Origin: Pseudomonas sp. SLFW
Lineage (GTDB): Bacteria > Pseudomonadota > Gammaproteobacteria > Pseudomonadales > Pseudomonadaceae
Direction of reading: 5' to 3'
NCBI RefSeq assembly: GCF_009905615.1
Contig: NZ_JAAAKW010000014.1
Coordinates: 1-64,000, forward strand
DNA length: 64,000 bases
In this document: piece by piece, positions 1 to 64,000 of the stretch
Layout: each line of letters opens with the position of its first letter
Numbering within the stretch: position 1 is the first letter of the stretch
Translations under genes and position numbers: made by a program
Notes under the pieces: model-generated
Told to the model about the DNA's origin: nothing
Databases searched by the model: none
The model's input: only the letters and a program-made list of their open reading frames with translations

Positions 1-1
1 C

Positions 2-961
2 ATCGCCACCGGTTCGACACCCGTGGAAGTGCCGACGCTGCCGTTCGCGGGAGCGGTCATTTCGTCCACCGAAGCGCTGTCGCTGGCAGAGATTCCCAAG
101 CGGCTGGTGGTGGTGGGCGGTGGCTACATCGGTCTGGAACTGGGCACGGCCTACGTCAAGTTAGGGGCAAAGGTGACGGTGGTCGAGGCCACCGCGCGCA
201 TCCTGCCGCAATACGACAAGGACCTGACGGCGCCGGTGTCCGCGCGCCTGGCGGCACTGGGCGTTGAGGTCTTGACCGAATCCAGAGCGGTGGGGTTGAC
301 GGAGGGCGGCGGGCTTTTGGTGGACACTCCCACTGGCCAGCGGGCGCTGGAGGCCAACAAGATTCTGGTCACCGTGGGCCGCACGCCACGCACCACAGGC
401 TGGGGGCTGGAAAAACTGTCGCTGCGCATGAACGGGCGATTCATCCAGATTGACGACACCTGCCGCACGTCCATGAACGGGGTGTACGCCATCGGCGACG
501 TGACCGGCGAGCCGATGCTGGCGCACCGAGCCATGGCGCAAGGCGAAATGGTCGCGGAAATCGCCGCCGGGCACAAAACACAATGGGACCGCCGCTGCAT
601 CCCGGCGGTGTGTTTCACCGACCCGGAAATCGTCACGGTGGGCCTGTTGCCGGGTGAAGCGGTGGCGCAGGGGATCGACATCCTCAACGCCAGTTTTCCG
701 TTTCAGGCCAATGGCCGTGCCATGACTACCGAACGCGAGGACGGCTTCATCCGCGTTGTGGCGCGGGCGGACAACCACCTGCTGCTGGGTCTACAAGGCG
801 TGGGCGCGGGCATATCGGAATTGTCGGCAGCGTTCGCGCTGTTGATCGAAACCGGTGCGCGGCTGGAGGATGTGGCGGGGACGGTGCATGCGCACCCGAC
901 CCAGGGCGAGGCCTTGCAGGAGGCGTGCCTGCGGGCACTGGGCAAGGCGATTCATCTGTGA
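2..961 (+). CDS. lpdV: Dihydrolipoyl dehydrogenase LpdV, E3 of the branched-chain 2-oxoacid dehydrogenase complex (5' end cut off)
   Basis: Flavoprotein that reoxidises the lipoyl group of the branched-chain 2-oxoacid dehydrogenase complex using NAD+. The gene enters the window already open, in phase from base 2 (IATGST...), so about 140 N-terminal residues with the redox disulfide are missing. Visible parts are the end of the FAD domain ([11 protein letters not shown]), the NAD-binding fold ([13 protein letters not shown]), the second FAD motif ([17 protein letters not shown]) and the dimer domain ending in the catalytic His-Glu segment HAHPTQGEA. From memory it resembles P. putida LpdV (bkd operon) more than the Lpd of pyruvate or 2-oxoglutarate complexes. 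The bkdA1-bkdA2-bkdB genes are expected just left of the window. A strong terminator follows, consistent with its being last in its operon. Confidence 0.88.
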
Positions 962-993
962 TGGATTGATCGGGTAGGAGGGAGCGAGAGAAC

Positions 994-1029
994 GCGCAGT
1001 CAGGGCCAGTCCGTGACTGCGCTTTTTTT
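994..1029 (+). terminator. Intrinsic terminator after lpdV
   Basis: Perfect 9-bp stem GCGCAGTCA (994-1002) / TGACTGCGC (1014-1022) with an 11-nt loop, followed directly by seven T. It lies 33 bp after the lpdV stop and ends that operon. Confidence 0.9.
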
Positions 1030-1101
1030 GCCTGGTCAGGCCCTGCCCAGGCTCGGGAGGAAGCCCAGGCCCAGCGTCAATCAACCGAGCCGGTATAGGC
1101 T

Positions 1102-2319
1102 TCAGTCTGGATGGCGATGATGCCGCCAATGAACGACGCCGGTGATCAGGGCGACGATCAGCAGCGCCGTCAGATACACGAGGCTGGTGTCGAAAAGGCC
1201 GAAGTGCCCCACGCCGAAGCCGGCGATGATCGGCGGCAGGCTGAGCGACAGGTAGCAAGCCACGAAAATGGCCGCGAACAATTCTGCGCGCTCATGGGCA
1301 TCGGCCAACGGCGCCAGGGTTTGCAGGACCGCCGAGAACCCGGCGCCCGAACCGATGCCCGCCACCACGGTGCCTACGAAGAACGGCAACACACCGCTCC
1401 ATGACAGCGCGCCAATGAGGATCGCCAGCCCCATGACGATGCCCAGTGCTCCCAGCGCCGCGCACAACGACGGGGAAAACAGGCGGCCCATGACCGCAGC
1501 CGCCACGGCTGCCGGGCCACAGAGCGCCGCGACGGTCAGGCCATTGAGCCCGGCGCTGTCGACCTTAAACACGCCGTGCAGGATCGACGGTGCCAACGAC
1601 ATGTACAGCCCGCACAGCGCCCAGATCGAAAGCAACAATGGCACGCTTCGAACGTAGGCACTCCGGGCGCGAGGCGTCACCGACACGCGAGGCATCAACG
1701 ACGCCAGGGCGCCCGCCCGCCGACTTGAGGTTTCCGGCACGCGGGCAACGCCCACTGCGGCCAGCGGAAACACCACCGCCAGTGCGACGAACACGGTCAC
1801 TTCTGGATGGCCAATCCAGTACATCGACAGCCCGGTGATCAATGAGCCCGTCGCCAACCCGGCCAGAGGCGCGATGCTGCTGAACAAGGCACCCGCCTTT
1901 TTCTGATGAATGGGTGCGGCTTCGACCACGGCGGCGGACAACGCGCCGCTGGCAATCCCCGTCGCCAGGCCCTGAAGACAGCGGGCGAAGATCAATTGCT
2001 GGATGTCACCGGCGTAGGCGAACAGCACCATCGCCAGCGTCTGCAGCAGTAGCGCGCCGACGATTACCGGTTTGCGGCCAATGTGATCGGACAGCGAGCC
2101 CGCGCTGAGCAGGGCGACCAGCAGGGTGATGGCGTAGGCGGAAAACGCCACGGTCAACAGGCCGGACGAAAACCCCCACTGATGTTGGAATACGACGAAC
2201 AGCGGTGAAGGGGTGCTGGCTGCAAAAAAGTAAGCGAACAGCACCGTGGCCAGCAAAGGAAATGCGAACGCCCTGGCAGGGCGGACGAGCGATGGAGAGG
2301 GGTTACCGAGGTCTGACAT
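1102..2319 (-). CDS. MFS transporter, drug/metabolite exporter type
   Basis: Inner-membrane secondary transporter of the major facilitator superfamily, about 405 residues with a 12-helix hydropathy pattern. The conserved loop between helices 2 and 3 reads GSLSDHIGRKPVIVGA, the usual MFS motif A, and FARCLQGLATGIASGALSAAV follows in helices 4-5. This looks like the DHA1-type family of exporters, but the substrate cannot be told from sequence. I start at the ATG at 2319 because CAGGAG stands 6 nt upstream of it; an in-frame TTG 24 nt further up is less likely. It converges on lpdV, separated by the lpdV terminator. The roughly 230 bp between its start and the next gene hold an AT-rich stretch near 2395-2415 that probably carries its promoter. 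Confidence 0.8.
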   Translation of the reverse strand: MSDLGNPSPSLVRPARAFAFPLLATVLFAYFFAASTPSPLFVVFQHQWGFSSGLLTVAFSAYAITLLVALLSAGSLSDHIGRKPVIVGALLLQTLAMVLFAYAGDIQQLIFARCLQGLATGIASGALSAAVVEAAPIHQKKAGALFSSIAPLAGLATGSLITGLSMYWIGHPEVTVFVALAVVFPLAAVGVARVPETSSRRAGALASLMPRVSVTPRARSAYVRSVPLLLSIWALCGLYMSLAPSILHGVFKVDSAGLNGLTVAALCGPAAVAAAVMGRLFSPSLCAALGALGIVMGLAILIGALSWSGVLPFFVGTVVAGIGSGAGFSAVLQTLAPLADAHERAELFAAIFVACYLSLSLPPIIAGFGVGHFGLFDTSLVYLTALLIVALITGVVHWRHHRHPD

Positions 2320-2547
2320 TCCGGTCTCCTGAGCAGTGGACAAGGTTTAGTTTTCGAACGCGAATGGAGGGGTGAGTCATCAGCGACAGGCATGATATTA
2401 CACATTAAATATAAGGCGTGTGTTCAAGGCGCCTGTCAGGCGTGAAATGAAATTGCCTGGGAGCATCGAGTGCGTCCCAGGCGGTGGGCTTCAACGTGAT
2501 TGCTGAAGGATGACGTTCACCTGCGCGTTATACGCGCAGCGCCTGAG

Positions 2548-3957
2548 TCACAGGCTCGGCCAGGTATCCCCCAGACCACCACGACGTTCGAGCAACGCAC
2601 CCAGTTGCAGGATCACGTCTTCGTTCAACCAGCGAGAGACCAGTTGGACGCTGATCGGCAGGCGCTCGGAACTCAAGGCGAACGGCACCGACAGCGCGGG
2701 CAGGCCGGTCAGGTTGAACGCCGAAGTGGCGCTCATCACGTGCAGCCACGAGACGGTCTGACCGTTGACGATCAGTTCTTGCGCGCCATGCGGCGTGGCG
2801 GTCATCGGGGTCACCGGGCACAGCAGGACATCGTACTGATCGAACCACGCGGCGAACGCTGAACGCAGGGCTTCGGCCTTGCGCAAGGCGGCGTTGAAGT
2901 CAGTGAACGAAGGGTCCGGCGAATCGTAGATGCCTTGGCCTACAGCGTGCAGATCGTGTTCGCGACCTTTGGCCAGTTTGCGGATTTCCGGGGCCAGTTC
3001 GGCGTAGACCATCAGCATCAGCGGGGAGAGCGGATCGTCGAGGAACGGCAGCGTGACTTCCTCGACGTCGCACCCGAGGGCCGCAAGTTGTGACGCGGCG
3101 GCTTTCACGGCGGCGGTGATTTCAGGATCGACCGGGCCGAACGCCGCGTCCGATACCCAACCCACACGAATGGTTTGCCCGGAAATGCGCGCCGTATCGG
3201 CGATCGCGGTTTTCGCGTGCACGGCATAACCGTCAGCGCCATCAGGGCCTTTGAGCAGCGAGTAGGCGAGGGCTACGTCGCGCACGGTTCGGGCCATCGG
3301 ACCGACGTGCCACCATTGCGAAGTGACGGTTGGGAAGTGACCGCTGTAAGGAATGCGGCCGTGGGTGGCTTTCAACGCCGCGATGCCGGTGAAGGCGGCC
3401 GGGCCACGGACCGAAATGGCGACGTCACTGCCAATGCCCAGCGGCGACATGCCCGCAGCGATGGCGGCGGATTCGCCACCGGACGAGCCGCCCGGCGTGC
3501 GGTCCAGATTCCACGGGTTGTTGGTGCGACCGGTGAGCAGGTTGTCGGATTCGGTCCAGGTGGAGAACTCCGGCAGATTGGTTTTCGCGAGGATGATGCC
3601 GCCTGCGCTTTTCAGACGGGCGACGGTGGAAGCGTCTTGAGTCGGCACGTTACCGGCGAAGAAACGCGAGCCGCGCTGGGTCAGGATGCCCGCGGTGTCC
3701 AGCGCGTCTTTAACGGTGAAGGGAACGCCATGAAGCGGGCCGGTGGCGTCACCGCGAGCGAGGGCTTTGTCCGCCTGATCCGCTGCGGCCAGTGCGCCTT
3801 CAACGTTGAGGGTCACGATGGCGTTGATTTTCGGGTTTACCGCTTCGATGCGATCAAGGTGCGCTTTCACGACCTCGACTGAAGACAGTTCACGATTGCG
3901 GATCAGGCTGGCGAGTTGTGTGGCGTCGGATGAAGTGATTTCATTTTTCACAGTCAT
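2548..3957 (-). CDS. Amidase (amidase signature family)
   Basis: Serine amidohydrolase of the amidase signature (AS) family, 469 aa, probably cytoplasmic since no signal peptide is visible. The Ser-cisSer-Lys triad is present: Lys in VPFTVKDALDT (near residue 83), cis-Ser in the GGSSGGESAA loop, and the nucleophile in GSDVAISVRGPA. The last motif departs from the common GSDxGGSxR, with AI replacing GG. The start is the ATG at 3957 with GGGAA upstream; another in-frame ATG is at 3966. It is divergent from a TetR regulator, and the intergenic region carries two copies of one operator (4002 and 4059), so it is very probably that regulator's target. The substrate is unknown; carboxamides, nitrile-derived amides or xenobiotics are possible. 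Confidence 0.85.
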   Translation of the reverse strand: MTVKNEITSSDATQLASLIRNRELSSVEVVKAHLDRIEAVNPKINAIVTLNVEGALAAADQADKALARGDATGPLHGVPFTVKDALDTAGILTQRGSRFFAGNVPTQDASTVARLKSAGGIILAKTNLPEFSTWTESDNLLTGRTNNPWNLDRTPGGSSGGESAAIAAGMSPLGIGSDVAISVRGPAAFTGIAALKATHGRIPYSGHFPTVTSQWWHVGPMARTVRDVALAYSLLKGPDGADGYAVHAKTAIADTARISGQTIRVGWVSDAAFGPVDPEITAAVKAAASQLAALGCDVEEVTLPFLDDPLSPLMLMVYAELAPEIRKLAKGREHDLHAVGQGIYDSPDPSFTDFNAALRKAEALRSAFAAWFDQYDVLLCPVTPMTATPHGAQELIVNGQTVSWLHVMSATSAFNLTGLPALSVPFALSSERLPISVQLVSRWLNEDVILQLGALLERRGGLGDTWPSL

Positions 3958-4001
3958 GTTTCCCATGAGATTCAACAAGGATATGATCGCCGGGATATTC
4001 C

Positions 4002-4017
4002 TACCGATCACTTGGTA
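4002..4017. promoter_or_regulatory. TetR-type operator 1 (TACC-N8-GGTA)
   Basis: Inverted repeat TACC (4002-4005) / GGTA (4014-4017); the arms extend to CCTACC / GGTAGG. It lies 45 bp upstream of the amidase ATG. It shares spacing and the right half CA-N-TTGGTAGG with the second copy at 4059, so both probably bind the adjacent TetR protein. Binding is inferred. Confidence 0.7.
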
Positions 4018-4058
4018 GGGCAGATGCTAGGCGTCATTACACAAGGCTGTCAAGCCTA

Positions 4059-4074
4059 TACCTAGCAGTTGGTA
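4059..4074. promoter_or_regulatory. TetR-type operator 2 (TACC-N8-GGTA)
   Basis: Second copy of the operator: TACC (4059-4062) / GGTA (4071-4074), centred 57 bp from the first copy and 42 bp upstream of the TetR start. Paired sites between divergent genes fit control of both the amidase and the regulator itself. Confidence 0.68.
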
Positions 4075-4115
4075 GGCTTTTTTGTTAACGTGGCGGCTGA
4101 TCAGTGGAGACGGCT

Positions 4116-4679
4116 ATGAGCATCAATTCTCGTGAAGCAATTTTGGCGGCTGCCAGGCTCGCCGGGCAGGCGCACGGCTACAACGGCCTGAATTTCCGTG
4201 ACCTGGCGACCGAAGTGGGGATCAAGGCCGCGAGCCTGTATCACCACTTTCCGAGCAAGGCGGACCTGGGCGTGGCGGTTGCCAGGCGTTATTGGGAAGA
4301 CGCGGGCGCCGCGCTGGACGCGATGTACGCGGAGCTGGAAGACCCTGTCGAGTGCCTTCGCCGCTACCCCGGCACCTTCCGCGTGGCGCTGGAAACGGGG
4401 AACCGCATGTGCATGTGCAGCTTCATGGCGTCCGAATACGACGACCTGCCGCCGAATGTGCAGACCGAGGTGCAGGTGTTCGCAGACGTCAACGTGGCGT
4501 GGCTGAGCAAGATGCTGGTGTTGGCCGGTCTTGTGGATGAGGCCAGTGCCGAACGGCGAGCCTTTTCGATTTTCTCTGGCATTTCCGGTGCGCAGTTGAG
4601 CGCCCGGGGGCGGGCGGACATCTCGCTGTATGACGCCATCGTCGATGACTATCGGTCGATTGGATTGCTGCCGCGCTGA
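4116..4679 (+). CDS. TetR/AcrR family repressor
   Basis: DNA-binding repressor, 187 aa. The N-terminal helix-turn-helix (roughly residues 20-45) reads LNFRDLATEVGIKAASLYHHFPSK in two overlapping parts, typical of TetR. The ligand domain includes an unusual short Met/Cys stretch, RMCMCSFMASEYDDLP, resembling the NemR/AcrR-like group in which cysteine chemistry can matter; that comparison is from memory. I chose the ATG at 4116, with GGAG 6 nt upstream, rather than a GTG at 4104. It is divergent from the amidase with two identical-geometry operators between them, so autoregulation and amidase repression are likely. Confidence 0.85.
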   Translation: MSINSREAILAAARLAGQAHGYNGLNFRDLATEVGIKAASLYHHFPSKADLGVAVARRYWEDAGAALDAMYAELEDPVECLRRYPGTFRVALETGNRMCMCSFMASEYDDLPPNVQTEVQVFADVNVAWLSKMLVLAGLVDEASAERRAFSIFSGISGAQLSARGRADISLYDAIVDDYRSIGLLPR

Positions 4680-4710
4680 AGCCTGGGCTCAGCGCTCAAT
4701 TGAGGAGCGC

Positions 4711-5190
4711 TTACCAGCTCCCGCTCGCCGGTTGCGGCAGGCTCAGCGTGCCGCTGTCGTAGAAGCGCATGGTCCCGAACAGGCCGCCTGCCAGTTTGCC
4801 GTGCAGTTCATACGGCAGATTGTCCAGACGCTGTTGTTCGGTCAGGCCCACCGCCTGGCGGAGCGCGGCGAAGGCCGATACGGTCACCGGTACAGTCAGC
4901 ACACCTTCAGAAAACCGCGTGATCGTGCCTTTTTGGTCACTGACGCCGGACGCCAGCAGCTTGCCGTTAACATCGAGGTTCAGCGCCACGCCGTCATAGG
5001 GAATGTCGACGTCGTTGGGGTTTTGCAGGCGCAGTTTGACGGCGAAGCGAATTTCCAGGTCCTGACCCGGCAGCGGTTCGATGCCTACCACATTGATGTT
5101 CAGCGGATCGCGATTGGGAAACAGCGCGCAGGCGCTCAAGGCCAGAATCAGCAGGCAGGCGAACAGCGAACGGATTGGGCGTAGCGGCAT
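4711..5190 (-). CDS. LEA type 2 / WHy-domain lipoprotein
   Basis: Small lipoprotein, 159 aa. Residues 1-21 are a lipoprotein signal ending in LSAC, giving an N-terminal lipidated Cys near residue 21 (MPLRPIRSLFACLLILALSA then C). The mature part (IEPLPGQDLEIRFAVKLRLQ and NPNDVDIPYDGVALNLDVNG) matches the LEA14/WHy fold, with the typical NPN after a beta strand. Members of this family in proteobacteria are envelope proteins of unclear role, associated with water stress by analogy to plants. It lies downstream of the purine permease on the same strand, separated by a 9-bp hairpin, so it may be transcribed separately. Confidence 0.82.
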   Translation of the reverse strand: MPLRPIRSLFACLLILALSACALFPNRDPLNINVVGIEPLPGQDLEIRFAVKLRLQNPNDVDIPYDGVALNLDVNGKLLASGVSDQKGTITRFSEGVLTVPVTVSAFAALRQAVGLTEQQRLDNLPYELHGKLAGGLFGTMRFYDSGTLSLPQPASGSW

Positions 5191-5212
5191 TGGGGACTCC
5201 AGTGGCGAGGCA

Positions 5213-5234
5213 GAGCGGGAGAGGGCTCCCGCTC
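5213..5234. other. 9-bp hairpin between the permease and LEA genes
   Basis: Perfect inverted repeat GAGCGGGAG (5213-5221) / CTCCCGCTC (5226-5234) with a 4-nt loop. There is no T tract on either strand, so it is not a canonical terminator; it may stabilise or punctuate the permease mRNA. Confidence 0.6.
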
Positions 5235-5242
5235 AGTTAAGC

Positions 5243-6727
5243 CTAGCGTTCCAACTGTGCGACCGCGTGTGGCGAGAGAGGTTCTGTCTCCGGGGCTTTT
5301 GACGGGTCTTGCAACACCTTCATCGTCGAGGCTTCCGGGTCGAACTCGGTGACCTCGTCTTCCCTATGTTCTTCCGGCAGAAAGATGTTGAGCAGGATCG
5401 CGCAGAAGGCGCCCACTGTGATCGGCGATTCGAAGATGTTGTGCAGCGCCTTTGGCAACTCGCGCAGGACTTCAGGCACCGCCGCCACACCCAGGCCCAT
5501 CCCCAGTGAAATCGCCACGATCAGCATGTTGCGCCGATGCAGCCCGGCTTCGGACAGAATCTTGATCCCGGCCACTGCCACGGTGCCGAACATGATCAGC
5601 GTCGCGCCACCGAGCACCGGCTTTGGCATCAATTGCAGCACGGCGCCGATGATCGGGAACAGGCCCAGCAGCACCAGAATCCCGGCGATGAAAAACGCCA
5701 CGTAACGGCTGGCCACGCCGGTCAGCTGGATCACGCCGTTGTTCTGGGCGAACGTCACCATCGGCAGGCTGTTGAACGTCGCGGCCATGGCCGAGTTGAG
5801 GCCGTCGGCCAGGAGACCCGATTTGATCCGGCGGATGTACACCGGGCCGCTCACAGGCTGCTGGGAAATCATCGAGTTGGCCGTCAGGTCGCCCGCCGCT
5901 TCCAACGGGGAGACCAGAAAGATCACCGCAATCGGGATGAATGCCAGCAGGTCGAAGGAAAAGCCGTACTTGAACGGCACCGGAATGCTCATCACCGGCA
6001 CCTGCGGCATGTGCGCGAAATCAATCCGGCCCATGTACCACGCCACCAGAAAGCCCAGCGTCAGCCCGATGATGATCGCGCTCAGGCGCAGCAGCGGAAT
6101 ATTGAAACGGTTGAGGACCACAATCGTGACCAGCACCAGTGCGGCCAGTCCGAGGTTGGCGGCCGAGCCAAGGTCCGTGGCGCCGAAGCCGCCCGCCATG
6201 TCGGTCATTGCCACTTTGAGCAATGACAGGCCCATCAGTGTGATGATCGTGCCGGTCACCACCGGAGTGATCAGCTTGCGCAATTTGCCGATGAACTGGC
6301 TCAGCACCACCTCGACGAACGCGGCGCAGAAACACACGCCGAAGATGGTCGAGAGGATTTCGTCGGTGCCACCTCCGCGACTTTTCACCAGAAAACCGGC
6401 ACTGAGGATCACGCTGAGAAAGGAGAAACTGGTGCCTTGCAAACACAACAAGCCCGAGCCGATGGGGCCGAAGCGTTTGGCCTGCACGAACGTGCCGAGG
6501 CCGGACACGAACAACGCCATGCTGATCAGGTAGGGCACTTCGCTGTCCAGACCCAGCACGCCGCCGACGATCAGGGTCGGGGTGATGATGCCGACGAAGC
6601 TGGCGAGCACGTGTTGCAGTGCGGCGAAGATCGCGGCCGTGAAGTGCGGGCGGTCGTTGAGCCCGTAAATCAGGTCGGTTTTTCTGGCGGTCGGGCGCGA
6701 AGGGGAACTGCTTTGAGGTGTGGTCAT
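5243..6727 (-). CDS. NCS2 nucleobase:proton symporter, XanQ-like (xanthine/urate)
   Basis: Inner-membrane purine permease of the nucleobase-ascorbate transporter family, 494 aa with 12-14 hydrophobic segments. The family signature is clear: MVTFAQNNGVIQLTGVASRY contains QNxGxxxxT in the substrate-binding helix, and PLEAAGDLTANSM carries the conserved acidic residue of helix 8. Together these point to the xanthine/urate group (XanQ/UacT) rather than uracil permeases. I start at the ATG at 6727 (MTTPQ...) rather than an upstream in-frame start that would add 23 non-hydrophobic residues. The 380 bp upstream hold two copies of a TTGTGTACAA-like sequence, suggesting control by a GntR-type purine regulator. 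Confidence 0.87.
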   Translation of the reverse strand: MTTPQSSSPSRPTARKTDLIYGLNDRPHFTAAIFAALQHVLASFVGIITPTLIVGGVLGLDSEVPYLISMALFVSGLGTFVQAKRFGPIGSGLLCLQGTSFSFLSVILSAGFLVKSRGGGTDEILSTIFGVCFCAAFVEVVLSQFIGKLRKLITPVVTGTIITLMGLSLLKVAMTDMAGGFGATDLGSAANLGLAALVLVTIVVLNRFNIPLLRLSAIIIGLTLGFLVAWYMGRIDFAHMPQVPVMSIPVPFKYGFSFDLLAFIPIAVIFLVSPLEAAGDLTANSMISQQPVSGPVYIRRIKSGLLADGLNSAMAATFNSLPMVTFAQNNGVIQLTGVASRYVAFFIAGILVLLGLFPIIGAVLQLMPKPVLGGATLIMFGTVAVAGIKILSEAGLHRRNMLIVAISLGMGLGVAAVPEVLRELPKALHNIFESPITVGAFCAILLNIFLPEEHREDEVTEFDPEASTMKVLQDPSKAPETEPLSPHAVAQLER

Positions 6728-6786
6728 GGTTAGCCTGCCAATTGTTTTTATTCGGTCGTGGGCTTTGCAAGTGACGCAGTCCGAAC

Positions 6787-6796
6787 CTGTACACAA
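6787..6796 (-). promoter_or_regulatory. Candidate GntR-type operator, copy 1
   Basis: CTGTACACAA, which read on the minus strand is TTGTGTACAG. It matches the 10-bp site at 6867 in nine of ten bases but in the opposite orientation, with centres 80 bp apart, and lies 60 bp upstream of the permease start. Similar TTGTATACAA sites serve purine-catabolism GntR regulators; assignment is by resemblance only. Confidence 0.45.
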
Positions 6797-6866
6797 AATC
6801 TGTCTAGCAGGTCAGGTTTTCGACTCTACAACATGTCCACATATCTAAAAACAATTATTACGAAAA

Positions 6867-6876
6867 TTGTGTACAA
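6867..6876 (+). promoter_or_regulatory. Candidate GntR-type operator, copy 2
   Basis: TTGTGTACAA, a near-palindrome (TTGT-N2-ACAA) inside an AT-rich stretch. The intergenic region 6728-7107 holds no gene; apart from these two sites I see only probable promoters for the divergent permease and ArsR genes. Confidence 0.45.
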
Positions 6877-7107
6877 AAAATTGGATTGAGTTGGCTGCAT
6901 GACCTGTAAGAAAAGGGCGCGCAGAATGCCAGAAAATACTTCGCGGGTGTGCGCAACGCGCTTATTCTGTCGAGACTGAACCTTGATATGCTGTTTGGCG
7001 TCTCAACTGACACTTGTTTTTCATCGGGAGTCGGTCATGTCCGGGGCGACGACTCTCACAATAAGAAGTCTCGACAAGGAGGTTTCAACTGGGGTGTAAC
7101 GATCTTC

Positions 7108-7404
7108 ATGAGCACGGCACATCAATTGTCATTGACCGACCAACAAGTCGCACTGATTTCCAGGGCGCTCGCCGACCGTCGGCGTTATCAGATTCTGCTT
7201 CAGATCAGTGCCTCCACAGAGGCCGTGCCTTGCGCCGCGCTGCTCAAGGTCCACCCCGTCAGCGCGGCGACCGTGTCCCATCACACAAAAGAACTTGAGC
7301 GCGCGGGGCTGATTTCTACTGTGCGTGAAGGCAAGTACGCCAGTTTCGTGATGCAGCGCGAAGTGCTTCAGGCGTATGCGCAGCAGTTGATGCAACTCGG
7401 CTAG
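7108..7404 (+). CDS. ArsR-family winged-helix regulator
   Basis: Small DNA-binding protein, 98 aa, about the normal size for ArsR/SmtB. The segment LADRRRYQILLQI starts the domain, and SAATVSHHTKELERAGLI is the recognition helix with the wing after it (VREGKYASFVMQ). No Cys pair of the metal-binding type (ELCVCDL) is present; the only Cys is in AVPCAALLK, so a metal sensor is not supported. The ATG at 7108 is the natural domain start, but a strong AAGGAGG at about 7076-7082 lies 26 nt upstream, too far to serve this ATG. A longer or leader-coupled start cannot be excluded. The downstream aldehyde dehydrogenase is on the same strand and is a plausible target. Confidence 0.78.
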   Translation: MSTAHQLSLTDQQVALISRALADRRRYQILLQISASTEAVPCAALLKVHPVSAATVSHHTKELERAGLISTVREGKYASFVMQREVLQAYAQQLMQLG

Positions 7405-7433
7405 ACCTTCCTCGTCAGACATCTTATGAATTC

Positions 7434-7451
7434 GCCTTGATCGTTCAAGGC
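7434..7451. other. Short hairpin between ArsR and aldehyde dehydrogenase genes
   Basis: GCCTTGA (7434-7440) / TCAAGGC (7445-7451) with a TCGT loop, perfect 7-bp stem, no T tract. It could be an operator or a leader structure of the dehydrogenase mRNA, 72 bp ahead of its start. Confidence 0.4.
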
Positions 7452-7523
7452 ATATGCCTGTAAGTTTGTCCGCCACGCTATTTCCATTGCCACGCCTCGT
7501 GATGGCGCATCCGGAGTTTTCTC

Positions 7524-8957
7524 ATGTACCCAGACGTTCAGCTTTATATCGACGGCCAATGGCGCGCCAGTGAAAACGGTCGCACCCTCGCGGTCATCAA
7601 CCCGGCCACCGGCGACACCCTGGGCACTGTCGCCCATGCCGACATTGCCGATCTGGACAAAGCCCTCGCCGCAGCCGAGCGCGGTTTCGAAACCTGGCGC
7701 AGCACCCCGGCCTATGACCGCTACAAAATCATGCAGAAAGCCGCGAACCTGTTGCGCGAGCGCGTTGACAATATCGCCAGCATCATGACCCAGGAACAGG
7801 GCAAACCACTGGCCGAAGCGCGCATGGAAACCCTGGCCGCTGCTGACATTATCGACTGGCTCGCTGAAGAAGGCCGCCGCGCCTATGGCCGTCTGGTGCC
7901 GTCGCGCAACGCGTCCGTCGAGCAGAAAGTCATCAAGGAGCCGGTGGGTCCGGTCGCGGCTTTCACTCCCTGGAACTTCCCGATCAACCAAGTCGTGCGC
8001 AAACTGTCCTCCGCGCTGGCGGCCGGTTGCTCGATCATCGTCAAGGCCCCTGAAGAAACCCCGGCATCGCCTGCCGAGCTGATCCGCGCCTTCATTGACG
8101 CAGGCGTGCCGGCAGGTGTGATCGGCTTGGTCTTTGGTGATCCGGCACAGATTTCCAGCTACCTGATCGCGCACCCGATCATCAAGAAAGTCACCTTCAC
8201 CGGTTCCACCCCGGTGGGCAAGCAACTGGCCGCCCTGGCCGGTCAGCACATGAAGCGCGCCACCATGGAACTGGGCGGTCACGCCCCGGCGCTGGTGTTC
8301 GATGACGCGGACCTGGACCTCGCAGCCCGCACATTAGCAGGCGCCAAATTCCGTAACGCGGGCCAGGTGTGCGTGTCGCCTACGCGTATCCTCGTGCAGC
8401 GTGGCGTTTATGAGCAGTTCATCGAGAAGTTCGTGGGCCTGACCCATGAGGTGAAGGTGGGCAACGGTCTGGAACAGGGCGTGACCATGGGGCCGTTGGC
8501 CAACGAACGTCGTGCCCCGGCCCTGACCTCGCTGGTGAAGGATGCGGCTGACAAAGGCGCCAAACTGCACACCGGCGGCCAATCGGTCGACGGTCCGGGC
8601 TATTTCTTCCAGCCGACGGTGCTCAGCGGCCTGACCACCGAGATGCGCATCATGAACGAAGAGCCGTTCGGGCCAGTCGCGCTGATCGTGCCGTTCGACA
8701 CCGTTGAAGACGCGGTAAAAGAATCCAACCGCGTGCCGTTTGGTCTGGCGTCGTATGCGTTCACCACCTCGATGAAAACCGCACACATCCTCAGCACCCG
8801 GATCGAGGCTGGCATGCTGTCGATCAACCATCAGGGCATCGGTCTGGTGGAAGTGCCGTTCGGCGGGATCAAGGATTCCGGCTACGGTTCGGAAGGCGGG
8901 ACCGAGGCCATTGAGGCGTACCTGAACACCAAGCTGGTGACGGTGTTCAATCTGTGA
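7524..8957 (+). CDS. NAD(P)-dependent aldehyde dehydrogenase (succinate-semialdehyde-like)
   Basis: Soluble oxidoreductase of 477 aa turning an aldehyde into a carboxylate. The catalytic Cys is C283 in GQVCVSPTR and the general base is E249 in MELGGHAP. The cofactor segment FTPWNFP is at 148-153 and [10 protein letters not shown] follows near residue 225. The family resembles succinate-semialdehyde and 2-oxoglutarate-semialdehyde dehydrogenases (GabD/AraE type); the exact substrate is not determined. GGAG lies 10 nt before the ATG. An intrinsic terminator stands 19 bp after the stop, so it is probably monocistronic or co-transcribed only with the upstream ArsR gene. Confidence 0.85.
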
Positions 8958-8975
8958 GATTGCGCTGAACCAGGG

Positions 8976-9002
8976 AAGCCCACCATCTGGTGGGCTTTTT
9001 TG
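8976..9002 (+). terminator. Intrinsic terminator after the aldehyde dehydrogenase gene
   Basis: AAGCCCACC (8976-8984) / GGTGGGCTT (8989-8997), 4-nt loop, running into a T tract. A strong factor-independent terminator. Confidence 0.92.
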
Positions 9003-9124
9003 TGGGTGTCTCTCACAACGGTTACGGCAGGGGCCCGGCGCCGGTCCGGCAATTCGCTGAACTCCTGTCCGGCCCCCGAACTCTCACCCTCAGATCATCC
9101 CGATCTGTGGAGCAGGGATTCACC

Positions 9125-10594
9125 ATGACCGTCGCGAGCGTCGATTCAGCAGCGGAGCAGGCCAAGGGCAGGGTGTTTGAAACCGACCTTCCGTCGCGTC
9201 TGGACCGCTTGCCGTGGGGCGGTTTCCACACATTGCTGGTGTTTGCCCTCGGCATCACCTGGCTGCTCGACGGTCTTGAGGTCACGCTGGCTGGGTCGGT
9301 ATCAGGGGCGCTGAAAGAGAGCCCGGTGCTGCGCCTGAACAACGCCGACATTGGGTTGGCGGGTGGCGCCTACATCTGCGGCGCCGTCCTGGGGGCGCTG
9401 TTTTTTGGTTGGCTGACCGACCGCCTTGGGCGACGCAAGCTGTTCTTCATCACCCTGGCCCTCTACATCTGCGCCACGGCCGCCACGGCGTTTTCGTTCA
9501 GCCTGTGGAGCTTCATGCTGTTCCGGTTCCTGACCGGGATGGGCATCGGTGGCGAATACACGGCGATCAATTCGACCATCCAGGAATTCACCCCGGCGCG
9601 GTTTCGCGGCTGGGTCGATCTGACCATCAACGGCACCTTCTGGATCGGGGCGGCGCTCGGGGCGGGCGGCTCGATCATTTTGCTGGACCCTGGCTGGATC
9701 GGCGGCGACCTGGGCTGGCGCTTGTGCTTCGGCATCGGTGCGTTGCTCGGGCTGGTGATTTTGCTGATGCGCCTGTGGCTGCCAGAAAGCCCACGCTGGT
9801 TGCTGATCCATGGCCAGGCCGAAGAAGCAAAAGCCATCGTCGAAGGCATCGAAGCGCGCTTTCGTGAGCAAGGCCATGACCTGCCTGAGCCGAGTGGAAA
9901 AAAACTGCGCCTGCATGCGCGGGATCACACGCCGTTACGGGAAATCTTCGACACGCTGTTCAACACCTATCGCCAGCGCGCATTGGTCGGCCTGACGCTG
10001 CTGACCGCGCAGGCGTTTTTCTACAACGCGATCTTCTTTACCTATGCGTTGGTGCTGACCGAGTTTTATCAGGTGCCGTCAGCGTCGATTGGCTGGTACG
10101 TGTTGCCGCTGGCACTGGGGAATTTCTGCGGACCGTTGCTGCTGGGCAGGCTGTTTGACGTGGTAGGGCGGCGGGTCATGATCAGCCTGACGTATGCGGT
10201 GTCGGCCGTGCTGCTGAGCATCAGCGGCTACCTGTTCGAACAAGGCGTGCTCAACGTCACCCAGCAAGCCATTGCCTGGATGATCATCTTTTTCTTTGCC
10301 TCGGCAGCGGCCAGTTCGGCTTACCTCACTGTGGCCGAAACCTTCCCGCTGGAAATCCGTGCGCTGGCGATTGCGGTGTTCTATGCGTTCGGCACCGCGC
10401 TGGGCGGGATTGTCGGACCGACGCTGTTTGGCGAGTTAATCGACAGCCATGAGCGGGGGCCGGTGTTCATCGGTTACCTGATCGGCGCCGCGTTGATGTT
10501 GCTGGCGGCGGCGGTACAGGCGATCTGGGGCGTGGCGTCCGAGCGCAAATCGTTGGAAGACGTCGCTCGACCGTTGTCGCAGGCGAGTGATTAA
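9125..10594 (+). CDS. MFS metabolite:proton symporter
   Basis: Inner-membrane transporter of 489 aa with 12 predicted helices. MFS motif A reads GWLTDRLGRRKLFF after helix 2, and FRFLTGMGIGGEYTAINS is the conserved helix 4-5 region; the central loop is long (about residues 210-265). This places it with the sugar-porter/organic-acid symporter branch, close to proteins often labelled as niacin or sialate transporters. The substrate is not predictable. I start at the ATG at 9125 because AGCAGGGA precedes it; an upstream frame extension runs through the terminator of the previous gene and is not credible. Its position after the semialdehyde dehydrogenase suggests, weakly, a related substrate. Confidence 0.8.
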   Translation: MTVASVDSAAEQAKGRVFETDLPSRLDRLPWGGFHTLLVFALGITWLLDGLEVTLAGSVSGALKESPVLRLNNADIGLAGGAYICGAVLGALFFGWLTDRLGRRKLFFITLALYICATAATAFSFSLWSFMLFRFLTGMGIGGEYTAINSTIQEFTPARFRGWVDLTINGTFWIGAALGAGGSIILLDPGWIGGDLGWRLCFGIGALLGLVILLMRLWLPESPRWLLIHGQAEEAKAIVEGIEARFREQGHDLPEPSGKKLRLHARDHTPLREIFDTLFNTYRQRALVGLTLLTAQAFFYNAIFFTYALVLTEFYQVPSASIGWYVLPLALGNFCGPLLLGRLFDVVGRRVMISLTYAVSAVLLSISGYLFEQGVLNVTQQAIAWMIIFFFASAAASSAYLTVAETFPLEIRALAIAVFYAFGTALGGIVGPTLFGELIDSHERGPVFIGYLIGAALMLLAAAVQAIWGVASERKSLEDVARPLSQASD

Positions 10595-10749
10595 CCGCAG
10601 TAGACCCGCGCGTTTGATTCTGGCCGAAGGCCGTAGGAGTCGGACCTCACACGGGTGAGCATGGCAGGCACTGGTCAGTTTTCTTCAATACCGCCCCCAA
10701 CCCCACCCGTTACTGTCTGCGCTCATTCATTGAACGGAGAAGGGCGGTA

Positions 10750-11337
10750 ATGAACCTGATGATTTCCATGGCGGCGTTTGCCCTTGCGGCGTCAATTTCC
10801 CCCGGCCCAGTGAACGTCGTGGCGCTCAGTTCCGGGGCGCAGTTCGGTTTGGGGGCGAGTCTGCGGCACGTGCTGGGCGCGACGGTGGGCTTTGTCGTGC
10901 TGTTGGTGTTCACCGGGTTTGGCCTGCACGAAGTGCTTCGCCAATACCCCGTGCTGACCGATTTGATCCGTTGGGCCGGGATGGCGTTTCTGATCTACCT
11001 CGCCTGGAAACTGGCGATGGACGATGGTCACCTGAACCTCGACAAACCCACTCACGCCCCCTCGTTCTGGCACGGCGCCGCGATGCAATGGCTCAACCCC
11101 AAGGCCTGGCTCGCGGCAGTGGCGGGAATGGGGGCGTTCGTGGCGGACGGAGAGGCGCGGCTGATCGGGCTGTTTGCGCTGATCTACTTCGTGGTCTGCT
11201 ACCTGTCCGTCGGCTGCTGGGCCTATGCCGGGGCGTTTCTCGGCCCTTGGCTGCGCAGCCCTCGACGGATTCGCCTGTTCAATCGGAGCATGTCGGCGCT
11301 GTTGGCCGGGTGTGCGGTGTCACTGCTGTACGTCTGA
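10750..11337 (+). CDS. LysE/RhtB family amino-acid exporter
   Basis: Integral membrane protein, 195 aa, with about six hydrophobic segments. The family hallmark SPGPVNVVALSSGAQFG is at residues 17-33, and MQWLNPKAWLAAVAGMGAF is the second conserved block. These proteins export amino acids or their derivatives by proton antiport. GGAGAAGGGCGGTA precedes the ATG. The stop codon directly abuts the end of the convergent AraC gene, and that pairing of LysE exporter and AraC regulator is common, so the regulator may control the exporter. Confidence 0.85.
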   Translation: MNLMISMAAFALAASISPGPVNVVALSSGAQFGLGASLRHVLGATVGFVVLLVFTGFGLHEVLRQYPVLTDLIRWAGMAFLIYLAWKLAMDDGHLNLDKPTHAPSFWHGAAMQWLNPKAWLAAVAGMGAFVADGEARLIGLFALIYFVVCYLSVGCWAYAGAFLGPWLRSPRRIRLFNRSMSALLAGCAVSLLYV

Positions 11338-12162
11338 TCACTGACGGTACTGACCCGGGGTCGCCGCCAGGTGTTTCTTGAACACCCGTTGAAAGTGCGC
11401 CTGATCAGCAAAGCCGCTCTGCTGGGCGATGTCGGCCAAGGTGTCGCCCTGACGCACTTGCGCCTGGGCGTGCTGGACGCGGCGGTTGATCAGATAGGCG
11501 TGGGGCGTCATGTGGTAATGCTGCTCGAAGGCGCGAATCAGATAGGCCTCTGACACGTTCGCCGCCTGGCAGATTTCCTCCAGCCGGATCGCCCGAAGAA
11601 AGTGCTGATTGATGTACTGCGCAGCGCGTTCCACCTTCAGATTGACCTTCTTCAACGGCACATCGGTCCCGCCCAGCCGTTGCTGCATCTGGGTGAAATA
11701 CGCGACGGCGGCTTCGTGTTTCTCCAGCGAGTCCAGCGTCGGGTCGATCAAGGTCCGGTGCAGCGCCAACAACCCCGTGAACAGTACAGGATCGGCACTG
11801 GAAATGGCCGGAATCGCCCGAAACCCCTCGACCCCGCACGCCTGCTGCACCCGGCCCAACCACTGCGCATCGACGTAAAACATGATGTACGACCAAGGCT
11901 GGTCGTCGATCGGGTTGCAGGCATGCACGTCGCCAGGGTTCATCAACACAACGGTGCCGGTGCTGATGGTCTGGCAGGTCTTTTCGTGCAGGTACGTGCT
12001 GTGCCCGGAGGTGATCGCACCGATGGAAAACACGTCGTGGGAGTGCCGGGAATAGCAGACCTTACGGCCATCGGCGATGGAGCGGGCTTCGATGAAAGGC
12101 AATTGCGCGTCCCGCCAGAACACCGGAGTCGCTGAGGGGCTTACCGGGTTCTGGAGGGGCAT
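11338..12162 (-). CDS. AraC-family regulator with cupin sensor domain
   Basis: Transcription factor of 274 aa. The N-terminal half is an AraC-type cupin (RHSHDVFSIGAITSGHSTY; LMNPGDVHACNPIDDQPWSY), and the C-terminal half carries two helix-turn-helix units (LEEICQAANVSEAYLIRAFE and LADIAQQSGFADQAHFQRVF) ending in AATPGQYR. The layout matches regulators of amino-acid exporters and catabolic genes. The stop is immediately next to the stop of the convergent LysE gene (zero gap), and eptA follows six bases downstream on the same strand, close enough for read-through, although function gives no obvious link with eptA. Confidence 0.87.
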   Translation of the reverse strand: MPLQNPVSPSATPVFWRDAQLPFIEARSIADGRKVCYSRHSHDVFSIGAITSGHSTYLHEKTCQTISTGTVVLMNPGDVHACNPIDDQPWSYIMFYVDAQWLGRVQQACGVEGFRAIPAISSADPVLFTGLLALHRTLIDPTLDSLEKHEAAVAYFTQMQQRLGGTDVPLKKVNLKVERAAQYINQHFLRAIRLEEICQAANVSEAYLIRAFEQHYHMTPHAYLINRRVQHAQAQVRQGDTLADIAQQSGFADQAHFQRVFKKHLAATPGQYRQ

Positions 12163-12168
12163 GTCAGG

Positions 12169-13812
12169 TCATCCTTTGCTGTGTTTGCAGCTGTGGAATA
12201 TATCCAGAGCCGGCTGGTATTCGGTGGTGTTGACGCCGAGCAAGCCTAGCACCGAATGAAACATGTAGTCATGGCTCAGGTCGGGCTGGTTCTGCTTGGC
12301 GGCGAGGCAGCTGCGATCGACGCCCGCGTCTTCCAGTGTGGCGTTGCCGAACCACATGACCATTGGCACGTGGGTCTGCGCGCTCGGGGCGATGGCGTAA
12401 GGGGCGGCATGGAGGTAGATGCCGTTTTCGCCCAGCGACTCGCCGTGGTCAGAGACGTAGATCATCGACGTGTCGACCTTGTCCTGATTGCGCTTGAGGA
12501 GCTCGATGGTCTGCGACAGGAAGTGGTCGGTGTAGAGAATCGTGTTGTCGTACACATTCTTCAGCTCGTCCGAGGTGCAACTGCCCAGTTGATTGGTGTG
12601 GCAGACCGGCGTGAAGCGCTCCAGGGATTTCGGGTAGCGGTCATAGTATTCCGGGCCGTGGCTGCCGTCGGAATGCAGGACGATGATCGCGTTGTCCTTG
12701 AGCGAGTCGATGTACGCCTGCAAGCCTACCAACAGCGATTCATCCAGGCAGTTCTGGCCGTCGCAGAAGGGGCTGGGCTGGTTTTTCGGAATGTCGCTGT
12801 GGGGCACGCGCAGGCAGGTGCCTTTGCAATCGCTGTTGTTGTCCAGCCACACCACCTTCAAACCCGCCCGTTGCAGCATGTCCAGCAGGCCCTCATAGAT
12901 CTTGCCTTTCTTGTCGCTGTAATCGCTGCGCGGGAATTTGGAGAACATGCACGGCACCGAGACTGCCGTGGAGGTGCCGCAGGACGCCACCTGGGTGAAG
13001 TTGAGAATGTCCTGCTTCTTCAATTCCGGGTTGGTCTCGCGGGCGTAGCCGTTGAGCGAGAAATGGTCGGCGCGGGCGGTTTCGCCGACGACGAAAATCA
13101 TCAGGCTTTTCTTCGGCCGCGCCTGCGCTTCGGGGCTGAGAACCGAGTCGGTGCCCACGGTCTGGATCTTGACCGTTTCCTTGATCGCCACGGTCTGCTT
13201 GGTCAGCTTGCCAATGGCGTAGATGTAGTTGGTCGGGTTGATAAAGTGGGTGAGCTTGTCTTCGTCACGAAAGATCGGGGCGTAGGTCGAGTAGAACGGC
13301 CCCACGGCGGCCGCGATCACCAGCACGCAGCCGATGCAGACCAGCACTTTGTTGATCAGCCCCGGCAGCACGCGGCGGTAGGTGACCGGGATCAGCCAGA
13401 TCACCGCAATCGGCAACGCGCCAAGCAGGCCCAGATAAAGGAAGAGCCTGCCGCTGAGCAGCGCCTTCGCTTCGCCCGGGTTGGTTTCCAGCACGTTCTG
13501 CATCATCACCGTGTCGATGGTGATGCCGTAAGTGTTCATGAAATACGCGGCGGCCGCCGAACACATCGCCACCAGACTCAGCACCGGCTTGAGCGTCGGC
13601 CGGAAGGAGAACGGCGTCAGCAGCAGCGTGATCGCCGCCCACAGGAAAAACGCGAAAGAGACATAAAACGCGACGACCTTAATCCCTTGCAGCTGCGTCA
13701 GACCGACCAGTGCGTGCCAGGTGGCGAGGTTGTAAAACACCACAAGACACAGGGAAAACAACATGACCAGGCGGGTGGAGGTGACGACGGGCAGTTTTGA
13801 ACGTATTTCCAT
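12169..13812 (-). CDS. eptA: Lipid A phosphoethanolamine transferase, EptA/MCR family
   Basis: Inner-membrane enzyme, 547 aa, that moves phosphoethanolamine from phosphatidylethanolamine to lipid A in the periplasm, lowering the envelope's negative charge. Five N-terminal helices (to about residue 175) precede a periplasmic alkaline-phosphatase-like domain. Zinc ligand E244 is in VVGETARADH, the catalytic nucleophile T280 in SCGTSTAVSVPC, and DHGESLGENG supplies further metal ligands. Cysteines of the catalytic domain occur in pairs (CGTS/PC, DCKGTC, FCDGQNC, CHTNQLGSC), consistent with the disulfides of the family. The gene is chromosomal with host-like base composition and no mobile element nearby, so it is intrinsic rather than acquired. 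Direct repeats upstream suggest control by an OmpR-type regulator. Confidence 0.9.
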   Translation of the reverse strand: MEIRSKLPVVTSTRLVMLFSLCLVVFYNLATWHALVGLTQLQGIKVVAFYVSFAFFLWAAITLLLTPFSFRPTLKPVLSLVAMCSAAAAYFMNTYGITIDTVMMQNVLETNPGEAKALLSGRLFLYLGLLGALPIAVIWLIPVTYRRVLPGLINKVLVCIGCVLVIAAAVGPFYSTYAPIFRDEDKLTHFINPTNYIYAIGKLTKQTVAIKETVKIQTVGTDSVLSPEAQARPKKSLMIFVVGETARADHFSLNGYARETNPELKKQDILNFTQVASCGTSTAVSVPCMFSKFPRSDYSDKKGKIYEGLLDMLQRAGLKVVWLDNNSDCKGTCLRVPHSDIPKNQPSPFCDGQNCLDESLLVGLQAYIDSLKDNAIIVLHSDGSHGPEYYDRYPKSLERFTPVCHTNQLGSCTSDELKNVYDNTILYTDHFLSQTIELLKRNQDKVDTSMIYVSDHGESLGENGIYLHAAPYAIAPSAQTHVPMVMWFGNATLEDAGVDRSCLAAKQNQPDLSHDYMFHSVLGLLGVNTTEYQPALDIFHSCKHSKG

Positions 13813-13947
13813 ATGACGAACGACTCGGAGCGGGTCTGGGGGTGCATTTCACGTCAAGCGATCCCTGCGACGTGCACGTCAGACAGGCCTGCCGAACAGG
13901 CAAGCGGGTTGATGGATAACGGGGATCGCGCGGAGTTTTTCAGAACG

Positions 13948-13966
13948 TTTGTGAAGACTTCGTGAA
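13948..13966 (-). promoter_or_regulatory. Candidate OmpR-family response-regulator site upstream of eptA
   Basis: Direct repeat TTTGTGAA (13948-13955) and TTCGTGAA (13959-13966), 11-bp period; on the eptA strand it reads TTCACGAAG-TC-TTCACAAA. Head-to-tail half-sites one helical turn apart are typical of PmrA/ColR-like regulators. It lies 136 bp upstream of eptA. The rest of 13813-14101 shows no gene. Confidence 0.4.
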
Positions 13967-14101
13967 TACAGCGTAGACGGCGTGTTACGAATTGAAATGT
14001 TTTCCCAGGCTGTACGTTGCGGCCTTGAGCGCTTCAGCTAGCCTGCGAAGGATCGTTGTCGAAACCCGTCAATCGGGAGGCACGCCTATAGGAGGCAGGG
14101 G

Positions 14102-14713
14102 ATGAAGCTCATCGGAATGCTGGATTCGCCTTATGTGCGGCGGGTTGCGGTCAGCCTCAAACGAATGGGGATCGCGTTCGAGCATGAGTCGGTGTCGGTG
14201 TATCAGGGCATGGCGCGTTTCAGCGAGATCAATCCGGTGATCAAAGCGCCGACGTTCGTCACCGATGATGGGCAAGTGTTGATGGAGTCGAGCCTGATTC
14301 TGGACTACGTGGAGTTTTTGCAAGGGCCCGGCAAGGGATTAATGCCCTTGACGCTGGCAGAGCGGACGCAAACGTTACGGCTGACGGGGCTGGCGTTGGT
14401 GGCCTATGAAAAGGCGGTGCAGATTCATTACGAACGTAACCTGCGGCCTGCGGAGCGTCAGCATGGGCCGTGGCTGGAGCGGGTGAGTGGGCAGTTGAAG
14501 ACCGCTTGCGGTGAGCTTGAACGGGAACTGATGGCGCGGCCGTTGAGCGCGGGACGGGATATCGGGCAGGACGGGATCAGTATCGCGGTGGGCTGGTCAT
14601 TCATTCAGCTGGTCGTAGGCGATCAAGTGAGCGGCGAGGCGTTTCCGGTGCTGGCAGGGTTTAGTGCAGAAGCAGAAGCGCTGGAAATTTTTCGAACATT
14701 GCCGATGGTTTGA
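14102..14713 (+). CDS. Glutathione S-transferase family protein
   Basis: Soluble protein of 203 aa. The thioredoxin-fold N-terminal domain begins MKLIGMLDSPYVRRVAVSLK, with Ser9-Pro10 at the usual catalytic site, the cis-Pro in VIKAPTFVTDDG, and the glutathione-binding MESSLILDYVE. An all-alpha C-terminal domain follows. Its natural substrate is unknown; members conjugate or reduce electrophiles. A strong AGGAGGCAGGGG sits just before the ATG. It is divergent from eptA. Confidence 0.85.
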   Translation: MKLIGMLDSPYVRRVAVSLKRMGIAFEHESVSVYQGMARFSEINPVIKAPTFVTDDGQVLMESSLILDYVEFLQGPGKGLMPLTLAERTQTLRLTGLALVAYEKAVQIHYERNLRPAERQHGPWLERVSGQLKTACGELERELMARPLSAGRDIGQDGISIAVGWSFIQLVVGDQVSGEAFPVLAGFSAEAEALEIFRTLPMV

Positions 14714-14731
14714 AACGGGTGCTCTGGCTCC

Positions 14732-14750
14732 GGGAGCGGCTTCGCCGACG
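14732..14750 (+). repeat. Degenerate REP-like element
   Basis: GGGAGCGGCTTCGCCGACG, the core of a common Pseudomonas REP sequence, in the 120-bp gap between the convergent GST and lytic transglycosylase genes. Only one arm is recognisable. Confidence 0.5.
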
Positions 14751-14834
14751 TTGGGGGTCGCACGGGCCGTGACGTGATGGAGGGAGGATCAGTCACTGCC
14801 GAAACGCCTGATCCCCCCGCTTACACCCTATCCA

Positions 14835-16763
14835 TCACAGGTCATCAAAAAACCGTTCATGCCAGTCCACCAAGGGCTGCGGTGCATTGAGCTTTTGACC
14901 GTAGATCACCGCATAGGACAGCACGTTCTGCACGTATTGGCGGGTTTCGTCGAACGGAATGCTCTCGACCCACACGTCGAACGCCAAGTGATTCGCACCT
15001 TTCAGCCATTGCCGCACGCGGCCCGGACCAGCGTTATAGGCCGCCGACGCCAGCACCCGGTTACCGTTGAACTGCCCATGAATCTGGCTCAGGTACGCCG
15101 CACCCAACTGAATGTTGGTGTCCGGGTCCAGTACCTGGGCGGGGGAGGCCAGCGGAATGCTGAACTTGCGCGCCGTCTCTTTCGCGGTGGCAGGCATGAG
15201 TTGCATCAGGCCACTGGCGCCAACGCCGGAGCGAGCATCGTCCATGAACGCGCTTTCCTGACGGGTGATCGCGAACACCCAACTGGCGTGCAGGCCCCGA
15301 ACCTGCGCCTCACGCACGAGGGTGTCGCGGTGGGCCATCGGGAAGCGGATGTCCAGATCATCCCAATACTGCGCCTGACTGATGGTACGAATCGCCGGGA
15401 AGTACCAGCCCATGTCATACGCCAGCTTCGCTTGGGCGACCATCTCGTCGCGGCTGAAGTGACGCGTCACGTGGTACCACTCACGGCGTCCGTTGACGAC
15501 TTCCCCACGCTGGTAGAACTCCAGCGCACGGCGCACGCCCGCCGTATTGCGGACCTTATTCAGGGTTGCCTGCGTCAGCGGCAGCGGCTTGTTGTTCAGC
15601 ATGTACGGCGTCTGGGTACGGTCTGCGGCGAGGAAACCGTAGAAATCCCGCTCCTTCGCCACGGCTTTGTACATGGCGGGCAACAACGGACTGTTCGGCT
15701 GTGACAGCTCCAGCGAACGGGCCTGCCAGTAACGCCAGCGGTTGGTGGTCGCCAGGTCCTGCGGCAGACGACGGGTCAGCTCATAGGCGTCATTCCAGCG
15801 GCCCAGACGCAGCAACAAGCGCAGGCGCCATTCGGTGACGGTGTCGTCACGCAGGTCCGGGTCGTACTTGGTCATCAGCGGAAGGGCGCGATCGTCGTAG
15901 CTGCGGGCGAGGGTCAGGCCGATTTCCTTGGCGATCTGCACCTGTTCTTCGTGAGAAAAGCGCAGCATGGGCGAATAGCTGTCGAGCAATTCCATGGCCC
16001 GCTGCGGGTCCTGTTTTGCCAAGCGGCGCAGGCCCAGGCCGACCACGTCGGACATGGCTTCATCGGCCGGCATGAACTGGCCCTGATTGTTCACCATTTC
16101 CGGCTTCTGCGCCACGGCGATCAGCAAACGACCCTGAGGAGCGAGGGTGGTCATGCTGTTGACCAACTGGTTGGCCAATGAATAGTTACGCGTTTGCGCG
16201 GCCAGTTTGGCGCGCTGCCAGCGTTTCTGTTCGGTCAACTGGCCTTCGACGGCCCATTGGGTGAAGAACGTGTCGCACGCTGTCGGGAGCGTCTTACCGG
16301 TCATCCAGAGCTTTTCGGCGTTGGCGTAGCCTTCAGAGCGCATGTTGTGGCTGAGCTGGTAGGAGCCGTACAGGCAGTCCAGCTCGGTGAAATTGAGCTT
16401 GGGGTCGTAATATTTGACGAACGGTTGCCAGTCACCCCGCGAGGCGAGCAGTCGAAGCCAGCGCAGCTTCATGAAGTTGGCCTGTGGCAGGTCGCCATGC
16501 TCGGCCAGGAAACGCTCGACCTCGTCGTTGCTCGCGGTGTTGAGGCGGGCCGTGAGTTCGTCGTAGGCGAGGTACGGCTCAAGGGGATAATCCGCCAGGG
16601 CCGCGCCGTACATGCGATACGGCCCGGCATCGCCCTTGGCCAGCGCGCGTTTGGCCTGATCGTAATATTGACGTTGGGTGGTGATATCGACCGCTTGGAC
16701 GGACTGGGCGGCGGTGGCCGACAGAAGCAGGCAGGACAAAAGGCTGAACAAACGACTGCGCAT
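14835..16763 (-). CDS. slt: Soluble lytic murein transglycosylase
   Basis: Periplasmic enzyme cleaving the MurNAc-GlcNAc bond of peptidoglycan with formation of 1,6-anhydroMurNAc. It has 642 aa, as in E. coli Slt70. A Sec signal peptide covers about residues 1-24 (cleavage near SVQA-VDI). A long alpha-helical superhelix follows, then a C-terminal lysozyme-like domain with catalytic Glu in FAITRQESAFMDDARSG, and the motifs GLMQLMPATA and AAYNAGPGRVRQWL. The anhydro-muropeptides it releases feed the recycling path that includes nagZ at 30497. It is convergent with GST and ends a transcription unit next to the REP-bounded repeat at 16904. Confidence 0.92.
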   Translation of the reverse strand: MRSRLFSLLSCLLLSATAAQSVQAVDITTQRQYYDQAKRALAKGDAGPYRMYGAALADYPLEPYLAYDELTARLNTASNDEVERFLAEHGDLPQANFMKLRWLRLLASRGDWQPFVKYYDPKLNFTELDCLYGSYQLSHNMRSEGYANAEKLWMTGKTLPTACDTFFTQWAVEGQLTEQKRWQRAKLAAQTRNYSLANQLVNSMTTLAPQGRLLIAVAQKPEMVNNQGQFMPADEAMSDVVGLGLRRLAKQDPQRAMELLDSYSPMLRFSHEEQVQIAKEIGLTLARSYDDRALPLMTKYDPDLRDDTVTEWRLRLLLRLGRWNDAYELTRRLPQDLATTNRWRYWQARSLELSQPNSPLLPAMYKAVAKERDFYGFLAADRTQTPYMLNNKPLPLTQATLNKVRNTAGVRRALEFYQRGEVVNGRREWYHVTRHFSRDEMVAQAKLAYDMGWYFPAIRTISQAQYWDDLDIRFPMAHRDTLVREAQVRGLHASWVFAITRQESAFMDDARSGVGASGLMQLMPATAKETARKFSIPLASPAQVLDPDTNIQLGAAYLSQIHGQFNGNRVLASAAYNAGPGRVRQWLKGANHLAFDVWVESIPFDETRQYVQNVLSYAVIYGQKLNAPQPLVDWHERFFDDL

Positions 16764-16903
16764 GAGACTTCCGTGCAGATGAACCGTGAAAAGTGCCGCT
16801 AGCTTAGCCTGTTGCCTGCGTGGGTTGAAGCGCGAAGGTGGTGGGGGTGAGGGGATGGAAACAAATGGTTGTAGTTTAAGGGGCTCGCTTGGGATTCTTA
16901 CTC

Positions 16904-17107
16904 TGATGCCCTTCGGGCCTGATCGCGAGCAAGCTCACTCCTACATTTTTTGCAACGCGCCGCATTCTGTTGGACCGCGTTGTGAGCCTTTGGTGTTCCA
17001 GATCAATATCCCGTTAACCCAAAGGCTCCCAACTCGGTCCATCAGGCCATGGCACGTTTAAGCAAATGTAGGAGTGAGCTTGCTCGCGATAGGCCCGGAG
17101 GGCATCA
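16904..17107. repeat. REP doublet (REPIN-like) forming a 204-bp long inverted repeat
   Basis: Two near-identical 44-nt REP sequences in opposite orientation: left 16904-16948 (TGATGCCCTTCGGGCC, then GCGAGCAAGCTCACTCCTAC), right 17064-17107 (the reverse complement with one indel and one mismatch). Between them lie further matching arms: TGGACCG (16971) / CGGTCCA (17035) and GAGCCTTTGG (16984) / CCAAAGGCTC (17019). The whole element could fold into one long hairpin. The 442-bp slt-uup intergenic region holds no gene otherwise. REPs of this type are mobilised in trans by RAYT transposases; none is seen in the window. Confidence 0.85.
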
Positions 17108-17205
17108 AAATAACGATTGAAAACCAATTCCCACCCCATTATCGAATCCCGCCCAATCCCCTCACCATCTCAGGTAGAATGCGCCCCCGGTTTTTGGAGA
17201 AGCTC

Positions 17206-19125
17206 ATGACCCTGCTCAAATTCAGCGATGTGTCCCTTGCGTTCGGCGCCATGCCGTTGTTGGACAAGGTGTCCTGGCAGATCGCCCGTGGAGAGCGGGT
17301 CTGCATCATCGGTCGCAATGGCACCGGTAAATCCAGCATGTTGAAGCTGGTCAAGGGCGTGCAATTGCCCGATGACGGCAGCGTCTGGCGTGCGCCGGGG
17401 CTGAAAATCGGCGAGTTGCCTCAGGAACTCCCCGTGGCCGACGGCCGCACCGTATTCGACGTCGTGGCGGAAGGCCTCGATGGTGTGGGTGCCTTGCTCG
17501 CCGAATACCACCACCTCAGCCAGAACATCGTCACCGCCGAAGACCTCGACAAGCTGATGCATGTGCAGTCGGACCTCGAAGCCCGTGATGGCTGGCGCCT
17601 GCAGCAACTGGTCGACAGCACACTCAGCCGCCTGCAACTGCCCGCCGACAAGACCCTCGCCGAACTCTCCGGTGGCTGGCGTCGTCGTGTGTTGCTCGCC
17701 CAGGCGTTGGTGTCCGAGCCCGATCTGCTGCTGCTCGACGAACCGACCAACCACCTGGACATCGGTGCGATTGCCTGGCTCGAAGAAGCGCTGAAGGAAT
17801 TCCAGGGCGCCGTGCTGTTCATCACGCACGACCGTTCTTTCCTGCAAAACCTCGCCACTCGCATTCTGGAGCTGGACCGTGGCGGCCTGATCGACTGGAA
17901 CGGCGACTACGCCAGCTTCCTCGTTCACAAGGAAGCCGCCCTGGCTGCCGAAGAGACCGCCAACGCGCTGTTCGACAAGCGCCTGGCTCAGGAAGAAGTG
18001 TGGATTCGTCAAGGCATCAAGGCCCGTCGTACCCGTAACGAAGGCCGTGTGCGTGCCTTGAAGGCCCTGCGCGTCGAACGCAGCGAGCGTCGCGACCGCA
18101 CCGGCAAGGCCAACATCCAGCTGGACACCGCCGAGAAATCCGGCAAGCAGGTCATGGTGCTGGACAACGTCAGCTTCGCCCACCCCGGTGGCCCGATGCT
18201 GATCAAGGACTTCTCCATGGTCCTGCAGCGTGAAGACCGCATTGGTCTGCTCGGCGCCAACGGCACCGGCAAGACCACGCTGCTCAAGCTGATGCTCGAC
18301 AATCTCCAGCCCACCAGCGGTTCGGTGGATGTGGGGACAAACCTGGAAGTCGCCTACTTCGACCAGCTGCGTCACCAGCTCGACCTGGAAAAAACCGTGG
18401 TCGACAACGTTGCGGAAGGCCGCGACTTCATCGACATCGACGGCCAAAGCCGCCACGTCCTCAGCTACCTCGGCGATTTCCTGTTCAGCCCTCAGCGTGC
18501 GCGCACGCCGGTCAAGGCGCTGTCCGGGGGCGAGCGCGCGCGTTTGCTGCTCGCCAAGCTGTTCAGCAAACCCGCCAACCTGCTGGTGCTCGACGAACCG
18601 ACCAACGACCTGGACGTCGAGACCCTCGAACTGCTGGAAGAAGTGCTGCTGACCTTCAAAGGCACTGTGCTGATGGTCAGCCACGACCGGGCATTCCTCG
18701 ACAACGTGGTCACCAGCACGCTGGTCTTCGAAGGCGAGGGCAAGGTTCGCGAGTTCGTCGGTGGCTATCAGGACTGGCTGCGTCAGGGCGGTTCGCCGCG
18801 TCTCTTGGGCGTGACGGAAAGCAAGTCCGGCAAGGCCGACCTGAATTCGGCCATCGTCGAGCCGGTTGCAGCCCCTGCACCTGTGCAGGAAGCCGCCCCC
18901 GCCGCGAAGAAAAAGCTCAGCTACAAACTGCAGCGTGAGCTGGAAGCGTTGCCGGGCGAGATCGACGCCAAAGAGCAGCAGATTGCTGCCGTTGAAGCCG
19001 AGATTGCCCATCCGGGCTTCTACCAGCGTCCGGCTGCCGAAACGGCCAAAGTGCTGGCGTCCCTGGAGCAACTGAACAAGGAACTGGACGGGTTGGTCGA
19101 GCGCTGGGCCGAGCTTGACGAGTGA
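17206..19125 (+). CDS. uup: ABC-F ATPase Uup
   Basis: Cytoplasmic ribosome-associated ATPase of the ABC-F family, 639 aa (E. coli Uup 635). It has two ABC domains in one chain without membrane segments: Walker A GRNGTGKSS (36-44) with signature LSGGWRRR, then Walker A GANGTGKTT with signature LSGGERARLL. The linker between them carries the strongly conserved EEVWIRQGIKARRTRNEGR. A C-terminal coiled-coil domain (YKLQRELEALPGEIDAKEQQ onward) distinguishes Uup from EttA. Uup acts on ribosomes and lowers deletion/transposon-excision frequency. I chose the ATG at 17206, with GGAG 6 nt upstream; an upstream extension of the frame runs into the REP element. The last codons are triplicated as DNA just downstream. 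Confidence 0.93.
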   Translation: MTLLKFSDVSLAFGAMPLLDKVSWQIARGERVCIIGRNGTGKSSMLKLVKGVQLPDDGSVWRAPGLKIGELPQELPVADGRTVFDVVAEGLDGVGALLAEYHHLSQNIVTAEDLDKLMHVQSDLEARDGWRLQQLVDSTLSRLQLPADKTLAELSGGWRRRVLLAQALVSEPDLLLLDEPTNHLDIGAIAWLEEALKEFQGAVLFITHDRSFLQNLATRILELDRGGLIDWNGDYASFLVHKEAALAAEETANALFDKRLAQEEVWIRQGIKARRTRNEGRVRALKALRVERSERRDRTGKANIQLDTAEKSGKQVMVLDNVSFAHPGGPMLIKDFSMVLQREDRIGLLGANGTGKTTLLKLMLDNLQPTSGSVDVGTNLEVAYFDQLRHQLDLEKTVVDNVAEGRDFIDIDGQSRHVLSYLGDFLFSPQRARTPVKALSGGERARLLLAKLFSKPANLLVLDEPTNDLDVETLELLEEVLLTFKGTVLMVSHDRAFLDNVVTSTLVFEGEGKVREFVGGYQDWLRQGGSPRLLGVTESKSGKADLNSAIVEPVAAPAPVQEAAPAAKKKLSYKLQRELEALPGEIDAKEQQIAAVEAEIAHPGFYQRPAAETAKVLASLEQLNKELDGLVERWAELDE

Positions 19126-19168
19126 GCGCCGAGCTGGACGAGTAGGCGCCGAGCTGGACGAGTAAGCG
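19111..19168 (+). repeat. Three tandem 20-bp copies of the uup 3' end
   Basis: The unit GAGCTNGACGAGTNNGCGCC occurs at 19111-19130 (last codons and TGA stop of uup), 19131-19150 (with TAG) and 19151-19168 (with TAA). Each copy carries its own stop triplet in the uup phase or shifted by the 20-bp period; only the first is used. Confidence 0.85.
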
Positions 19169-19207
19169 CTTAGCAGGAAGGGTAATCCTTCGGCAATCGG
19201 CAGCCAC

Positions 19208-19244
19208 AAAAAAGCCCGACCCCTTCAACGGGCCGGGCTTTTGT
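19208..19244. terminator. Bidirectional terminator between uup and the universal stress gene
   Basis: AAGCCCGaCCC (19213-19223) / GGGcCGGGCTT (19230-19240) with A-rich sequence on the left and TTTT on the right. It can end transcription of both convergent genes. Confidence 0.88.
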
Positions 19245-19257
19245 TTGCGTCGCAGGA

Positions 19258-19701
19258 TTACTCGGCGCGTTTGACCAGGCGGACCGCCAGTACGTCGCAC
19301 GGCGCACCGTGCAGCACGTCATTGGCGGTTGAGCCCAACAGTAGCGACAGGCCGTGACGGCCGTGGCTGCCGACTACGATCAGGTCTACGTGATGTTCCT
19401 TGGCCAACTGGTGAATTTCCTGGCGCGGCTGGCCGTAGGTCAGATGACTGTCACCGGTTTTCACGTCAGGGTATTTCAACTTAAGTGCTTCAAGCTTTTC
19501 CTTGGCCTGATCGAATTGCTGTTGTTGCAGCTGCGAGAGGTCCATTGGCACATCGCCGCCAAAGGCCATGGCCATGGGTTCGACGATGTGCACCAGCGAC
19601 AGCTTGGCGTTGGTGCCCAGCGCAAGCTTGATGGCACGCTTGATAACGGGATCGCACTCTTCAGTGAGGTCCACGGCTACCAAAATATGTTCATAGGACA
19701 T
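19258..19701 (-). CDS. uspA: Universal stress protein, UspA family
   Basis: Cytoplasmic 147-aa protein with the UspA Rossmann-like fold. It starts MSYEHILVAVDLTEEC and ends with the ATP-binding glycine motif VGSHGRHGLSLLLGSTANDVLHGAPCDVLAV, which fits the GxxG-x9-G(S/T) pattern. It is induced in most relatives by stationary phase or low oxygen; no ANR box is obvious here. I start at the ATG at 19701 with AAGGAACATCCC upstream. It converges on uup and diverges from a small membrane protein gene. Confidence 0.88.
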   Translation of the reverse strand: MSYEHILVAVDLTEECDPVIKRAIKLALGTNAKLSLVHIVEPMAMAFGGDVPMDLSQLQQQQFDQAKEKLEALKLKYPDVKTGDSHLTYGQPRQEIHQLAKEHHVDLIVVGSHGRHGLSLLLGSTANDVLHGAPCDVLAVRLVKRAE

Positions 19702-19811
19702 GGGATGTTCCTTCTGAGGTCTGCGATGGTGTTGATTATGGCTCTTTTCACGCGCCTCATGGCACGCCTTCATGTTTTACCCGTCGCTCCCCGCGACAGG
19801 GGCATACACAT

Positions 19812-20249
19812 ATGACGGTGTGGATAGTGCTGTCAATCATTGCCGTCATATTAAGCCCTTTGGTATGGCTCAGACCATCGCGCTCCCAGAGCGGTCGCAT
19901 GGCCATGCGGATGGAGGCACGGCGCATGGGACTGGCCATGCAGCTGATCCCACAGGAATGGCCCCATTGGCTGCCCGTCGAGCCCCCGAGCCCGTGCGCG
20001 CAGTATCACCGACCTCGCACGGCCCGCGAGCCGGATGTGTGGACGTACTGGCAGATGACCCCCGGTGAGTGGGTCAACCAATGGCGCGAGCCGTGTGAGG
20101 ATGCCCGCTTGCAGGCGCACTTTCAGACGCTGCCCGCCGACGTCTACAAAGTCGAAGCTGGCAAGCAGCTGGTTGCCCTTTATTGGGCCGAGCGAGGCGA
20201 GTCGGAAGTGTTGCAGCGCATTGCTGCCGTGCTGAAAGCGTTGGCGTGA
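19812..20249 (+). CDS. Hypothetical protein with one N-terminal membrane helix
   Basis: Protein of 145 aa. Residues 2-20 (TVWIVLSIIAVILSPLVWL) form a single hydrophobic segment, so it is probably an inner-membrane anchor with the rest in the cytoplasm (Arg-rich RPSRSQSGRMAMRMEARRMG directly after it follows the positive-inside rule). The remainder is rich in Trp and Pro (EWPHWLPVEPP, DVWTYWQMTPGEWVNQWREP). I do not recognise a named family. It is the type of conserved protein often found beside uspA in Pseudomonas. It is divergent from uspA by 110 bp. Confidence 0.7.
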   Translation: MTVWIVLSIIAVILSPLVWLRPSRSQSGRMAMRMEARRMGLAMQLIPQEWPHWLPVEPPSPCAQYHRPRTAREPDVWTYWQMTPGEWVNQWREPCEDARLQAHFQTLPADVYKVEAGKQLVALYWAERGESEVLQRIAAVLKALA

Positions 20250-20280
20250 CGGCGGCAGGGGCAAATCGCAGGCATTAAAA

Positions 20281-20302
20281 AGCCCGATAACAACATCGGG
20301 CT
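20281..20302. other. Stem-loop after the membrane protein gene
   Basis: AGCCCGAT (20281-20288) / ATCGGGCT (20295-20302), 6-nt loop, preceded by five A. The T tract is therefore on the minus strand, although no minus-strand gene ends here; on the plus strand a G run follows. Function as a terminator is doubtful. Confidence 0.5.
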
Positions 20303-20650
20303 GGGGGTTGGCCAGGCAGGCCGTAATTCGTGGTGCTCTGCGGTGCAATACCGCAGAAGACGTGCCGATTCGTTTCACATCACTTCCGAAAAACGACCCG
20401 TCTTGATGCGCAGTGCACAGAATGTAGACCTTCTTGGTGCATTTGTCTGCGGTGGATCCCATTATTTTCCAGGATTTGCGTACCGGTCGTCGCTTCTCGC
20501 GTTTACTCCCCCAGCCTGTCCGTTGAACGCGATCATTACGCTGAATGCTGCCTTATCACCTGTGTCTTTTACCTGCGATTTGCCGGTTTTGTCCGCTGTC
20601 TGCTGAATTGACAATTGCTGGAATATGGCAGAAGGTAGGCGCACCCAAAT

Positions 20651-20664
20651 CAAACGGGCGTATG
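20651..20664. promoter_or_regulatory. Candidate PsrA operator upstream of fadBA
   Basis: CAAAC-GGGC-GTATG differs by one base from the PsrA consensus (G/C)AAAC-N(2-4)-GTTT(G/C). It lies 160 bp upstream of fadB. PsrA is known to repress the fadBA5 operon in P. aeruginosa and its gene is in this window. The rest of the 574-bp gap 20250-20823 shows only a stem-loop and a TTGACA at 20608 as a possible -35. Confidence 0.5.
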
Positions 20665-20823
20665 AATTGAGCGTTTGCCGTAGGAATGCTCTGACAGACG
20701 CCCGAATCGTGTCGACGGGGTGCCTGGCGTTTGGTGTTCGCATTGACGGAAACGTCTTTGCCTGCCGCCGGATTTCAGCGTCTGACGCGTATTGTTCAGC
20801 TTCCATATCGTGGAGATCAGTTG

Positions 20824-24170
<3,347 letters not shown>

Positions 24171-24185
24171 TCGGCATGAGTGTTC

Positions 24186-24213
24186 AAGCCGGGGCCACGT
24201 GCCCCGGCTTTTG
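24186..24213 (+). terminator. Intrinsic terminator after fadBA
   Basis: AAGCCGGGGC (24186-24195) / GCCCCGGCTT (24201-24210), perfect 10-bp stem, then TTTGTGTTTTT. Confidence 0.92.
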
Positions 24214-24273
24214 TGTTTTTCAGGAAATGTTTTTTTTGAAGTTTTTTTCGCGTCCGTTCGAGAGGTCCACCGC

Positions 24274-24510
24274 ATGCCGTTGAAGCCAGGTCTCTACCGT
24301 CATTACAAAGGCCCCGAGTACCGTGTATTCGGTGTCGCGAAGCATTCTGAGACCGAAGAAGAAGTCGTGTTCTATCAGGCGCTGTATGGTGAATACGGCC
24401 TCTGGGTTCGTCCTTTGACGATGTTTCTGGAGTCAGTCGAGGTTGACGGCGAGCACGTGCCACGCTTTGCTTTGGTCACGGCCGAACCTGACCTTTTTTC
24501 AAGGTCGTAA
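24274..24510 (+). CDS. DUF1653 protein
   Basis: Small soluble protein of 78 aa consisting of one DUF1653 domain: LKPGLYRHYKGPEYRVFGVA, the acidic SETEEEVVFYQALY, and LWVRPLTMFLESVEVDG. The family is widespread and of unknown function. The start is the ATG at 24274 after GAGAGG; longer in-frame extensions overlap the fadA terminator. Its place between fadBA and topA is conserved in Pseudomonas as far as I recall. Confidence 0.82.
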   Translation: MPLKPGLYRHYKGPEYRVFGVAKHSETEEEVVFYQALYGEYGLWVRPLTMFLESVEVDGEHVPRFALVTAEPDLFSRS

Positions 24511-24535
24511 GGCGAGACCTTGCAGTAGCCTCTGC

Positions 24536-24564
24536 TTGACCTCACCTTGTAGCCACTATATATA
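24536..24564 (+). promoter_or_regulatory. Sigma70 promoter of topA
   Basis: TTGACC (24536-24541), 17-bp spacer, TATATA (24559-24564), followed by the GC-rich AGCGGGGCC discriminator. It is 57 bp upstream of the topA ATG. A GC-rich discriminator would make the promoter supercoiling-sensitive, as expected for topA. Confidence 0.75.
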
Positions 24565-24620
24565 GCGGGGCCTCGACGGCTCTGACGTCTTTTTTTCTCG
24601 CATTAGGAATTTTCCGATCC

Positions 24621-27224
24621 ATGGGCAAATCGCTGGTCATTGTGGAATCCCCGGCTAAGGCCAAGACCATCAACAAGTATCTGGGCAGCCAGTACGTGGT
24701 GAAGTCGAGTATCGGCCATATCCGAGACCTGCCCACCAGCGGTTCGGCTAGCGCTGCGAAAGAACCTGCCGCCAAAAAGGGCAAGACAGCTTCCGAAGCG
24801 CCTGCATTGACGCCCAAGGAAAAGGCCAAGCGCCAGCTCGTGGCTCGCATGGGCGTCGATCCGGAGCATGGCTGGAAAGCCAAGTACGAGATCTTGCCTG
24901 GCAAGGAAAAGGTGATCGACGAGCTGCGCCGCCTGGCCAAAGATGCCGACACCATCTATCTCGCGACGGACTTGGACCGCGAAGGGGAAGCCATTGCCTG
25001 GCACCTGCGTGAAGCCATCGGCGGTGACGACGAGCGCTACAAGCGCGTGGTGTTCAACGAAATCACCAAGAAAGCCATTCAGGAAGCGTTCTCCAAGCCG
25101 GGCGAGCTGGACATCGACCGCGTCAATGCCCAGCAGGCCCGCCGTTTCCTCGACCGCGTCGTGGGTTACATGGTCTCGCCGCTGCTCTGGCAGAAGATTG
25201 CCCGTGGTCTGTCTGCCGGCCGCGTCCAGTCCGTGGCCGTGAAACTGGTCGTGGAGCGTGAGCGCGAAATCCGTGCGTTCAACCCGGAAGAATATTGGGA
25301 AGTGCATGCCGACCTCGGCACCGCGAAAGGCGCCAACGTGCGTTTCGAAGTGGCGCGGGAAAACGGCGAGGCCTTCAAGCCGCTGAACGAAGCGCAGGCC
25401 ATGGCCGCGCTGGAAAAGCTCAAGGCGTCTGCCTACAAGATCGCCAAGCGTGAGGACAAACCGACCAGCAGCAAGCCGTCGGCGCCGTTCATCACGTCCA
25501 CGCTGCAACAGGCCGCGAGCAACCGCTTGGGCTACGGCGTGAAGAAAACCATGATGATGGCCCAGCGTTTGTACGAAGCGGGTTACATCACGTACATGCG
25601 TACCGACTCGACCAACCTGTCGGCCGACGCCGTGGCCATGGCCCGCACCTACATTGAAACCGAGTTCGGCAAGAAGTACCTGCCGGACGCGCCGATCGTC
25701 TACAGCAGCAAGGAAGGCGCGCAAGAGGCTCACGAAGCGATTCGTCCTTCCGACGTCAACACTCATCCGAGCAAGCTGACGGGCATGGAACGCGATGCCG
25801 AGCGTCTGTACGAGCTGATCTGGCGCCAGTTCGTGGCCTGCCAGATGCCGCCTGCGCAATACCTGTCCACCACTGTCAGCGTGGCGGCGAGTGAGTTCGA
25901 GCTGCGCGCCAAGGGCCGCATCCTCAAATTCGACGGTTACACCCGTGTGCTGCCGCAGATGAGCAAGCCCGGTGATGACGACGTGCTGCCAGACATGGCT
26001 CAGGGCGACGTGATGAAGCTGATCAAGCTCGACCCGAGCCAGCATTTCACCAAGCCGCCTGCGCGCTATTCGGAAGCGAGCCTGGTCAAGGAGATGGAAA
26101 AACGCGGCATCGGTCGTCCGTCGACTTACGCGGCGATCATCTCGACGATTCAGGACCGTGGCTACGTGGCGCTGCACAACCGCCGCTTCTACTCCGAGAA
26201 GATGGGTGACATCGTCACTGAGCGCCTGTCCGAGAGCTTCTCCAACCTGATGGACTACGGCTTCACCGCCGGCATGGAAGAGAACCTCGATGATGTGGCC
26301 CAGGGCGAGCGTGACTGGAAAAACGTGCTCGACGAGTTCTATGGCGACTTCAAGAAGAAGCTGGAAGTGGCCGAAGCCACGGGCAGCGGCATGCGGGCCA
26401 ACGAGCCGGTGATGACCGATATCCCGTGCAAGGTGTGCGGCCGTCCGATGCAGATTCGTACCGCGTCCACGGGCGTTTTCCTCGGTTGCTCGGGCTACAG
26501 CCTGCCGCCGAAAGAGCGCTGCAAGGCCACGGTCAACCTGACGCCGGGCGACGAAATCGCCGAAGACGACGAGGGTGAGTCGGAATCCCGCGTATTGCGT
26601 GGCAAGCACCGCTGCCCGATCTGCAGCACGGCGATGGATGCCTACCTGCTCGACGAGAAACGCAAACTGCACATCTGCGGCAACAACCCGGATTGCGCAG
26701 GCTACGAGATCGAAGAGGGCACCTACCGCATCAAGGGCTATGAAGGCCCGAGCGTCGAGTGCGACAAGTGTGGCGGCGAGATGCAGCTCAAGACCGGCCG
26801 TTTCGGCAAGTTCTTCGGCTGCACCAATTGCAAGAACACCCGCAAGCTCCTGAAAAGCGGCGAAGCGGCGCCGCCGAAAATGGACCCGGTGAAAATGCCG
26901 GAGCTGAAGTGCGAGAAGGTCGACGACACCTACATTCTGCGCGACGGCGCGTCGGGGCTGTTCCTGGCCGCCAGCCAGTTCCCGAAAAACCGCGAGACCC
27001 GAGCGCCGTTGGTGCTGGAAATCGTGCCGCACAAGTCCGAGATCGATCCGAAGTACCACTTCCTGTGCGAAGCCCCACAGAAAGACCCTGATGGCCGTCC
27101 GGCGGTGATTCGTTACAGCCGTAAGTCCAAGGAGCAGTATGTGCAGACTGAAGTGGAAGGCAAGCCGACCGGCTGGCGTGCCTTCTACGACGGCGGCAAG
27201 TGGAAGGTCGAAGACAAGCGTTGA
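24621..27224 (+). CDS. topA: DNA topoisomerase I
   Basis: Type IA topoisomerase of 867 aa that relaxes negatively supercoiled DNA. The Toprim domain opens with [15 protein letters not shown] and has the metal motif DLDREGE at 117-123. The catalytic Tyr is Y325 in [13 protein letters not shown]. The C-terminus has three zinc-finger segments (CKVCGRP...CSGY...C; CPICST...CGNNPDC; CDKCGGE...CTNC) and then a basic tail domain. All expected parts are intact. Its promoter is a near-consensus sigma70 type and a terminator follows at 27282. Confidence 0.96.
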
Positions 27225-27281
27225 TCGCTCGCGTGTGAGCTGCTAACGCGGCTGGCAAGCGCCCGCGCTTTGCGTTAAAAG

Positions 27282-27321
27282 AATCCCTCGGTGGCCGGTC
27301 TGCGCATCGAGGGATTTTTTT
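27282..27321 (+). terminator. Intrinsic terminator after topA
   Basis: AATCCCTCG (27282-27290) / CGAGGGATT (27308-27316), 17-nt loop, then TTTTT. It separates topA from the DUF6586 gene. Confidence 0.88.
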
Positions 27322-27368
27322 CCCTGGCGGATTCGTTACAACACTTTATCGATGGGGAGACCACTGAT

Positions 27369-27890
27369 ATGGCTCACGAACTCTATACCCGCACCAACCA
27401 AAAGCTGTTCTTCGCAGGCTTGGCGCTCGAATCCATGGCCAAGGCGAAAGAAAGCCGCGCCATGAACGCCCAAGGGCTTGAACAGGCAGAACGCGAGTCG
27501 GCGATCTTTCATCTCTACGGTGCGCTGCTGGGTTTGTGCCATGAAATTGCGGGTTTCTATCGCCTGCCCAACGCCAGCACGGCCCGCGCCGAGGACTTGC
27601 TCACCCCTCAAGTGCTGGAAGCCATCGCAATCCCTGAAATGGGTGAGTTGGTGGAATTGGCTCAGCAGCGCGAAACCTGGCTGGCGCAACTGCTGGCGTC
27701 CTACAACGCGCTGTTTCAGCCGCCCCGTGCCCCGAAAAAACCCAAAGGCGATGTGACCCAGCCGTTGATCATTTCCGTGGGCGCCGAAGACGAAGTCGAG
27801 CCCGAACTGACTCGCGAAGAAATGGAGAGCTGGCGCCAACAGCTGAAAAGCCTGGCGATCCGATTCCGTGAAGGGCTGAGCGAGTGTTAA
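27369..27890 (+). CDS. DUF6586 family protein
   Basis: Predicted alpha-helical cytoplasmic protein of 173 aa without signal or membrane segment. The start MAHELYTRTNQKLFFAGLAL and the acidic tail (VGAEDEVEPELTREEMESW) match the Pseudomonas protein family DUF6586 that sits between topA and the SOS genes. The function is unknown. The ATG at 27369 follows GGGGAGACC; the frame remains open upstream but runs into the topA terminator. It may be co-transcribed with the small gene at 27966 (75 bp gap). Confidence 0.75.
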   Translation: MAHELYTRTNQKLFFAGLALESMAKAKESRAMNAQGLEQAERESAIFHLYGALLGLCHEIAGFYRLPNASTARAEDLLTPQVLEAIAIPEMGELVELAQQRETWLAQLLASYNALFQPPRAPKKPKGDVTQPLIISVGAEDEVEPELTREEMESWRQQLKSLAIRFREGLSEC

Positions 27891-27965
27891 GGCATTGTGA
27901 TCGGTGGGCTAGGGCCTGAGTCATCAGGCTGTTACAATGCCCGCCTTTCGTGGAGAACTGTCCTG

Positions 27966-28202
27966 ATGCCAACCTCTTTTCTGGAAATTGTAGAACTGCC
28001 TGACGGCCGCATTGAGCTACGCCGCGCCGAAGATGAAGGGTCGCTGGTAACCTTGAACTTCTCTGAGGACGCCAAGGCATTTCTGCATGGCCAACACGTC
28101 GAAGTCGCCAAGGCGATGCTCAGCGTGGGCGTGCAAATGGCCGGTCGCCTGGCCGAAGGCGAACTGACCAAAGAAGAAGAGGGGCCTCGCGTCCTGCACT
28201 GA
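27966..28202 (+). CDS. Small conserved hypothetical protein
   Basis: Acidic soluble protein of 78 aa. It has a beta-rich N-terminus (FLEIVELPDGRIELRRAEDEG) followed by a helical part (FSEDAKAFLHGQHVEVAKAMLS) and a charged end. The GTGGAGAACTG ribosome site 10 nt upstream fixes the ATG. No named family is recognised. It is convergent with sulA; the 118-bp gap has a short TGATCC/GGATCA hairpin overlapping its stop but no T tract. Confidence 0.7.
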   Translation: MPTSFLEIVELPDGRIELRRAEDEGSLVTLNFSEDAKAFLHGQHVEVAKAMLSVGVQMAGRLAEGELTKEEEGPRVLH

Positions 28203-28320
28203 TCCTGTTCTGGATCAGCCTCGTATTACCCTTTCTGCTGGCTTCTCTGTTTGACGAGAGGCCCGGCGCGTGCCTGTTTCCGACGGTTACGCCCGTACCG
28301 ATCAGCTCAGGCGAATAGCC

Positions 28321-28824
28321 TCAGCCCAGGCGAATATTCAAACTCTGCGCATCCCCGACACGCGCTGCGCTGATCAATTGCTGGCGCGCGGTGCTCGGCA
28401 GCGGGTTGATCCAGCTCACAACGGTGTGGCTGCGGCCCAGTCGCAAGGCTTCCCGTGTCAGCTCCAGCGCGCTTTGCGTGCCTCTCGGGTGCATCAGGAT
28501 AATGCGTTCCCGGTTCAGGCCCGCGTCTCGCAGCCAGGCTTGCGTCACGCTCGACGGTGGCGCGATCAGCGTCAGCCAGCGATCATTTCGGTCCTGGCTC
28601 AGGTCGCGCAAGATCGGCGCGAGGAGGTTCAGGCAGTTTCCGGCAGCGCCGCGCAACGACAATTCACTGAAGACTTCGGGTTCGTTGCTCCACGGTGCCT
28701 CGACGACGTCTTCGAGGACCGGAATCTGGAGCAGCGGCACGTCGAGCAGCGGCATGGCAGGGGCCATGAAGGCTTCGAACAGCGGCAGTTGTGCATGTTG
28801 TTGCGGTGTCTGTGGGAACTGCAT
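28321..28824 (-). CDS. sulA: SOS cell-division inhibitor SulA
   Basis: Cytoplasmic inhibitor that binds FtsZ and blocks septation after DNA damage; 167 aa. The conserved core SELSLRGAAGNCLNLLAPIL, the RNDRWLTLIAPP strand and the C-terminal LGRSHTVVSWINPLP helix-strand are present. It is second in an operon with lexA, 11 bp after the lexA stop, with AAGGAGAACG just before its ATG. It shares the two LexA boxes upstream of lexA and lacks a box of its own. Confidence 0.92.
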   Translation of the reverse strand: MQFPQTPQQHAQLPLFEAFMAPAMPLLDVPLLQIPVLEDVVEAPWSNEPEVFSELSLRGAAGNCLNLLAPILRDLSQDRNDRWLTLIAPPSSVTQAWLRDAGLNRERIILMHPRGTQSALELTREALRLGRSHTVVSWINPLPSTARQQLISAARVGDAQSLNIRLG

Positions 28825-28835
28825 AAACGTTCTCC

Positions 28836-29444
28836 TTAGCGACGAATCACGCCGACACTCAGCCCTTCGATGACCAAGTCCTGATCTTTCAGGTTGACTT
28901 CGATGGGGGCGAATTCAGGGTTTTCAGCGATCAGCCAGACTTTGTTGCCTTCCCGCTTGAAGCGTTTGACGGTCACCTCATCGCCGATCCGCGCCACGAC
29001 GATCTGGCCGTTGCGGGCTTCGCGGGTGGTGTGAACGGCCAGCAGGTCGCCGTCGAGAATGCCGACGTCCTTCATGCTCATGCCGTGAACACGCAACAGA
29101 TAGTCGGCACTCGGATGAAAGAAGGCGGGGTTGATGGCCAGGGATTCTTCGATGTGCTGCTGGGCGAGGATAGGGGCACCTGCGGCAACACGACCGATGA
29201 TAGGCAGGCCACTGTCGTCTGCCTTGGCTTCGAAGCCAGGAATGCGAATGCCACGGGACGCGCCCGGGGTCATTTCAATGGCGCCTTTGCGGGCCAAGGC
29301 CTTGAGGTGTTCTTCAGCGGCGTTGGGGGATTTGAACCCCAGTTCCTGAGCGATTTCCGCACGGGTAGGCGGGTAGCCGTTGTCTTCCAGACAGCGTTTG
29401 ATGAAGTCCAGGATTTCAGCTTGGCGTGACGTCAGTTTGATCAT
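28836..29444 (-). CDS. lexA: LexA repressor
   Basis: SOS master repressor, 202 aa. The winged-helix domain is at residues 1-70 ([24 protein letters not shown]). The self-cleavage bond is Ala88-Gly89 in VAAGAP, with catalytic S123 (GMSMKD) and K160 (EVTVKRF). RecA filaments trigger cleavage and relieve repression of lexA and sulA. Two LexA boxes, at 29455 and 29474, stand 10 and 29 bp upstream of its start. It leads the operon lexA-sulA. Confidence 0.97.
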
Positions 29445-29454
29445 GTGAATCGCT

Positions 29455-29470
29455 CTGTCTTTTTATACAG
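29455..29470. promoter_or_regulatory. LexA box 1
   Basis: CTGTCTTTTTATACAG, fitting CTG-N10-CAG. It sits 10 bp upstream of lexA. Confidence 0.92.
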
Positions 29471-29473
29471 TGA

Positions 29474-29489
29474 CTGGGATTATATACAG
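29474..29489. promoter_or_regulatory. LexA box 2
   Basis: CTGGGATTATATACAG, fitting CTG-N10-CAG. Its centre is 19 bp from that of box 1, so dimers would sit almost two helical turns apart and could bind cooperatively. Confidence 0.92.
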
Positions 29490-29654
29490 TGATCGCGTCT
29501 TGGCAATCATCCTTTTCATGCGGCTTGGCCGACCGTCGCCGAGAGAACGGATCCGCCGGGCGGGAACGATGGCTTGGAGCCGCGATTTATATGATTAAAT
29601 GCCGTGACTGATCAGACAGAAAACGAACAGCCGAGGGTTGACAGCCTGACGGCT

Positions 29655-29668
29655 GAAACGTATGTTTC
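29655..29668. promoter_or_regulatory. PsrA operator 1 (autoregulation)
   Basis: GAAAC-GTAT-GTTTC, a perfect PsrA palindrome 28 bp upstream of the psrA start. Confidence 0.85.
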
Positions 29669-29681
29669 AAACAAGTGTTTG
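29668..29681. promoter_or_regulatory. PsrA operator 2 (autoregulation)
   Basis: CAAAC-AAGT-GTTTG, a second perfect PsrA palindrome. It shares its first base with the last base of operator 1 and ends 15 bp before the psrA ATG. Confidence 0.82.
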
Positions 29682-29696
29682 TCAGGCGAAGAACCC

Positions 29697-30407
29697 ATGG
29701 CTCAGTCGGAAACAGTTGAACGAATTCTGGATGCTGCGGAGCAGCTGTTTGCGGAGAAGGGGTTTGCCGAAACCTCGCTGCGGCTGATCACCAGCAAGGC
29801 ATCGGTCAATCTGGCGGCGGTGAATTATCACTTCGGTTCCAAGAAGGCGCTGATTCAGGCGGTGTTCTCGCGCTTTCTAGGGCCGTTCTGCGCCAGCCTC
29901 GACAAGGAGCTGGAACGTCGGCAAGCCAAGCCCGAACACAAGCCCACCCTTGAGGAGTTGCTGGAAATTCTCGTCGAGCAAGCGCTGGTGGTGCAACCCC
30001 GAAGCGGCAATGATTTGTCGATTTTCATGCGCCTGCTGGGCTTGGCGTTCAGTCAGAGCCAAGGCCACCTGCGGCGTTATCTTGAAGACATGTACGGCAA
30101 GGTGTTCCGCCGCTACATGGTTCTGGTCAACGAAGCCGCCCCCCGTATTCCTCCCATCGAACTGTTCTGGCGCGTGCACTTCATGCTCGGCGCGGCCGCG
30201 TTCAGCATGTCCGGCATCAAAGCACTGCGGGCGATTGCCGAGACCGACTTCGGTGTCAACACCTCGATTGAGCAGGTCATGCGTTTGATGGTGCCGTTCC
30301 TGGCAGCTGGCATGCGTGCCGAAACCGGTGTCACCGACGCGGCGATGATCAGCGCGCAGCTCAAGCCTCGCAGCAAAAGTTCGGCCCCGGCGCCCGCCAA
30401 GGTCTGA
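29697..30407 (+). CDS. psrA: TetR-family fatty-acid-responsive regulator PsrA
   Basis: Regulator of 236 aa that senses long-chain fatty acids, represses fadBA and itself, and activates rpoS in relatives. The N-terminus MAQSETVERILDAAEQLFAE and helix-turn-helix TSKASVNLAAVNYHFGSKKA are nearly those of P. aeruginosa PsrA as I remember it, as are NDLSIFMRLLGLAFSQSQGH and FWRVHFMLGAAAFSMSGIKA. An in-frame start 93 nt upstream would add 31 residues, but that stretch is the double operator, so the ATG at 29697 is right. The fadBA target operon lies 7 kb away. Confidence 0.94.
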   Translation: MAQSETVERILDAAEQLFAEKGFAETSLRLITSKASVNLAAVNYHFGSKKALIQAVFSRFLGPFCASLDKELERRQAKPEHKPTLEELLEILVEQALVVQPRSGNDLSIFMRLLGLAFSQSQGHLRRYLEDMYGKVFRRYMVLVNEAAPRIPPIELFWRVHFMLGAAAFSMSGIKALRAIAETDFGVNTSIEQVMRLMVPFLAAGMRAETGVTDAAMISAQLKPRSKSSAPAPAKV

Positions 30408-30496
30408 TTCCCCCTCACCGGGTGCCGTGCATTTGCATCGCACCCGACGATCCCGCACCATGCCCCATTGGGCAATGGTTGTTGAAGGATCTTTCT

Positions 30497-31507
30497 ATGC
30501 ATTCTGGCCTGCATGGCTCCCTGATGGTGGATATCGCCGGTACCTGGCTGACGTCCGAAGACCGTCAGTTTCTGCGTCAGCCCGAAGTGGGCGGCCTGAT
30601 CATTTTCGCGCGCAACATCGAAAGTCCACGGCAGGTCCGTGAGCTGAGCGCGTCCATTCGTGCGATTCGTCCTGACCTGCTGCTGGCAGTCGATCAGGAA
30701 GGAGGGCGGGTTCAACGTCTGCGTCAGGGTTTCGTCCGTTTGCCTGCGATGCGGGCGATTGCTGACAACCCGAATGCCGAATTCCTGGCCGAGCAGTGCG
30801 GCTGGCTGATGGCGACCGAAGTGCTGGCGGTCGGACTCGACCTGAGTTTCGCACCGGTGCTGGACCTGGATTATCAGCGCAGTGCGGTGGTGGGCAGTCG
30901 GGCGTTCGAAGGCGATCCGGAGCGTGCAGCGCTGTTGGCTGGCGCTTTCATCAAGGGCATGAACGACGCGGGCATGGCGGCGACCGGCAAACATTTCCCC
31001 GGGCACGGTTGGGCGGAAGCGGACTCCCACGTCGCGATTCCCACCGACGAGCGCAGTCTTGAGACCCTGCGAGGCAGCGACCTGGTGCCGTTCGCTCGTC
31101 TGAGCAAACAGCTGGCGGCCGTGATGCCCGCCCACGTCATTTACCCGCAAATCGACAATCAGCCCGCTGGCTTTTCACGCCGCTGGTTGCAGGACATTCT
31201 GCGCGGCGAGCTGGGCTTTGACGGGGTGATTTTCAGCGATGACCTGTCCATGGCAGGTGCGCATGTAGTGGGCGACGCCGCGAGCCGCATCGAAGCGGCA
31301 CTGACCGCAGGCTGTGACATGGGGCTGGTGTGCAACGACCGGGCGGCCGCCGAGCTGGCACTGAGCGCGGCCCAGCGGATGAAGATCACGCCACATGACC
31401 GGATCGGCCGCATGCGCGGTCAGGGCCTGGCCACGACCGAATACCGTCAACACCCACGCTGGCTCGCGGCGCTGACAGCGTTGCGTGCGGCTCAACTGAT
31501 CGACTGA
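30497..31507 (+). CDS. nagZ: Beta-N-acetylhexosaminidase NagZ
   Basis: Cytoplasmic glycoside hydrolase family 3 enzyme of 336 aa that removes GlcNAc from 1,6-anhydroMurNAc-peptides in peptidoglycan recycling; its product influences AmpR-controlled beta-lactamase in species that have ampC. Diagnostic segments are the catalytic-loop motif ATGKHFPGHGWAEADSH and the nucleophile Asp in FSDDLSMAGA. The ATG at 30497 follows AAGGATC. The next gene starts 9 bp after its stop, forming an operon nagZ-MTI phosphorylase. Confidence 0.94.
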   Translation: MHSGLHGSLMVDIAGTWLTSEDRQFLRQPEVGGLIIFARNIESPRQVRELSASIRAIRPDLLLAVDQEGGRVQRLRQGFVRLPAMRAIADNPNAEFLAEQCGWLMATEVLAVGLDLSFAPVLDLDYQRSAVVGSRAFEGDPERAALLAGAFIKGMNDAGMAATGKHFPGHGWAEADSHVAIPTDERSLETLRGSDLVPFARLSKQLAAVMPAHVIYPQIDNQPAGFSRRWLQDILRGELGFDGVIFSDDLSMAGAHVVGDAASRIEAALTAGCDMGLVCNDRAAAELALSAAQRMKITPHDRIGRMRGQGLATTEYRQHPRWLAALTALRAAQLID

Positions 31508-32257
<750 letters not shown>

Positions 32258-32293
32258 TGCGGGATGAAGGTGGGCGCCCGCAATGGGCGCCTG

Positions 32294-32947
32294 TCATTGC
32301 GGCTTCAGTGTCAGCCATCCCTGATCGGTGATGGAGACGGTGTAGGCGTCGTAGCTGGTCAGGCCCGGATGCGGCGTCTCGATCACATGCTTGTGAGTTG
32401 CGGTGATCACCATGACCTTTGCTCCGGCGGCTTCTGCTGCGGCAATTCCGGCCGGCGCATCTTCAAACACCAGACAATCCTCGGGTTTCACCCCCAGTTT
32501 CTTCGCCGCCAGTTGAAAGCAGTCTGGCGCCGGTTTGCCGCGCTCAACGTCTTCGGCCGCAACCATGGTGTGTGGCAGCGGCAATCCTGCGGCCTGAATC
32601 CTGCGCTCCGCCAGTCGGCGTGGCGCAGACGTCACCACGGCCCAGCGGTCAGGCGGCAGTGCCGCGAGGAATTGGGCGGCGCCCTCGATGGACACCACGC
32701 CTTCAACGTCGTCGGTTTCCATCTGGGCGAGCCGTTCGGCCTCGCGTTCAGGGTCCACGCCCGGCAGGTTCAGCCGACGCAGGGTGTCGACGCAACGCAC
32801 GCCGTGGATGGTGGACAGCAGTTCCTCGACATCCAGCCCTTTGCTCACGGCCCATTGGGTCCAGACCCGTTCCGCTGCGGCGATGGAATTGGTGAGCGTG
32901 CCGTCCATGTCGAACAGAAAGGCGGCGAATGTGTGGGTGTCCTGCAT
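32294..32947 (-). CDS. HAD-superfamily phosphatase (sugar/polyol phosphatase type)
   Basis: Cytoplasmic hydrolase of 217 aa. HAD motif I is FLFDMDGTLTNS (nucleophile Asp13), motif II VVTSAPRRL, motif III Lys in ERGKPAPDCF, motif IV VFEDAPAGIAAAEAAG. The small alpha-helical cap between motifs I and II puts it with subclass I phosphatases such as YfbT/GPP and beta-phosphoglucomutase relatives; the substrate is unknown. AAGGAGCCAAGGC precedes the ATG. It is convergent with the phosphorylase gene; the 36-bp gap contains a GGCGCCC/GGGCGCC stem without T tract. Confidence 0.85.
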   Translation of the reverse strand: MQDTHTFAAFLFDMDGTLTNSIAAAERVWTQWAVSKGLDVEELLSTIHGVRCVDTLRRLNLPGVDPEREAERLAQMETDDVEGVVSIEGAAQFLAALPPDRWAVVTSAPRRLAERRIQAAGLPLPHTMVAAEDVERGKPAPDCFQLAAKKLGVKPEDCLVFEDAPAGIAAAEAAGAKVMVITATHKHVIETPHPGLTSYDAYTVSITDQGWLTLKPQ

Positions 32948-33121
32948 GCCTTGGCTCCTTCAAGCGTCGAGAAGGGGGCGATGCTAACACGCGTCTTTTG
33001 AGGCAATGGCGGTCCATAAATATTTTCTGAGGACGGTGTCGGCCAGACGGTCATGCCGGCCCGTCGTCTGAGGGCTATGGTTGGGATTCAGGCGTGACAT
33101 GTCTCGGATGAGGAACTGCAC

Positions 33122-33844
33122 ATGAACACCAGCGATTTGCTGGAACAACTCTTGCGCGCCAGTCAGGGGTCGGCGACGCAGCAACGTGGCAACGAAACAG
33201 GGCAAGGCGGGCTGGGCGGATTACTGGGCGGTCTGTTGGGTGGCCGCTCAGGCGGTGCGAGCGCTGGCGGTGGGCTGGGCGGTCTGCTGGGCGGCTTGCT
33301 CGGCGGCGGAGGGCTGGCGGGCAGAACCGCCGGTGGCGCACAGACGCGGTCGGGTTCGAACAATTACGCGATGTTGGCGTCTCTCGGCATGATGGCGTTT
33401 CAGGCCTACCAGTCCTGGCAGCGGCAACAGGCATCCGCGCCACAGGAGGCACCGCGCACGGTTGATCAATTGGCCGGGCCGGAAGCTGAGGATCACAGCC
33501 ATGCCATCCTGCGTGCCCTGATCGCAGCCGCCAAGGCTGACGGCACTATCGACGAGCACGAGCAGGACATGATCCGCAAGGAAATCGCCCGCCACGCCGA
33601 CGACCCGCAGTTGCAACAGTGGCTGGACGCAGAAGTCGCCAAGCCATTGGACGCTGCCGAAGTCGCCCAGGCCGCTGATGGCGAGCCAGGAATGGCCGCT
33701 GAAATGTACCTGGCCAGTGTGCTACTGGTGGACGATCAACAAGACGCCGAGCGCAATTACCTTGACGAGCTCGCCGCCGCGCTCAGCATCGACCCTCAGC
33801 TCCAGCTGCACCTGGAGCAGCAAGCCAAAGGCGCACCGGCCTGA
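33122..33844 (+). CDS. DUF533 / TerB-like protein with glycine-rich N-terminus (YebE-like)
   Basis: Protein of 240 aa. Residues 29-70 are a low-complexity Gly/Leu run built from GGLGGLLGGLLGG repeats. Then comes a short hydrophobic helix (NNYAMLASLGMMAFQAYQSW) and, from about residue 120, an acidic TerB-like helical domain (AILRALIAAAKADGTIDEHEQ). This is the layout of E. coli YebE, an inner-membrane protein of unknown function under envelope-stress control. GAGGAACTG precedes the ATG. It converges (12-bp gap) on a YXWGXW lipoprotein. Confidence 0.82.
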   Translation: MNTSDLLEQLLRASQGSATQQRGNETGQGGLGGLLGGLLGGRSGGASAGGGLGGLLGGLLGGGGLAGRTAGGAQTRSGSNNYAMLASLGMMAFQAYQSWQRQQASAPQEAPRTVDQLAGPEAEDHSHAILRALIAAAKADGTIDEHEQDMIRKEIARHADDPQLQQWLDAEVAKPLDAAEVAQAADGEPGMAAEMYLASVLLVDDQQDAERNYLDELAAALSIDPQLQLHLEQQAKGAPA

Positions 33845-33856
33845 GCCCTATCAGGC

Positions 33857-34069
33857 TTAATACCTGCGCCAGTGACCCGGCACCCATAACCATTGATTGC
33901 CGGCCCAGCGATAGTGTCCGCCGACCCATTGCGCGCCGGGGGCGGGCATGACGGGTACGACTTCAACGGGTGGCGGCGGACGACGCGGGTGAGGGCGTTC
34001 GATGACGCAGCCTGAGAGTGACAGCGTCACGGCCAGGACCAACAGGGCAGCTTTGGTTTTACGCAGCAT
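33857..34069 (-). CDS. Small YXWGXW-motif lipoprotein
   Basis: Lipoprotein of 70 aa with signal MLRKTKAALLVLAVTLSLSG and lipidated Cys21 (LSGC). The mature part is a Pro/Arg linker (RPHPRRPPPPVEVVPVMPAP) and two aromatic repeats, AQWVGGHYRWAGNQW and LWVPGHWRRY, of the YXWGXW family. It is located just after the ECF sigma operon on the same strand and pairs with a longer relative at 35769, so it may be an envelope target or part of the same stress unit. Confidence 0.82.
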   Translation of the reverse strand: MLRKTKAALLVLAVTLSLSGCVIERPHPRRPPPPVEVVPVMPAPGAQWVGGHYRWAGNQWLWVPGHWRRY

Positions 34070-34157
34070 GTGAAATCCTTGATCCAGCGTGCCTTCGACT
34101 GATTGACGAGGCGTTCAAGGGTTTAACGCGGCTGGCAGGAAATTCCGTCGCTGTCTG

Positions 34158-34631
34158 TCAGTCTTTTGCTGTATTGGCCGCTTTGCCTTGACGGGGAGCC
34201 GACATGGCGTCCGCCAGCACTTGCCGCTGTTCGACGGGCAAACTCGCCGCGAAGTCAGCGAGGGTGGCATCCACGCGGGTGCGCAGCGTGATGTCGGCGG
34301 TTCGTGCACGATCCAGGTCCGCATCCAGTGCATCGCGGTCGAGGGACGGCGCTTTCAGGCGCTGGACGACGTCTCGGTGGGCATCTCGGCTGGCCATGAT
34401 CAGCGATTGATTGTCGGCGCGGGTCTCGCGCAGCATCTGACGCAGTTGATGGCGGCGTTCCTGGGGCAGATGGGCGATCGCCTGACGCAAGCCATGTTGC
34501 ACCACTGCGGGCGCTGGCCGTGGGTGCTGCGACCATTGATACAGACCGCCCACCACGCCGCCCACCAGAAACACATTGGCGAGCAGCGACACGATCAGCA
34601 GGCCTTTCAGGCGTTGCGGGGACTGGCTCAT
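34158..34631 (-). CDS. Periplasmic heavy-metal-sensor / Spy-CpxP-like protein
   Basis: Protein of 157 aa with one N-terminal membrane helix (LLIVSLLANVFLVGGVVGGLY) and a helical periplasmic part with LPQERRHQLRQMLRETRADN and LTR-like spacing (ASLPVEQRQVLADAM). This matches the family annotated as periplasmic heavy metal sensor, related to Spy/CpxP/ZraP. There are no Cys and few His, so metal sensing is not supported. Its start overlaps the stop of the preceding gene by 4 bp (ATGA), in an operon with the ECF sigma factor. Confidence 0.82.
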   Translation of the reverse strand: MSQSPQRLKGLLIVSLLANVFLVGGVVGGLYQWSQHPRPAPAVVQHGLRQAIAHLPQERRHQLRQMLRETRADNQSLIMASRDAHRDVVQRLKAPSLDRDALDADLDRARTADITLRTRVDATLADFAASLPVEQRQVLADAMSAPRQGKAANTAKD

Positions 34632-35062
34632 TCTTCGCTCTCTTCGGTATCAATGCCGATCATCAGCGCCGTGTCGCCCTGATCGAACACACTCGGCAGC
34701 AGCTCCTGCGAACCGGACAGCGGCAGGCTCAGGGACGCCACCAGCATGCCCGCCGCAACACCGGCTAGGCCGACGCCCACGAACCCAAGGCTCGACAGCC
34801 AGTCGGCATAGCGCTGCCAAAACGAGGGGCGCTCCACTCGCCGGGCTGAAGCCATGACGTCGTGCATCAATGCCGCGTCCGGAACCGTAGCTAGGTGAAG
34901 GTCAAGGCGATGGTCGAGCCATGCGGCCTGTTCCAGTGCGGCCTGCACGCTCTCATCGCCGTGGGCAATCAGCGCTCGCGCCGAGTCACGCTCATCGGCG
35001 GGCCAGTGTCTGAGGTCTGCCCCGTAGGCCTCGGCCAGATGAGCAAAGCGTTCAGGCGTCAT
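34628..35062 (-). CDS. Membrane protein, probable anti-sigma partner of the ECF factor
   Basis: Protein of 144 aa. The N-terminal half is cytoplasmic (MTPERFAHLAEAYGADLRHW and PADERDSARALIAHGD), followed by one hydrophobic segment (SLGFVGVGLAGVAAGMLVASLSL) and a short acidic tail. It lacks the HxxxCxxC zinc motif of ZAS anti-sigma factors. Anti-sigma function is inferred from its place: it overlaps the sigma gene by 11 bp and the Spy-like gene by 4 bp. I chose the ATG at 35062, which opens the conserved part. Confidence 0.65.
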   Translation of the reverse strand: MTPERFAHLAEAYGADLRHWPADERDSARALIAHGDESVQAALEQAAWLDHRLDLHLATVPDAALMHDVMASARRVERPSFWQRYADWLSSLGFVGVGLAGVAAGMLVASLSLPLSGSQELLPSVFDQGDTALMIGIDTEESEE

Positions 35063-35666
35063 GGCGTTTCTCTCCTTGAGGTAGACCCGGGCTGACGGCG
35101 GTGTGCGAATCGGCACCCTCAGCCTCGGTCAAATAACGGCGCAGGTTGCGCCTCGCTCGGGACAGCAGGCTTTCGAGTGCTTCAACGCTGATGTCCATGA
35201 GCGCCGCCGCTTCGATGTTCGACAGCTCCTGGTAATACTGCAACACGATGGCCTCGCGCTGGCGGTCCGGCAAGGCGGCAAGCGCTGCGCTCATCAAGGC
35301 GCTCTGCGCGTCGGTCTCCACCTGTTCGGCAGCGCCGGGCGAAGGATCGGTCATTTCCTGCAACAGCCTGTCATCGTCCAGCGGCTGTTCCTTGCGGCGC
35401 CGTAGCCGGTCGTAGCACAGGTTCAGCGTGACGCGGTGCAGCCAGGTGTCGAACCGCGCCTGTCCGCTGCGCCAACTGGCGGCCGCTTTCCAGAGCTTGA
35501 TGAAGCTTTCCTGCGTCACGTCGCGGGCTTCGTCAGCATCGCCCAGTAAACGGCTGGCGAGTGCCAGCAGGCGCGGGAGCTTGCGCGACACCATCTCATT
35601 GACGGCTTCCGGTTCGTTGTTGCCGATGCGGGTCAACAGCTCGATGTCCGGATCAGTGTCTTTCAA
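35052..35666 (-). CDS. ECF-type RNA polymerase sigma factor
   Basis: Sigma70-family factor of 204 aa lacking regions 1 and 3. Region 2 reads LLALASRLLGDADEARDVTQ then ESFIKLWKAAASWRSGQARF and FDTWLHRVTLNLCYDRLRRR; region 4 reads LAALPDRQREAIVLQYYQEL, then SNIEAAALMDISVEALESLL and ARRNLR. The C-terminal tail (about 20 residues, PGLPQGEK) overlaps the next gene. It leads an operon with a membrane partner and a Spy-like periplasmic protein, the usual layout of an envelope-stress or metal-responsive ECF unit (CnrYXH-like). The regulon is not known. Confidence 0.88.
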   Translation of the reverse strand: MKDTDPDIELLTRIGNNEPEAVNEMVSRKLPRLLALASRLLGDADEARDVTQESFIKLWKAAASWRSGQARFDTWLHRVTLNLCYDRLRRRKEQPLDDDRLLQEMTDPSPGAAEQVETDAQSALMSAALAALPDRQREAIVLQYYQELSNIEAAALMDISVEALESLLSRARRNLRRYLTEAEGADSHTAVSPGLPQGEKRHDA

Positions 35667-35768
35667 TACGGCGTGTCTCGACAGGTCGTGGGGCTGCCAA
35701 TCCCAAGCGGGAGCGACGGGGAGGGCCTGAAATAGCCTGTCATCTCAGACCACAGCCCCGTCAGTGGT

Positions 35769-36089
35769 TCAGCGCAGCCAGCGACCTTCTATCCAATACC
35801 AGTTCGGGCCGCGGGCTTCCCAGTGTCCCGGCTGCCAGCGTCCGTTATGACGCATCGGTTGCCAGTGCCCCGGCACCCAGACGTAGCCGCGTCCCTGCCA
35901 GCGCCAGTGGCCCTGATCCCACGCATACCCAGGCCGGGCCACGGGAACGGGCTCCATGCGCACGGGCGGGGGCGCCTGACGAATGATGATTTCTTCACGG
36001 GCGTAGGTCGGAGTGCTGGCCAAGGCGGCGAGGGCGACCGGGAGGATCAAGGCATAGCGTAATTTCGCCAGAGATCGTGCTGCTCTCAT
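35769..36089 (-). CDS. YXWGXW-repeat exported protein
   Basis: Protein of 106 aa with a Sec signal (LRYALILPVALAALASTPTYA, cleavage near residue 30). The mature part has repeated aromatic blocks: YAWDQGHWRWQGRGYVWVPG, then HWQPMRHNGRWQPGHWEARG and WYWIEGRWLR. These are YXWGXW-type repeats seen in small outer-membrane or cell-surface proteins of unknown function. It lacks a lipobox, unlike its relative at 33857. It lies 102 bp upstream of the ECF sigma gene on the same strand. Confidence 0.82.
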   Translation of the reverse strand: MRAARSLAKLRYALILPVALAALASTPTYAREEIIIRQAPPPVRMEPVPVARPGYAWDQGHWRWQGRGYVWVPGHWQPMRHNGRWQPGHWEARGPNWYWIEGRWLR

Positions 36090-36310
36090 GACAACTCCTT
36101 CAAACCTGTACCCGATGCGGGTGCAGTTGAAGGGTTAAACGGCGTGGGTGAGGAAATCCGTCGCACAAAAAACAGATTTTTTTGCTGTAACAAAAAGCAG
36201 TGCCCGGGACACGGTTGGCACCCCGTTTGAACGAGGAGCTACGCTCGGAAGCCCCTGAAAGTCAACGGCATTTCGTTCAAAAAGTTGTCCACGGAAAGCG
36301 TGAATATCTC

Positions 36311-36319
36311 TGTGGATAA
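36311..36319 (-). other. DnaA-box-like 9-mer
   Basis: TGTGGATAA, i.e. TTATCCACA on the minus strand, a perfect DnaA box. A diverged partner (GTTGTCCAC) lies 26 bp to the left in opposite orientation. Isolated; no replication genes nearby. Confidence 0.35.
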
Positions 36320-36325
36320 CTGGCT

Positions 36326-36351
36326 GTAAGCCCTTAAAGGCAAGGGCTTAC
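36326..36351. repeat. Perfect 10-bp inverted repeat
   Basis: GTAAGCCCTT (36326-36335) / AAGGGCTTAC (36342-36351), 6-nt loop, no T tract. It adjoins the DnaA-box-like 9-mer. The gap 36090-36421 has no gene; besides these elements I see only a T7 run at 36177. Confidence 0.6.
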
Positions 36352-36421
36352 TCGCAATGGTCGTTTAATGATCAGTTCTTTCAATGGCACTGATGCAGTG
36401 CGCCAATGGTCAGGTCACGCC

Positions 36422-37366
36422 TCAGTGAAAGGCGGCGCTAAACGACGTGTCGATTACGCTACGTGTCTCGAACGGCTTGGGCAGTGCGCCGGTTTGCACG
36501 AGGAAATCAGCGGTGCCTTGATAGTCTTTCGCCGCGCCATCGTCCACCGGTCCGACGCTCATGTCAGCCTGGCCGATCCAGTGGCGTGACACCGCCTGAT
36601 CCAGATTGGCTTTCTTCGCCCACAGGTCCGCGTAGGCCTCCTTGTTGGCCTGCACCCATGCCCGGGCTTTCTGCAATCGACCGAGGAAGTCGCTGATCGC
36701 GGCGCGTTTCGGTTCGATGGCGTTGGCATTTGCCGCGATGCTCGACAGCCCCGGCATCAGGCCACGTGCCGTGATGATGGGACGCGCACCGGAAAATACC
36801 TGTTGCTGCGAGATGTACGGTTCCCACACCGGGAACGCATCGATGCTGCCTTGGGGCAAGGCTGCGGCGGCGTCAATCGGCATCAGTTTGACGAACTCCA
36901 CGTAGTCTTTGGGCAGTCCGGCTTTTTCCAGCGCACGCAATGTCAGTTGCTGGCTCCAGGCACCGGGCCAGTAAGCGACCTTCTTGCCTTTCAGGTCCTG
37001 AATGGTTTTTGCCGGAGAGTCCTTGGGCACCAGCAGGGCAATGGTGTCGGGGTTCTGCCGGGACACGCCGATCAGCTTGACTGGAGCGCCTTTCGCGGCG
37101 AGGAAAATGAAGCCTGAGTCGCCGAGGAAACCCAAATCGAGGCCGCCCGCCTCCAGGCCTTCAGCCACCGGGGCGGCGGACTGGAAATGTTTCCATTCCA
37201 CGGTGTAAGGCGCGTCCTTGAGGACGCCGGAAGCCTCCACCGAAGCGCGGACGTTGTAATAATTCTGATCGCCTACGACCAGAGTGACGGGCGTGGCGGC
37301 GTGGGCGAGCGGGGTCAGCAAGGCCAGGGATGCGAGGCTGCGACGCAGGAAACGGGACAGGGTCAT
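36422..37366 (-). CDS. ABC transporter substrate-binding protein, aliphatic sulfonate/taurine type
   Basis: Periplasmic binding protein of 314 aa in the SsuA/TauA/NMT1 family. Signal peptide MTLSRFLRRSLASLALLTPL ending AHA-ATPV. Typical segments are VGDQNYYNVRASVEASGVLK, APVAEGLEAGGLDLGFLGDS, and the middle-domain IQDLKGKKVAYWPGAWSQQL. No permease or ATPase gene is adjacent, so it is an orphan, or it serves a transporter encoded elsewhere. Ligands in this family include sulfonates, nitrate/bicarbonate and pyrimidine precursors. A 17-bp palindrome lies 58 bp upstream. Confidence 0.82.
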   Translation of the reverse strand: MTLSRFLRRSLASLALLTPLAHAATPVTLVVGDQNYYNVRASVEASGVLKDAPYTVEWKHFQSAAPVAEGLEAGGLDLGFLGDSGFIFLAAKGAPVKLIGVSRQNPDTIALLVPKDSPAKTIQDLKGKKVAYWPGAWSQQLTLRALEKAGLPKDYVEFVKLMPIDAAAALPQGSIDAFPVWEPYISQQQVFSGARPIITARGLMPGLSSIAANANAIEPKRAAISDFLGRLQKARAWVQANKEAYADLWAKKANLDQAVSRHWIGQADMSVGPVDDGAAKDYQGTADFLVQTGALPKPFETRSVIDTSFSAAFH

Positions 37367-37424
37367 TACGGTGTCTCGATGACGTCGATCAGGTGAGGTG
37401 GTGTCGACGTTGAAAGGGGAGGCA

Positions 37425-37441
37425 TTCAGGATCGTCCTGAA
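37425..37441. promoter_or_regulatory. 17-bp palindrome upstream of the orphan binding protein
   Basis: TTCAGGA-TCG-TCCTGAA, perfect 7-bp arms. Its position 58 bp before the start codon fits an operator. The regulator is unknown. The rest of 37367-37691 shows only the terminator of the next gene. Confidence 0.45.
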
Positions 37442-37631
37442 CGTGGACTGAGGATTGCAGGGGCTGTGCCATCACGGGGTGCCATCGTCGCCCGGCAGAA
37501 TTGGCCGGTTCAGCGCTTTGGCGAGGCAGGGTGATTGGGGCGGAAAGGGATTCCGGGTCAAGGGCTGCATCATGAGCAGCAAGCTGTTGATTCGCTGTTG
37601 CCGGGTCAACATAGGCATGGGCGGACCCTTC

Positions 37632-37664
37632 AAAAAAAACCGCCGAAACCCGAAGGCCGGCGGC
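37632..37664 (-). terminator. Intrinsic terminator of the DUF6555 gene
   Basis: On the minus strand: CCGCCG / CGGCGG stem with an 11-13-nt loop followed by eight T (plus-strand A run 37632-37639). Confidence 0.82.
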
Positions 37665-37691
37665 ACCGATTTTCAGCGAATGGGGTGCGAA

Positions 37692-37916
37692 TCAGGATTC
37701 CGCCCATTCCACGTCAGTCAACCCGAGTTGTTCAGCCTTGGGCTTGCTGACTTTCGGCACCTTGTCCGAACGGTATTTGGGTATTTGCCCGAATCCCGCG
37801 TCCACCGACGCCCAATGCCAGGCGGATGCGTTGTCCATGGCTTCGGCGCTGATGTAGAAGCTTTTGTACTTGCCATGCAGCAGGTAATCGATTCTGAAAT
37901 GCTTGTACTGTGCCAC
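37692..37916 (-). CDS. DUF6555 family small protein
   Basis: Protein of 74 aa, starting at GTG 37916 (translated MAQYKHFRIDYLLHGKYKSF...). GGGAGG stands 9 nt before the GTG; there is no ATG at this position and a longer frame adds 29 unlikely residues. The core MDNASAWHWASVDAGFGQIP and PKVSKPKAEQLGLTDVEW matches small Pseudomonas proteins of family DUF6555. Function unknown; no signal peptide. It has its own terminator. Confidence 0.75.
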   Translation of the reverse strand: MAQYKHFRIDYLLHGKYKSFYISAEAMDNASAWHWASVDAGFGQIPKYRSDKVPKVSKPKAEQLGLTDVEWAES

Positions 37917-38129
37917 GCTTGCAAACCTCCCTATCAGTCGCTCACATCTCGTTGAGTCAGATCTTTCGGGAAAATTCAGTCGGATTATTCCTTTCGTTAC
38001 CAAACGGTTACGCGTGGTACAGAAGGGTGATTCGGAGCTTGCAGATGTGGACGAATGGATGGGTCGAAGGACATTTCAGCGTCGGCGCCGCGAATGTGCC
38101 GGTCGCAGATCCTGGCACCGCCAAGGTCG

Positions 38130-38238
38130 CTGTGGGAGATGCCGGAGGGACAACGGCAGCGAGGCGGTGGGTCAGCTTGCAGACGCGTGTCTGACCCACC
38201 ACAATCGCTGCCGTCGTAACCTCCGGCGTCTCCCACAG
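38130..38238. repeat. 109-bp REPIN-like palindrome
   Basis: Nearly complete inverted repeat: CTGTGGGAGATGCCGGAGG (38130-38148) / CCTCCGGCGTCTCCCACAG (38220-38238), then ACGGCAGCGA (38153) / TCGCTGCCGT (38205), then GGTGGGTCAG (38166) / CTGACCCACC (38191), with a CAGAC/GTCTG tip. It fills most of the 365-bp gap 37917-38281. The end sequence GTGGGAG is typical of Pseudomonas REPs but of a different family from the element at 16904. Confidence 0.85.
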
Positions 38239-38281
38239 GATTTGGACCAAACCTCAGGTCATGCAGTGTCTGACGTGAGGG

Positions 38282-39427
38282 CTATTTGCTGGAAAACCTG
38301 AACACCGTCGTCTGGGTGTACGCCTTGCCGGGATCGAGCCGTGTGGACGGGAAGTTCGGTTGGTTCGGAGAGTCCGGGAAGTGTTGGGTTTCGAGGGTGA
38401 AAGCGCCCCAGTGCGGGTAAATTTTGCCAGCCTTGCCTTTGACCGTGCCGTCGAGGAAGTTGCCGGTGTAGAGCTGCACGCCCGGTTCGGTGGTGAACAA
38501 CTGCAGACGGCGGCCCGATTTCGGATCAACCACGTCGGCCGCCAGATTCGACAACTTGCCTTTGTTATCCAGCACCCAGTTGTGGTCGTAGCCGCCTTGA
38601 GTCGGTTCGGCGAATTTCAGTTGCTGGTTGTCCTCACGAATGCGCTTGCCAAAAGCGACCGGCTTGAGGAAGTCCAGCGGGGTGCCGGTCACGGTGGGCA
38701 GTTCGCCCGTCGGGATCAGCTTTTCAGTGACCGGTGTGTAATGACTGGCATGAACAATGGCGACCTGATCAAGCACGTCGCCATTGCCCGCACCTGCAAG
38801 GTTGAAGTAGCTGTGGTTGGTCAGGTTCAGCACCGTCGGTTTGTCGGTGGTGGCGTGGTACTGAATGCGCAGTTCGTTCTTTTCGTTGAGGCTGTAGGTC
38901 ACTTCGGTTTTCAACGTCCCCGGAAAGCCCATCTCGCCGTCAGCCGAAACGTAGGTCAGCTTGACGCCCACCCAGCCCTTGTCCTTGATCTGCTCGGCTT
39001 TCCAGATTTGCTTGTCGAACCCTTTCGTTCCCCCGTGCAGGGCATTGGTCTTGTCGTTCTGCGGGACCTGGTAGCTTTTCCCATCGAGGTTGAATTTGCC
39101 GTCGGCCAGGCGGTTGCCGAAGCGGCCGATGGTGGCGCCGAAATACGCCGTCCCGTTGAGGTAGCCGTCGATGTCGTCGAAACCGAGGACCACGTCTTCG
39201 GTCTTGCCGTGTTTGTCCGGAATCAGCAGCGATTGCAGCGTGCCGCCGTAGGTCAGCACAGTGGCCTGCATGCCAAGGCTGTTGCGCAGCACGTATTTTT
39301 CGACGGAGGTGCCGTCTGGCAGTTTGCCGAATGCGCCGTGTTCGGCTGTGAGCCCGGCGCCTGCGTGGGCTTGAAGGGCAGAGACCAGCAGGGTCAGTCC
39401 GATAGCAGGGATAAGCGTCTTCCTCAT
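38282..39427 (-). CDS. galM: Periplasmic aldose 1-epimerase
   Basis: Mutarotase of 381 aa interconverting alpha and beta anomers of sugars such as galactose and arabinose. A Sec signal (MRKTLIPAIGLTLLVSALQA, cleavage near AHA-GAG) indicates periplasmic location. Catalytic His segments are TNALHGGTKGFDKQIW and LNLTNHSYFNLAG; the catalytic Glu lies in the C-terminal GAFTLETQHFPDSPNQP. It is divergent from the GntR-lactonase-araFGH block, so it probably prepares the sugar for the binding protein AraF. A candidate regulator site at 39537 lies upstream. Confidence 0.9.
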   Translation of the reverse strand: MRKTLIPAIGLTLLVSALQAHAGAGLTAEHGAFGKLPDGTSVEKYVLRNSLGMQATVLTYGGTLQSLLIPDKHGKTEDVVLGFDDIDGYLNGTAYFGATIGRFGNRLADGKFNLDGKSYQVPQNDKTNALHGGTKGFDKQIWKAEQIKDKGWVGVKLTYVSADGEMGFPGTLKTEVTYSLNEKNELRIQYHATTDKPTVLNLTNHSYFNLAGAGNGDVLDQVAIVHASHYTPVTEKLIPTGELPTVTGTPLDFLKPVAFGKRIREDNQQLKFAEPTQGGYDHNWVLDNKGKLSNLAADVVDPKSGRRLQLFTTEPGVQLYTGNFLDGTVKGKAGKIYPHWGAFTLETQHFPDSPNQPNFPSTRLDPGKAYTQTTVFRFSSK

Positions 39428-39536
39428 TGCGTCATTCCTTTTTTGTTTTAGAAGCGGGGGAAAGTTGCGAGCTTCGAGCGGCGTGTGGCAAGCGGCAAGC
39501 AGGTTGACACGCCGATCAATTGAAGCCTGAAACGAT

Positions 39537-39551
39537 AATTGGTATGACTAC
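39537..39551. promoter_or_regulatory. Candidate GntR (FCD) operator near galM
   Basis: AATTGGTATGACTAC, with the core GTATGA also found at 39707 upstream of the gntR gene. It lies 110 bp upstream of galM. The region 39428-39758 between the divergent genes has no gene. Confidence 0.38.
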
Positions 39552-39702
39552 TTTGTCTGTGGTGACCTTGTCTTGGGTTTTATTGGATTAAAACGCTCGA
39601 TTTTAAAATTAATTGTAATACTATTTACCGAGAGACAGGCTCAGGCCTGACGCTGAACAGGTTTAGCCCAGCTTTTTGCTCTTGTACAGCCGTTTGACAG
39701 TC

Positions 39703-39717
39703 AATCGTATGATGATT
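39703..39717. promoter_or_regulatory. Candidate operator upstream of the GntR gene
   Basis: AATCGTATGATGATT, partial palindrome with AATC/GATT ends, directly after a TTGACA (39694-39699) that may be the -35 element. FCD-type GntR proteins often bind such RTATGAT-centred sites; an autoregulatory role is inferred. Confidence 0.45.
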
Positions 39718-39758
39718 AGCCTCGATTTGCGGAAAGCACCGCAAGAAGGGGCGGATGG

Positions 39759-40451
39759 ATGAGCAACAGTTTTCACGCGTCAACAGTGGACCGCCTGGGG
39801 GCCTGGATTGCTCAGGGCAGTGTGGCGCCGGGGCAGTCGTTGAAGGTCGAAGCGGCGTTGGGCGAGGAGTTTGGCGTCAGTCGAACGGTGATCCGCGAGG
39901 CCATCAAAACGCTGGTGGCCAAGGGCATGCTGGAAGTCGGGCCTAAGGTCGGCACGCGGGTGTTGCCGGTGCGCAGCTGGAACCTGTTTGACCCCCAGGT
40001 GGTCGGTTGGCTAGCGGCCAAGGGTTTGCCTGAAAGCTTCGTGCTGGACCTGCTGGATTTGCGTCGGGCCATCGAGCCGATGGCAGTGCGTTGGGCCTGT
40101 GAACGGGCCACGCCCGCACAGATCGCGGAGATCCAGGCGGCGTATCAGCAACTGGCGGCCAGCGTGGCGGACAAGGGCAATTACAACCACGCCGACCAGC
40201 GTTTTCACGAAGCAGTGCTGGCGGCCAGTCACAACCAGTTCATCGAACAGATGCTGCCAGCGTTGGGCGCCTTACTGGCGATTTCGTTCGAAGTGTCGTC
40301 GGCGGTGCCGGGTGAATTGGGTCGGACGCTGCCGTTGCACAAGGACTTGGCCGACGCCATTGCGACCCGTGATCCGGCGCGCGGCGTGTGGGCTTGCATG
40401 AGTTTGATTGAGAACGCCAACGAGGTGATTTCCCGCTCGCGGGCGACGTGA
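39759..40451 (+). CDS. GntR-family regulator (FadR/FCD subfamily)
   Basis: Transcription factor of 230 aa. Winged helix at about 10-70 (LKVEAALGEEFGVSRTVIRE then AIKTLVAKGMLEVGPKVGTR), FCD ligand domain from about 80 (VLDLLDLRRAIEPMAVRWAC), with the metal-binding His pattern ADQRFHEAVLAASHN and LPLHKDLADAI. The subfamily includes DgoR/GguR-like regulators of sugar-acid and arabinose/galactose genes. It sits between galM and the lactonase/araFGH genes and probably controls all of them. AAGGGGCGG precedes the ATG. Confidence 0.86.
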   Translation: MSNSFHASTVDRLGAWIAQGSVAPGQSLKVEAALGEEFGVSRTVIREAIKTLVAKGMLEVGPKVGTRVLPVRSWNLFDPQVVGWLAAKGLPESFVLDLLDLRRAIEPMAVRWACERATPAQIAEIQAAYQQLAASVADKGNYNHADQRFHEAVLAASHNQFIEQMLPALGALLAISFEVSSAVPGELGRTLPLHKDLADAIATRDPARGVWACMSLIENANEVISRSRAT

Positions 40452-40504
40452 CACAGGACGGCACCCCGAGCCTTCCTCACCAAAACAAGAACAGGACATT
40501 GCGT

Positions 40505-41383
40505 ATGAAATGGCAGCCGGTCTCCGACCTGCGATTCAAACTGGCCGAAGGGCCGTTCTGGGACGACGCCCAGCAGAGCCTGTACTGGGTGGACATCGCC
40601 GGATTTCGGGCGTTGCGCTTGCATCAAGGGCAGGTGCGTCACTGGCAATTCAATGAGCCCGTCTCTGCGTTCATCCCGACCGTCAAAGGCGACGCGTTGG
40701 TCACTCTGGCCAGCGGCGTGTACCGCTTGAACCTCGATTCTCTTACCGAACACCCCGCCCTGAGATTGCTCTGTGTGGCCGATCCCGTCGAAGGCAATCG
40801 GGCGAATGAAGCACGCTGCGACAGTCAGGGCCGTCTGTGGCTGGGCAGCATGCAGAACAACCTCGATGCCGAAGGCGGTGACCTGCCTCTGGAGCGGCGT
40901 TCCGGCGGGATTTATCGCGTCGATGCCAACGCCCGCGTCACGCCGTTGCTCGACGGCCAGGGGATCGTCAACACCATGCTCTGGGCCGAAAGAGGCACTG
41001 CGCTGCTGACGGCGGACAGCCTTGACGGCGTCATTTACCGCTACCCGATTCAGGCGGATGGACGCTTGGGCGAACGTCGCATCTGGGCCGCTGAACATGA
41101 GCGCGGCGTGCCGGATGGCTCGGCCATGGATGCCGAGGGCTACGTGTGGAACGCCCGATGGGGCGGCCATTGCCTCATTCGATTCGCGCCCGACGGTAGC
41201 GTCGACCGGATCGTGGACCTGCCCGTGAGCCATCCCACCAGTTGCGTGTTTGGCGGCCCGGAGATGACCACGCTGTTCGTCACCAGCGCTCGTCCTTCCA
41301 GCGATGCCTTGGCGCTGGACGGGAGCGTATTGCAGGCCGAAACCGGCATCAAGGGGCTGGCATCGAACCGTTTTGCGGGTTGA
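40505..41383 (+). CDS. SMP-30/gluconolactonase-family lactonase
   Basis: Six-bladed beta-propeller hydrolase of 292 aa. Metal-ligand segments of the family are seen: Glu in KLAEGPFWDD, Asn in NRANEARCDSQGRLWLGSM, Asp in VPDGSAMDAEGYVWNARWGG. The likely role is hydrolysis of a sugar lactone, here L-arabino- or galactono-lactone given the neighbouring araFGH. It starts at the ATG at 40505 (AGGACATT upstream), 53 bp after the regulator. The usual dehydrogenase and dehydratases of the non-phosphorylating pathway are not in the window. Confidence 0.82.
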   Translation: MKWQPVSDLRFKLAEGPFWDDAQQSLYWVDIAGFRALRLHQGQVRHWQFNEPVSAFIPTVKGDALVTLASGVYRLNLDSLTEHPALRLLCVADPVEGNRANEARCDSQGRLWLGSMQNNLDAEGGDLPLERRSGGIYRVDANARVTPLLDGQGIVNTMLWAERGTALLTADSLDGVIYRYPIQADGRLGERRIWAAEHERGVPDGSAMDAEGYVWNARWGGHCLIRFAPDGSVDRIVDLPVSHPTSCVFGGPEMTTLFVTSARPSSDALALDGSVLQAETGIKGLASNRFAG

Positions 41384-41430
41384 GTCACGGGAACGCTATA
41401 GAGGTGTGACACTCGGTTACATAGACGCCA

Positions 41431-41447
41431 TTGATAATATGATAAGA
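41431..41447. promoter_or_regulatory. AT-rich araFGH promoter region with a possible GntR site
   Basis: TTGATAATATGATAAGA includes a TATGAT core shared with the site at 39703 and is the most AT-rich part of the 165-bp gap before araF. It could be a -10 region, an operator or both. Confidence 0.35.
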
Positions 41448-41548
41448 CTGTAATCAGTCGATTCGGCCTGTCGCGTATTTCTCCTTCAGGCTGTCACGAC
41501 ACTCACTGCTGGACGCTGTAGCTAGTCAATAAAAATAAGGAGTTAGCT

Positions 41549-42553
41549 ATGTTGAGTCGCCACGGGATTCGTTCCCTGTGCTGTGCCGCTGTTGCCACTG
41601 CCATCGTTGGAATGAGCAGCGGTGCGATGGCCGCCGATAAGGTCAAGATCGGTTTCCTCGTCAAGCAAGCCGAAGAGCCCTGGTTCCAGACCGAATGGCA
41701 GTTCGCCGAAAAGGCGGGCAAGGACCACGGCTTCGAAGTCATCAAGATCGCCGTACCGGACGGCGAAAAAACCCTCTCTGCCATCGACAACCTGGCCGCC
41801 AACGGCGCCAAGGGCTTTGTCATTTGCCCGCCTGACGTGTCCCTCGGCCCGGCCATCGTTGCCAAGGCCAAGGCCAACGACCTGAAGGTCATGGCCGTGG
41901 ACGATCGTTTTGTCGACGCCAAAGGCAAGTTCATGGAAGACGTGCCGTACCTCGGCATGGCGGCCTTTGAGGTCGGCCAGAAACAGGGTGCGGCGATGGC
42001 CACCGAAGCGCAGAACCGCAAGTGGGACTGGAAAGAAACCTACGCGATCATCAACACCTATAACGAACTGGACACCGGCAAGAAGCGCACCGACGGTTCG
42101 GTCGACGCGTTGAAGAAAGCCGGTCTGCCGGAAGACCACATCCTCTTCACTCCGCAGAAAACCCTCGACGTGCCGGGCAGCATGGACGCCACCAACGCGG
42201 CCCTGCCAAAACTGCCGAGCGGGGCGAAAAACCTGATCGTCGGCGGCATGAACGACAACACTGTGTTGGGCGGCGTGCGCGCCACCGCAGGTGCGGGTTT
42301 CGCTCCGGCCAACGTGATTGGCATCGGCATCAACGGCACTGACGCCATCGATGAACTGAAGAAAAAGGAAAGCGGCTTCTTCGGTTCGATGCTGCCAAGC
42401 CCGGACAAGGAAGGCTACAACACCGCGCTGCAGATGTATGAATGGGTGTCCACCGGCAAGGAGCCGCCGAAATACACCGCCATGGACGACGTGACCCTGA
42501 TCACCCGCGAGAACTTCAAGGACGTGCTGACCAAAATCGGCCTCTACAAGTAA
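41549..42553 (+). CDS. araF: L-arabinose ABC transporter, periplasmic binding protein
   Basis: Periplasmic sugar-binding protein of 334 aa with signal peptide ending SSGAMA-ADKV. The start of the mature chain, KVKIGFLVKQAEEPWFQTEW, closely matches E. coli AraF, as do NTYNELDTGKKRTDGSVDAL and GMNDNTVLGGVRA. It delivers arabinose (or galactose) to AraGH. TAAGGAG precedes the ATG. The 97-bp gap to araG contains a hairpin that may keep araF mRNA more abundant than the membrane components. Confidence 0.92.
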   Translation: MLSRHGIRSLCCAAVATAIVGMSSGAMAADKVKIGFLVKQAEEPWFQTEWQFAEKAGKDHGFEVIKIAVPDGEKTLSAIDNLAANGAKGFVICPPDVSLGPAIVAKAKANDLKVMAVDDRFVDAKGKFMEDVPYLGMAAFEVGQKQGAAMATEAQNRKWDWKETYAIINTYNELDTGKKRTDGSVDALKKAGLPEDHILFTPQKTLDVPGSMDATNAALPKLPSGAKNLIVGGMNDNTVLGGVRATAGAGFAPANVIGIGINGTDAIDELKKKESGFFGSMLPSPDKEGYNTALQMYEWVSTGKEPPKYTAMDDVTLITRENFKDVLTKIGLYK

Positions 42554-42610
42554 ATCGCGGCAGCCATCAGCGGCTTGGCGCCCTGCGTCAGGCTGACATC
42601 TGCAAGGCCT

Positions 42611-42635
42611 CGCTTCACCCCAATCGGGCGAAGCG
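42611..42635 (+). other. Hairpin in the araF-araG gap
   Basis: CGCTTC-a-CCC (42611-42620) / GGG-c-GAAGCG (42626-42635), no T tract, immediately upstream of the araG ribosome site GGGGAGGAGGGG. Such structures protect the upstream mRNA from 3' exonucleases and lower downstream expression. Confidence 0.5.
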
Positions 42636-42650
42636 GGGAGGAGGGGTTAC

Positions 42651-44177
42651 ATGCAACAGGCATCGGTTCAGCTACAGCCATCCGGCGGCAGTTTGCGCTT
42701 CAACGGGATCGGCAAAACCTTTCCCGGCGTGAAGGCGCTGTCGGACATCAATTTTGAAGCCCGCCCCGGCAGCGTTCACGCGCTGATGGGGGAGAACGGC
42801 GCGGGTAAATCGACGCTGTTGAAAATCCTCGGCGGTTCGTATCAGCCCAACAGTGGCGACCTGCAAATCGGCGATCAACACCTGGCCTTTAAATCCACCG
42901 CCGACAGCATCGCGGCGGGTGTCGCGGTGATTCACCAGGAACTGCACCTGGTGCCGGAAATGTCGGTGGCGGAAAACCTGCTGCTCGGCCACATGCCTAA
43001 TCGCTGGGGCATGGTCAACCGGCGGGCAATGGTGCGTCGTGCGCGGGAACTGCTCAAAGGCCTGGCGGACGAAATCGACCCGAACACCCGACTCGGAGAT
43101 CTCTCGCTGGGGCAACGGCAGTTGGTGGAAATCGCCAAGGCCATGTCGCGCAACGCCCACGTCATCGCCTTCGACGAACCCACCAGTAGCCTCTCGGCGC
43201 GGGAAATCGATCGCTTGATGGCGATCATCGTCAAGCTGCGGGACGAGGGCCGGGTAATTTTGTACGTGTCCCACCGCATGGAAGAGATCTTCCGCGTGTG
43301 CGACGCGGTGACGGTATTCAAGGACGGCCGTTTCGTGCGCACCTTCGAGGACATGGCCGATCTGGACCATGACCGGTTGGTGACGTGCATGGTCGGGCGC
43401 GACATTCAGGACATCTACAACTACCGCCCGCGCCAGCATCAGGGGCCGAGCCTGCGAGTGACCGGGCTGGAAGGGCCGGGCATTCAGGAGCCGGTGAGCT
43501 TCGCAGTGGAGAAAGGCGAAGTGCTGGGCTTTTTCGGTCTGGTGGGCGCGGGTCGCACCGAGCTGTTCCGCCTGCTTTCCGGGCTGACGCGGACCCAAAC
43601 GGGCACCCTGCAACTCGACGGCAAACCGCTGAATCTGCGGTCGCCCCGAGACGCGATTGCGGCCGGGATTCTGTTGTGTCCCGAGGACCGCAAGAAGGAG
43701 GGCATCGTGCCTTTGTCCAGCGTGGCCGAGAACATCAACATCGGTGCGCGGCCTCGTCATGTGCACCTCGGATGTCTAATTCAGGGCCGCTGGGAGCGTG
43801 ACAACGCCAAACAGCAGATCCGCGCGATGAACGTCAAAACGCCTTCGCCGGAACAGCAGATGCTGTTTCTGTCGGGCGGCAATCAGCAGAAGGCCATTCT
43901 GGGCCGCTGGCTGTCGATGCCGATGAAGGTGTTGCTGCTCGACGAGCCCACCCGTGGCATCGACATCGGCGCCAAATCCGAGATCTACGACATCATCCAT
44001 AACCTCGCGGCCGACGGCATCGCAGTAATCGTGGTGTCCAGCGATTTGATGGAAGTCATGGGTATTTCCGACCGCATTCTGGTCATGAGCGAAGGCGCCA
44101 TCACCGGCGAATTGTCTCGCGACGAGGCCAATGAACAACGGTTGTTGCAATTGGCACTGCCGCGTACCCGCGGCTGA
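42651..44177 (+). CDS. araG: L-arabinose ABC transporter, ATP-binding protein
   Basis: Cytoplasmic duplicated ATPase of 508 aa. The first domain has Walker A GENGAGKST and signature LSLGQRQLVEIAKAM; the second has the degenerate Walker A GLVGAGRTE and signature LSGGNQQKAILGRWL, as in all sugar-type ATPases (MglA/RbsA/AraG). PKKEG-like CPEDRKKEGIVPLSSVAENI is also conserved. Strong ribosome site before the ATG. Operon araF-araG-araH. Confidence 0.92.
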   Translation: MQQASVQLQPSGGSLRFNGIGKTFPGVKALSDINFEARPGSVHALMGENGAGKSTLLKILGGSYQPNSGDLQIGDQHLAFKSTADSIAAGVAVIHQELHLVPEMSVAENLLLGHMPNRWGMVNRRAMVRRARELLKGLADEIDPNTRLGDLSLGQRQLVEIAKAMSRNAHVIAFDEPTSSLSAREIDRLMAIIVKLRDEGRVILYVSHRMEEIFRVCDAVTVFKDGRFVRTFEDMADLDHDRLVTCMVGRDIQDIYNYRPRQHQGPSLRVTGLEGPGIQEPVSFAVEKGEVLGFFGLVGAGRTELFRLLSGLTRTQTGTLQLDGKPLNLRSPRDAIAAGILLCPEDRKKEGIVPLSSVAENINIGARPRHVHLGCLIQGRWERDNAKQQIRAMNVKTPSPEQQMLFLSGGNQQKAILGRWLSMPMKVLLLDEPTRGIDIGAKSEIYDIIHNLAADGIAVIVVSSDLMEVMGISDRILVMSEGAITGELSRDEANEQRLLQLALPRTRG

Positions 44178-44216
44178 AACCGGGTCACCCAAGTGAAAAA
44201 TAAAAACGAGGTGCGT

Positions 44217-45185
44217 ATGTCTACCGAAACCAGCCGTATGACGGCTCCCCGCCAGGGCATGAACCTGCGCCGATTCTTCGATGACTGGGCGATGCTCCTG
44301 GCGGCATTGGGCATTTTCGTGCTCTGTGCCTTGCTCATCGACAACTTCATGTCGCCCCTCAACATGCGCGGCCTGGGGCTGGCGATTTCCACGGTCGGCA
44401 TCGCCGCCTGCACCATGCTGTTTTGCCTGGCGTCGGGGCATTTCGACTTGTCGGTCGGTTCGGTGCTGGCCTGTTCCGGGGTGATCGCCGGGATTGTGAT
44501 TCGCGACACCGACAGCGTGTTTCTTGGCGTGTCGGCAGCGCTGGCGATGGGCTTGCTGGTGGGGCTGATCAACGGGATCGTCATCGCCAAACTGCGCATC
44601 AACGCGCTGATTACCACGCTGGCGACCATGCAGATCGTGCGCGGTCTGGCCTACATTTTTTCCAACGGCAAGGCCGTGGGCGTGGGGGACGAGGCGTTTT
44701 TCGTGTTCGGCAACGGCCAGTTGTTCGGCGTGCCGGTGCCGATCCTGATCACCATCGTGTGTTTCGTGTTCTTCGGCTGGCTGCTCAACTACACCACCTA
44801 CGGCCGCAATTCGCTGGCCATCGGCGGCAATCAGGAAGCGGCGTTGCTGGCGGGCGTCCACGTTGACCGCACCAAGATCATTATCTTCGCGGTGCACGGC
44901 TTGATCGGCGCGCTGGCTGGGGTGGTGCTGGCGTCGCGGATGACCTCGGGTCAGCCGATGATCGGACAGGGCTTCGAACTGACGGTCATTTCGGCGTGCG
45001 TGCTGGGTGGCGTGTCCCTCAGCGGCGGCATCGGCATGATTCGCCACGTCATTGCCGGGGTGCTGATTCTGGCGATCATCGAAAACGCGATGAACCTGAA
45101 AAACATCGACACGTTCTACCAGTACGTCATTCGCGGCACCATCCTGCTGCTCGCGGTGATCATTGACCGGTTGAAACGGCGGTAA
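44217..45185 (+). CDS. araH: L-arabinose ABC transporter, permease
   Basis: Inner-membrane permease of 322 aa with 8-10 hydrophobic segments. The family core GHFDLSVGSVLACSGVIAGI and RINALITTLATMQIVRGLAY, and the loop NSLAIGGNQEAALLAGVHVD, are typical of the ribose/arabinose branch. I start at ATG 44217 (MSTETS) after GAGGTGCGT rather than a GTG 24 nt upstream. Downstream, a GGCCCC/GGGGCC stem near 45220-45242 has no clear T tract. Confidence 0.91.
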   Translation: MSTETSRMTAPRQGMNLRRFFDDWAMLLAALGIFVLCALLIDNFMSPLNMRGLGLAISTVGIAACTMLFCLASGHFDLSVGSVLACSGVIAGIVIRDTDSVFLGVSAALAMGLLVGLINGIVIAKLRINALITTLATMQIVRGLAYIFSNGKAVGVGDEAFFVFGNGQLFGVPVPILITIVCFVFFGWLLNYTTYGRNSLAIGGNQEAALLAGVHVDRTKIIIFAVHGLIGALAGVVLASRMTSGQPMIGQGFELTVISACVLGGVSLSGGIGMIRHVIAGVLILAIIENAMNLKNIDTFYQYVIRGTILLLAVIIDRLKRR

Positions 45186-45300
45186 CCCGAAGGGTCTTTA
45201 GGCGGGCCAGGATTTTATGGCCCCCCGATCCCACCGGGGCCGGGTTCATTCTGCAGTGACAGCGTCTGGCGACACGTTGAGCCAAACATCGAGTTGAGGG

Positions 45301-46605
45301 CTAACTTGCCAGGCTGCGCTCGATCCAGTGAGCAAACCCCAACGTCGCGGTGTCGCTCATCACCGGTCCGATCACCTGAATACCCAACGGCAACCCTTGA
45401 GGCCCGAAACCGACAGGCAGGTTCAGGCTCGGCAAGCCCAGCAGGCTCCAGATGCGTGAGAACAGCGGATCGCCCGTTCGCTCCAGTCCCAACTCCGCTT
45501 CGCCACAGGCACTGGGCGTCAGCAGCACGTCGTAGTCCGCGAAGCCGCGCCCCACCTGGTGCCGGGCCGAGGCCACGTGTGCCCGGTGCTGAAGGCTTTG
45601 TTCGAAACTGATCTGTCCGCCACGTTCCAGCATGGCCTGCAGCCGTTCGCTTAGCAGGTCCGGATGATTCAGTCGCTCATCGGCCAGTGCCTTGAACGCC
45701 TCGGCGGACATCACTTCGTCGTGCACGTCGGCCAGCGTCGCAACCGCATCGCTCAACGTCACGTCCACCACGTGGGCGCCTTGAGCCGTCAGCCGCTGAA
45801 CCGCATCGTGGAACGCCGCTTGCGCCGCCGGGCTGGCCCTGTCCCAGAACGCGGTGCGGCACACCCCGATGCGCGGTTTACGATCAGTCGGCAACTGTCG
45901 CCATTGCGGGGCGTTCGCCATGACTGACGTGAGCAGTGCCACGTCTTCGACACAACGACCGAAGCCGCCCACGGTGTCGAGCGACTCGCTGAGGCTCTTG
46001 ATGCCGGCCCGGGGGATCAATCCGAAGCTCGGTTTGAAACCGACGATGCCGCAATAGGCGGCTGGGCGGATCACTGAAGCGGCCGTTTGGGTGCCCAGCG
46101 CAAGGGGCACCATGTGTGCGCCAACCGCCGCGGCCGATCCGCTGGACGACCCGCCCGGTGTGTGCGCCGGGTTGTGGGGGTTGCCGGTGGGGCCCGGGGT
46201 GAAGGTTGCAAACTCGGTGGTCACGGTTTTGCCCAGCACGATGGCGCCCGCGTCGCGGCACAGCGCAACAGCCGCCGCATCGTGGGCGGGTCGATGCGCC
46301 TGATAAATCGGAGAACCGTAGGCGGACGGGAAATCACGGGTGTCGAACAGATCTTTCACGCCCAATGGCAGTCCATGCAAAGGGCCACGGATCGGGCCAC
46401 CGTCCAACTGCCGTGCCAGCGCTCGGGCGCCGTCAGCATCATAGTGGCGCCAAGCCTGAAGTTCGGGCTCTCGCGCTTCGATCCTCTCAATGCAAGCGTC
46501 CAGTAAAGCGAGCGCGGTCAACTCCCGGCGTTGTAATAACCGAGCAGCGGCGCTGGCGGTCAAGCGGGTCAGATCAGGGGCGGTATGGGTCACAGCGAAG
46601 TCCAT
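45301..46605 (-). CDS. Amidase (amidase signature family)
   Basis: AS-family amidohydrolase of 434 aa, unrelated in detail to the one at 2548. Triad: Lys in LPLGVKDLFDT, cis-Ser in TPGGSSSGSAAAV, nucleophile Ser in GTQTAASVIRPAAYCGIVG. The GTQTA(A/G)SVIRPA form belongs to a subgroup that lacks the usual GSDxGGS. No signal peptide. Substrate unknown. It is convergent with araH and has no obvious operon partner; the weak ribosome site (GCCCC) leaves the start slightly uncertain. Confidence 0.83.
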   Translation of the reverse strand: MDFAVTHTAPDLTRLTASAAARLLQRRELTALALLDACIERIEAREPELQAWRHYDADGARALARQLDGGPIRGPLHGLPLGVKDLFDTRDFPSAYGSPIYQAHRPAHDAAAVALCRDAGAIVLGKTVTTEFATFTPGPTGNPHNPAHTPGGSSSGSAAAVGAHMVPLALGTQTAASVIRPAAYCGIVGFKPSFGLIPRAGIKSLSESLDTVGGFGRCVEDVALLTSVMANAPQWRQLPTDRKPRIGVCRTAFWDRASPAAQAAFHDAVQRLTAQGAHVVDVTLSDAVATLADVHDEVMSAEAFKALADERLNHPDLLSERLQAMLERGGQISFEQSLQHRAHVASARHQVGRGFADYDVLLTPSACGEAELGLERTGDPLFSRIWSLLGLPSLNLPVGFGPQGLPLGIQVIGPVMSDTATLGFAHWIERSLAS

Positions 46606-46673
46606 GGGGCGTCGTCGAATCGGTGAATCATGCGCTATGAAGTGCGGCGGTGTACACCGGAGCGGTCAAGGGC

Positions 46674-47138
46674 TCACGTCAGTTTCGAGGTGACGAAAAT
46701 CAGCCTGACAGACGCCTGTGCCAACTCTTGCGCCTCGGTGCGGATGACTTCCAGTTCCTGTTTGACGGCACTGTCCTGAGTGCCATTGGAGCGCACTTCC
46801 ACCAATAAAGCCATCTGATACAACGCGTCGATGAGTCCGTGAAGATTGCGGTGTAATTGTTCGGTCACTTTTTCCAGATGTTCGTTAGGTGCATGATCAG
46901 GCATAAACGGAGATGGCTTGGTGCTATCAAGTTCAAGAAGGCGTGAACCCGTCAGTACATAATTGATATCGATACCAGCACCTGAAATACGCAATAAATA
47001 ATCGGCCTTTGGCGACCGTGCGCCGCTTTCATAATTACCTTGTGCATTGGTTTCAACGCCCCCAATCGCCCCCAAAGCGCTTTGCGAAAGTTTAAGTCGG
47101 GTGCGCTCTTGCCGAAGTCGCGGACCAATCCCTGTCAT
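46674..47138 (-). CDS. XRE-family helix-turn-helix regulator
   Basis: Protein of 154 aa. An N-terminal Cro/CI-type domain (GPRLRQERTRLKLSQSALGA then IGGVETNAQGNYESGARSPK) is followed by ADYLLRISGAGIDINYVLTG, the usual end of such domains, and a C-terminal helical part with heptad-like spacing (LHGLIDALYQMALLVEVRSN) that may dimerise. No protease domain, so not a LexA/CI-like self-cleaving repressor. GGAGGTTCAT before the ATG at 47138 fixes the start. The 344 bp upstream are AT-rich compared with the surroundings. Confidence 0.83.
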   Translation of the reverse strand: MTGIGPRLRQERTRLKLSQSALGAIGGVETNAQGNYESGARSPKADYLLRISGAGIDINYVLTGSRLLELDSTKPSPFMPDHAPNEHLEKVTEQLHRNLHGLIDALYQMALLVEVRSNGTQDSAVKQELEVIRTEAQELAQASVRLIFVTSKLT

Positions 47139-47356
47139 ATGAACCTCCAGCGTCCATCCGCAGGTGGCCTTCGTCGGCCCGGCAGCGAGCGGGTGTACGC
47201 ATAACACACGTGAAGTAAAATGGATGATTAATCAAAGCGCTCAATCATTTCATCGAAGTTTCGTAGAAAGTGTATGAATGATGTGATGACAATACAGAAC
47301 ATCCGATTGAAGTGGAAAGGGATCCAATCGGTTGTTAAAGATATTTTATGAAACGT

Positions 47357-47389
47357 ACGTATGAGCTATTTTTATAAATAGCTGTACGT
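47357..47389. other. Strong AT-rich hairpin in the XRE-pqiC gap
   Basis: ACGTA (47357-47361) and AGCTATTT (47364-47371) pair with AAATAGCT (47376-47383) and TACGT (47385-47389), loop TTAT. It lies in 47139-47482, an AT-rich stretch without a gene. It could be an operator of the XRE protein or a degenerate remnant of transferred DNA. Confidence 0.55.
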
Positions 47390-47482
47390 AATTGCTTTTC
47401 TGTATAAGTTGCGAGCGAAAGTAAGGGCCGCTGCGACGCCAGCGGCCTCCCGGACAGAAAGCCGCTTTAACAGTATGCTTGA

Positions 47483-48094
47483 TCAGGAAGAGCAGCGGGC
47501 TGTCGTGTTTCGAGCCCATTCATTTGCGGTTTTGGCGATGGCATTGGCCAGGCTGGACACGGCTTTTTGATGGGCGATGACCAGATTTTCCATACCCGTC
47601 CCGGCAGGCTGGCGAATCACGCTGCTGCAGGTGAGGGTCTGGCGTTTGCTGCCGTCGGCACGCAGGCTCAAGTTCCAGACGACATCGATCAAGGCGTATT
47701 GATCCAGCACCGACTCGAAGCGACGCACGTCCGTTCGGACCGTCAGAACCGGCTGGTCGCTCTGTTTGGGCAAGCCGGCCAGATCGCGAGAACCGAAGCG
47801 GCGTTCCAGCTCCCCGGTCAGTGCGTCGTGAAACTCATCTCCCAACGGCGCGCCCCAACGCTCGTTTTCTAGAATGGCCAAGCTGCCGTTGCCCTGACGA
47901 ACGACAAGCGGCGGCTGATCCACCTGAACGGCCATCAGCACCGGCTGCATCTCGAACTGAAAGGGGGCTGGTGTGACACCCGCTGAGCCCTGAGCAGCGG
48001 GGGCGATCAGGGTGTAGTAATGCGTCGGCGTCGACGAACAGGCGCCAAGGCTCAGCGCGCAGACGACGGCCAGCAGGTGAGTACGCACAGTCAT
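47483..48094 (-). CDS. pqiC: PqiC lipoprotein of the Pqi lipid-transport complex
   Basis: Outer-membrane lipoprotein of 203 aa with signal MTVRTHLLAVVCALSLGAC and lipobox LGAC. ABC-type auxiliary-domain features: THYYTLIAPA near the start, VVRQGNGSLAILENERWGAP and LTVRTDVRRFESV. PqiC forms the outer-membrane end of the PqiABC tunnel. The start overlaps the pqiB stop by 4 bp (ATGA), so it is translationally coupled. Confidence 0.9.
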   Translation of the reverse strand: MTVRTHLLAVVCALSLGACSSTPTHYYTLIAPAAQGSAGVTPAPFQFEMQPVLMAVQVDQPPLVVRQGNGSLAILENERWGAPLGDEFHDALTGELERRFGSRDLAGLPKQSDQPVLTVRTDVRRFESVLDQYALIDVVWNLSLRADGSKRQTLTCSSVIRQPAGTGMENLVIAHQKAVSSLANAIAKTANEWARNTTARCSS

Positions 48095-49773
48095 TGGGCA
48101 GGCTCCGGAGCAATTTCACGGGAAGAGGACGAACCTTTGTACGAACCGGGTGCGGCATCGCCGGAGCGGCCACGAATCAGCGATTCGGGGTGGCGACTGA
48201 GGAAGTCGGTCAGCACCCGAACCGAGCGGGCGGTGCGCTGCACTTCATCCAGCGCCTGACCCAGTTGCTGCCGCGCAGGCGAGTCGTCCGACAGCGTGTC
48301 GTTGGCATTGCCGAGGGTTTTCTGCGCCTGTTGCAAAGTGCCGGTCATTTGCGGCAGCACCTGCCCGTTGACGGTTTTCATGGTTTTTTGCAGTTCGATC
48401 AGGCTGCCATTGAGGTTTTTCGCCAGATCGTCGATGGGGATCTTGCCCAGCTTGTCGACGAAGGCCTGAAGTTGCTCCTGCAATTTGTCGAAGCTGCCGC
48501 CCACGGTCGGGATTTCCAGCGGCCGTGCTTTCGGGTCATAGGCAATTCTTGGGGCTTTGGGATCAAAATCCATGGCCACGTACAACTGGCCGGTCAGCAG
48601 GTTGCCGGTGCGCACTTGCGCCCTCAGCCCGCGTTCGACGAAGCGTCCCAGAATCCGTGACGTCTGTTCTTCTTCGTCGCCACCACCGGCCTGTTCCTTG
48701 AGTTTGTCATTGGCCGCGCCGAGCCGCTGCGGGTAAATGACGGCGCCGACGACGCCGGGGAACGTTCCCGTCGCCGGGTCATAGTCCAGATCCACCGAAA
48801 CCACCCGCCCGATGTTCACGCCGAGAAAGTCCACCGGGGCGTTGACCACCAAGCCTCTGAGCGACTGATTGAAGCGCATGCGGATGTATTTCGGCTCGCC
48901 GTCGGGAGGCGCAAGTGCAGTGGTCTGGTCCTCGAACAATTTGAATTCGGCGTTGGCGTTGGCGGGCTTGGCGTCCGGGCTGTACTTCGGTTCGCGGAAG
49001 GCGATGCCGCCGGAGATGATCGAGGTGAGCGATTGCGTCGACACTTTCAATCCTGCCGCGCCCAGGCTGACGTCCACCCCGCTGGCGTTCCAGAAGCGCG
49101 AATCCGTGAGCACATACTGATCGTTGGGTGAGCTGACGAAGATTTCGATGTCCACGCCCTTGCCGTCTTTTGCCAGCTCATAAGCCACCACCTGGCCCAC
49201 TTGAATGCGCCGGAAGTAGATCGGCGAGCCGATGTCGAGTGAGCCGAGGTCGTCGGTGTGCAAAATGAAGCGCTTGCCTTTCTCGCCGAAGGTGACCGGT
49301 GGCGGGTTTTCAAGGCCGATGAAATTCTTCTCGGTCTTGTCCGAACTGCCCGCGTCGGCGCCGATGAAAGCCCCGGACAGCAGGGTGTCCACGCCAGACA
49401 CACCATGTGCCCCGATGCGTGGGCGTACGACCCAGTATTGTGAGTCGGCGCGGGTGAACGGGGTGGCCGACTGATTGAGTTCGATGGTCGCCAGAATGTG
49501 CGTGCGGTCGTCGCTCAAGGCGATGTCGGTCACCGTGCCGATCACCACGTTCTTGTACTTGACCTGGGTTTTCTTGGCTTCCAGGCCTTCGGCGGTCAGA
49601 AAACTGACCACGACCTTCGGCCCGACGTTGAGAAAGTCGTGAATGACCATCGACAAGCCAATGACACCGGCGACGATCGGCACCAGCCAGACCAGCGAAA
49701 TACGGGCTTTGCGGGCCTTGACCTGCGGTCGTGCAGGCTCCGGGGCCGACGGGGGGAGGGCGTTATCAGACAT
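48091..49773 (-). CDS. pqiB: PqiB, MCE-domain intermembrane lipid transport protein
   Basis: Protein of 560 aa anchored by one membrane helix (ISLVWLVPIVAGVIGLSMVI), with three MCE domains in series (from about residues 45, 160 and 285) and a long C-terminal helical region (LNGSLIELQKTMKTVNGQVL) that builds the needle between the membranes. E. coli PqiB has the same layout. Start at the ATG at 49773 (AGAGGTTGAAG upstream), overlapping the pqiA stop by 8 bp. Confidence 0.93.
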   Translation of the reverse strand: MSDNALPPSAPEPARPQVKARKARISLVWLVPIVAGVIGLSMVIHDFLNVGPKVVVSFLTAEGLEAKKTQVKYKNVVIGTVTDIALSDDRTHILATIELNQSATPFTRADSQYWVVRPRIGAHGVSGVDTLLSGAFIGADAGSSDKTEKNFIGLENPPPVTFGEKGKRFILHTDDLGSLDIGSPIYFRRIQVGQVVAYELAKDGKGVDIEIFVSSPNDQYVLTDSRFWNASGVDVSLGAAGLKVSTQSLTSIISGGIAFREPKYSPDAKPANANAEFKLFEDQTTALAPPDGEPKYIRMRFNQSLRGLVVNAPVDFLGVNIGRVVSVDLDYDPATGTFPGVVGAVIYPQRLGAANDKLKEQAGGGDEEEQTSRILGRFVERGLRAQVRTGNLLTGQLYVAMDFDPKAPRIAYDPKARPLEIPTVGGSFDKLQEQLQAFVDKLGKIPIDDLAKNLNGSLIELQKTMKTVNGQVLPQMTGTLQQAQKTLGNANDTLSDDSPARQQLGQALDEVQRTARSVRVLTDFLSRHPESLIRGRSGDAAPGSYKGSSSSREIAPEPAQ

Positions 49774-50380
49774 CTTCAACCTCTGCGTCCCAGATCAACC
49801 GGGGATCGAAACTCATGGCGGCCAGCATCGTCATCACCACCACCAAACCAAAGAACAGAATGCCCAGTCGCGGCTCGATGGTGCTGAGCCCACGAAACTG
49901 GACCAGTGCCGCCACCAGGGCGACCACCAGCACGTCGAGCATCGACCAGTAGCCGATCAGCTCGATGAAACGGTAAAGCCGGGAACGCTCACGCATGGCC
50001 CATTGGCTGCGGCGCTGGCAGGTGATCAACAGCATGCCCAGCACCAGAAACTTGATGCACGGCACCAGCACGCTGGCGATGAAAATCAGAATGGCGATGT
50101 CCCAGGAGCCACCCTCGGCGAACTCGATGACACCGCTCATGATGGTGTTTTCACTGGCACTGCCCAGCAGTGTCGTGAACATCACGGGCAGCGTATTGGC
50201 CGGGATGTAGAAAATCAGCCCCGCGATGAGAAAGGCCCAGGTGCGCGTCAGGCTGTTGGGTTTGCGCCGGTGCACCGCCGAATCGCAGCGTGGGCAGACC
50301 TCGGCGTCTTCCGGGCAGACGTAAGAGCAGACATGGCAGAGCGTGACCTGGCGTTCGCGGGCGTAGGGGATGCCGTTCAT
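49766..50380 (-). CDS. pqiA: PqiA half-protein 2 (paraquat-inducible protein A)
   Basis: Inner-membrane protein of 204 aa corresponding to the second half of E. coli PqiA. A rubredoxin-like zinc ribbon (LCHVCSYVCPEDAEVCPRCD) is followed by four helices with the conserved FYIPANTLPVMFTT and LVPCIKFLVLGMLL. It is the membrane partner of PqiB. Its start overlaps the stop of the first half by 4 bp. Confidence 0.9.
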   Translation of the reverse strand: MNGIPYARERQVTLCHVCSYVCPEDAEVCPRCDSAVHRRKPNSLTRTWAFLIAGLIFYIPANTLPVMFTTLLGSASENTIMSGVIEFAEGGSWDIAILIFIASVLVPCIKFLVLGMLLITCQRRSQWAMRERSRLYRFIELIGYWSMLDVLVVALVAALVQFRGLSTIEPRLGILFFGLVVVMTMLAAMSFDPRLIWDAEVEDV

Positions 50381-51009
50381 TCAGGCTCGACCCCCAAGTC
50401 GTCCCACAGCCTGCGGATGTCTTTGCCCGCGATCAGGACGATCAGCACCATGAGCATGGCCATGGCCCAAAGGCCGACGCCGGGATGAACGTCAAGCATC
50501 CCGCCGAGTTTGATGATCGCCACCAGAATGCCCAGCAGACAGACTTCCAGCATGCTCCAGGGGCGCAAGTGTTCCAGCGTGCGCATGCAGGTCTTGAAGC
50601 CGGGGGCGATTTCGTTGCGTCGCGCGTGCACCAGTACCCAGAACAGCAGTGCGATTTGAAGGGCGGGGGCGAGAATGATCGCCAGCCCGGCCACCATCGC
50701 GATCAAGGTGATCTGCCCCTGAGCCAGCGCTTCGACCGAACCCCAGAGGGTCACCTGGTTGTACAGGCCCTTCATGCTGATACTGATGACCGGAAACACG
50801 TTGGCGAAGATGAACATGATCCCCGCCGCAATGCTCAGCGCCAGCATCTGTTCGATGGTCATGCGGTGGCCACGGTTGAGAACCGCCGCACAGCGCAAGC
50901 AATACGCGGATTCCCCTTTGCTCAACGGCTGGGCGTGGTAGAGCGAATCGCAGTGTTCGCAGATGATCCATTGCTCGGGATCGGGCTGCGAAGGCGGGCT
51001 GCTGGTCAT
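50377..51009 (-). CDS. pqiA: PqiA half-protein 1 (paraquat-inducible protein A)
   Basis: Inner-membrane protein of 210 aa corresponding to the first half of E. coli PqiA. Zinc ribbon CEHCDSLYHAQPLSKGESAYCLRC, then helices with FIFANVFPVISISMKGLYNQ and LAPALQIALLFWVLV. The start is not firmly fixed: ATG 51009 is the last in-frame ATG before the domain, while GTG codons at 51042 and 51084 are alternatives; none has a good ribosome site. It heads the operon pqiA1-pqiA2-pqiB-pqiC; all junctions overlap by 4-8 bp. Confidence 0.86.
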   Translation of the reverse strand: MTSSPPSQPDPEQWIICEHCDSLYHAQPLSKGESAYCLRCAAVLNRGHRMTIEQMLALSIAAGIMFIFANVFPVISISMKGLYNQVTLWGSVEALAQGQITLIAMVAGLAIILAPALQIALLFWVLVHARRNEIAPGFKTCMRTLEHLRPWSMLEVCLLGILVAIIKLGGMLDVHPGVGLWAMAMLMVLIVLIAGKDIRRLWDDLGVEPE

Positions 51010-51290
51010 CGGCGCCGTCGTCGGGGAAATGGGCGTATTCACGTTAATTCGGTATCTAGCGGGGGCATGTGAGTCATTGACCACAATGCCAGCATGGCGT
51101 TCGGTGTGGTCGTGCGGTGTGGAAAAACAAGTGAATCAAAGCACGTTCGCCGGTGCACGGGGAGGCGAGGTGTTACGACCTATGTCGTCTGGAACCCGGC
51201 GATTGTAGCGCGACACGCCGCCTTCGTGCTGGCTGAAGTGAGTTTGCGCCACGGCTATTCAGGTCAGCGGGAGAGCGGGGTGATCAGAGG

Positions 51291-52169
51291 CTAGAGCTTC
51301 GCCCAGAAATCTTCGGCGAAATCGCTCAACGCCATGCTCGGTCTGAACAGGCGGATTTCCATCGGGATGTCCCAGTGTTCGTCCAGCGCCCGGCACAATT
51401 TCCCGTTGGTCATTTCCGGCTCGGCGAGGGTCCTGGGCAACCATGCGAAACCCTTTCCCTCCAGCGCCATTGACAGCAAAACCGCCGCCAGGTGAGAGCT
51501 GAACACGGTCTGCAAGTGAGGTGGCTGGGGTTCTTTGCGCAACCGTGCGGACACGATTCGGCCCAGCCCGGACTCGGCGGTGTACCCCAACAATGGCTGC
51601 GGGCCGCCCGATGTGGGCTCGGGGGAAAGTCCCAGAGCTCCCGCAGCGAGGGGAATCAGGACATCGCTGCCCACCACTTTGGAATAAAAGGACTCGGCCG
51701 GAAACAGCGGCGGGACCTCTGGGTGCTGGTGGCACAGCAAAAACTGCACTTCGCCGCCCAACAACATCTGCTCACACGCCCGCATGTTGTCCGAGTGCAG
51801 GCGAATGGCCTCGATAGGGCTGGTACGTTCTGCCGCTCTGACCCAGCCGGGAAAGAACGTGAACGAGAGCGAGTGGGTCGCGGCGAAGTGCAGCGAACGT
51901 GCCTGCTTTCCGGCGACTTCCCGCGCTTCCTGGCGCATCTGATACACGCGCCGGGTCATCTCCTGCGCGTTGGCGAGCACGTGCTGGCCCGCGTCGGTCA
52001 GGGTCGCGCCTTGGGTGGTGCGTTCGAACAGATCCACCCCGACCCACGTCTCCAACGCCCGAATCCTGCGGCTGAAGGCGGGTTGCGTCACGTGGCGCAA
52101 TTCGGCAGCGCGGGAGAAGTTGCCGCTTTGGGCCAGCGCATTGAAGTCTTCCAGCCAAACCAGTTCCAT
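51291..52169 (-). CDS. LysR-family regulator
   Basis: Transcription factor of 292 aa. N-terminal winged helix NFSRAAELRHVTQPAFSRRI followed by RALETWVGVDLFERTTQGAT and the linker helix, then a substrate-binding-like effector domain (SLHFAATHSLSFTFFPGWVR). It is divergent from the D-tartrate dehydratase gene with a 120-bp intergenic region, the classic LysR arrangement, so it probably activates that gene in response to tartrate or a related hydroxy acid. Confidence 0.86.
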   Translation of the reverse strand: MELVWLEDFNALAQSGNFSRAAELRHVTQPAFSRRIRALETWVGVDLFERTTQGATLTDAGQHVLANAQEMTRRVYQMRQEAREVAGKQARSLHFAATHSLSFTFFPGWVRAAERTSPIEAIRLHSDNMRACEQMLLGGEVQFLLCHQHPEVPPLFPAESFYSKVVGSDVLIPLAAGALGLSPEPTSGGPQPLLGYTAESGLGRIVSARLRKEPQPPHLQTVFSSHLAAVLLSMALEGKGFAWLPRTLAEPEMTNGKLCRALDEHWDIPMEIRLFRPSMALSDFAEDFWAKL

Positions 52170-52289
52170 CGTGATGCCGTCCGCGCATTGAGTGCCGCGT
52201 TTTTAGCATTGGCCGTCGCGAAAGGTCCAGCCCTAGAGTGAGGCCCAACACGCGCTGCACCTCTCACTGAAAACAATAGGAGTGACTTC

Positions 52290-53462
52290 ATGCGTATCGT
52301 CAATATTCGCGAAAAGACGGTTTCCATTGCTTCGCCGATTGCCAATGCCTACATCGATTTTTCCAAAATGACCTGTTCGGTGGTGGCGGTGATCACCGAC
52401 GTCATTCGCGATGGCAAGCCAGTGATTGGTTACGGCTTCAACTCCAACGGCCGTTATGGACAGGGTGCCCTGATGCGCGACCGTTTCCTGGCCCGTGTGC
52501 TGGAAGCCGACCCGGAATCGCTGATCGATCAGGAACATGACAACCTCGACCCGTTCGCCATCTGGAAAACCCTGATGACCAACGAAAAACCGGGCGGCCA
52601 CGGCGAGCGCTCGGTAGCGGTGGGAACGATTGACATGGCGGTGTGGGACGCGGTCGCGAAGATCGAGGGCAAACCCTTGTATCGCCTGCTGGCCGACCGG
52701 TATCGCGATGGCGTGGCGGACGACAAAGTGTGGGTGTACGCGGCGGGGGGCTATTACTACCCCGGCAAGGACCAGACCAAGCTCAAGGCAGAGATGCAGA
52801 GCTATCTGGATCGCGGCTATGACGTGGTGAAAATGAAGATTGGCGCCGTGCCGCTGGCAGAAGACCTGCGCCGCATCGAAGCCGTGCTGGAGGTGGTAGG
52901 CGACGGCCAGCGCCTGGCCGTGGACGCCAACGGCCGTTTTGACCTGAAGACGGGTATTGCCTACGCCGAAGCGATCAAGCCCTACAACCTGTTCTGGTAT
53001 GAAGAAGTGGGCGATCCGCTGGACTACGCGCTGCAAGCCGAGCTGGCCAACCACTACGAGCTGCCGATGGCGACGGGCGAAAACCTGTTCTCCCACCAAG
53101 ACGCCCGCAACCTGCTGCGCCACGGTGGCATGCGTCCGGATCGCGATTTCCTGCAATTCGACTGCGCGTTGTCCTACGGCCTCGTGGAATACCTGCGCAC
53201 GCTGGACGTCATGAAAGAGCTGGGCTGGTCCTCTCGCCGCGTCGTGCCCCACGGTGGGCACCAGATGTCGCTGAACATCGCCGCTGGCCTGCATCTTGGC
53301 GGCAATGAATCCTACCCGGATGTGTTCCAGCCGTTCGGGGGCTTTGCTGATGGCATTCGCGTGGAAAACAGTTACGTCGGTTTGCCAGACATTCCGGGCG
53401 TGGGCTTTGAAGCGAAATCGGCGCTGTACGCAGTCATGCGCGAGTTGGGCGAGGGCGCCTGA
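52290..53462 (+). CDS. tarD: D(-)-tartrate dehydratase (enolase superfamily)
   Basis: Enolase-superfamily enzyme of 390 aa that dehydrates D-tartrate to oxaloacetate using Mg2+. It resembles the Bradyrhizobium enzyme closely from memory: NAYIDFSKMTCSVVAVITDV, YGFNSNGRYGQG, NEKPGGHGERSVAVGTIDMA and HGGHQMSLNIAAGLHLGGNE. Metal ligands D212, E238 and E264, catalytic K183 (VKMKIG) and H321 (PHGGHQ) are present. ATAGGAG precedes the ATG. No tartrate transporter is adjacent. A LysR gene is divergent. Confidence 0.88.
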   Translation: MRIVNIREKTVSIASPIANAYIDFSKMTCSVVAVITDVIRDGKPVIGYGFNSNGRYGQGALMRDRFLARVLEADPESLIDQEHDNLDPFAIWKTLMTNEKPGGHGERSVAVGTIDMAVWDAVAKIEGKPLYRLLADRYRDGVADDKVWVYAAGGYYYPGKDQTKLKAEMQSYLDRGYDVVKMKIGAVPLAEDLRRIEAVLEVVGDGQRLAVDANGRFDLKTGIAYAEAIKPYNLFWYEEVGDPLDYALQAELANHYELPMATGENLFSHQDARNLLRHGGMRPDRDFLQFDCALSYGLVEYLRTLDVMKELGWSSRRVVPHGGHQMSLNIAAGLHLGGNESYPDVFQPFGGFADGIRVENSYVGLPDIPGVGFEAKSALYAVMRELGEGA

Positions 53463-53524
53463 TCAAAACTTTCGCGGTGCTTGATCGCTGGCGGAGTGTG
53501 CGGAGACGATTCACAGCCGGAGAA

Positions 53525-53545
53525 GCTAGGGCGTGAAGCCCTAGC
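53525..53545. other. Perfect 8-bp hairpin between convergent genes
   Basis: GCTAGGGC (53525-53532) / GCCCTAGC (53538-53545), 5-nt loop, no T tract on either side. It lies between the tartrate dehydratase and the lysine-rich gene. Confidence 0.55.
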
Positions 53546-53557
53546 GAATGACCGGTA

Positions 53558-53797
53558 TCACTTTTTCTTTTTTGCGGGCTTGTCGGCTTTCTCTGACTTC
53601 TTGGCCTTTTCAGGCTTGCTGTCAGCCTTCTTGGCCGATTTTTTCGGCTCAGCGTCTTTCTTCTTGTCTTTCTTTTCGGAAGCTTTGGACAACGCTGAAG
53701 CCGCGGCCGATTTTTTCGCCGGCGTCGCTTTTTTATCCTTCAGGTCCTTGCTGGCTTTCGTCGCTTCGCCTTTGCTTTTCTTGTCATCTTTAGCCAC
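53558..53797 (-). CDS. Very lysine-rich small basic protein (histone H1-like composition)
   Basis: Protein of 79 aa starting at GTG 53797, 8 nt after GAGG. A GTG 9 nt further up is possible. It contains 31 Lys (39%), plus Ala, Ser, Asp and Glu, no aromatic residue and no Cys, so it must be disordered. The runs KKSAAASALSKASEKKDKKK and PKKSAKKADSKPEKAKKSEK resemble the tails of histone H1-like bacterial proteins (AlgP/Hc1 type), but no globular domain is present. It may bind DNA, RNA or polyphosphate; this is not shown. The strand, ribosome site and lack of stops support a real gene. Confidence 0.65.
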   Translation of the reverse strand: MAKDDKKSKGEATKASKDLKDKKATPAKKSAAASALSKASEKKDKKKDAEPKKSAKKADSKPEKAKKSEKADKPAKKKK

Positions 53798-54066
53798 GTT
53801 AACCACCTCTCGGAATGTGCCCGGATTGGCACAGGGCTTGTGGAAACCTCCCCAAGCTGTTCATTAGGCGGAGGCTTCCAGAACCGGTTCCATCTATTTG
53901 CGATGCCTGCGATCGTCGTCCCGTTTGACCCGCGTCGGAACGTCGCAGCTTTGGCGCGCCAACGTTGATTCACAGTGCCCGCACCCTACTCATCGATCCT
54001 TAACCCTGCTTCTCGGTCAGGTCCACGGTGATAGACTCTCGCCACTTCAACCGAGGAGCGACAGAC

Positions 54067-54420
54067 GTGCGCAAGATGGCAATGATGGTGGCGGTGCTGA
54101 TGCTGGCAGGGTGCGACGGTGGTAAACCGGCGACGCCCGCCAAGGTTCCGGCCACCGATTCGGTCGCGGAAGCCCCGACCCCGGCTTCATCGCGGTGGAC
54201 CATTCGCGTTCATTTGAAAGAAGCCTTGAGCGACATGGCCTACTGGCTGGTCGAGCACCATTACCCGTCGTACGTGGTCAAGGTCGAAGGCAAGGAAGTG
54301 GTGATGATCGGCCCGTTCGATTCCCAGGCCGCTGCCGAAACTGCCAAGACCGATATCGACGCTGCGCTGGTCAAGGGCCATCGCCTGTCGCAACTGGAAG
54401 TCATCCCGCCTAAATCCTGA
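54067..54420 (+). CDS. SPOR-like lipoprotein
   Basis: Lipoprotein of 117 aa beginning at GTG 54067 after GAGGAGCGACAG (an ATG 9 nt later has no ribosome site). Signal VRKMAMMVAVLMLAG with lipidated Cys (LAGC) near residue 16. After a Pro/Ala linker comes a SPOR-like fold (WTIRVHLKEALSDMAYWLVE, VVKVEGKEVVMIGPFDSQAAAETA, LSQLEVIPP). SPOR domains bind denuded peptidoglycan at septa; no other division gene is adjacent. Confidence 0.75.
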   Translation: MRKMAMMVAVLMLAGCDGGKPATPAKVPATDSVAEAPTPASSRWTIRVHLKEALSDMAYWLVEHHYPSYVVKVEGKEVVMIGPFDSQAAAETAKTDIDAALVKGHRLSQLEVIPPKS

Positions 54421-54514
54421 TCGTGTGACGATCTGACGCGACACCCTGCCGTGGCTGTGCCACCCTTCCTTCACGCATCCGAATACTCGGGTGCGTGAAC
54501 CGGGAATCGCCGTT

Positions 54515-55009
54515 ATGGACGAGATTCAACGCCTCAGCGATCTGCTGGCGGCCAATCAACGCTACGAAGAACAGAAACAGCAACGTTTTCAGGACGATCT
54601 GGCGCAGTGGAATGCCAGCATCGAAGCGCTTTACGCGCAGGTCGGCACTTGGCTGAAGCCCTTGATCGACGCTGACCAGACGCGTTTCGAGTACGAACCT
54701 CACCTGGCTCAGGGCAAGGGTTATCCGGACGAGAACTCACCGTTCATGACCCGGCGCATGAGCTTTTTTCTGGGCAATCATGAGGTGGCGTTCGTGCCGG
54801 ACGCCATGGGTGCCAAGGGCCAGGTCAGCGTGTCATTGGCGGGGGTGAGCCTGCACGGGCAAGAAAAATACAGCCTGCAACTGGACCCGCTGCGTCGTGA
54901 CTGGCTGTTGAAGAAAACCGTAGGGGTCAAGGACTCGGAGCCGGTGGCGTTCACGGCCGATCATTTCGGCAAACTGCTGCAGGCGGTGCTGCCGCAGCGG
55001 CAGGGGTGA
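54515..55009 (+). CDS. Conserved hypothetical protein
   Basis: Soluble protein of 164 aa without signal peptide. The first 40 residues are charged and helical (MDEIQRLSDLLAANQRYEEQ), possibly a coiled coil; the rest is mixed alpha/beta (RMSFFLGNHEVAFVPDAMGA; YSLQLDPLRRDWLLKKTVGV). I do not recognise a named family. It starts at ATG 54515 with GGGAATC upstream, 94 bp after the SPOR-like gene on the same strand, and converges on a binding-protein gene. Confidence 0.68.
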   Translation: MDEIQRLSDLLAANQRYEEQKQQRFQDDLAQWNASIEALYAQVGTWLKPLIDADQTRFEYEPHLAQGKGYPDENSPFMTRRMSFFLGNHEVAFVPDAMGAKGQVSVSLAGVSLHGQEKYSLQLDPLRRDWLLKKTVGVKDSEPVAFTADHFGKLLQAVLPQRQG

Positions 55010-55057
55010 TTGAGAACGGCCTGGGAACGGGGGGCGCCAAAGCGTGACGGGCACCCT

Positions 55058-55807
55058 TTACGGTGCCAGCGCCTTCGCCACGCTCCCGTCTGCTTTCAAC
55101 TGAGCGAAGGCCTGGGTCACGCGCTGGACCGTGTCAGGCGGGGTTTTCAGGCTGAGGGCGACGTAGAGGCTCTGGGAAAGGTCGTCGATGGTGTACACGT
55201 TTTCCAGCAGGTCGAAGGAGACGTTCAGGTCGCGGCACTGGTCGCGGGCTTCTCGCTCGGGCATGGGCACCAGTGCAACCTGGCCGCTGAGCAGCTTGCG
55301 CAGGTTGTCGAGGTTGTTGGCGGAGACCACCATTCTGCTGAAATGCTGGCTTTCCAGGTATTGCTGGCGGGCGTCGTCACGGACGACGCCAATGGTGAAT
55401 TTCTTCGCGTCTTGCAGCGTACCGACGGCGACGTCTTTTCGCTCACGCAGTTTGAAGAACACCTGAATCACCGGTTCGAGCTCGCCCACCCAGTGAAACT
55501 GCGTCTCGCGCCCGGCGTTGCGGATCATGGGGTAAATCACCACGTTCGGTTCCAGCCGCGCCATGTCGTACGCCCGCGCCCAGGGGTACAGGGCCATGTG
55601 GTAATCCTTGAGTCCTGCATTGATGAGGGTCTTTTCGACGATCTCGCTGGCCGGGCCCGCGACTTTGCCGTCCTGGAGCCAGCTGTAGGAGGAATCCTCA
55701 GTGACGACGTGCATCGTCTCGGCCTGGGCGCTCAGGCCCACCAGCATCAGGACGGTGGCCGATAACACGCCCAAGCGCTGTTTGATCGAATAGCGGGTAC
55801 GGCGCAT
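55058..55807 (-). CDS. Periplasmic binding protein (SBP family 3), third gene of a cyclase cluster
   Basis: Exported protein of 249 aa, signal peptide ending GLSAQA-ETMH. It has the amino-acid-binding-protein type fold (HVVTEDSSYSWLQDGKVAGP, ASEIVEKTLINAGL, LSGQVALVPMPEREARDQ). It shares PWARAYDxA...PNVxIYxxxRxxxREtxFxWVG with the protein at 57178, so the two are paralogues flanking one diguanylate cyclase. No ABC permease or ATPase is nearby, which suggests a sensory or cyclase-linked role rather than transport. Confidence 0.82.
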   Translation of the reverse strand: MRRTRYSIKQRLGVLSATVLMLVGLSAQAETMHVVTEDSSYSWLQDGKVAGPASEIVEKTLINAGLKDYHMALYPWARAYDMARLEPNVVIYPMIRNAGRETQFHWVGELEPVIQVFFKLRERKDVAVGTLQDAKKFTIGVVRDDARQQYLESQHFSRMVVSANNLDNLRKLLSGQVALVPMPEREARDQCRDLNVSFDLLENVYTIDDLSQSLYVALSLKTPPDTVQRVTQAFAQLKADGSVAKALAP

Positions 55808-55828
55808 GTCGCATTCTCCCTGATCGGG

Positions 55829-57175
55829 TCAGATCTCACACCGGTTGCGGCCCTGACTTTTGGCGCGGTACAAGGCTTTGTCGGCGCTTTGCAGCAGTTG
55901 ATCGAAACGGTCCATGTTGGCGGGGTCGAGTTCGGCGATGCCGATGCTCATCGTCACGTACGGCGACACCCCCGAGCCTTTGTGCGGCAGCTTCTGGTCG
56001 GCGAGCAGCGCCTGCAAACGTTCGGCGGAGCACAGGGCCTGTTCGCGGCTTTGTCCGGGCAGCAGCACCGCGAACTCTTCGCCACCCAGGCGTGCCACCA
56101 ATTCGCCGGAGCGCGAAAACAGCGCGCTCATGGTCAACGCCACATCGCGCAGGCACTGATCGCCATTGGCGTGGCCGTAGTTGTCGTTGTAGAGCTTGAA
56201 ATAATCGATGTCGCACATCAGCACCGAGAAGGCTTGCCGATGGCGCAAGGCGCGGTTGAATTCCAGCTCTTTCACTTCGTCGAAGTGACGACGGTTGGCA
56301 AGGCCTGTGAGAGGGTCGAAGCGGGTCATGGCCTCCAGCCGGGTATTGGCAGCCTTGAGCTGGGCGGTGCGTTGCTCCACCAACTCGGCCAACTGATCGC
56401 GGCTGGCGGCGAGGGCCAGTTCGTCGCGGGTCTGGCGTTCGAGGTGATTGGCCAGTTTGTCTTGCAGGTCGTTGACCCCGGCTTCCAGCAGGTCCAGCTC
56501 GTCGCTGGCCTTGCTGCCGCGCCCGAGCGCCAGATGGTGTTTCAGGTTCTGCGGCGTCAGTTGTTCCAAGTGCTCGGCGATACGGCGCACATGCAGGGTC
56601 ACCGAACGGTTGAACATGCCCATGATCAACCCGGCCAGGGCCAGCGACTGAATGATCTGAGTCAGCATGATGACCGCGACTTCCTTCCACAGCCGTTTCC
56701 ACAGCAGGCTTTCGTCGCCCTCGATGGTCAGCTCACCGACCACTTCATTGGCGCCGGGGTAGGGGACGACTGTCAGTTGACGGTGCAGCGCGGGGGCGAG
56801 TGATGAAGTGCCATGGCCCGGATGCTGACGCTCCAGCACTTCCGGTGGCCGGCCGGGGCGCAGAATGCGCAGCTCGACGCGGCCCACTGGCGCCGCAAGG
56901 GCCACGCTGTCGATTTGCGTTTGCAAGGCCTCGTTGTCCATTTCCCAGACCGCTTTGGACAACGTGCCCTGGAACACCTGGTCGATCAGACCGAGTTCGG
57001 CGTTCATATTGGAGAGGTTGGTGTTCCAGGCGAAGCAGGTCCTGACGGTGACGGTGGCCACGGTGAACAGAATGCAAAACGCCAGCGTCGCCAACACCAG
57101 CCTGCGCGCCAATGAGCCGGCTCGCGGGGGCGCGGCGGCGTTTTCAGGGATCTTGGACTCGGACTCAGCCAGCAT
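55829..57175 (-). CDS. Membrane-bound diguanylate cyclase (GGDEF)
   Basis: Protein of 448 aa. Two membrane helices (RLVLATLAFCILFTVATVTV near residue 25-45 and EVAVIMLTQIIQSLALAGLI near 165-185) enclose a periplasmic domain of about 120 residues. A HAMP-like stretch and a coiled coil lead to a GGDEF domain (RFDPLTGLANRRHFDEVKEL; CDIDYFKLYNDNYGHANGDQ) with active motif GGEEF, so it should make c-di-GMP. The inhibitory site RxxD is RSGE here, with Glu for Asp. Start at ATG 57175, 2 bp after the stop of the upstream binding-protein gene (TGAGCATG), so translation is coupled; the gene at 55058 follows 21 bp downstream. Confidence 0.88.
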   Translation of the reverse strand: MLAESESKIPENAAAPPRAGSLARRLVLATLAFCILFTVATVTVRTCFAWNTNLSNMNAELGLIDQVFQGTLSKAVWEMDNEALQTQIDSVALAAPVGRVELRILRPGRPPEVLERQHPGHGTSSLAPALHRQLTVVPYPGANEVVGELTIEGDESLLWKRLWKEVAVIMLTQIIQSLALAGLIMGMFNRSVTLHVRRIAEHLEQLTPQNLKHHLALGRGSKASDELDLLEAGVNDLQDKLANHLERQTRDELALAASRDQLAELVEQRTAQLKAANTRLEAMTRFDPLTGLANRRHFDEVKELEFNRALRHRQAFSVLMCDIDYFKLYNDNYGHANGDQCLRDVALTMSALFSRSGELVARLGGEEFAVLLPGQSREQALCSAERLQALLADQKLPHKGSGVSPYVTMSIGIAELDPANMDRFDQLLQSADKALYRAKSQGRNRCEI

Positions 57176-57177
57176 GC

Positions 57178-57948
57178 TCAATTCCATTTACGTGCTATGG
57201 CATCGTAGGTTCCGTTCTCACGGACAGTCCTCAGCCCTTTCTCAAACAGCCGAACAGTAGCATCCGGGGTCCCTCGGCTGAAAGCCATGCTGAACCCGCC
57301 TGCTTCTTCCAGCTCGGGCACACGCAAGGATTGCACCAGAGTCTGCGCCGGGTTGTCTCCCGCCTGATGGGCAATGTAATTGGCGTTCAGCTCGTCGGAG
57401 ATCCACAGGTCCACGTGGCCGGTGCGCAGCTTCTGGTAATTGAGTTCGTAGCGGTTGCTCGATTGCAGCTGGCGGCCGACCTTGAAGCGCCTGCTCATCA
57501 GGTATTGCTCGCCGACGTCCTCGTTGACCGTTGCGGTCTGCCAGTCGCGGGCGTCGTCCAGGTCAAACAGCGAGATGGGGTGGGTCGAGGAGGAATAAAT
57601 GAACCAGCGCGACGCGGCGATGGTGCCGACCCATTTGAACAGCGGCTCGCGTTCGACGGTGCGGGTGATGGAATAGATCAGCACGTTGGGGTCGTGCAGC
57701 GCCAGATCGTAGGCCCGGGCCCACGGCATCGACTGAATGGTGGCGTCGACGTTCACTTCCTTGAGGACCGCGCGCACCACCTCAGTGCTCATGCCGGTCA
57801 ACTGGCCGTCCCGGGTCATGTTATAGGGCGGCAACTCTTCGGTGACGATCCGGATCGGTTCGGCGCTCGCCCCGAGAACGCTCAGGCACAGCAAAACCGC
57901 GCCGTACAACACGCTGCGTGTCTTTATCTTGAGCGTTAGGGGAGCCAT
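57178..57948 (-). CDS. Periplasmic binding protein (SBP family 3), first gene of a cyclase cluster
   Basis: Exported protein of 256 aa with signal peptide ending LGASA-EPIR. SBP-3 fold: IVTEELPPYNMTRDGQLTGM, STEVVRAVLKEVNVDATIQS, PWARAYDLALHDPNVLIYSI, LRTGHVDLWISDELNANYIA. The ligand is unknown; relatives bind amino acids or opine-like compounds. It is the first gene of a three-gene unit with a GGDEF protein and a second binding protein. The gap upstream to 58289 carries an ANR-type box that serves the divergent cyd operon. Confidence 0.84.
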   Translation of the reverse strand: MAPLTLKIKTRSVLYGAVLLCLSVLGASAEPIRIVTEELPPYNMTRDGQLTGMSTEVVRAVLKEVNVDATIQSMPWARAYDLALHDPNVLIYSITRTVEREPLFKWVGTIAASRWFIYSSSTHPISLFDLDDARDWQTATVNEDVGEQYLMSRRFKVGRQLQSSNRYELNYQKLRTGHVDLWISDELNANYIAHQAGDNPAQTLVQSLRVPELEEAGGFSMAFSRGTPDATVRLFEKGLRTVRENGTYDAIARKWN

Positions 57949-58220
57949 GGCCTGCGACCTCGTCGATGGCAGCAGTGGCTGTTATCCGGTCTCCAGACGG
58001 AGCGGGGGAACATGACCTGACTGCCTCTTATGGCCTAGATATCGGCTGAAAAATCCGGCACTTGAGGCGGTTATCTGCCGTTTATCATTTACTTCTCCGG
58101 CGGTGGCAGTCCGGCCTGTCAGCGGCGCAGGCCGTCAATGCGCCAGCGTCAGCGAGTTCTGCGATTAAACGAGATAAACCCCAGTGTGGCGTTGTGTCAC
58201 ACCCTGTTACCCGGCGTTTT

Positions 58221-58234
58221 TTGACGTGGGTCAA
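58221..58234. promoter_or_regulatory. ANR/FNR-type box upstream of the cyd operon
   Basis: TTGAC-GTGG-GTCAA, a perfect palindrome matching the ANR/Dnr consensus TTGAT-N4-ATCAA with the common C/G variant. It is 54 bp upstream of cydP, a position usual for class II activation or for repression near the start. The remaining intergenic sequence 57949-58288 shows no gene. Confidence 0.72.
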
Positions 58235-58288
58235 TGGTCTCGGAAGGTGCCGTAGGAAAATTACGACGCACCCCGACGAGTCTTCAAC

Positions 58289-58486
58289 ATGCCCGGTCCC
58301 TTCGATTTCCTCAAACACCCCTTGGCGAAAGAAATAGGACTGATCCTGTTGATCAAGCTCGTCCTGTTGATGGGCATCCGTAGCGTCTGGTTCGACGCGC
58401 CGGTCGAAGTCAAGGATGACGGGGTGCAAGCTGGCCTGCATGTATTGGGCGCCCCTCCCGTATCTGATGAGAAGAACCCAAAATGA
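58289..58486 (+). CDS. cydP: Cytochrome bd small subunit CydP
   Basis: Small membrane protein of 65 aa. One transmembrane helix ([20 protein letters not shown]) follows a short [14 protein letters not shown] start, and a polar tail follows. It matches the CydP-type small proteins encoded just before cydA in Pseudomonas and other proteobacteria. The stop overlaps the cydA start by 4 bp (ATGA). Confidence 0.82.
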
Positions 58487-60072
58487 TTTCGGAATCAGTC
58501 GTCGACCTCTCTCGGCTGCAGTTCGCGATGACCGCGCTGTATCACTTTATCTTCGTGCCGCTCACGCTGGGCATGACGTTTCTGCTGGCCATCATGGAGT
58601 CGGTGTACGTCATGACCGGCAAGCAGGTCTACAAGGACATGACCAAGTTCTGGGGCAAGCTGTTCGGCATCAACTTCGCCCTCGGTGTCACCACTGGCTT
58701 GACCATGGAGTTCCAGTTCGGCACCAACTGGGCGTATTACAGCCATTACGTCGGAGACATTTTCGGCGCCCCGCTGGCCATCGAAGGCTTGATGGCGTTC
58801 TTCCTGGAATCGACTTTCATCGGCCTGTTCTTCTTCGGCTGGGACCGCCTGACCCGCGTGCAGCACTTGACCGTCACCTGGCTGGTGGCGATCGGTTCGA
58901 ACATGTCGGCGCTGTGGATTCTTATCGCCAACGGCTGGATGCAGAACCCGGTCGGCGCCGAGTTCAACTTCACCACCATGCGCATGGAGCTGACCAGCTT
59001 CGCCGACCTGCTGTTCAACCCGGTTGCGCAGGTCAAGTTCGTGCACACCGTGGCGTCCGGTTACGTGACCGGTTCGATCTTCGTCCTGGCGATTTCCAGC
59101 TGGTACCTGCTCAAGGGCCGCGACATCGGCTTCGCTCGCCGTTCCTTCGCCATCGCTTCGGCATTCGGCATGGCCTCGATCCTGTCGGTGATCGTGCTGG
59201 GTGATGAATCCGGCTACGAAATCGGCGACGTGCAGAAGACCAAACTGGCGGCCATTGAAGCCGAATGGGAAACCGAGCCTGCACCGGCCGCGTTCACCCT
59301 GTTCGGGCTGCCGAACCAGGAAACCCAACGCACCGATTACGCGGTCAAGATTCCTTACGTGATGGGCATCATCGCCACCCGTTCGGTGGACAAACAGGTC
59401 ACTGGCATCAAGGATTTGGTCACCGAGCATCAAGGCCGCATCCGCAACGGCATGGTCGCCTACGACCTGCTGGGCAAACTGCGCGCGGGCGACAAGAGCG
59501 AGCAAACCCTCACTGCCTTCAACGATGTGAAGAAAGACCTGGGCTACGGACTGCTGTTGAAGAAATACACCGACAAGGTGGTGGACGCCGACGAGCAGCA
59601 GATCAAGCAGGCCGCACTGGATTCCATCCCGCACGTCGCGTCGATTTTCTGGACCTTCCGCATCATGGTCCTGAGCGGTGTGCTGATGCTGGCGCTGTTC
59701 GCCTGTGCCTTCTACGCCTCGGCGCGCAAGAACGAATCCAGCAAGCGCTGGTTGCTGAAATGGGCGCTGTTCAGCCTGCCGCTGCCGTGGATCGCCACGC
59801 AGACCGGCTGGTGGGTGGCCGAGCACGGTCGTCAGCCCTGGTCCATCGGTGAAGTGCTGCCGGTTCACCTGTCGGCGTCGACCCTGTCCAGCGGCGATGT
59901 CATCGGCTCGATCCTGGCGCTGGTGGGCTTCTACACCGTCCTGCTGATCATCGAGATGTACCTGATGATCAAGTTCGCCCGCCTGGGCCCAAGCAGCCTG
60001 CACACCGGTCGCTACCACTTCGAGCGCCGCGAGAGCGACGTGCCTGCCGCCCCACAACCGACGCTGGCCTGA
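58483..60072 (+). CDS. cydA: Cytochrome bd ubiquinol oxidase subunit I, long Q-loop type
   Basis: Inner-membrane oxidase subunit of 529 aa that oxidises quinol and reduces O2. Heme ligands: His21 ([14 protein letters not shown]), His in [11 protein letters not shown] near 187, Met in FRIMVLSG near 393. The Q-loop is long and E. coli-like ([20 protein letters not shown] and [15 protein letters not shown]), unlike the short-loop CioA of P. aeruginosa. GRQPW is conserved ([13 protein letters not shown]). The enzyme should be the high-affinity bd-I type. Overlaps cydP; cydB starts 10 bp after. Confidence 0.94.
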
Positions 60073-60082
60073 GGAACACACG

Positions 60083-61225
60083 ATGTTCGATTACGAGACA
60101 CTCAAACTCATTTGGTGGGTGCTGGTCGGCGTGCTGCTGATCGGCTTCGCCCTGACCGACGGCTTCGACCTGGGCGCAGCGATGCTGATGCCCTTTGTCG
60201 GCCGCACCGATAACGAACGGCGGGTGGTGATCAACACCATCGCCCCGCACTGGGACGGCAACCAGGTCTGGCTGATCACCGCCGGTGGTGCGCTGTTCGC
60301 CGCGTGGCCTTTGGTGTATTCGGCCGCGTTTTCCGGGCTGTATTGGGCGCTGTTGCTGGTGCTGTTCGCGCTGTTCGTGCGCCCGGTCGGTTTTGACTAC
60401 CGGAGCAAGCTGGACAACACCCGCTGGCGGCAAAGCTGGGACTGGGGCCTGTTCGTCGGCGGTCTGGTGCCGTCGCTGGTGTTCGGCGTGGCCTTCGGCA
60501 ACCTGCTGCTGGGCGTGCCGTTCCAGTTCGATGACACCCTGCGTTCCAGCTACCACGGCAACTTCTGGCAATTGCTCAGCCCGTTCGGCTTGCTGGCCGG
60601 TGTGGTCAGCCTGAGCATGCTCGGCCTGCATGGCGGCAGTTGGTTGATGATGCGCACGGAAGGCGCGATTGCCCGTCGTTCACGCCGCGCCGCACAGCTG
60701 CTGGCGCTGGTGTTCCTGCTGTCGTTCACCGGCGCAGGGGTCTGGTTGCTGCTGGGTGGGATTCAGGGGCTGGAGATCACCTCGGCGTTCGACGCAGGCG
60801 CTGCGCTGAACCCGCTGGCCAAGACCGTTGAAGCCACTAACCACGGCTGGATGGCCAACTACCACGCGCATCCGTTGACCGTGATCGCGCCGCTGCTGGG
60901 CATCTTCGGCGGCCTGCTGGCCTTGCTGTGTGCCAGCGCAGGGCAAGGCCGGATGGCGTTCCTCGGCAGCAGCCTGGCCATCGTCGGCGCGCTGTGCACC
61001 GCAGGCTTTGCGATGTTCCCGTTCGTGATGCCGTCGAGCCTGGACCCGGCGTCGAGCCTGACCGTGTGGGACGCGGTGTCCAGCCACAAGACGCTGATCA
61101 TCATGCTGGTCGCGGCGGCCATTTTCGTGCCGATCATCCTCTGCTACACGCTGTGGTGCTACGCCAAGATGTGGGGCAAGGTCACCACCGCGCACATCGA
61201 CCATAACCCCCACGGCCTGTATTGA
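60083..61225 (+). CDS. cydB: Cytochrome bd ubiquinol oxidase subunit II
   Basis: Inner-membrane partner of CydA, 380 aa, with about nine helices. Conserved: the first helix (LIWWVLVGVLLIGFALTDGF) with DGFDLGAAML, the segment NTIAPHWDGNQVWLITAGGA and the C-terminal helix ending in FVPIILCYTLWCYAKMWGKV. It belongs to the same operon as cydA. Confidence 0.94.
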   Translation: MFDYETLKLIWWVLVGVLLIGFALTDGFDLGAAMLMPFVGRTDNERRVVINTIAPHWDGNQVWLITAGGALFAAWPLVYSAAFSGLYWALLLVLFALFVRPVGFDYRSKLDNTRWRQSWDWGLFVGGLVPSLVFGVAFGNLLLGVPFQFDDTLRSSYHGNFWQLLSPFGLLAGVVSLSMLGLHGGSWLMMRTEGAIARRSRRAAQLLALVFLLSFTGAGVWLLLGGIQGLEITSAFDAGAALNPLAKTVEATNHGWMANYHAHPLTVIAPLLGIFGGLLALLCASAGQGRMAFLGSSLAIVGALCTAGFAMFPFVMPSSLDPASSLTVWDAVSSHKTLIIMLVAAAIFVPIILCYTLWCYAKMWGKVTTAHIDHNPHGLY

Positions 61226-61252
61226 GCCCGGAACCGAATCGAGGAGAACAAC

Positions 61253-61369
61253 ATGTGGTATTTCGCCTGGATACTTGGCGTATTGCTGGCTTGCAGCTTC
61301 GGCATCATCAACGCGTTGTGGCTGGAGTCATCCGACGCCAACGCGCTGGAGAACGGTCGTGACCGCTGA
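61253..61369 (+). CDS. cydX: Cytochrome bd small subunit CydX
   Basis: Single-helix protein of 38 aa (MWYFAWILGVLLACSFGIIN then ALWLESSDANALENGRDR). The MWYFAWILG...N start is diagnostic. GAGGAGAACAAC precedes the ATG. CydX is needed for stability of the bd oxidase in E. coli. It overlaps the next gene by 11 bp. Confidence 0.93.
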   Translation: MWYFAWILGVLLACSFGIINALWLESSDANALENGRDR

Positions 61370-61661
61370 GGCGCTGAACGCACCTTTCAAGCATAGCCTC
61401 GGCAGGGCGCTGTCCCTGCTGATGGCGGTGCCGATGAGCCTGGTGCTGCTGGTGCACCCCGCGTCGATGCTCGACGCCAACGGCCACTATTCCCACAGCC
61501 TGCTGATGCTGGTCATGTGGGGTGTGGCCGGGGGCTTCGTCCACGGGGTCGGTTTCGACCCTCGGGCGCTGGCCTGGCGGGTCGTGTTTCACCCGCTGTT
61601 GGCGTGGGGGTTGATGGCCGTCGGTTACGGGGTCTGGCTGACGGCGCGTCAACTGCTCTGA
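61359..61661 (+). CDS. ybgE: Cyd operon YbgE-family protein
   Basis: Membrane protein of 100 aa with three helices (LSLLMAVPMSLVLLVHPASM; SLLMLVMWGVAGGFVHGVGF; VVFHPLLAWGLMAVGYGVWL). The HGVGFDPR motif matches E. coli YbgE, last gene of the cyd operon. It starts at GTG 61359 with GGAGAACGG upstream and overlaps cydX by 11 bp. Its 3' end overlaps the convergent MFS gene by 13 bp. Confidence 0.86.
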   Translation: MTAEALNAPFKHSLGRALSLLMAVPMSLVLLVHPASMLDANGHYSHSLLMLVMWGVAGGFVHGVGFDPRALAWRVVFHPLLAWGLMAVGYGVWLTARQLL

Positions 61662-62944
61662 GCGGGGGCTGCCGACTTCAGGGCCGGTACGATGGACAAC
61701 GCGATCAACGCACCGATCACACACAGCAACCCGGAGATAAAGAAGGCCGGCAAGTAACTGGCGAAGTGCGTGCGTGTCCAGCCGGCGCCGAAGGCGGCGA
61801 AGGCCGCGCCCAATTGGTGGCCCGCGAAGATCCAGCCAAAGACGATGTTGGCGCGGGCCGGGCCGAACCGTTGTACCGTCAGCTTCACGGTTGGCGGTAC
61901 GGTGGCGATCCAGTCCAGCCCATAGATGAGGGCGAAGAACGACAGGCCGTAGACCGTGAAGTCCGAGAACGGCAGGATGATCAAGGCGATCCCCCGAAAG
62001 CCGTAATAGCAGAACAACAGCCAGCGGTTGTCATAGCGGTCCGACAACCAGCCTGAGCCGATCGTCCCGATGAAATCGAAAATCCCCATCACCGCCAGCA
62101 TGCTGGCCGCCGTCGTCGCGATCAGGCCGTAATCGCCGCACATGCTGATGAAGTGGGTCTGGATCAGGCCGTTGGTGCTGGCGCCGCAGATGAAAAACGT
62201 CATGAACAGCACCCAGAACGTCCAGGTTTTGGACACGTCGCGCAGCACGTGCAAGGGCGTGATCAAAAGCTGGGAGAAGGTTTGCGTGCTGGCCGGGGCG
62301 GGCAGGATTTCAGTCTCGCCGTAGGACGGCATTTGCAGGTCGGCGGGGTGGTTGCGCATCAGTGCGATGACCGCGACCCCGGCGACGACGATGGCCACGC
62401 AAATGCAGGTCAGCGCCGTGCGCCAGCCGAAGTGCTCGGTCACGTTGGCGAGCATTGGCATGAACACCAGTTGCCCGGTAGCAGAACTGGCGGACAGCAG
62501 CCCCATGGCCACGCCGCGACGTTGCGAGAACCAGCGCGTGGCGACGGTTGCACCCAGCACCATGGCCGTCAGGCCGGTGCCGAAGCCCACCACCAATCCC
62601 CAGAGCACGACCAACTGCCAGAACTGGGTCATGAACAGCGACAGCAGCATGCCGCTGGCCACCAGGGTCAGGGCGGTCAGCACTACCCGGCGCACGCCGA
62701 AGTGGTTCATGAACGCCGCCGCGAACGGGCCGACCAGCCCAAACAGCGCGAAGCGAATGGCCAACGCCGAGGAAATTTCCGCCGTGTCCCAGCCGAACTC
62801 GGCTTCTAGTGGGCGGATGAACACGCCCGGCGCACCCACTGCGCCCGCCATCACCAGCATGGTCAGGAAAGTCACGGCCAGAACGACCCAGCTGTAATGA
62901 ATGCGCCGACGCGAAAGCGACGCCGCCAGAACCGACGAAACCAT
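61649..62944 (-). CDS. MFS transporter, monocarboxylate/oxalate-type
   Basis: Inner-membrane transporter of 431 aa with 12 helices. It has PGVFIRPLEAEFGWDTAEIS in the first loop and SGWLSDRYDNRWLLFCYYGF as the second-half motif A, typical of the oxalate/formate antiporter and monocarboxylate group. Substrate unknown. The start is ATG 62944 with GGGGATC upstream. A divergent LysR gene lies 313 bp away and may regulate it. The gap contains a REP. Confidence 0.82.
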   Translation of the reverse strand: MVSSVLAASLSRRRIHYSWVVLAVTFLTMLVMAGAVGAPGVFIRPLEAEFGWDTAEISSALAIRFALFGLVGPFAAAFMNHFGVRRVVLTALTLVASGMLLSLFMTQFWQLVVLWGLVVGFGTGLTAMVLGATVATRWFSQRRGVAMGLLSASSATGQLVFMPMLANVTEHFGWRTALTCICVAIVVAGVAVIALMRNHPADLQMPSYGETEILPAPASTQTFSQLLITPLHVLRDVSKTWTFWVLFMTFFICGASTNGLIQTHFISMCGDYGLIATTAASMLAVMGIFDFIGTIGSGWLSDRYDNRWLLFCYYGFRGIALIILPFSDFTVYGLSFFALIYGLDWIATVPPTVKLTVQRFGPARANIVFGWIFAGHQLGAAFAAFGAGWTRTHFASYLPAFFISGLLCVIGALIALSIVPALKSAAPAQSS

Positions 62945-63104
62945 GAGTGATCCCCGAGAGGCAAAAGTGTTAATTGGAGTATGATCGTTCGCCAATATGA
63001 ACGCTTATCGGGGGACGGTTCGTCAAGCGAATATTACAGGATGTGTCTGATCGCTCGGCGCAATTGCTGAAGGCCAAACCCTCCATTGGCGGTAGAGGAC
63101 CCCC

Positions 63105-63130
63105 TGTGGGAGCGAATTCATTCGCGAAAA
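63105..63130. repeat. Single REP element
   Basis: TGTGGGAGCGAATTCATTCG followed by CGAAAA, the common Pseudomonas REP; its core GCGAAT (63112-63117) / ATTCGC (63120-63125) is palindromic. It is unpaired. The gap 62945-63257 has no gene. Confidence 0.75.
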
Positions 63131-63257
63131 ATAGGCCAGGCGATTGAAATGTGTCGGCTGTGCCAGAGTCTCTCTGCTACGAGGCATTGTGTGCAGATCA
63201 AGCCAAAACGCTACTATCGCCTCCTTTCCAAACCTTGCCGTAACGCCGAGCCCTCCC

Positions 63258-64000
63258 ATGGACAGATTTCAGGAAATGCACATATTCATCGCCGTGTGTG
63301 AAGAGCGCAGTTTCGCAGCGGCCGCTCGGCGGTTGGAGGTGTCTGCACCGAGCGTGACCCGGGCCATCGCGGCGCTGGAGAAGCGCATCGGCACGGTGCT
63401 GCTGTCGCGCACCACCCGCAGCGTGCACTTGAGCGAGGCGGGGCAGCGTTACTTCAGTGATTGCCGTCGCATCCTGAGCGAACTGGAGGAGGCTGAAGAT
63501 TCCGCCGGGGGCAGCATTGCCGCGCCGGTCGGGCAACTCACGGTCACCGCGTCAATGCTGTTCGGCGAACTGTTCGTGATGCCGCTGGTGGTGGAATACC
63601 TGCGGGAGCACCCGGGCGTCAGCGTCAATGCGCTGCTGCTGGACCGCATCACACGCATGGCCGAGGAGGGCATCGATGTCGCGGTGCGCATCGGCCACCT
63701 GATGGATGACAGCCAGCACGGCATTCCGGTAGGGGAAGTGCGCACAGTCCTGTGTGCGTCGCCTGACTACCTGACGACGCAGGGGCATCCACAGCACCCC
63801 CTGGAACTGAAAGACCACCGTCTGATCGTTTCGGCTGCCAGCGTGTTGACCCGCCACTGGACGTTCGTCGAAGCGGGTAAACCGTTCCAGGTGGACGTGC
63901 AATCACGCCTGAGCGTTTCCGGAAATCAGCCCGCGCTCACCGCCGCCGCGCTGGGTTGGGGCATCACCCGGGCGTTGTCCTATCAAGTGGCGAGCCGCGT
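63258..64000 (+). CDS. LysR-family regulator (3' end outside the window)
   Basis: Begins at the ATG at 63258 (MDRFQEMHIFIAVCEERSFA) and is open to the window edge, 247 codons so far, so about 50 codons are missing. Winged helix: AAARRLEVSAPSVTRAIAAL and EKRIGTVLLSRTTRSVHLSE; effector domain from GQLTVTASMLFGELFVMPLV, with IDVAVRIGHLMDD. This is the CrgA/DmlR-like group. It is divergent from the MFS transporter and may control it. Confidence 0.86.
   Translation, partial: MDRFQEMHIFIAVCEERSFAAAARRLEVSAPSVTRAIAALEKRIGTVLLSRTTRSVHLSEAGQRYFSDCRRILSELEEAEDSAGGSIAAPVGQLTVTASMLFGELFVMPLVVEYLREHPGVSVNALLLDRITRMAEEGIDVAVRIGHLMDDSQHGIPVGEVRTVLCASPDYLTTQGHPQHPLELKDHRLIVSAASVLTRHWTFVEAGKPFQVDVQSRLSVSGNQPALTAAALGWGITRALSYQVASR

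Follow-up and report, generated by a model that had tools for sequence, protein, structure and literature searches.

Within a 64,000-nucleotide stretch of a Pseudomonas genome (the window), three genes on one strand encode a periplasmic binding protein (SBP1), a membrane diguanylate cyclase and a second binding protein (SBP2) (Table 1). The cyclase has two in-frame start codons: ATG 57187, which creates a 10-base overlap with SBP1, and ATG 57175, which leaves a gap of 2 bp. A further 21 bp separate the cyclase from SBP2. An earlier sequence-only reading of this DNA reported gaps of 2 and 21 bp; both are confirmed, the first with the start at 57175. The unit is flanked by cydA, on the opposite strand, and on the other side by an open reading frame without a Pfam match. 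A promoter scan found none, with 0.4 expected, which says little in either direction.

Table 1. Genes of the unit and features of the cyclase, in window coordinates.
Feature	Position	Strand	Description
SBP1	57178..57948	minus	ORF, 256 aa; signal-peptide-like N-terminus; SBP_bac_3 type periplasmic binding protein
Membrane diguanylate cyclase	55829..57187	minus	ORF, 452 aa from ATG 57187; Pfam GGDEF
Transmembrane segment 1	57044..57100	minus	residues 30-48; hydropathy
Periplasmic CHASE5-like domain (predicted)	56681..57031	minus	residues 53-169; profile-profile match to CHASE5 genes
Transmembrane segment 2	56624..56680	minus	residues 170-188; hydropathy
GGDEF domain	55841..56320	minus	GGEEF = residues 368-372; RSGE at RxxD place = residues 359-362
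SBP2	55058..55807	minus	ORF, 249 aa; periplasmic binding protein, SBP1 paralogue

Do the binding proteins serve a transporter? No ABC permease or ATPase gene adjoins the unit among the open reading frames of the window scanned with Pfam. Inspection by eye, without a Pfam scan, recognized no permease beside 13 regions that carry orphan relatives. Around 15 representative units we used 74 of 76 neighboring open reading frames; the 25 listed of their 79 matched families include one OpuAC-type SBP and no ABC permease or ATPase. The earlier claim that the unit lacks a transporter is borne out as far as these searches reach. Within the same limits a transporter remnant is disfavored, as no permease or ATPase adjoins the unit in the window or was seen near the relatives checked. 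The arrangement is uncommon in this genome: when SBP_bac_3 matches with E up to 0.001 were sought within 2 kb of the GGDEF match of each of its 45 GGDEF genes, the present cyclase alone had one, a control that is blind to SBPs too divergent for SBP_bac_3; the next-nearest such match to any GGDEF lies 2.8 kb away.

The two hydrophobic segments of the cyclase enclose about 120 residues, and Pfam and hydropathy agree with the earlier description of a membrane GGDEF protein with a GGEEF motif, two transmembrane helices and a periplasmic part. The stretch that follows the second segment we name, by analogy, a HAMP-like and coiled linker. The output domain is GGDEF only (E 6.4e-51), with no EAL. Conservation was counted over long unbroken open reading frames: 78 rows for SBP1, 80 for SBP2 and 78 for the cyclase (window included), with all three present in 75. 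A further sequence set (A6) comprised 67 of 80 loci and the window. GGEEF is present in all 78 cyclase rows, window included, and the GG[DE]EF positions, the metal-binding Asp and the FK residues are invariant in the 78. By these residues the protein is predicted to be an active diguanylate cyclase. The RxxD motif, which we take to be the inhibitory site of such enzymes and dispensable for activity, is not kept: the fourth residue at its place is E in 76, D in 1 and K in 1 of the 78 rows.

Both flanking proteins had been assigned to the SBP-3 type. This stands for SBP1, which matches SBP_bac_3 (PF00497) at E 8e-14 (52 bits, cut-off 26.4), but not for SBP2, which has no match to that family up to E 0.1. 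The only Pfam SBP-type match of SBP2 is to Phosphonate-bd (E 0.0064, below cut-off). The Pfam and NCBIfam matches, taken to E 0.1, include no PotD-type family. Each has one N-terminal hydrophobic stretch. They are paralogues, as proposed: their alignment is 31% identical across 244 positions (E 1e-26), they match by profile-profile comparison (probability 100, E 9e-53), and they have the PWARAYD and WVG blocks in common. Did a duplication wrap the cyclase, as the earlier reading suggested? A tree was built from the SBPs of the window and of 16 of 80 loci, together with 21 further Pseudomonas SBPs and 4 upstream open reading frames. In it, SBP2 forms a clade with support 100/100 and SBP1 a separate clade. 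Paralogy and a clade for each protein are in keeping with the suggestion, but the grouping of both clades also takes in three orphan SBPs from other loci (support 86/96), and SBP1 and SBP2 are not necessarily each other's closest relatives.

An Arg that we presume to bind a carboxylate is invariant in both proteins (78/78 SBP1 and 80/80 SBP2 rows). The canonical amine-binding Asp, a position we assign by alignment, is replaced by Asn in 52 and by Ile in 6 of 78 SBP1 rows and is not found at the aligned place in SBP2. The missing Asp would suit a different function, with these proteins acting as enzymes of the binding-protein fold (compare cyclohexadienyl dehydratase) or as chaperones of the cyclase and not as sensors. 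We give this very little credence in view of the invariant Arg and of the modeled SBP1, for which the best structural matches are a kinase sensor domain of the same fold and amino-acid binding proteins. SBP1 of a relative (L042) models as a binding protein of amino-acid type, with a VIA Z of 25.1 to 3h7m, and the SBP1 part of a co-fold model, described below, resembles the RmcA structure 7ejg (VIA Z 23.3), in a structural comparison that bore mainly on SBP1.

The three genes travel together, as the earlier reading would require. A search of 149 congeneric genomes gave 19 close cyclase loci, the window among them, and both SBP genes are found in the same order and on the same strand at every one. 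In two of these, L023 and L024, SBP1 is truncated, with the cyclase and SBP2 present. Among 80 named loci, the best 80 of 139 relatives, the triplet occurs at 79, in Pseudomonas, Stutzerimonas and Rhizobacter, and the positions of SBP1 and SBP2 are constant in all 79. The exception, L088, keeps the cyclase and lacks both SBPs. The triplet loci, Rhizobacter included, fall into 14 groups without any common flanking gene. SBP1-cyclase-SBP2 is a conserved unit.

What is the periplasmic part of the cyclase? Pfam CHASE5 (PF17149) scores 14.2 bits on it, below the gathering cut-off of 27, and a CHASE5 family search of its own genome gave no match at E 0.01. A PDB sequence search with the profile of the cyclase N-terminus returned four matches, the best at E 0.3, with no sensor among them. 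The cyclase profile aligns with a profile of 18 CHASE5 genes over 239 columns (hhalign probability 99.8, E 4.8e-28), and the alignment extends through transmembrane segment 2 and the linker. Searching with the cyclase profile found 24 places. We retrieved 20 regions with wide flanks, all but the window, G444, G418 and one of the two places in G375. A Pfam scan covered 15 sensor proteins from these regions; all 15 pass the Pfam CHASE5 cut-off, with kinase outputs in 13 and GGDEF-EAL in two. Judged by profile, the periplasmic part of the cyclase is a divergent CHASE5-like domain.

This kinship bears on the SBPs by way of gene neighborhood. One family encoded upstream of CHASE5 genes, here called A5-type, resembles SBPs in profile comparison (probability 96.7, E 3.5e-10) and was itself searched by profile. 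An A5-type gene lies directly upstream, on the same strand, of 16 of the 22 genes found by the Pfam-CHASE5 search, and 16 of 20 members of the family adjoin a CHASE5 gene; both counts are partly circular, as some of these places had built the A5 profile. Among places new to the profile, 8 of 13 carry an A5-type gene beside CHASE5. Of 185 genomes, 15 carry CHASE5, 13 the A5-type family and 12 both (hypergeometric 2.5e-15); with the six genomes behind the SBP profile rows removed, the counts are 9, 7 and 6 of 179 (1.4e-8). Because the genomes are related, neither figure is a true probability. Other neighbors among the 22 are one weak SBP match and one Peripla_BP_4 gene. Peripla_BP_4 is a binding-protein class distinct from the A5 type.

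The genes might also share an operon by convenience, with the SBPs serving receptors or transporters elsewhere and the CHASE5-like domain sensing its ligand directly. Some CHASE5 genes do lack an adjoining binding-protein gene (4 of 22 in the Pfam-CHASE5 search; 5 of the 20 cyclase-profile regions, which were the first set). In the available portion of a study of Pseudomonas aeruginosa, the CHASE5 domain of the kinase AruS showed no two-hybrid interaction with the nearby SBP PA4985, nor did calorimetry detect interaction of the SBP_bac_3 domain of the kinase AgtS with two nearby SBPs (PMC11113362). Because these tests came out negative, gene vicinity can mislead. The SBPs near AruS and AgtS belong to the SBP_bac_8 family. 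The lack of a covariation signal, reported next, would also fit. Against convenience, the unit stays intact across the 14 flanking-gene groups, and several kinds of binding protein (A5 type, SBP1 type and Peripla_BP_4) are found in linkage with CHASE5 or CHASE5-like genes. We regard convenience as improbable.

Covariation with CHASE5 columns was not above expectation for either SBP (75 paired loci, Neff 24). Among the top 50, 100 and 200 couplings, SBP1 has 14, 32 and 60 in CHASE5 and SBP2 has 12, 24 and 54; the variable columns would lead one to expect 14.3, 28.6 and 57.1. Evolutionary distances of the three proteins are correlated (r 0.92, 0.92 and 0.90), which is shared history and not contact. 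Modeled alone, the N-terminus of the window cyclase reaches pLDDT 61.9 and pTM 0.28. When the cyclase N-terminus is co-folded with SBP1, the CHASE5 part reaches pLDDT 80-93 versus 51-61 for most of it alone, a comparison that is not clean, as the co-fold differs in query, chain length (shorter) and alignment and carries no interface score. The co-fold is only suggestive of SBP1 docking.

Known systems offer partial precedents. In Vibrio cholerae and Sinorhizobium meliloti, the nspS and mbaA genes overlap or abut, and, as far as the available text describes them, both that pair and the present unit place an SBP gene against a same-strand gene for a membrane c-di-GMP enzyme whose periplasmic domain lies between two helices (PMC9993111). 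The parts differ: NspS-MbaA has one PotD-type SBP for polyamines, and MbaA has about 230 periplasmic residues with GGDEF and EAL, whereas here there are two SBPs of SBP_bac_3 kinship and a GGDEF-only enzyme with about 120 CHASE5-like residues. By analogy, the best reading is that the unit works like NspS-MbaA with different parts. In ScrA-ScrB-ScrC of Vibrio parahaemolyticus, according to the portion available, a c-di-GMP enzyme is likewise under a periplasmic binding protein from the same operon, but ScrA makes the signal, the binding protein is single, and ScrC both makes and breaks c-di-GMP (PMC10269520). RmcA of P. aeruginosa also couples an SBP_bac_3 fold to c-di-GMP turnover; its binding domain lies inside the enzyme itself, classed in the accessible text as a phosphodiesterase (PMC8846402). 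CHASE5 sensors with an upstream SBP-like gene share a homologous N-terminal half (membrane helices, CHASE5 and linker), but their outputs are mostly kinases, their SBPs are mostly of the A5 type, and one SBP is present in the regions inspected instead of two. In the open-access literature, as far as it was available and with most subscription papers outside its scope, we found no description of an SBP-cyclase-SBP unit or of CHASE5 as an SBP receptor; the accessible part of a Stutzerimonas biofilm paper does not mention the unit (PMC12125118).

We think it likely that the unit is a three-gene sensor in which the SBPs dock on the CHASE5-like domain and ligand-dependent docking or release tunes c-di-GMP synthesis. 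SBP1 and SBP2 would be soluble periplasmic receptors for small solutes that feed no transporter. Ligand would cause an SBP to dock on, or leave, the periplasmic domain of the cyclase; the altered CHASE5 domain would act through the second membrane helix, the HAMP-like linker and the coiled coil, and c-di-GMP synthesis would rise or fall. The earlier reading had SBP occupancy relayed to the cyclase. The CHASE5-like domain and the usual adjacency of CHASE5 and SBP genes supply a new argument for such a relay, which we infer from sequence. On the best reading, CHASE5 is where periplasmic binding proteins dock, and the present unit would be a cyclase version of this scheme to which a second SBP has been added.

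The main partner of the cyclase is most likely SBP1, which stands upstream, as is usual in CHASE5 systems, and SBP2 would be a derived second input, with another ligand or as an antagonist at the same dock. Is SBP2 needed at all? SBP1 could be the sole partner, and SBP2 an old duplicate that persists through linkage or because it has a job of its own, such as ligand scavenging or service to another receptor. CHASE5 genes usually have their SBP upstream, SBP2 diverges fastest (mean pairwise divergence 0.484; SBP1 0.389, cyclase 0.354), and it exceeds the cut-off of no Pfam SBP family. Yet SBP2 stays beside the cyclase at 79 of the 80 named loci, the best 80 of 139, in all 14 flanking-gene groups; it is retained where SBP1 is truncated; and all 80 of its rows conserve residues R78, R100, R143 and D145. 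We therefore consider a sole role for SBP1 rather unlikely. A bolder extension of the three-gene sensor, which we consider less likely than not, makes CHASE5 a general dock for unrelated kinds of SBP and the unit, in Pseudomonas, Stutzerimonas and Rhizobacter, a two-input cyclase dimer that compares two solutes. The diverged SBPs would have different ligands or opposite effects, and the solutes would be compared before commitment to c-di-GMP.

To our knowledge, the input is unknown for many membrane cyclases. Here the likely inputs are encoded on either side of the cyclase, and the SBPs look soluble and amenable to ligand screening. In those Pseudomonas and relatives that carry the unit, outside cues caught by the flanking SBPs probably drive this cyclase, and with it c-di-GMP, the lifestyle signal that it makes. 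If CHASE5 is a dock for SBPs, a large number of CHASE5 kinases and c-di-GMP enzymes could be tested at once, with a candidate sensor gene adjoining each. If the two-input view is true, this cyclase and its two paralogous sensors would offer a simple natural model of how signals are compared.

The three genes lie on the minus strand in the order that a sequence-only reading had given them: one binding protein (SBP1), a membrane diguanylate cyclase and a second binding protein (SBP2). If the cyclase starts at its alternative ATG, the intergenic gaps are 2 and 21 bp. The two membrane segments claimed for the cyclase are placed by hydropathy at residues 30-48 and 170-188, and each binding protein has a single N-terminal hydrophobic stretch. 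SBP1 scores 52 bits against Pfam SBP_bac_3, whose cut-off is 26.4, and so belongs to that family; the Pfam scan gave SBP2 no SBP family match above cut-off. The proposed paralogy of the two proteins holds, with 31% identity over 244 aligned positions and a profile-profile E of 9e-53. Among the 45 GGDEF genes of the 6.49 Mb source genome, the unit's cyclase is the only one whose GGDEF match has an SBP_bac_3 match within 2 kb; the next-nearest such match to any other GGDEF match is 2.8 kb away. A divergent cytochrome bd oxidase subunit I gene lies upstream of the unit, and locus L028 has the same neighbours.

Coordinates of the unit and of the other genes discussed
Feature	Position	Strand	Remark
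SBP1	57948-57178	minus	ORF, Pfam SBP_bac_3
Cyclase	57187-55829	minus	ORF, full GGDEF domain; alternative in-frame ATG 57175
SBP2	55807-55058	minus	ORF, paralogue of SBP1
Cytochrome bd oxidase subunit I	58483-60072	plus	
Second GGDEF ORF	L095:2003-3928	minus	
Second GGDEF ORF	L099:2008-3963	minus	
Second GGDEF ORF	L100:2012-3967	minus	
Second GGDEF ORF	L107:2009-4390	minus	
CHASE5-PAS-GGDEF-EAL protein	L135:4198-6591	minus	no SBP gene beside
CHASE5-PAS-GGDEF-EAL protein	L146:3241-6012	plus	SBP_bac_3 gene overlapping upstream
Two close genes with CHASE5-like region	L145:5368-6792, 8336-9427	plus	
Stray SBP1 copy	L211:3915-5006	minus	
Peripla_BP_4 gene	L246:692-1678	minus	directly upstream of CHASE5 gene running off contig end

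Is the arrangement conserved in other Pseudomonas, the check proposed with that reading? It is. A search of 149 genomes of the genus, source genome included, found close cyclase relatives (E up to 1e-70) in 18 genomes at 19 loci, G080 having two. All 19 keep the order SBP1-cyclase-SBP2; SBP1 is truncated in L023 and L024, and the cyclase frame ends early in L027. A second scan took the N-terminal half of the cyclase to contigs of named genomes; it overlaps the first, some genomes being common to both. Its best 80 of 139 relatives come from Pseudomonas, Stutzerimonas, Rhizobacter and two Gammaproteobacteria bins, and in 79 of these 80 the cyclase is flanked by both binding-protein genes, with order and strand unchanged. 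One gene is split across two frames in five of the 79: SBP1 in L055 and L056, the cyclase in L061, L070 and L102. The exception, L088 from Pseudomonas typographi, has neither SBP gene in the fetched stretch. Grouping by flanking genes (ORFs of at least 150 aa within about 4 kb, linked at E up to 1e-40) divides the 80 loci into 14 groups, so a single inherited neighbourhood is not what keeps the unit together. The unit of Rhizobacter, which older naming places among the betaproteobacteria, has a cyclase 58-62% identical over the N-terminal half; this suggests that the unit was transferred as a whole. A second, divergent GGDEF ORF of 641-793 aa adjoins the unit in P. corrugata, P. mediterranea and two relatives.

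The sequence-only reading also had a duplication wrapping the cyclase. Paralogy stands; SBP1 and SBP2 may or may not be direct sisters, as a tree of 59 proteins puts them in one group (86/96) with three orphan SBPs of other loci. SBP2 is monophyletic (100/100), and the SBP1 clade (96/92) includes one stray copy outside any unit, in L211, 54% identical to the window's SBP1 and, by eye, near a transposase-like ORF. Otherwise the wider family in Pseudomonas consists of orphans, some in tandem, near hisA-, hisF- and envC-like genes (by eye). In L214-L218 two or three such orphan genes stand in tandem, some near hisA/hisF-like genes; inspection by eye recognised no transporter genes around these sets.

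What might the two proteins bind? The position that we take, from the alignment, to be the arginine contacting the ligand carboxylate in amino-acid SBPs is invariant (78/78 SBP1 and 80/80 SBP2 rows). The column presumably equivalent to the aspartate contacting the amino group varies: of the 78 SBP1 rows, 52 have N there, 20 (the window among them) have D and 6 have I, while D is absent from the commonest residues in the 80 SBP2 rows. The ligands may therefore be acids of some sort, differing between SBP1 and SBP2 and perhaps by lineage too. A model of L042 SBP1 best matches 3h7m, a sensor-kinase binding domain (VIA Z 25.1, rmsd 2.3, 219 residues); the Z values for amino-acid SBPs are similar.

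All 78 cyclase rows keep GGEEF and the checked Asp, Phe-Lys and Asn residues. The site that we assume corresponds to RxxD, the inhibitory motif of diguanylate cyclases, ends in E in 76 of them, so product inhibition may be weak. The periplasmic part scores 14.2 bits against Pfam CHASE5 (PF17149), below the threshold of 27. In 369 genomes of the class, a profile of the N-terminal half matched 24 places in 20 genomes, window included; 20 places were taken with wide flanks, and all 15 sensor proteins scanned from them contain CHASE5 above cut-off. Thirteen are histidine kinases and two (L135, L146) have GGDEF-EAL outputs. A profile of 18 CHASE5 genes matches the unit's cyclase at E 4.8e-28, and the 239 aligned columns take in the membrane helices and the linker. 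By sequence, then, the domain is CHASE5-like: homologous to CHASE5, under the formal family cut-off.

CHASE5 genes commonly have a binding-protein gene beside them. Fourteen of the 20 regions have such a gene immediately upstream on the same strand, coding for 241-305 aa with a signal-peptide-like N-terminus; one region has an adjacent, divergent SBP-like gene and five have none. L145 has two close genes with a CHASE5-like region, and no SBP gene was found beside them. In an alignment of the 15 SBP-like proteins (A5), members are mostly 29-47% identical to the first row (L146, 19%). For SBP_bac_3, seven fall under the cut-off, one (L146) exceeds it and seven have no match up to E 0.01. The A5 profile matches SBP1 (96.7%, E 3.5e-10); judged by profile, these proteins are distantly SBP-like.

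A search of 185 class genomes for Pfam CHASE5, with an E limit of 1e-6, gave 22 places in 15 genomes, nine of the places shared with the first sample. Sixteen have an A5-type gene upstream on the same strand within 1 kb (split over two frames in L230), the match at L226 is weak (E 0.00095), and L246 has instead a Peripla_BP_4 gene (E 4.3e-22), of another binding-protein class. No binding-protein gene adjoins CHASE5 at the other four (L234, L235, L239, L240). At the 13 new places the count is eight, or ten with L226 and L246. Conversely, A5 at E up to 1e-20 found 20 places in 13 of the same genomes; 16 adjoin a CHASE5 match. By eye, two of the remaining four (L247, L250) precede CHASE5-like kinase parts and a third, L248, has no CHASE5-like neighbour. 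Twelve of the 13 A5 genomes are among the 15 CHASE5 genomes (hypergeometric 2.5e-15, a guide only, the genomes being related). A5 was built from CHASE5-adjacent genes, eight of its 15 rows coming from genomes of this sample; with the six source genomes removed, A5 occurs in seven, CHASE5 in nine and both in six of 179 (1.4e-8, likewise a guide among related genomes).

The window cyclase's N-terminus, modelled alone, is predicted as helix, helix, four strands, helix with low confidence: pTM is 0.28 and pLDDT 61.9, with values of 51-61 over most of the CHASE5 part. A co-fold of L042 SBP1 with the cyclase N-terminus, a natural in-frame read-through (7 joined and 62 separate rows), reached pLDDT 88.8 and pTM 0.61, with 80-93 in the CHASE5 part; query, length and alignment differ between the models. 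The gain fits the idea that SBP1 settles the domain and is suggestive only.

The closest worked example is NspS-MbaA, in which the gene of the binding protein NspS overlaps the one for MbaA, a membrane c-di-GMP enzyme, and the ligand state of NspS sets MbaA activity (PMC9993111); ScrB-ScrC is similar (PMC10269520). Because of this analogy and the CHASE5-SBP gene linkage, we propose that SBP1 would dock on the CHASE5-like domain, and SBP2 probably as well. The second protein might sense another ligand, act as an antagonist, or sit on one half of a cyclase dimer with SBP1 on the other. For the kinases AruS (CHASE5) and AgtS, one study reports negatives with nearby SBPs of another family; gene vicinity alone therefore proves nothing (PMC11113362).

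The open-access literature searched yielded no description of an SBP-cyclase-SBP unit. We conclude that the unit is real and widely kept; its kind of signalling is known, while its receptor domain is unusual and it has a second sensor. More valuable is the wider lead, CHASE5 as a candidate docking domain for binding proteins.
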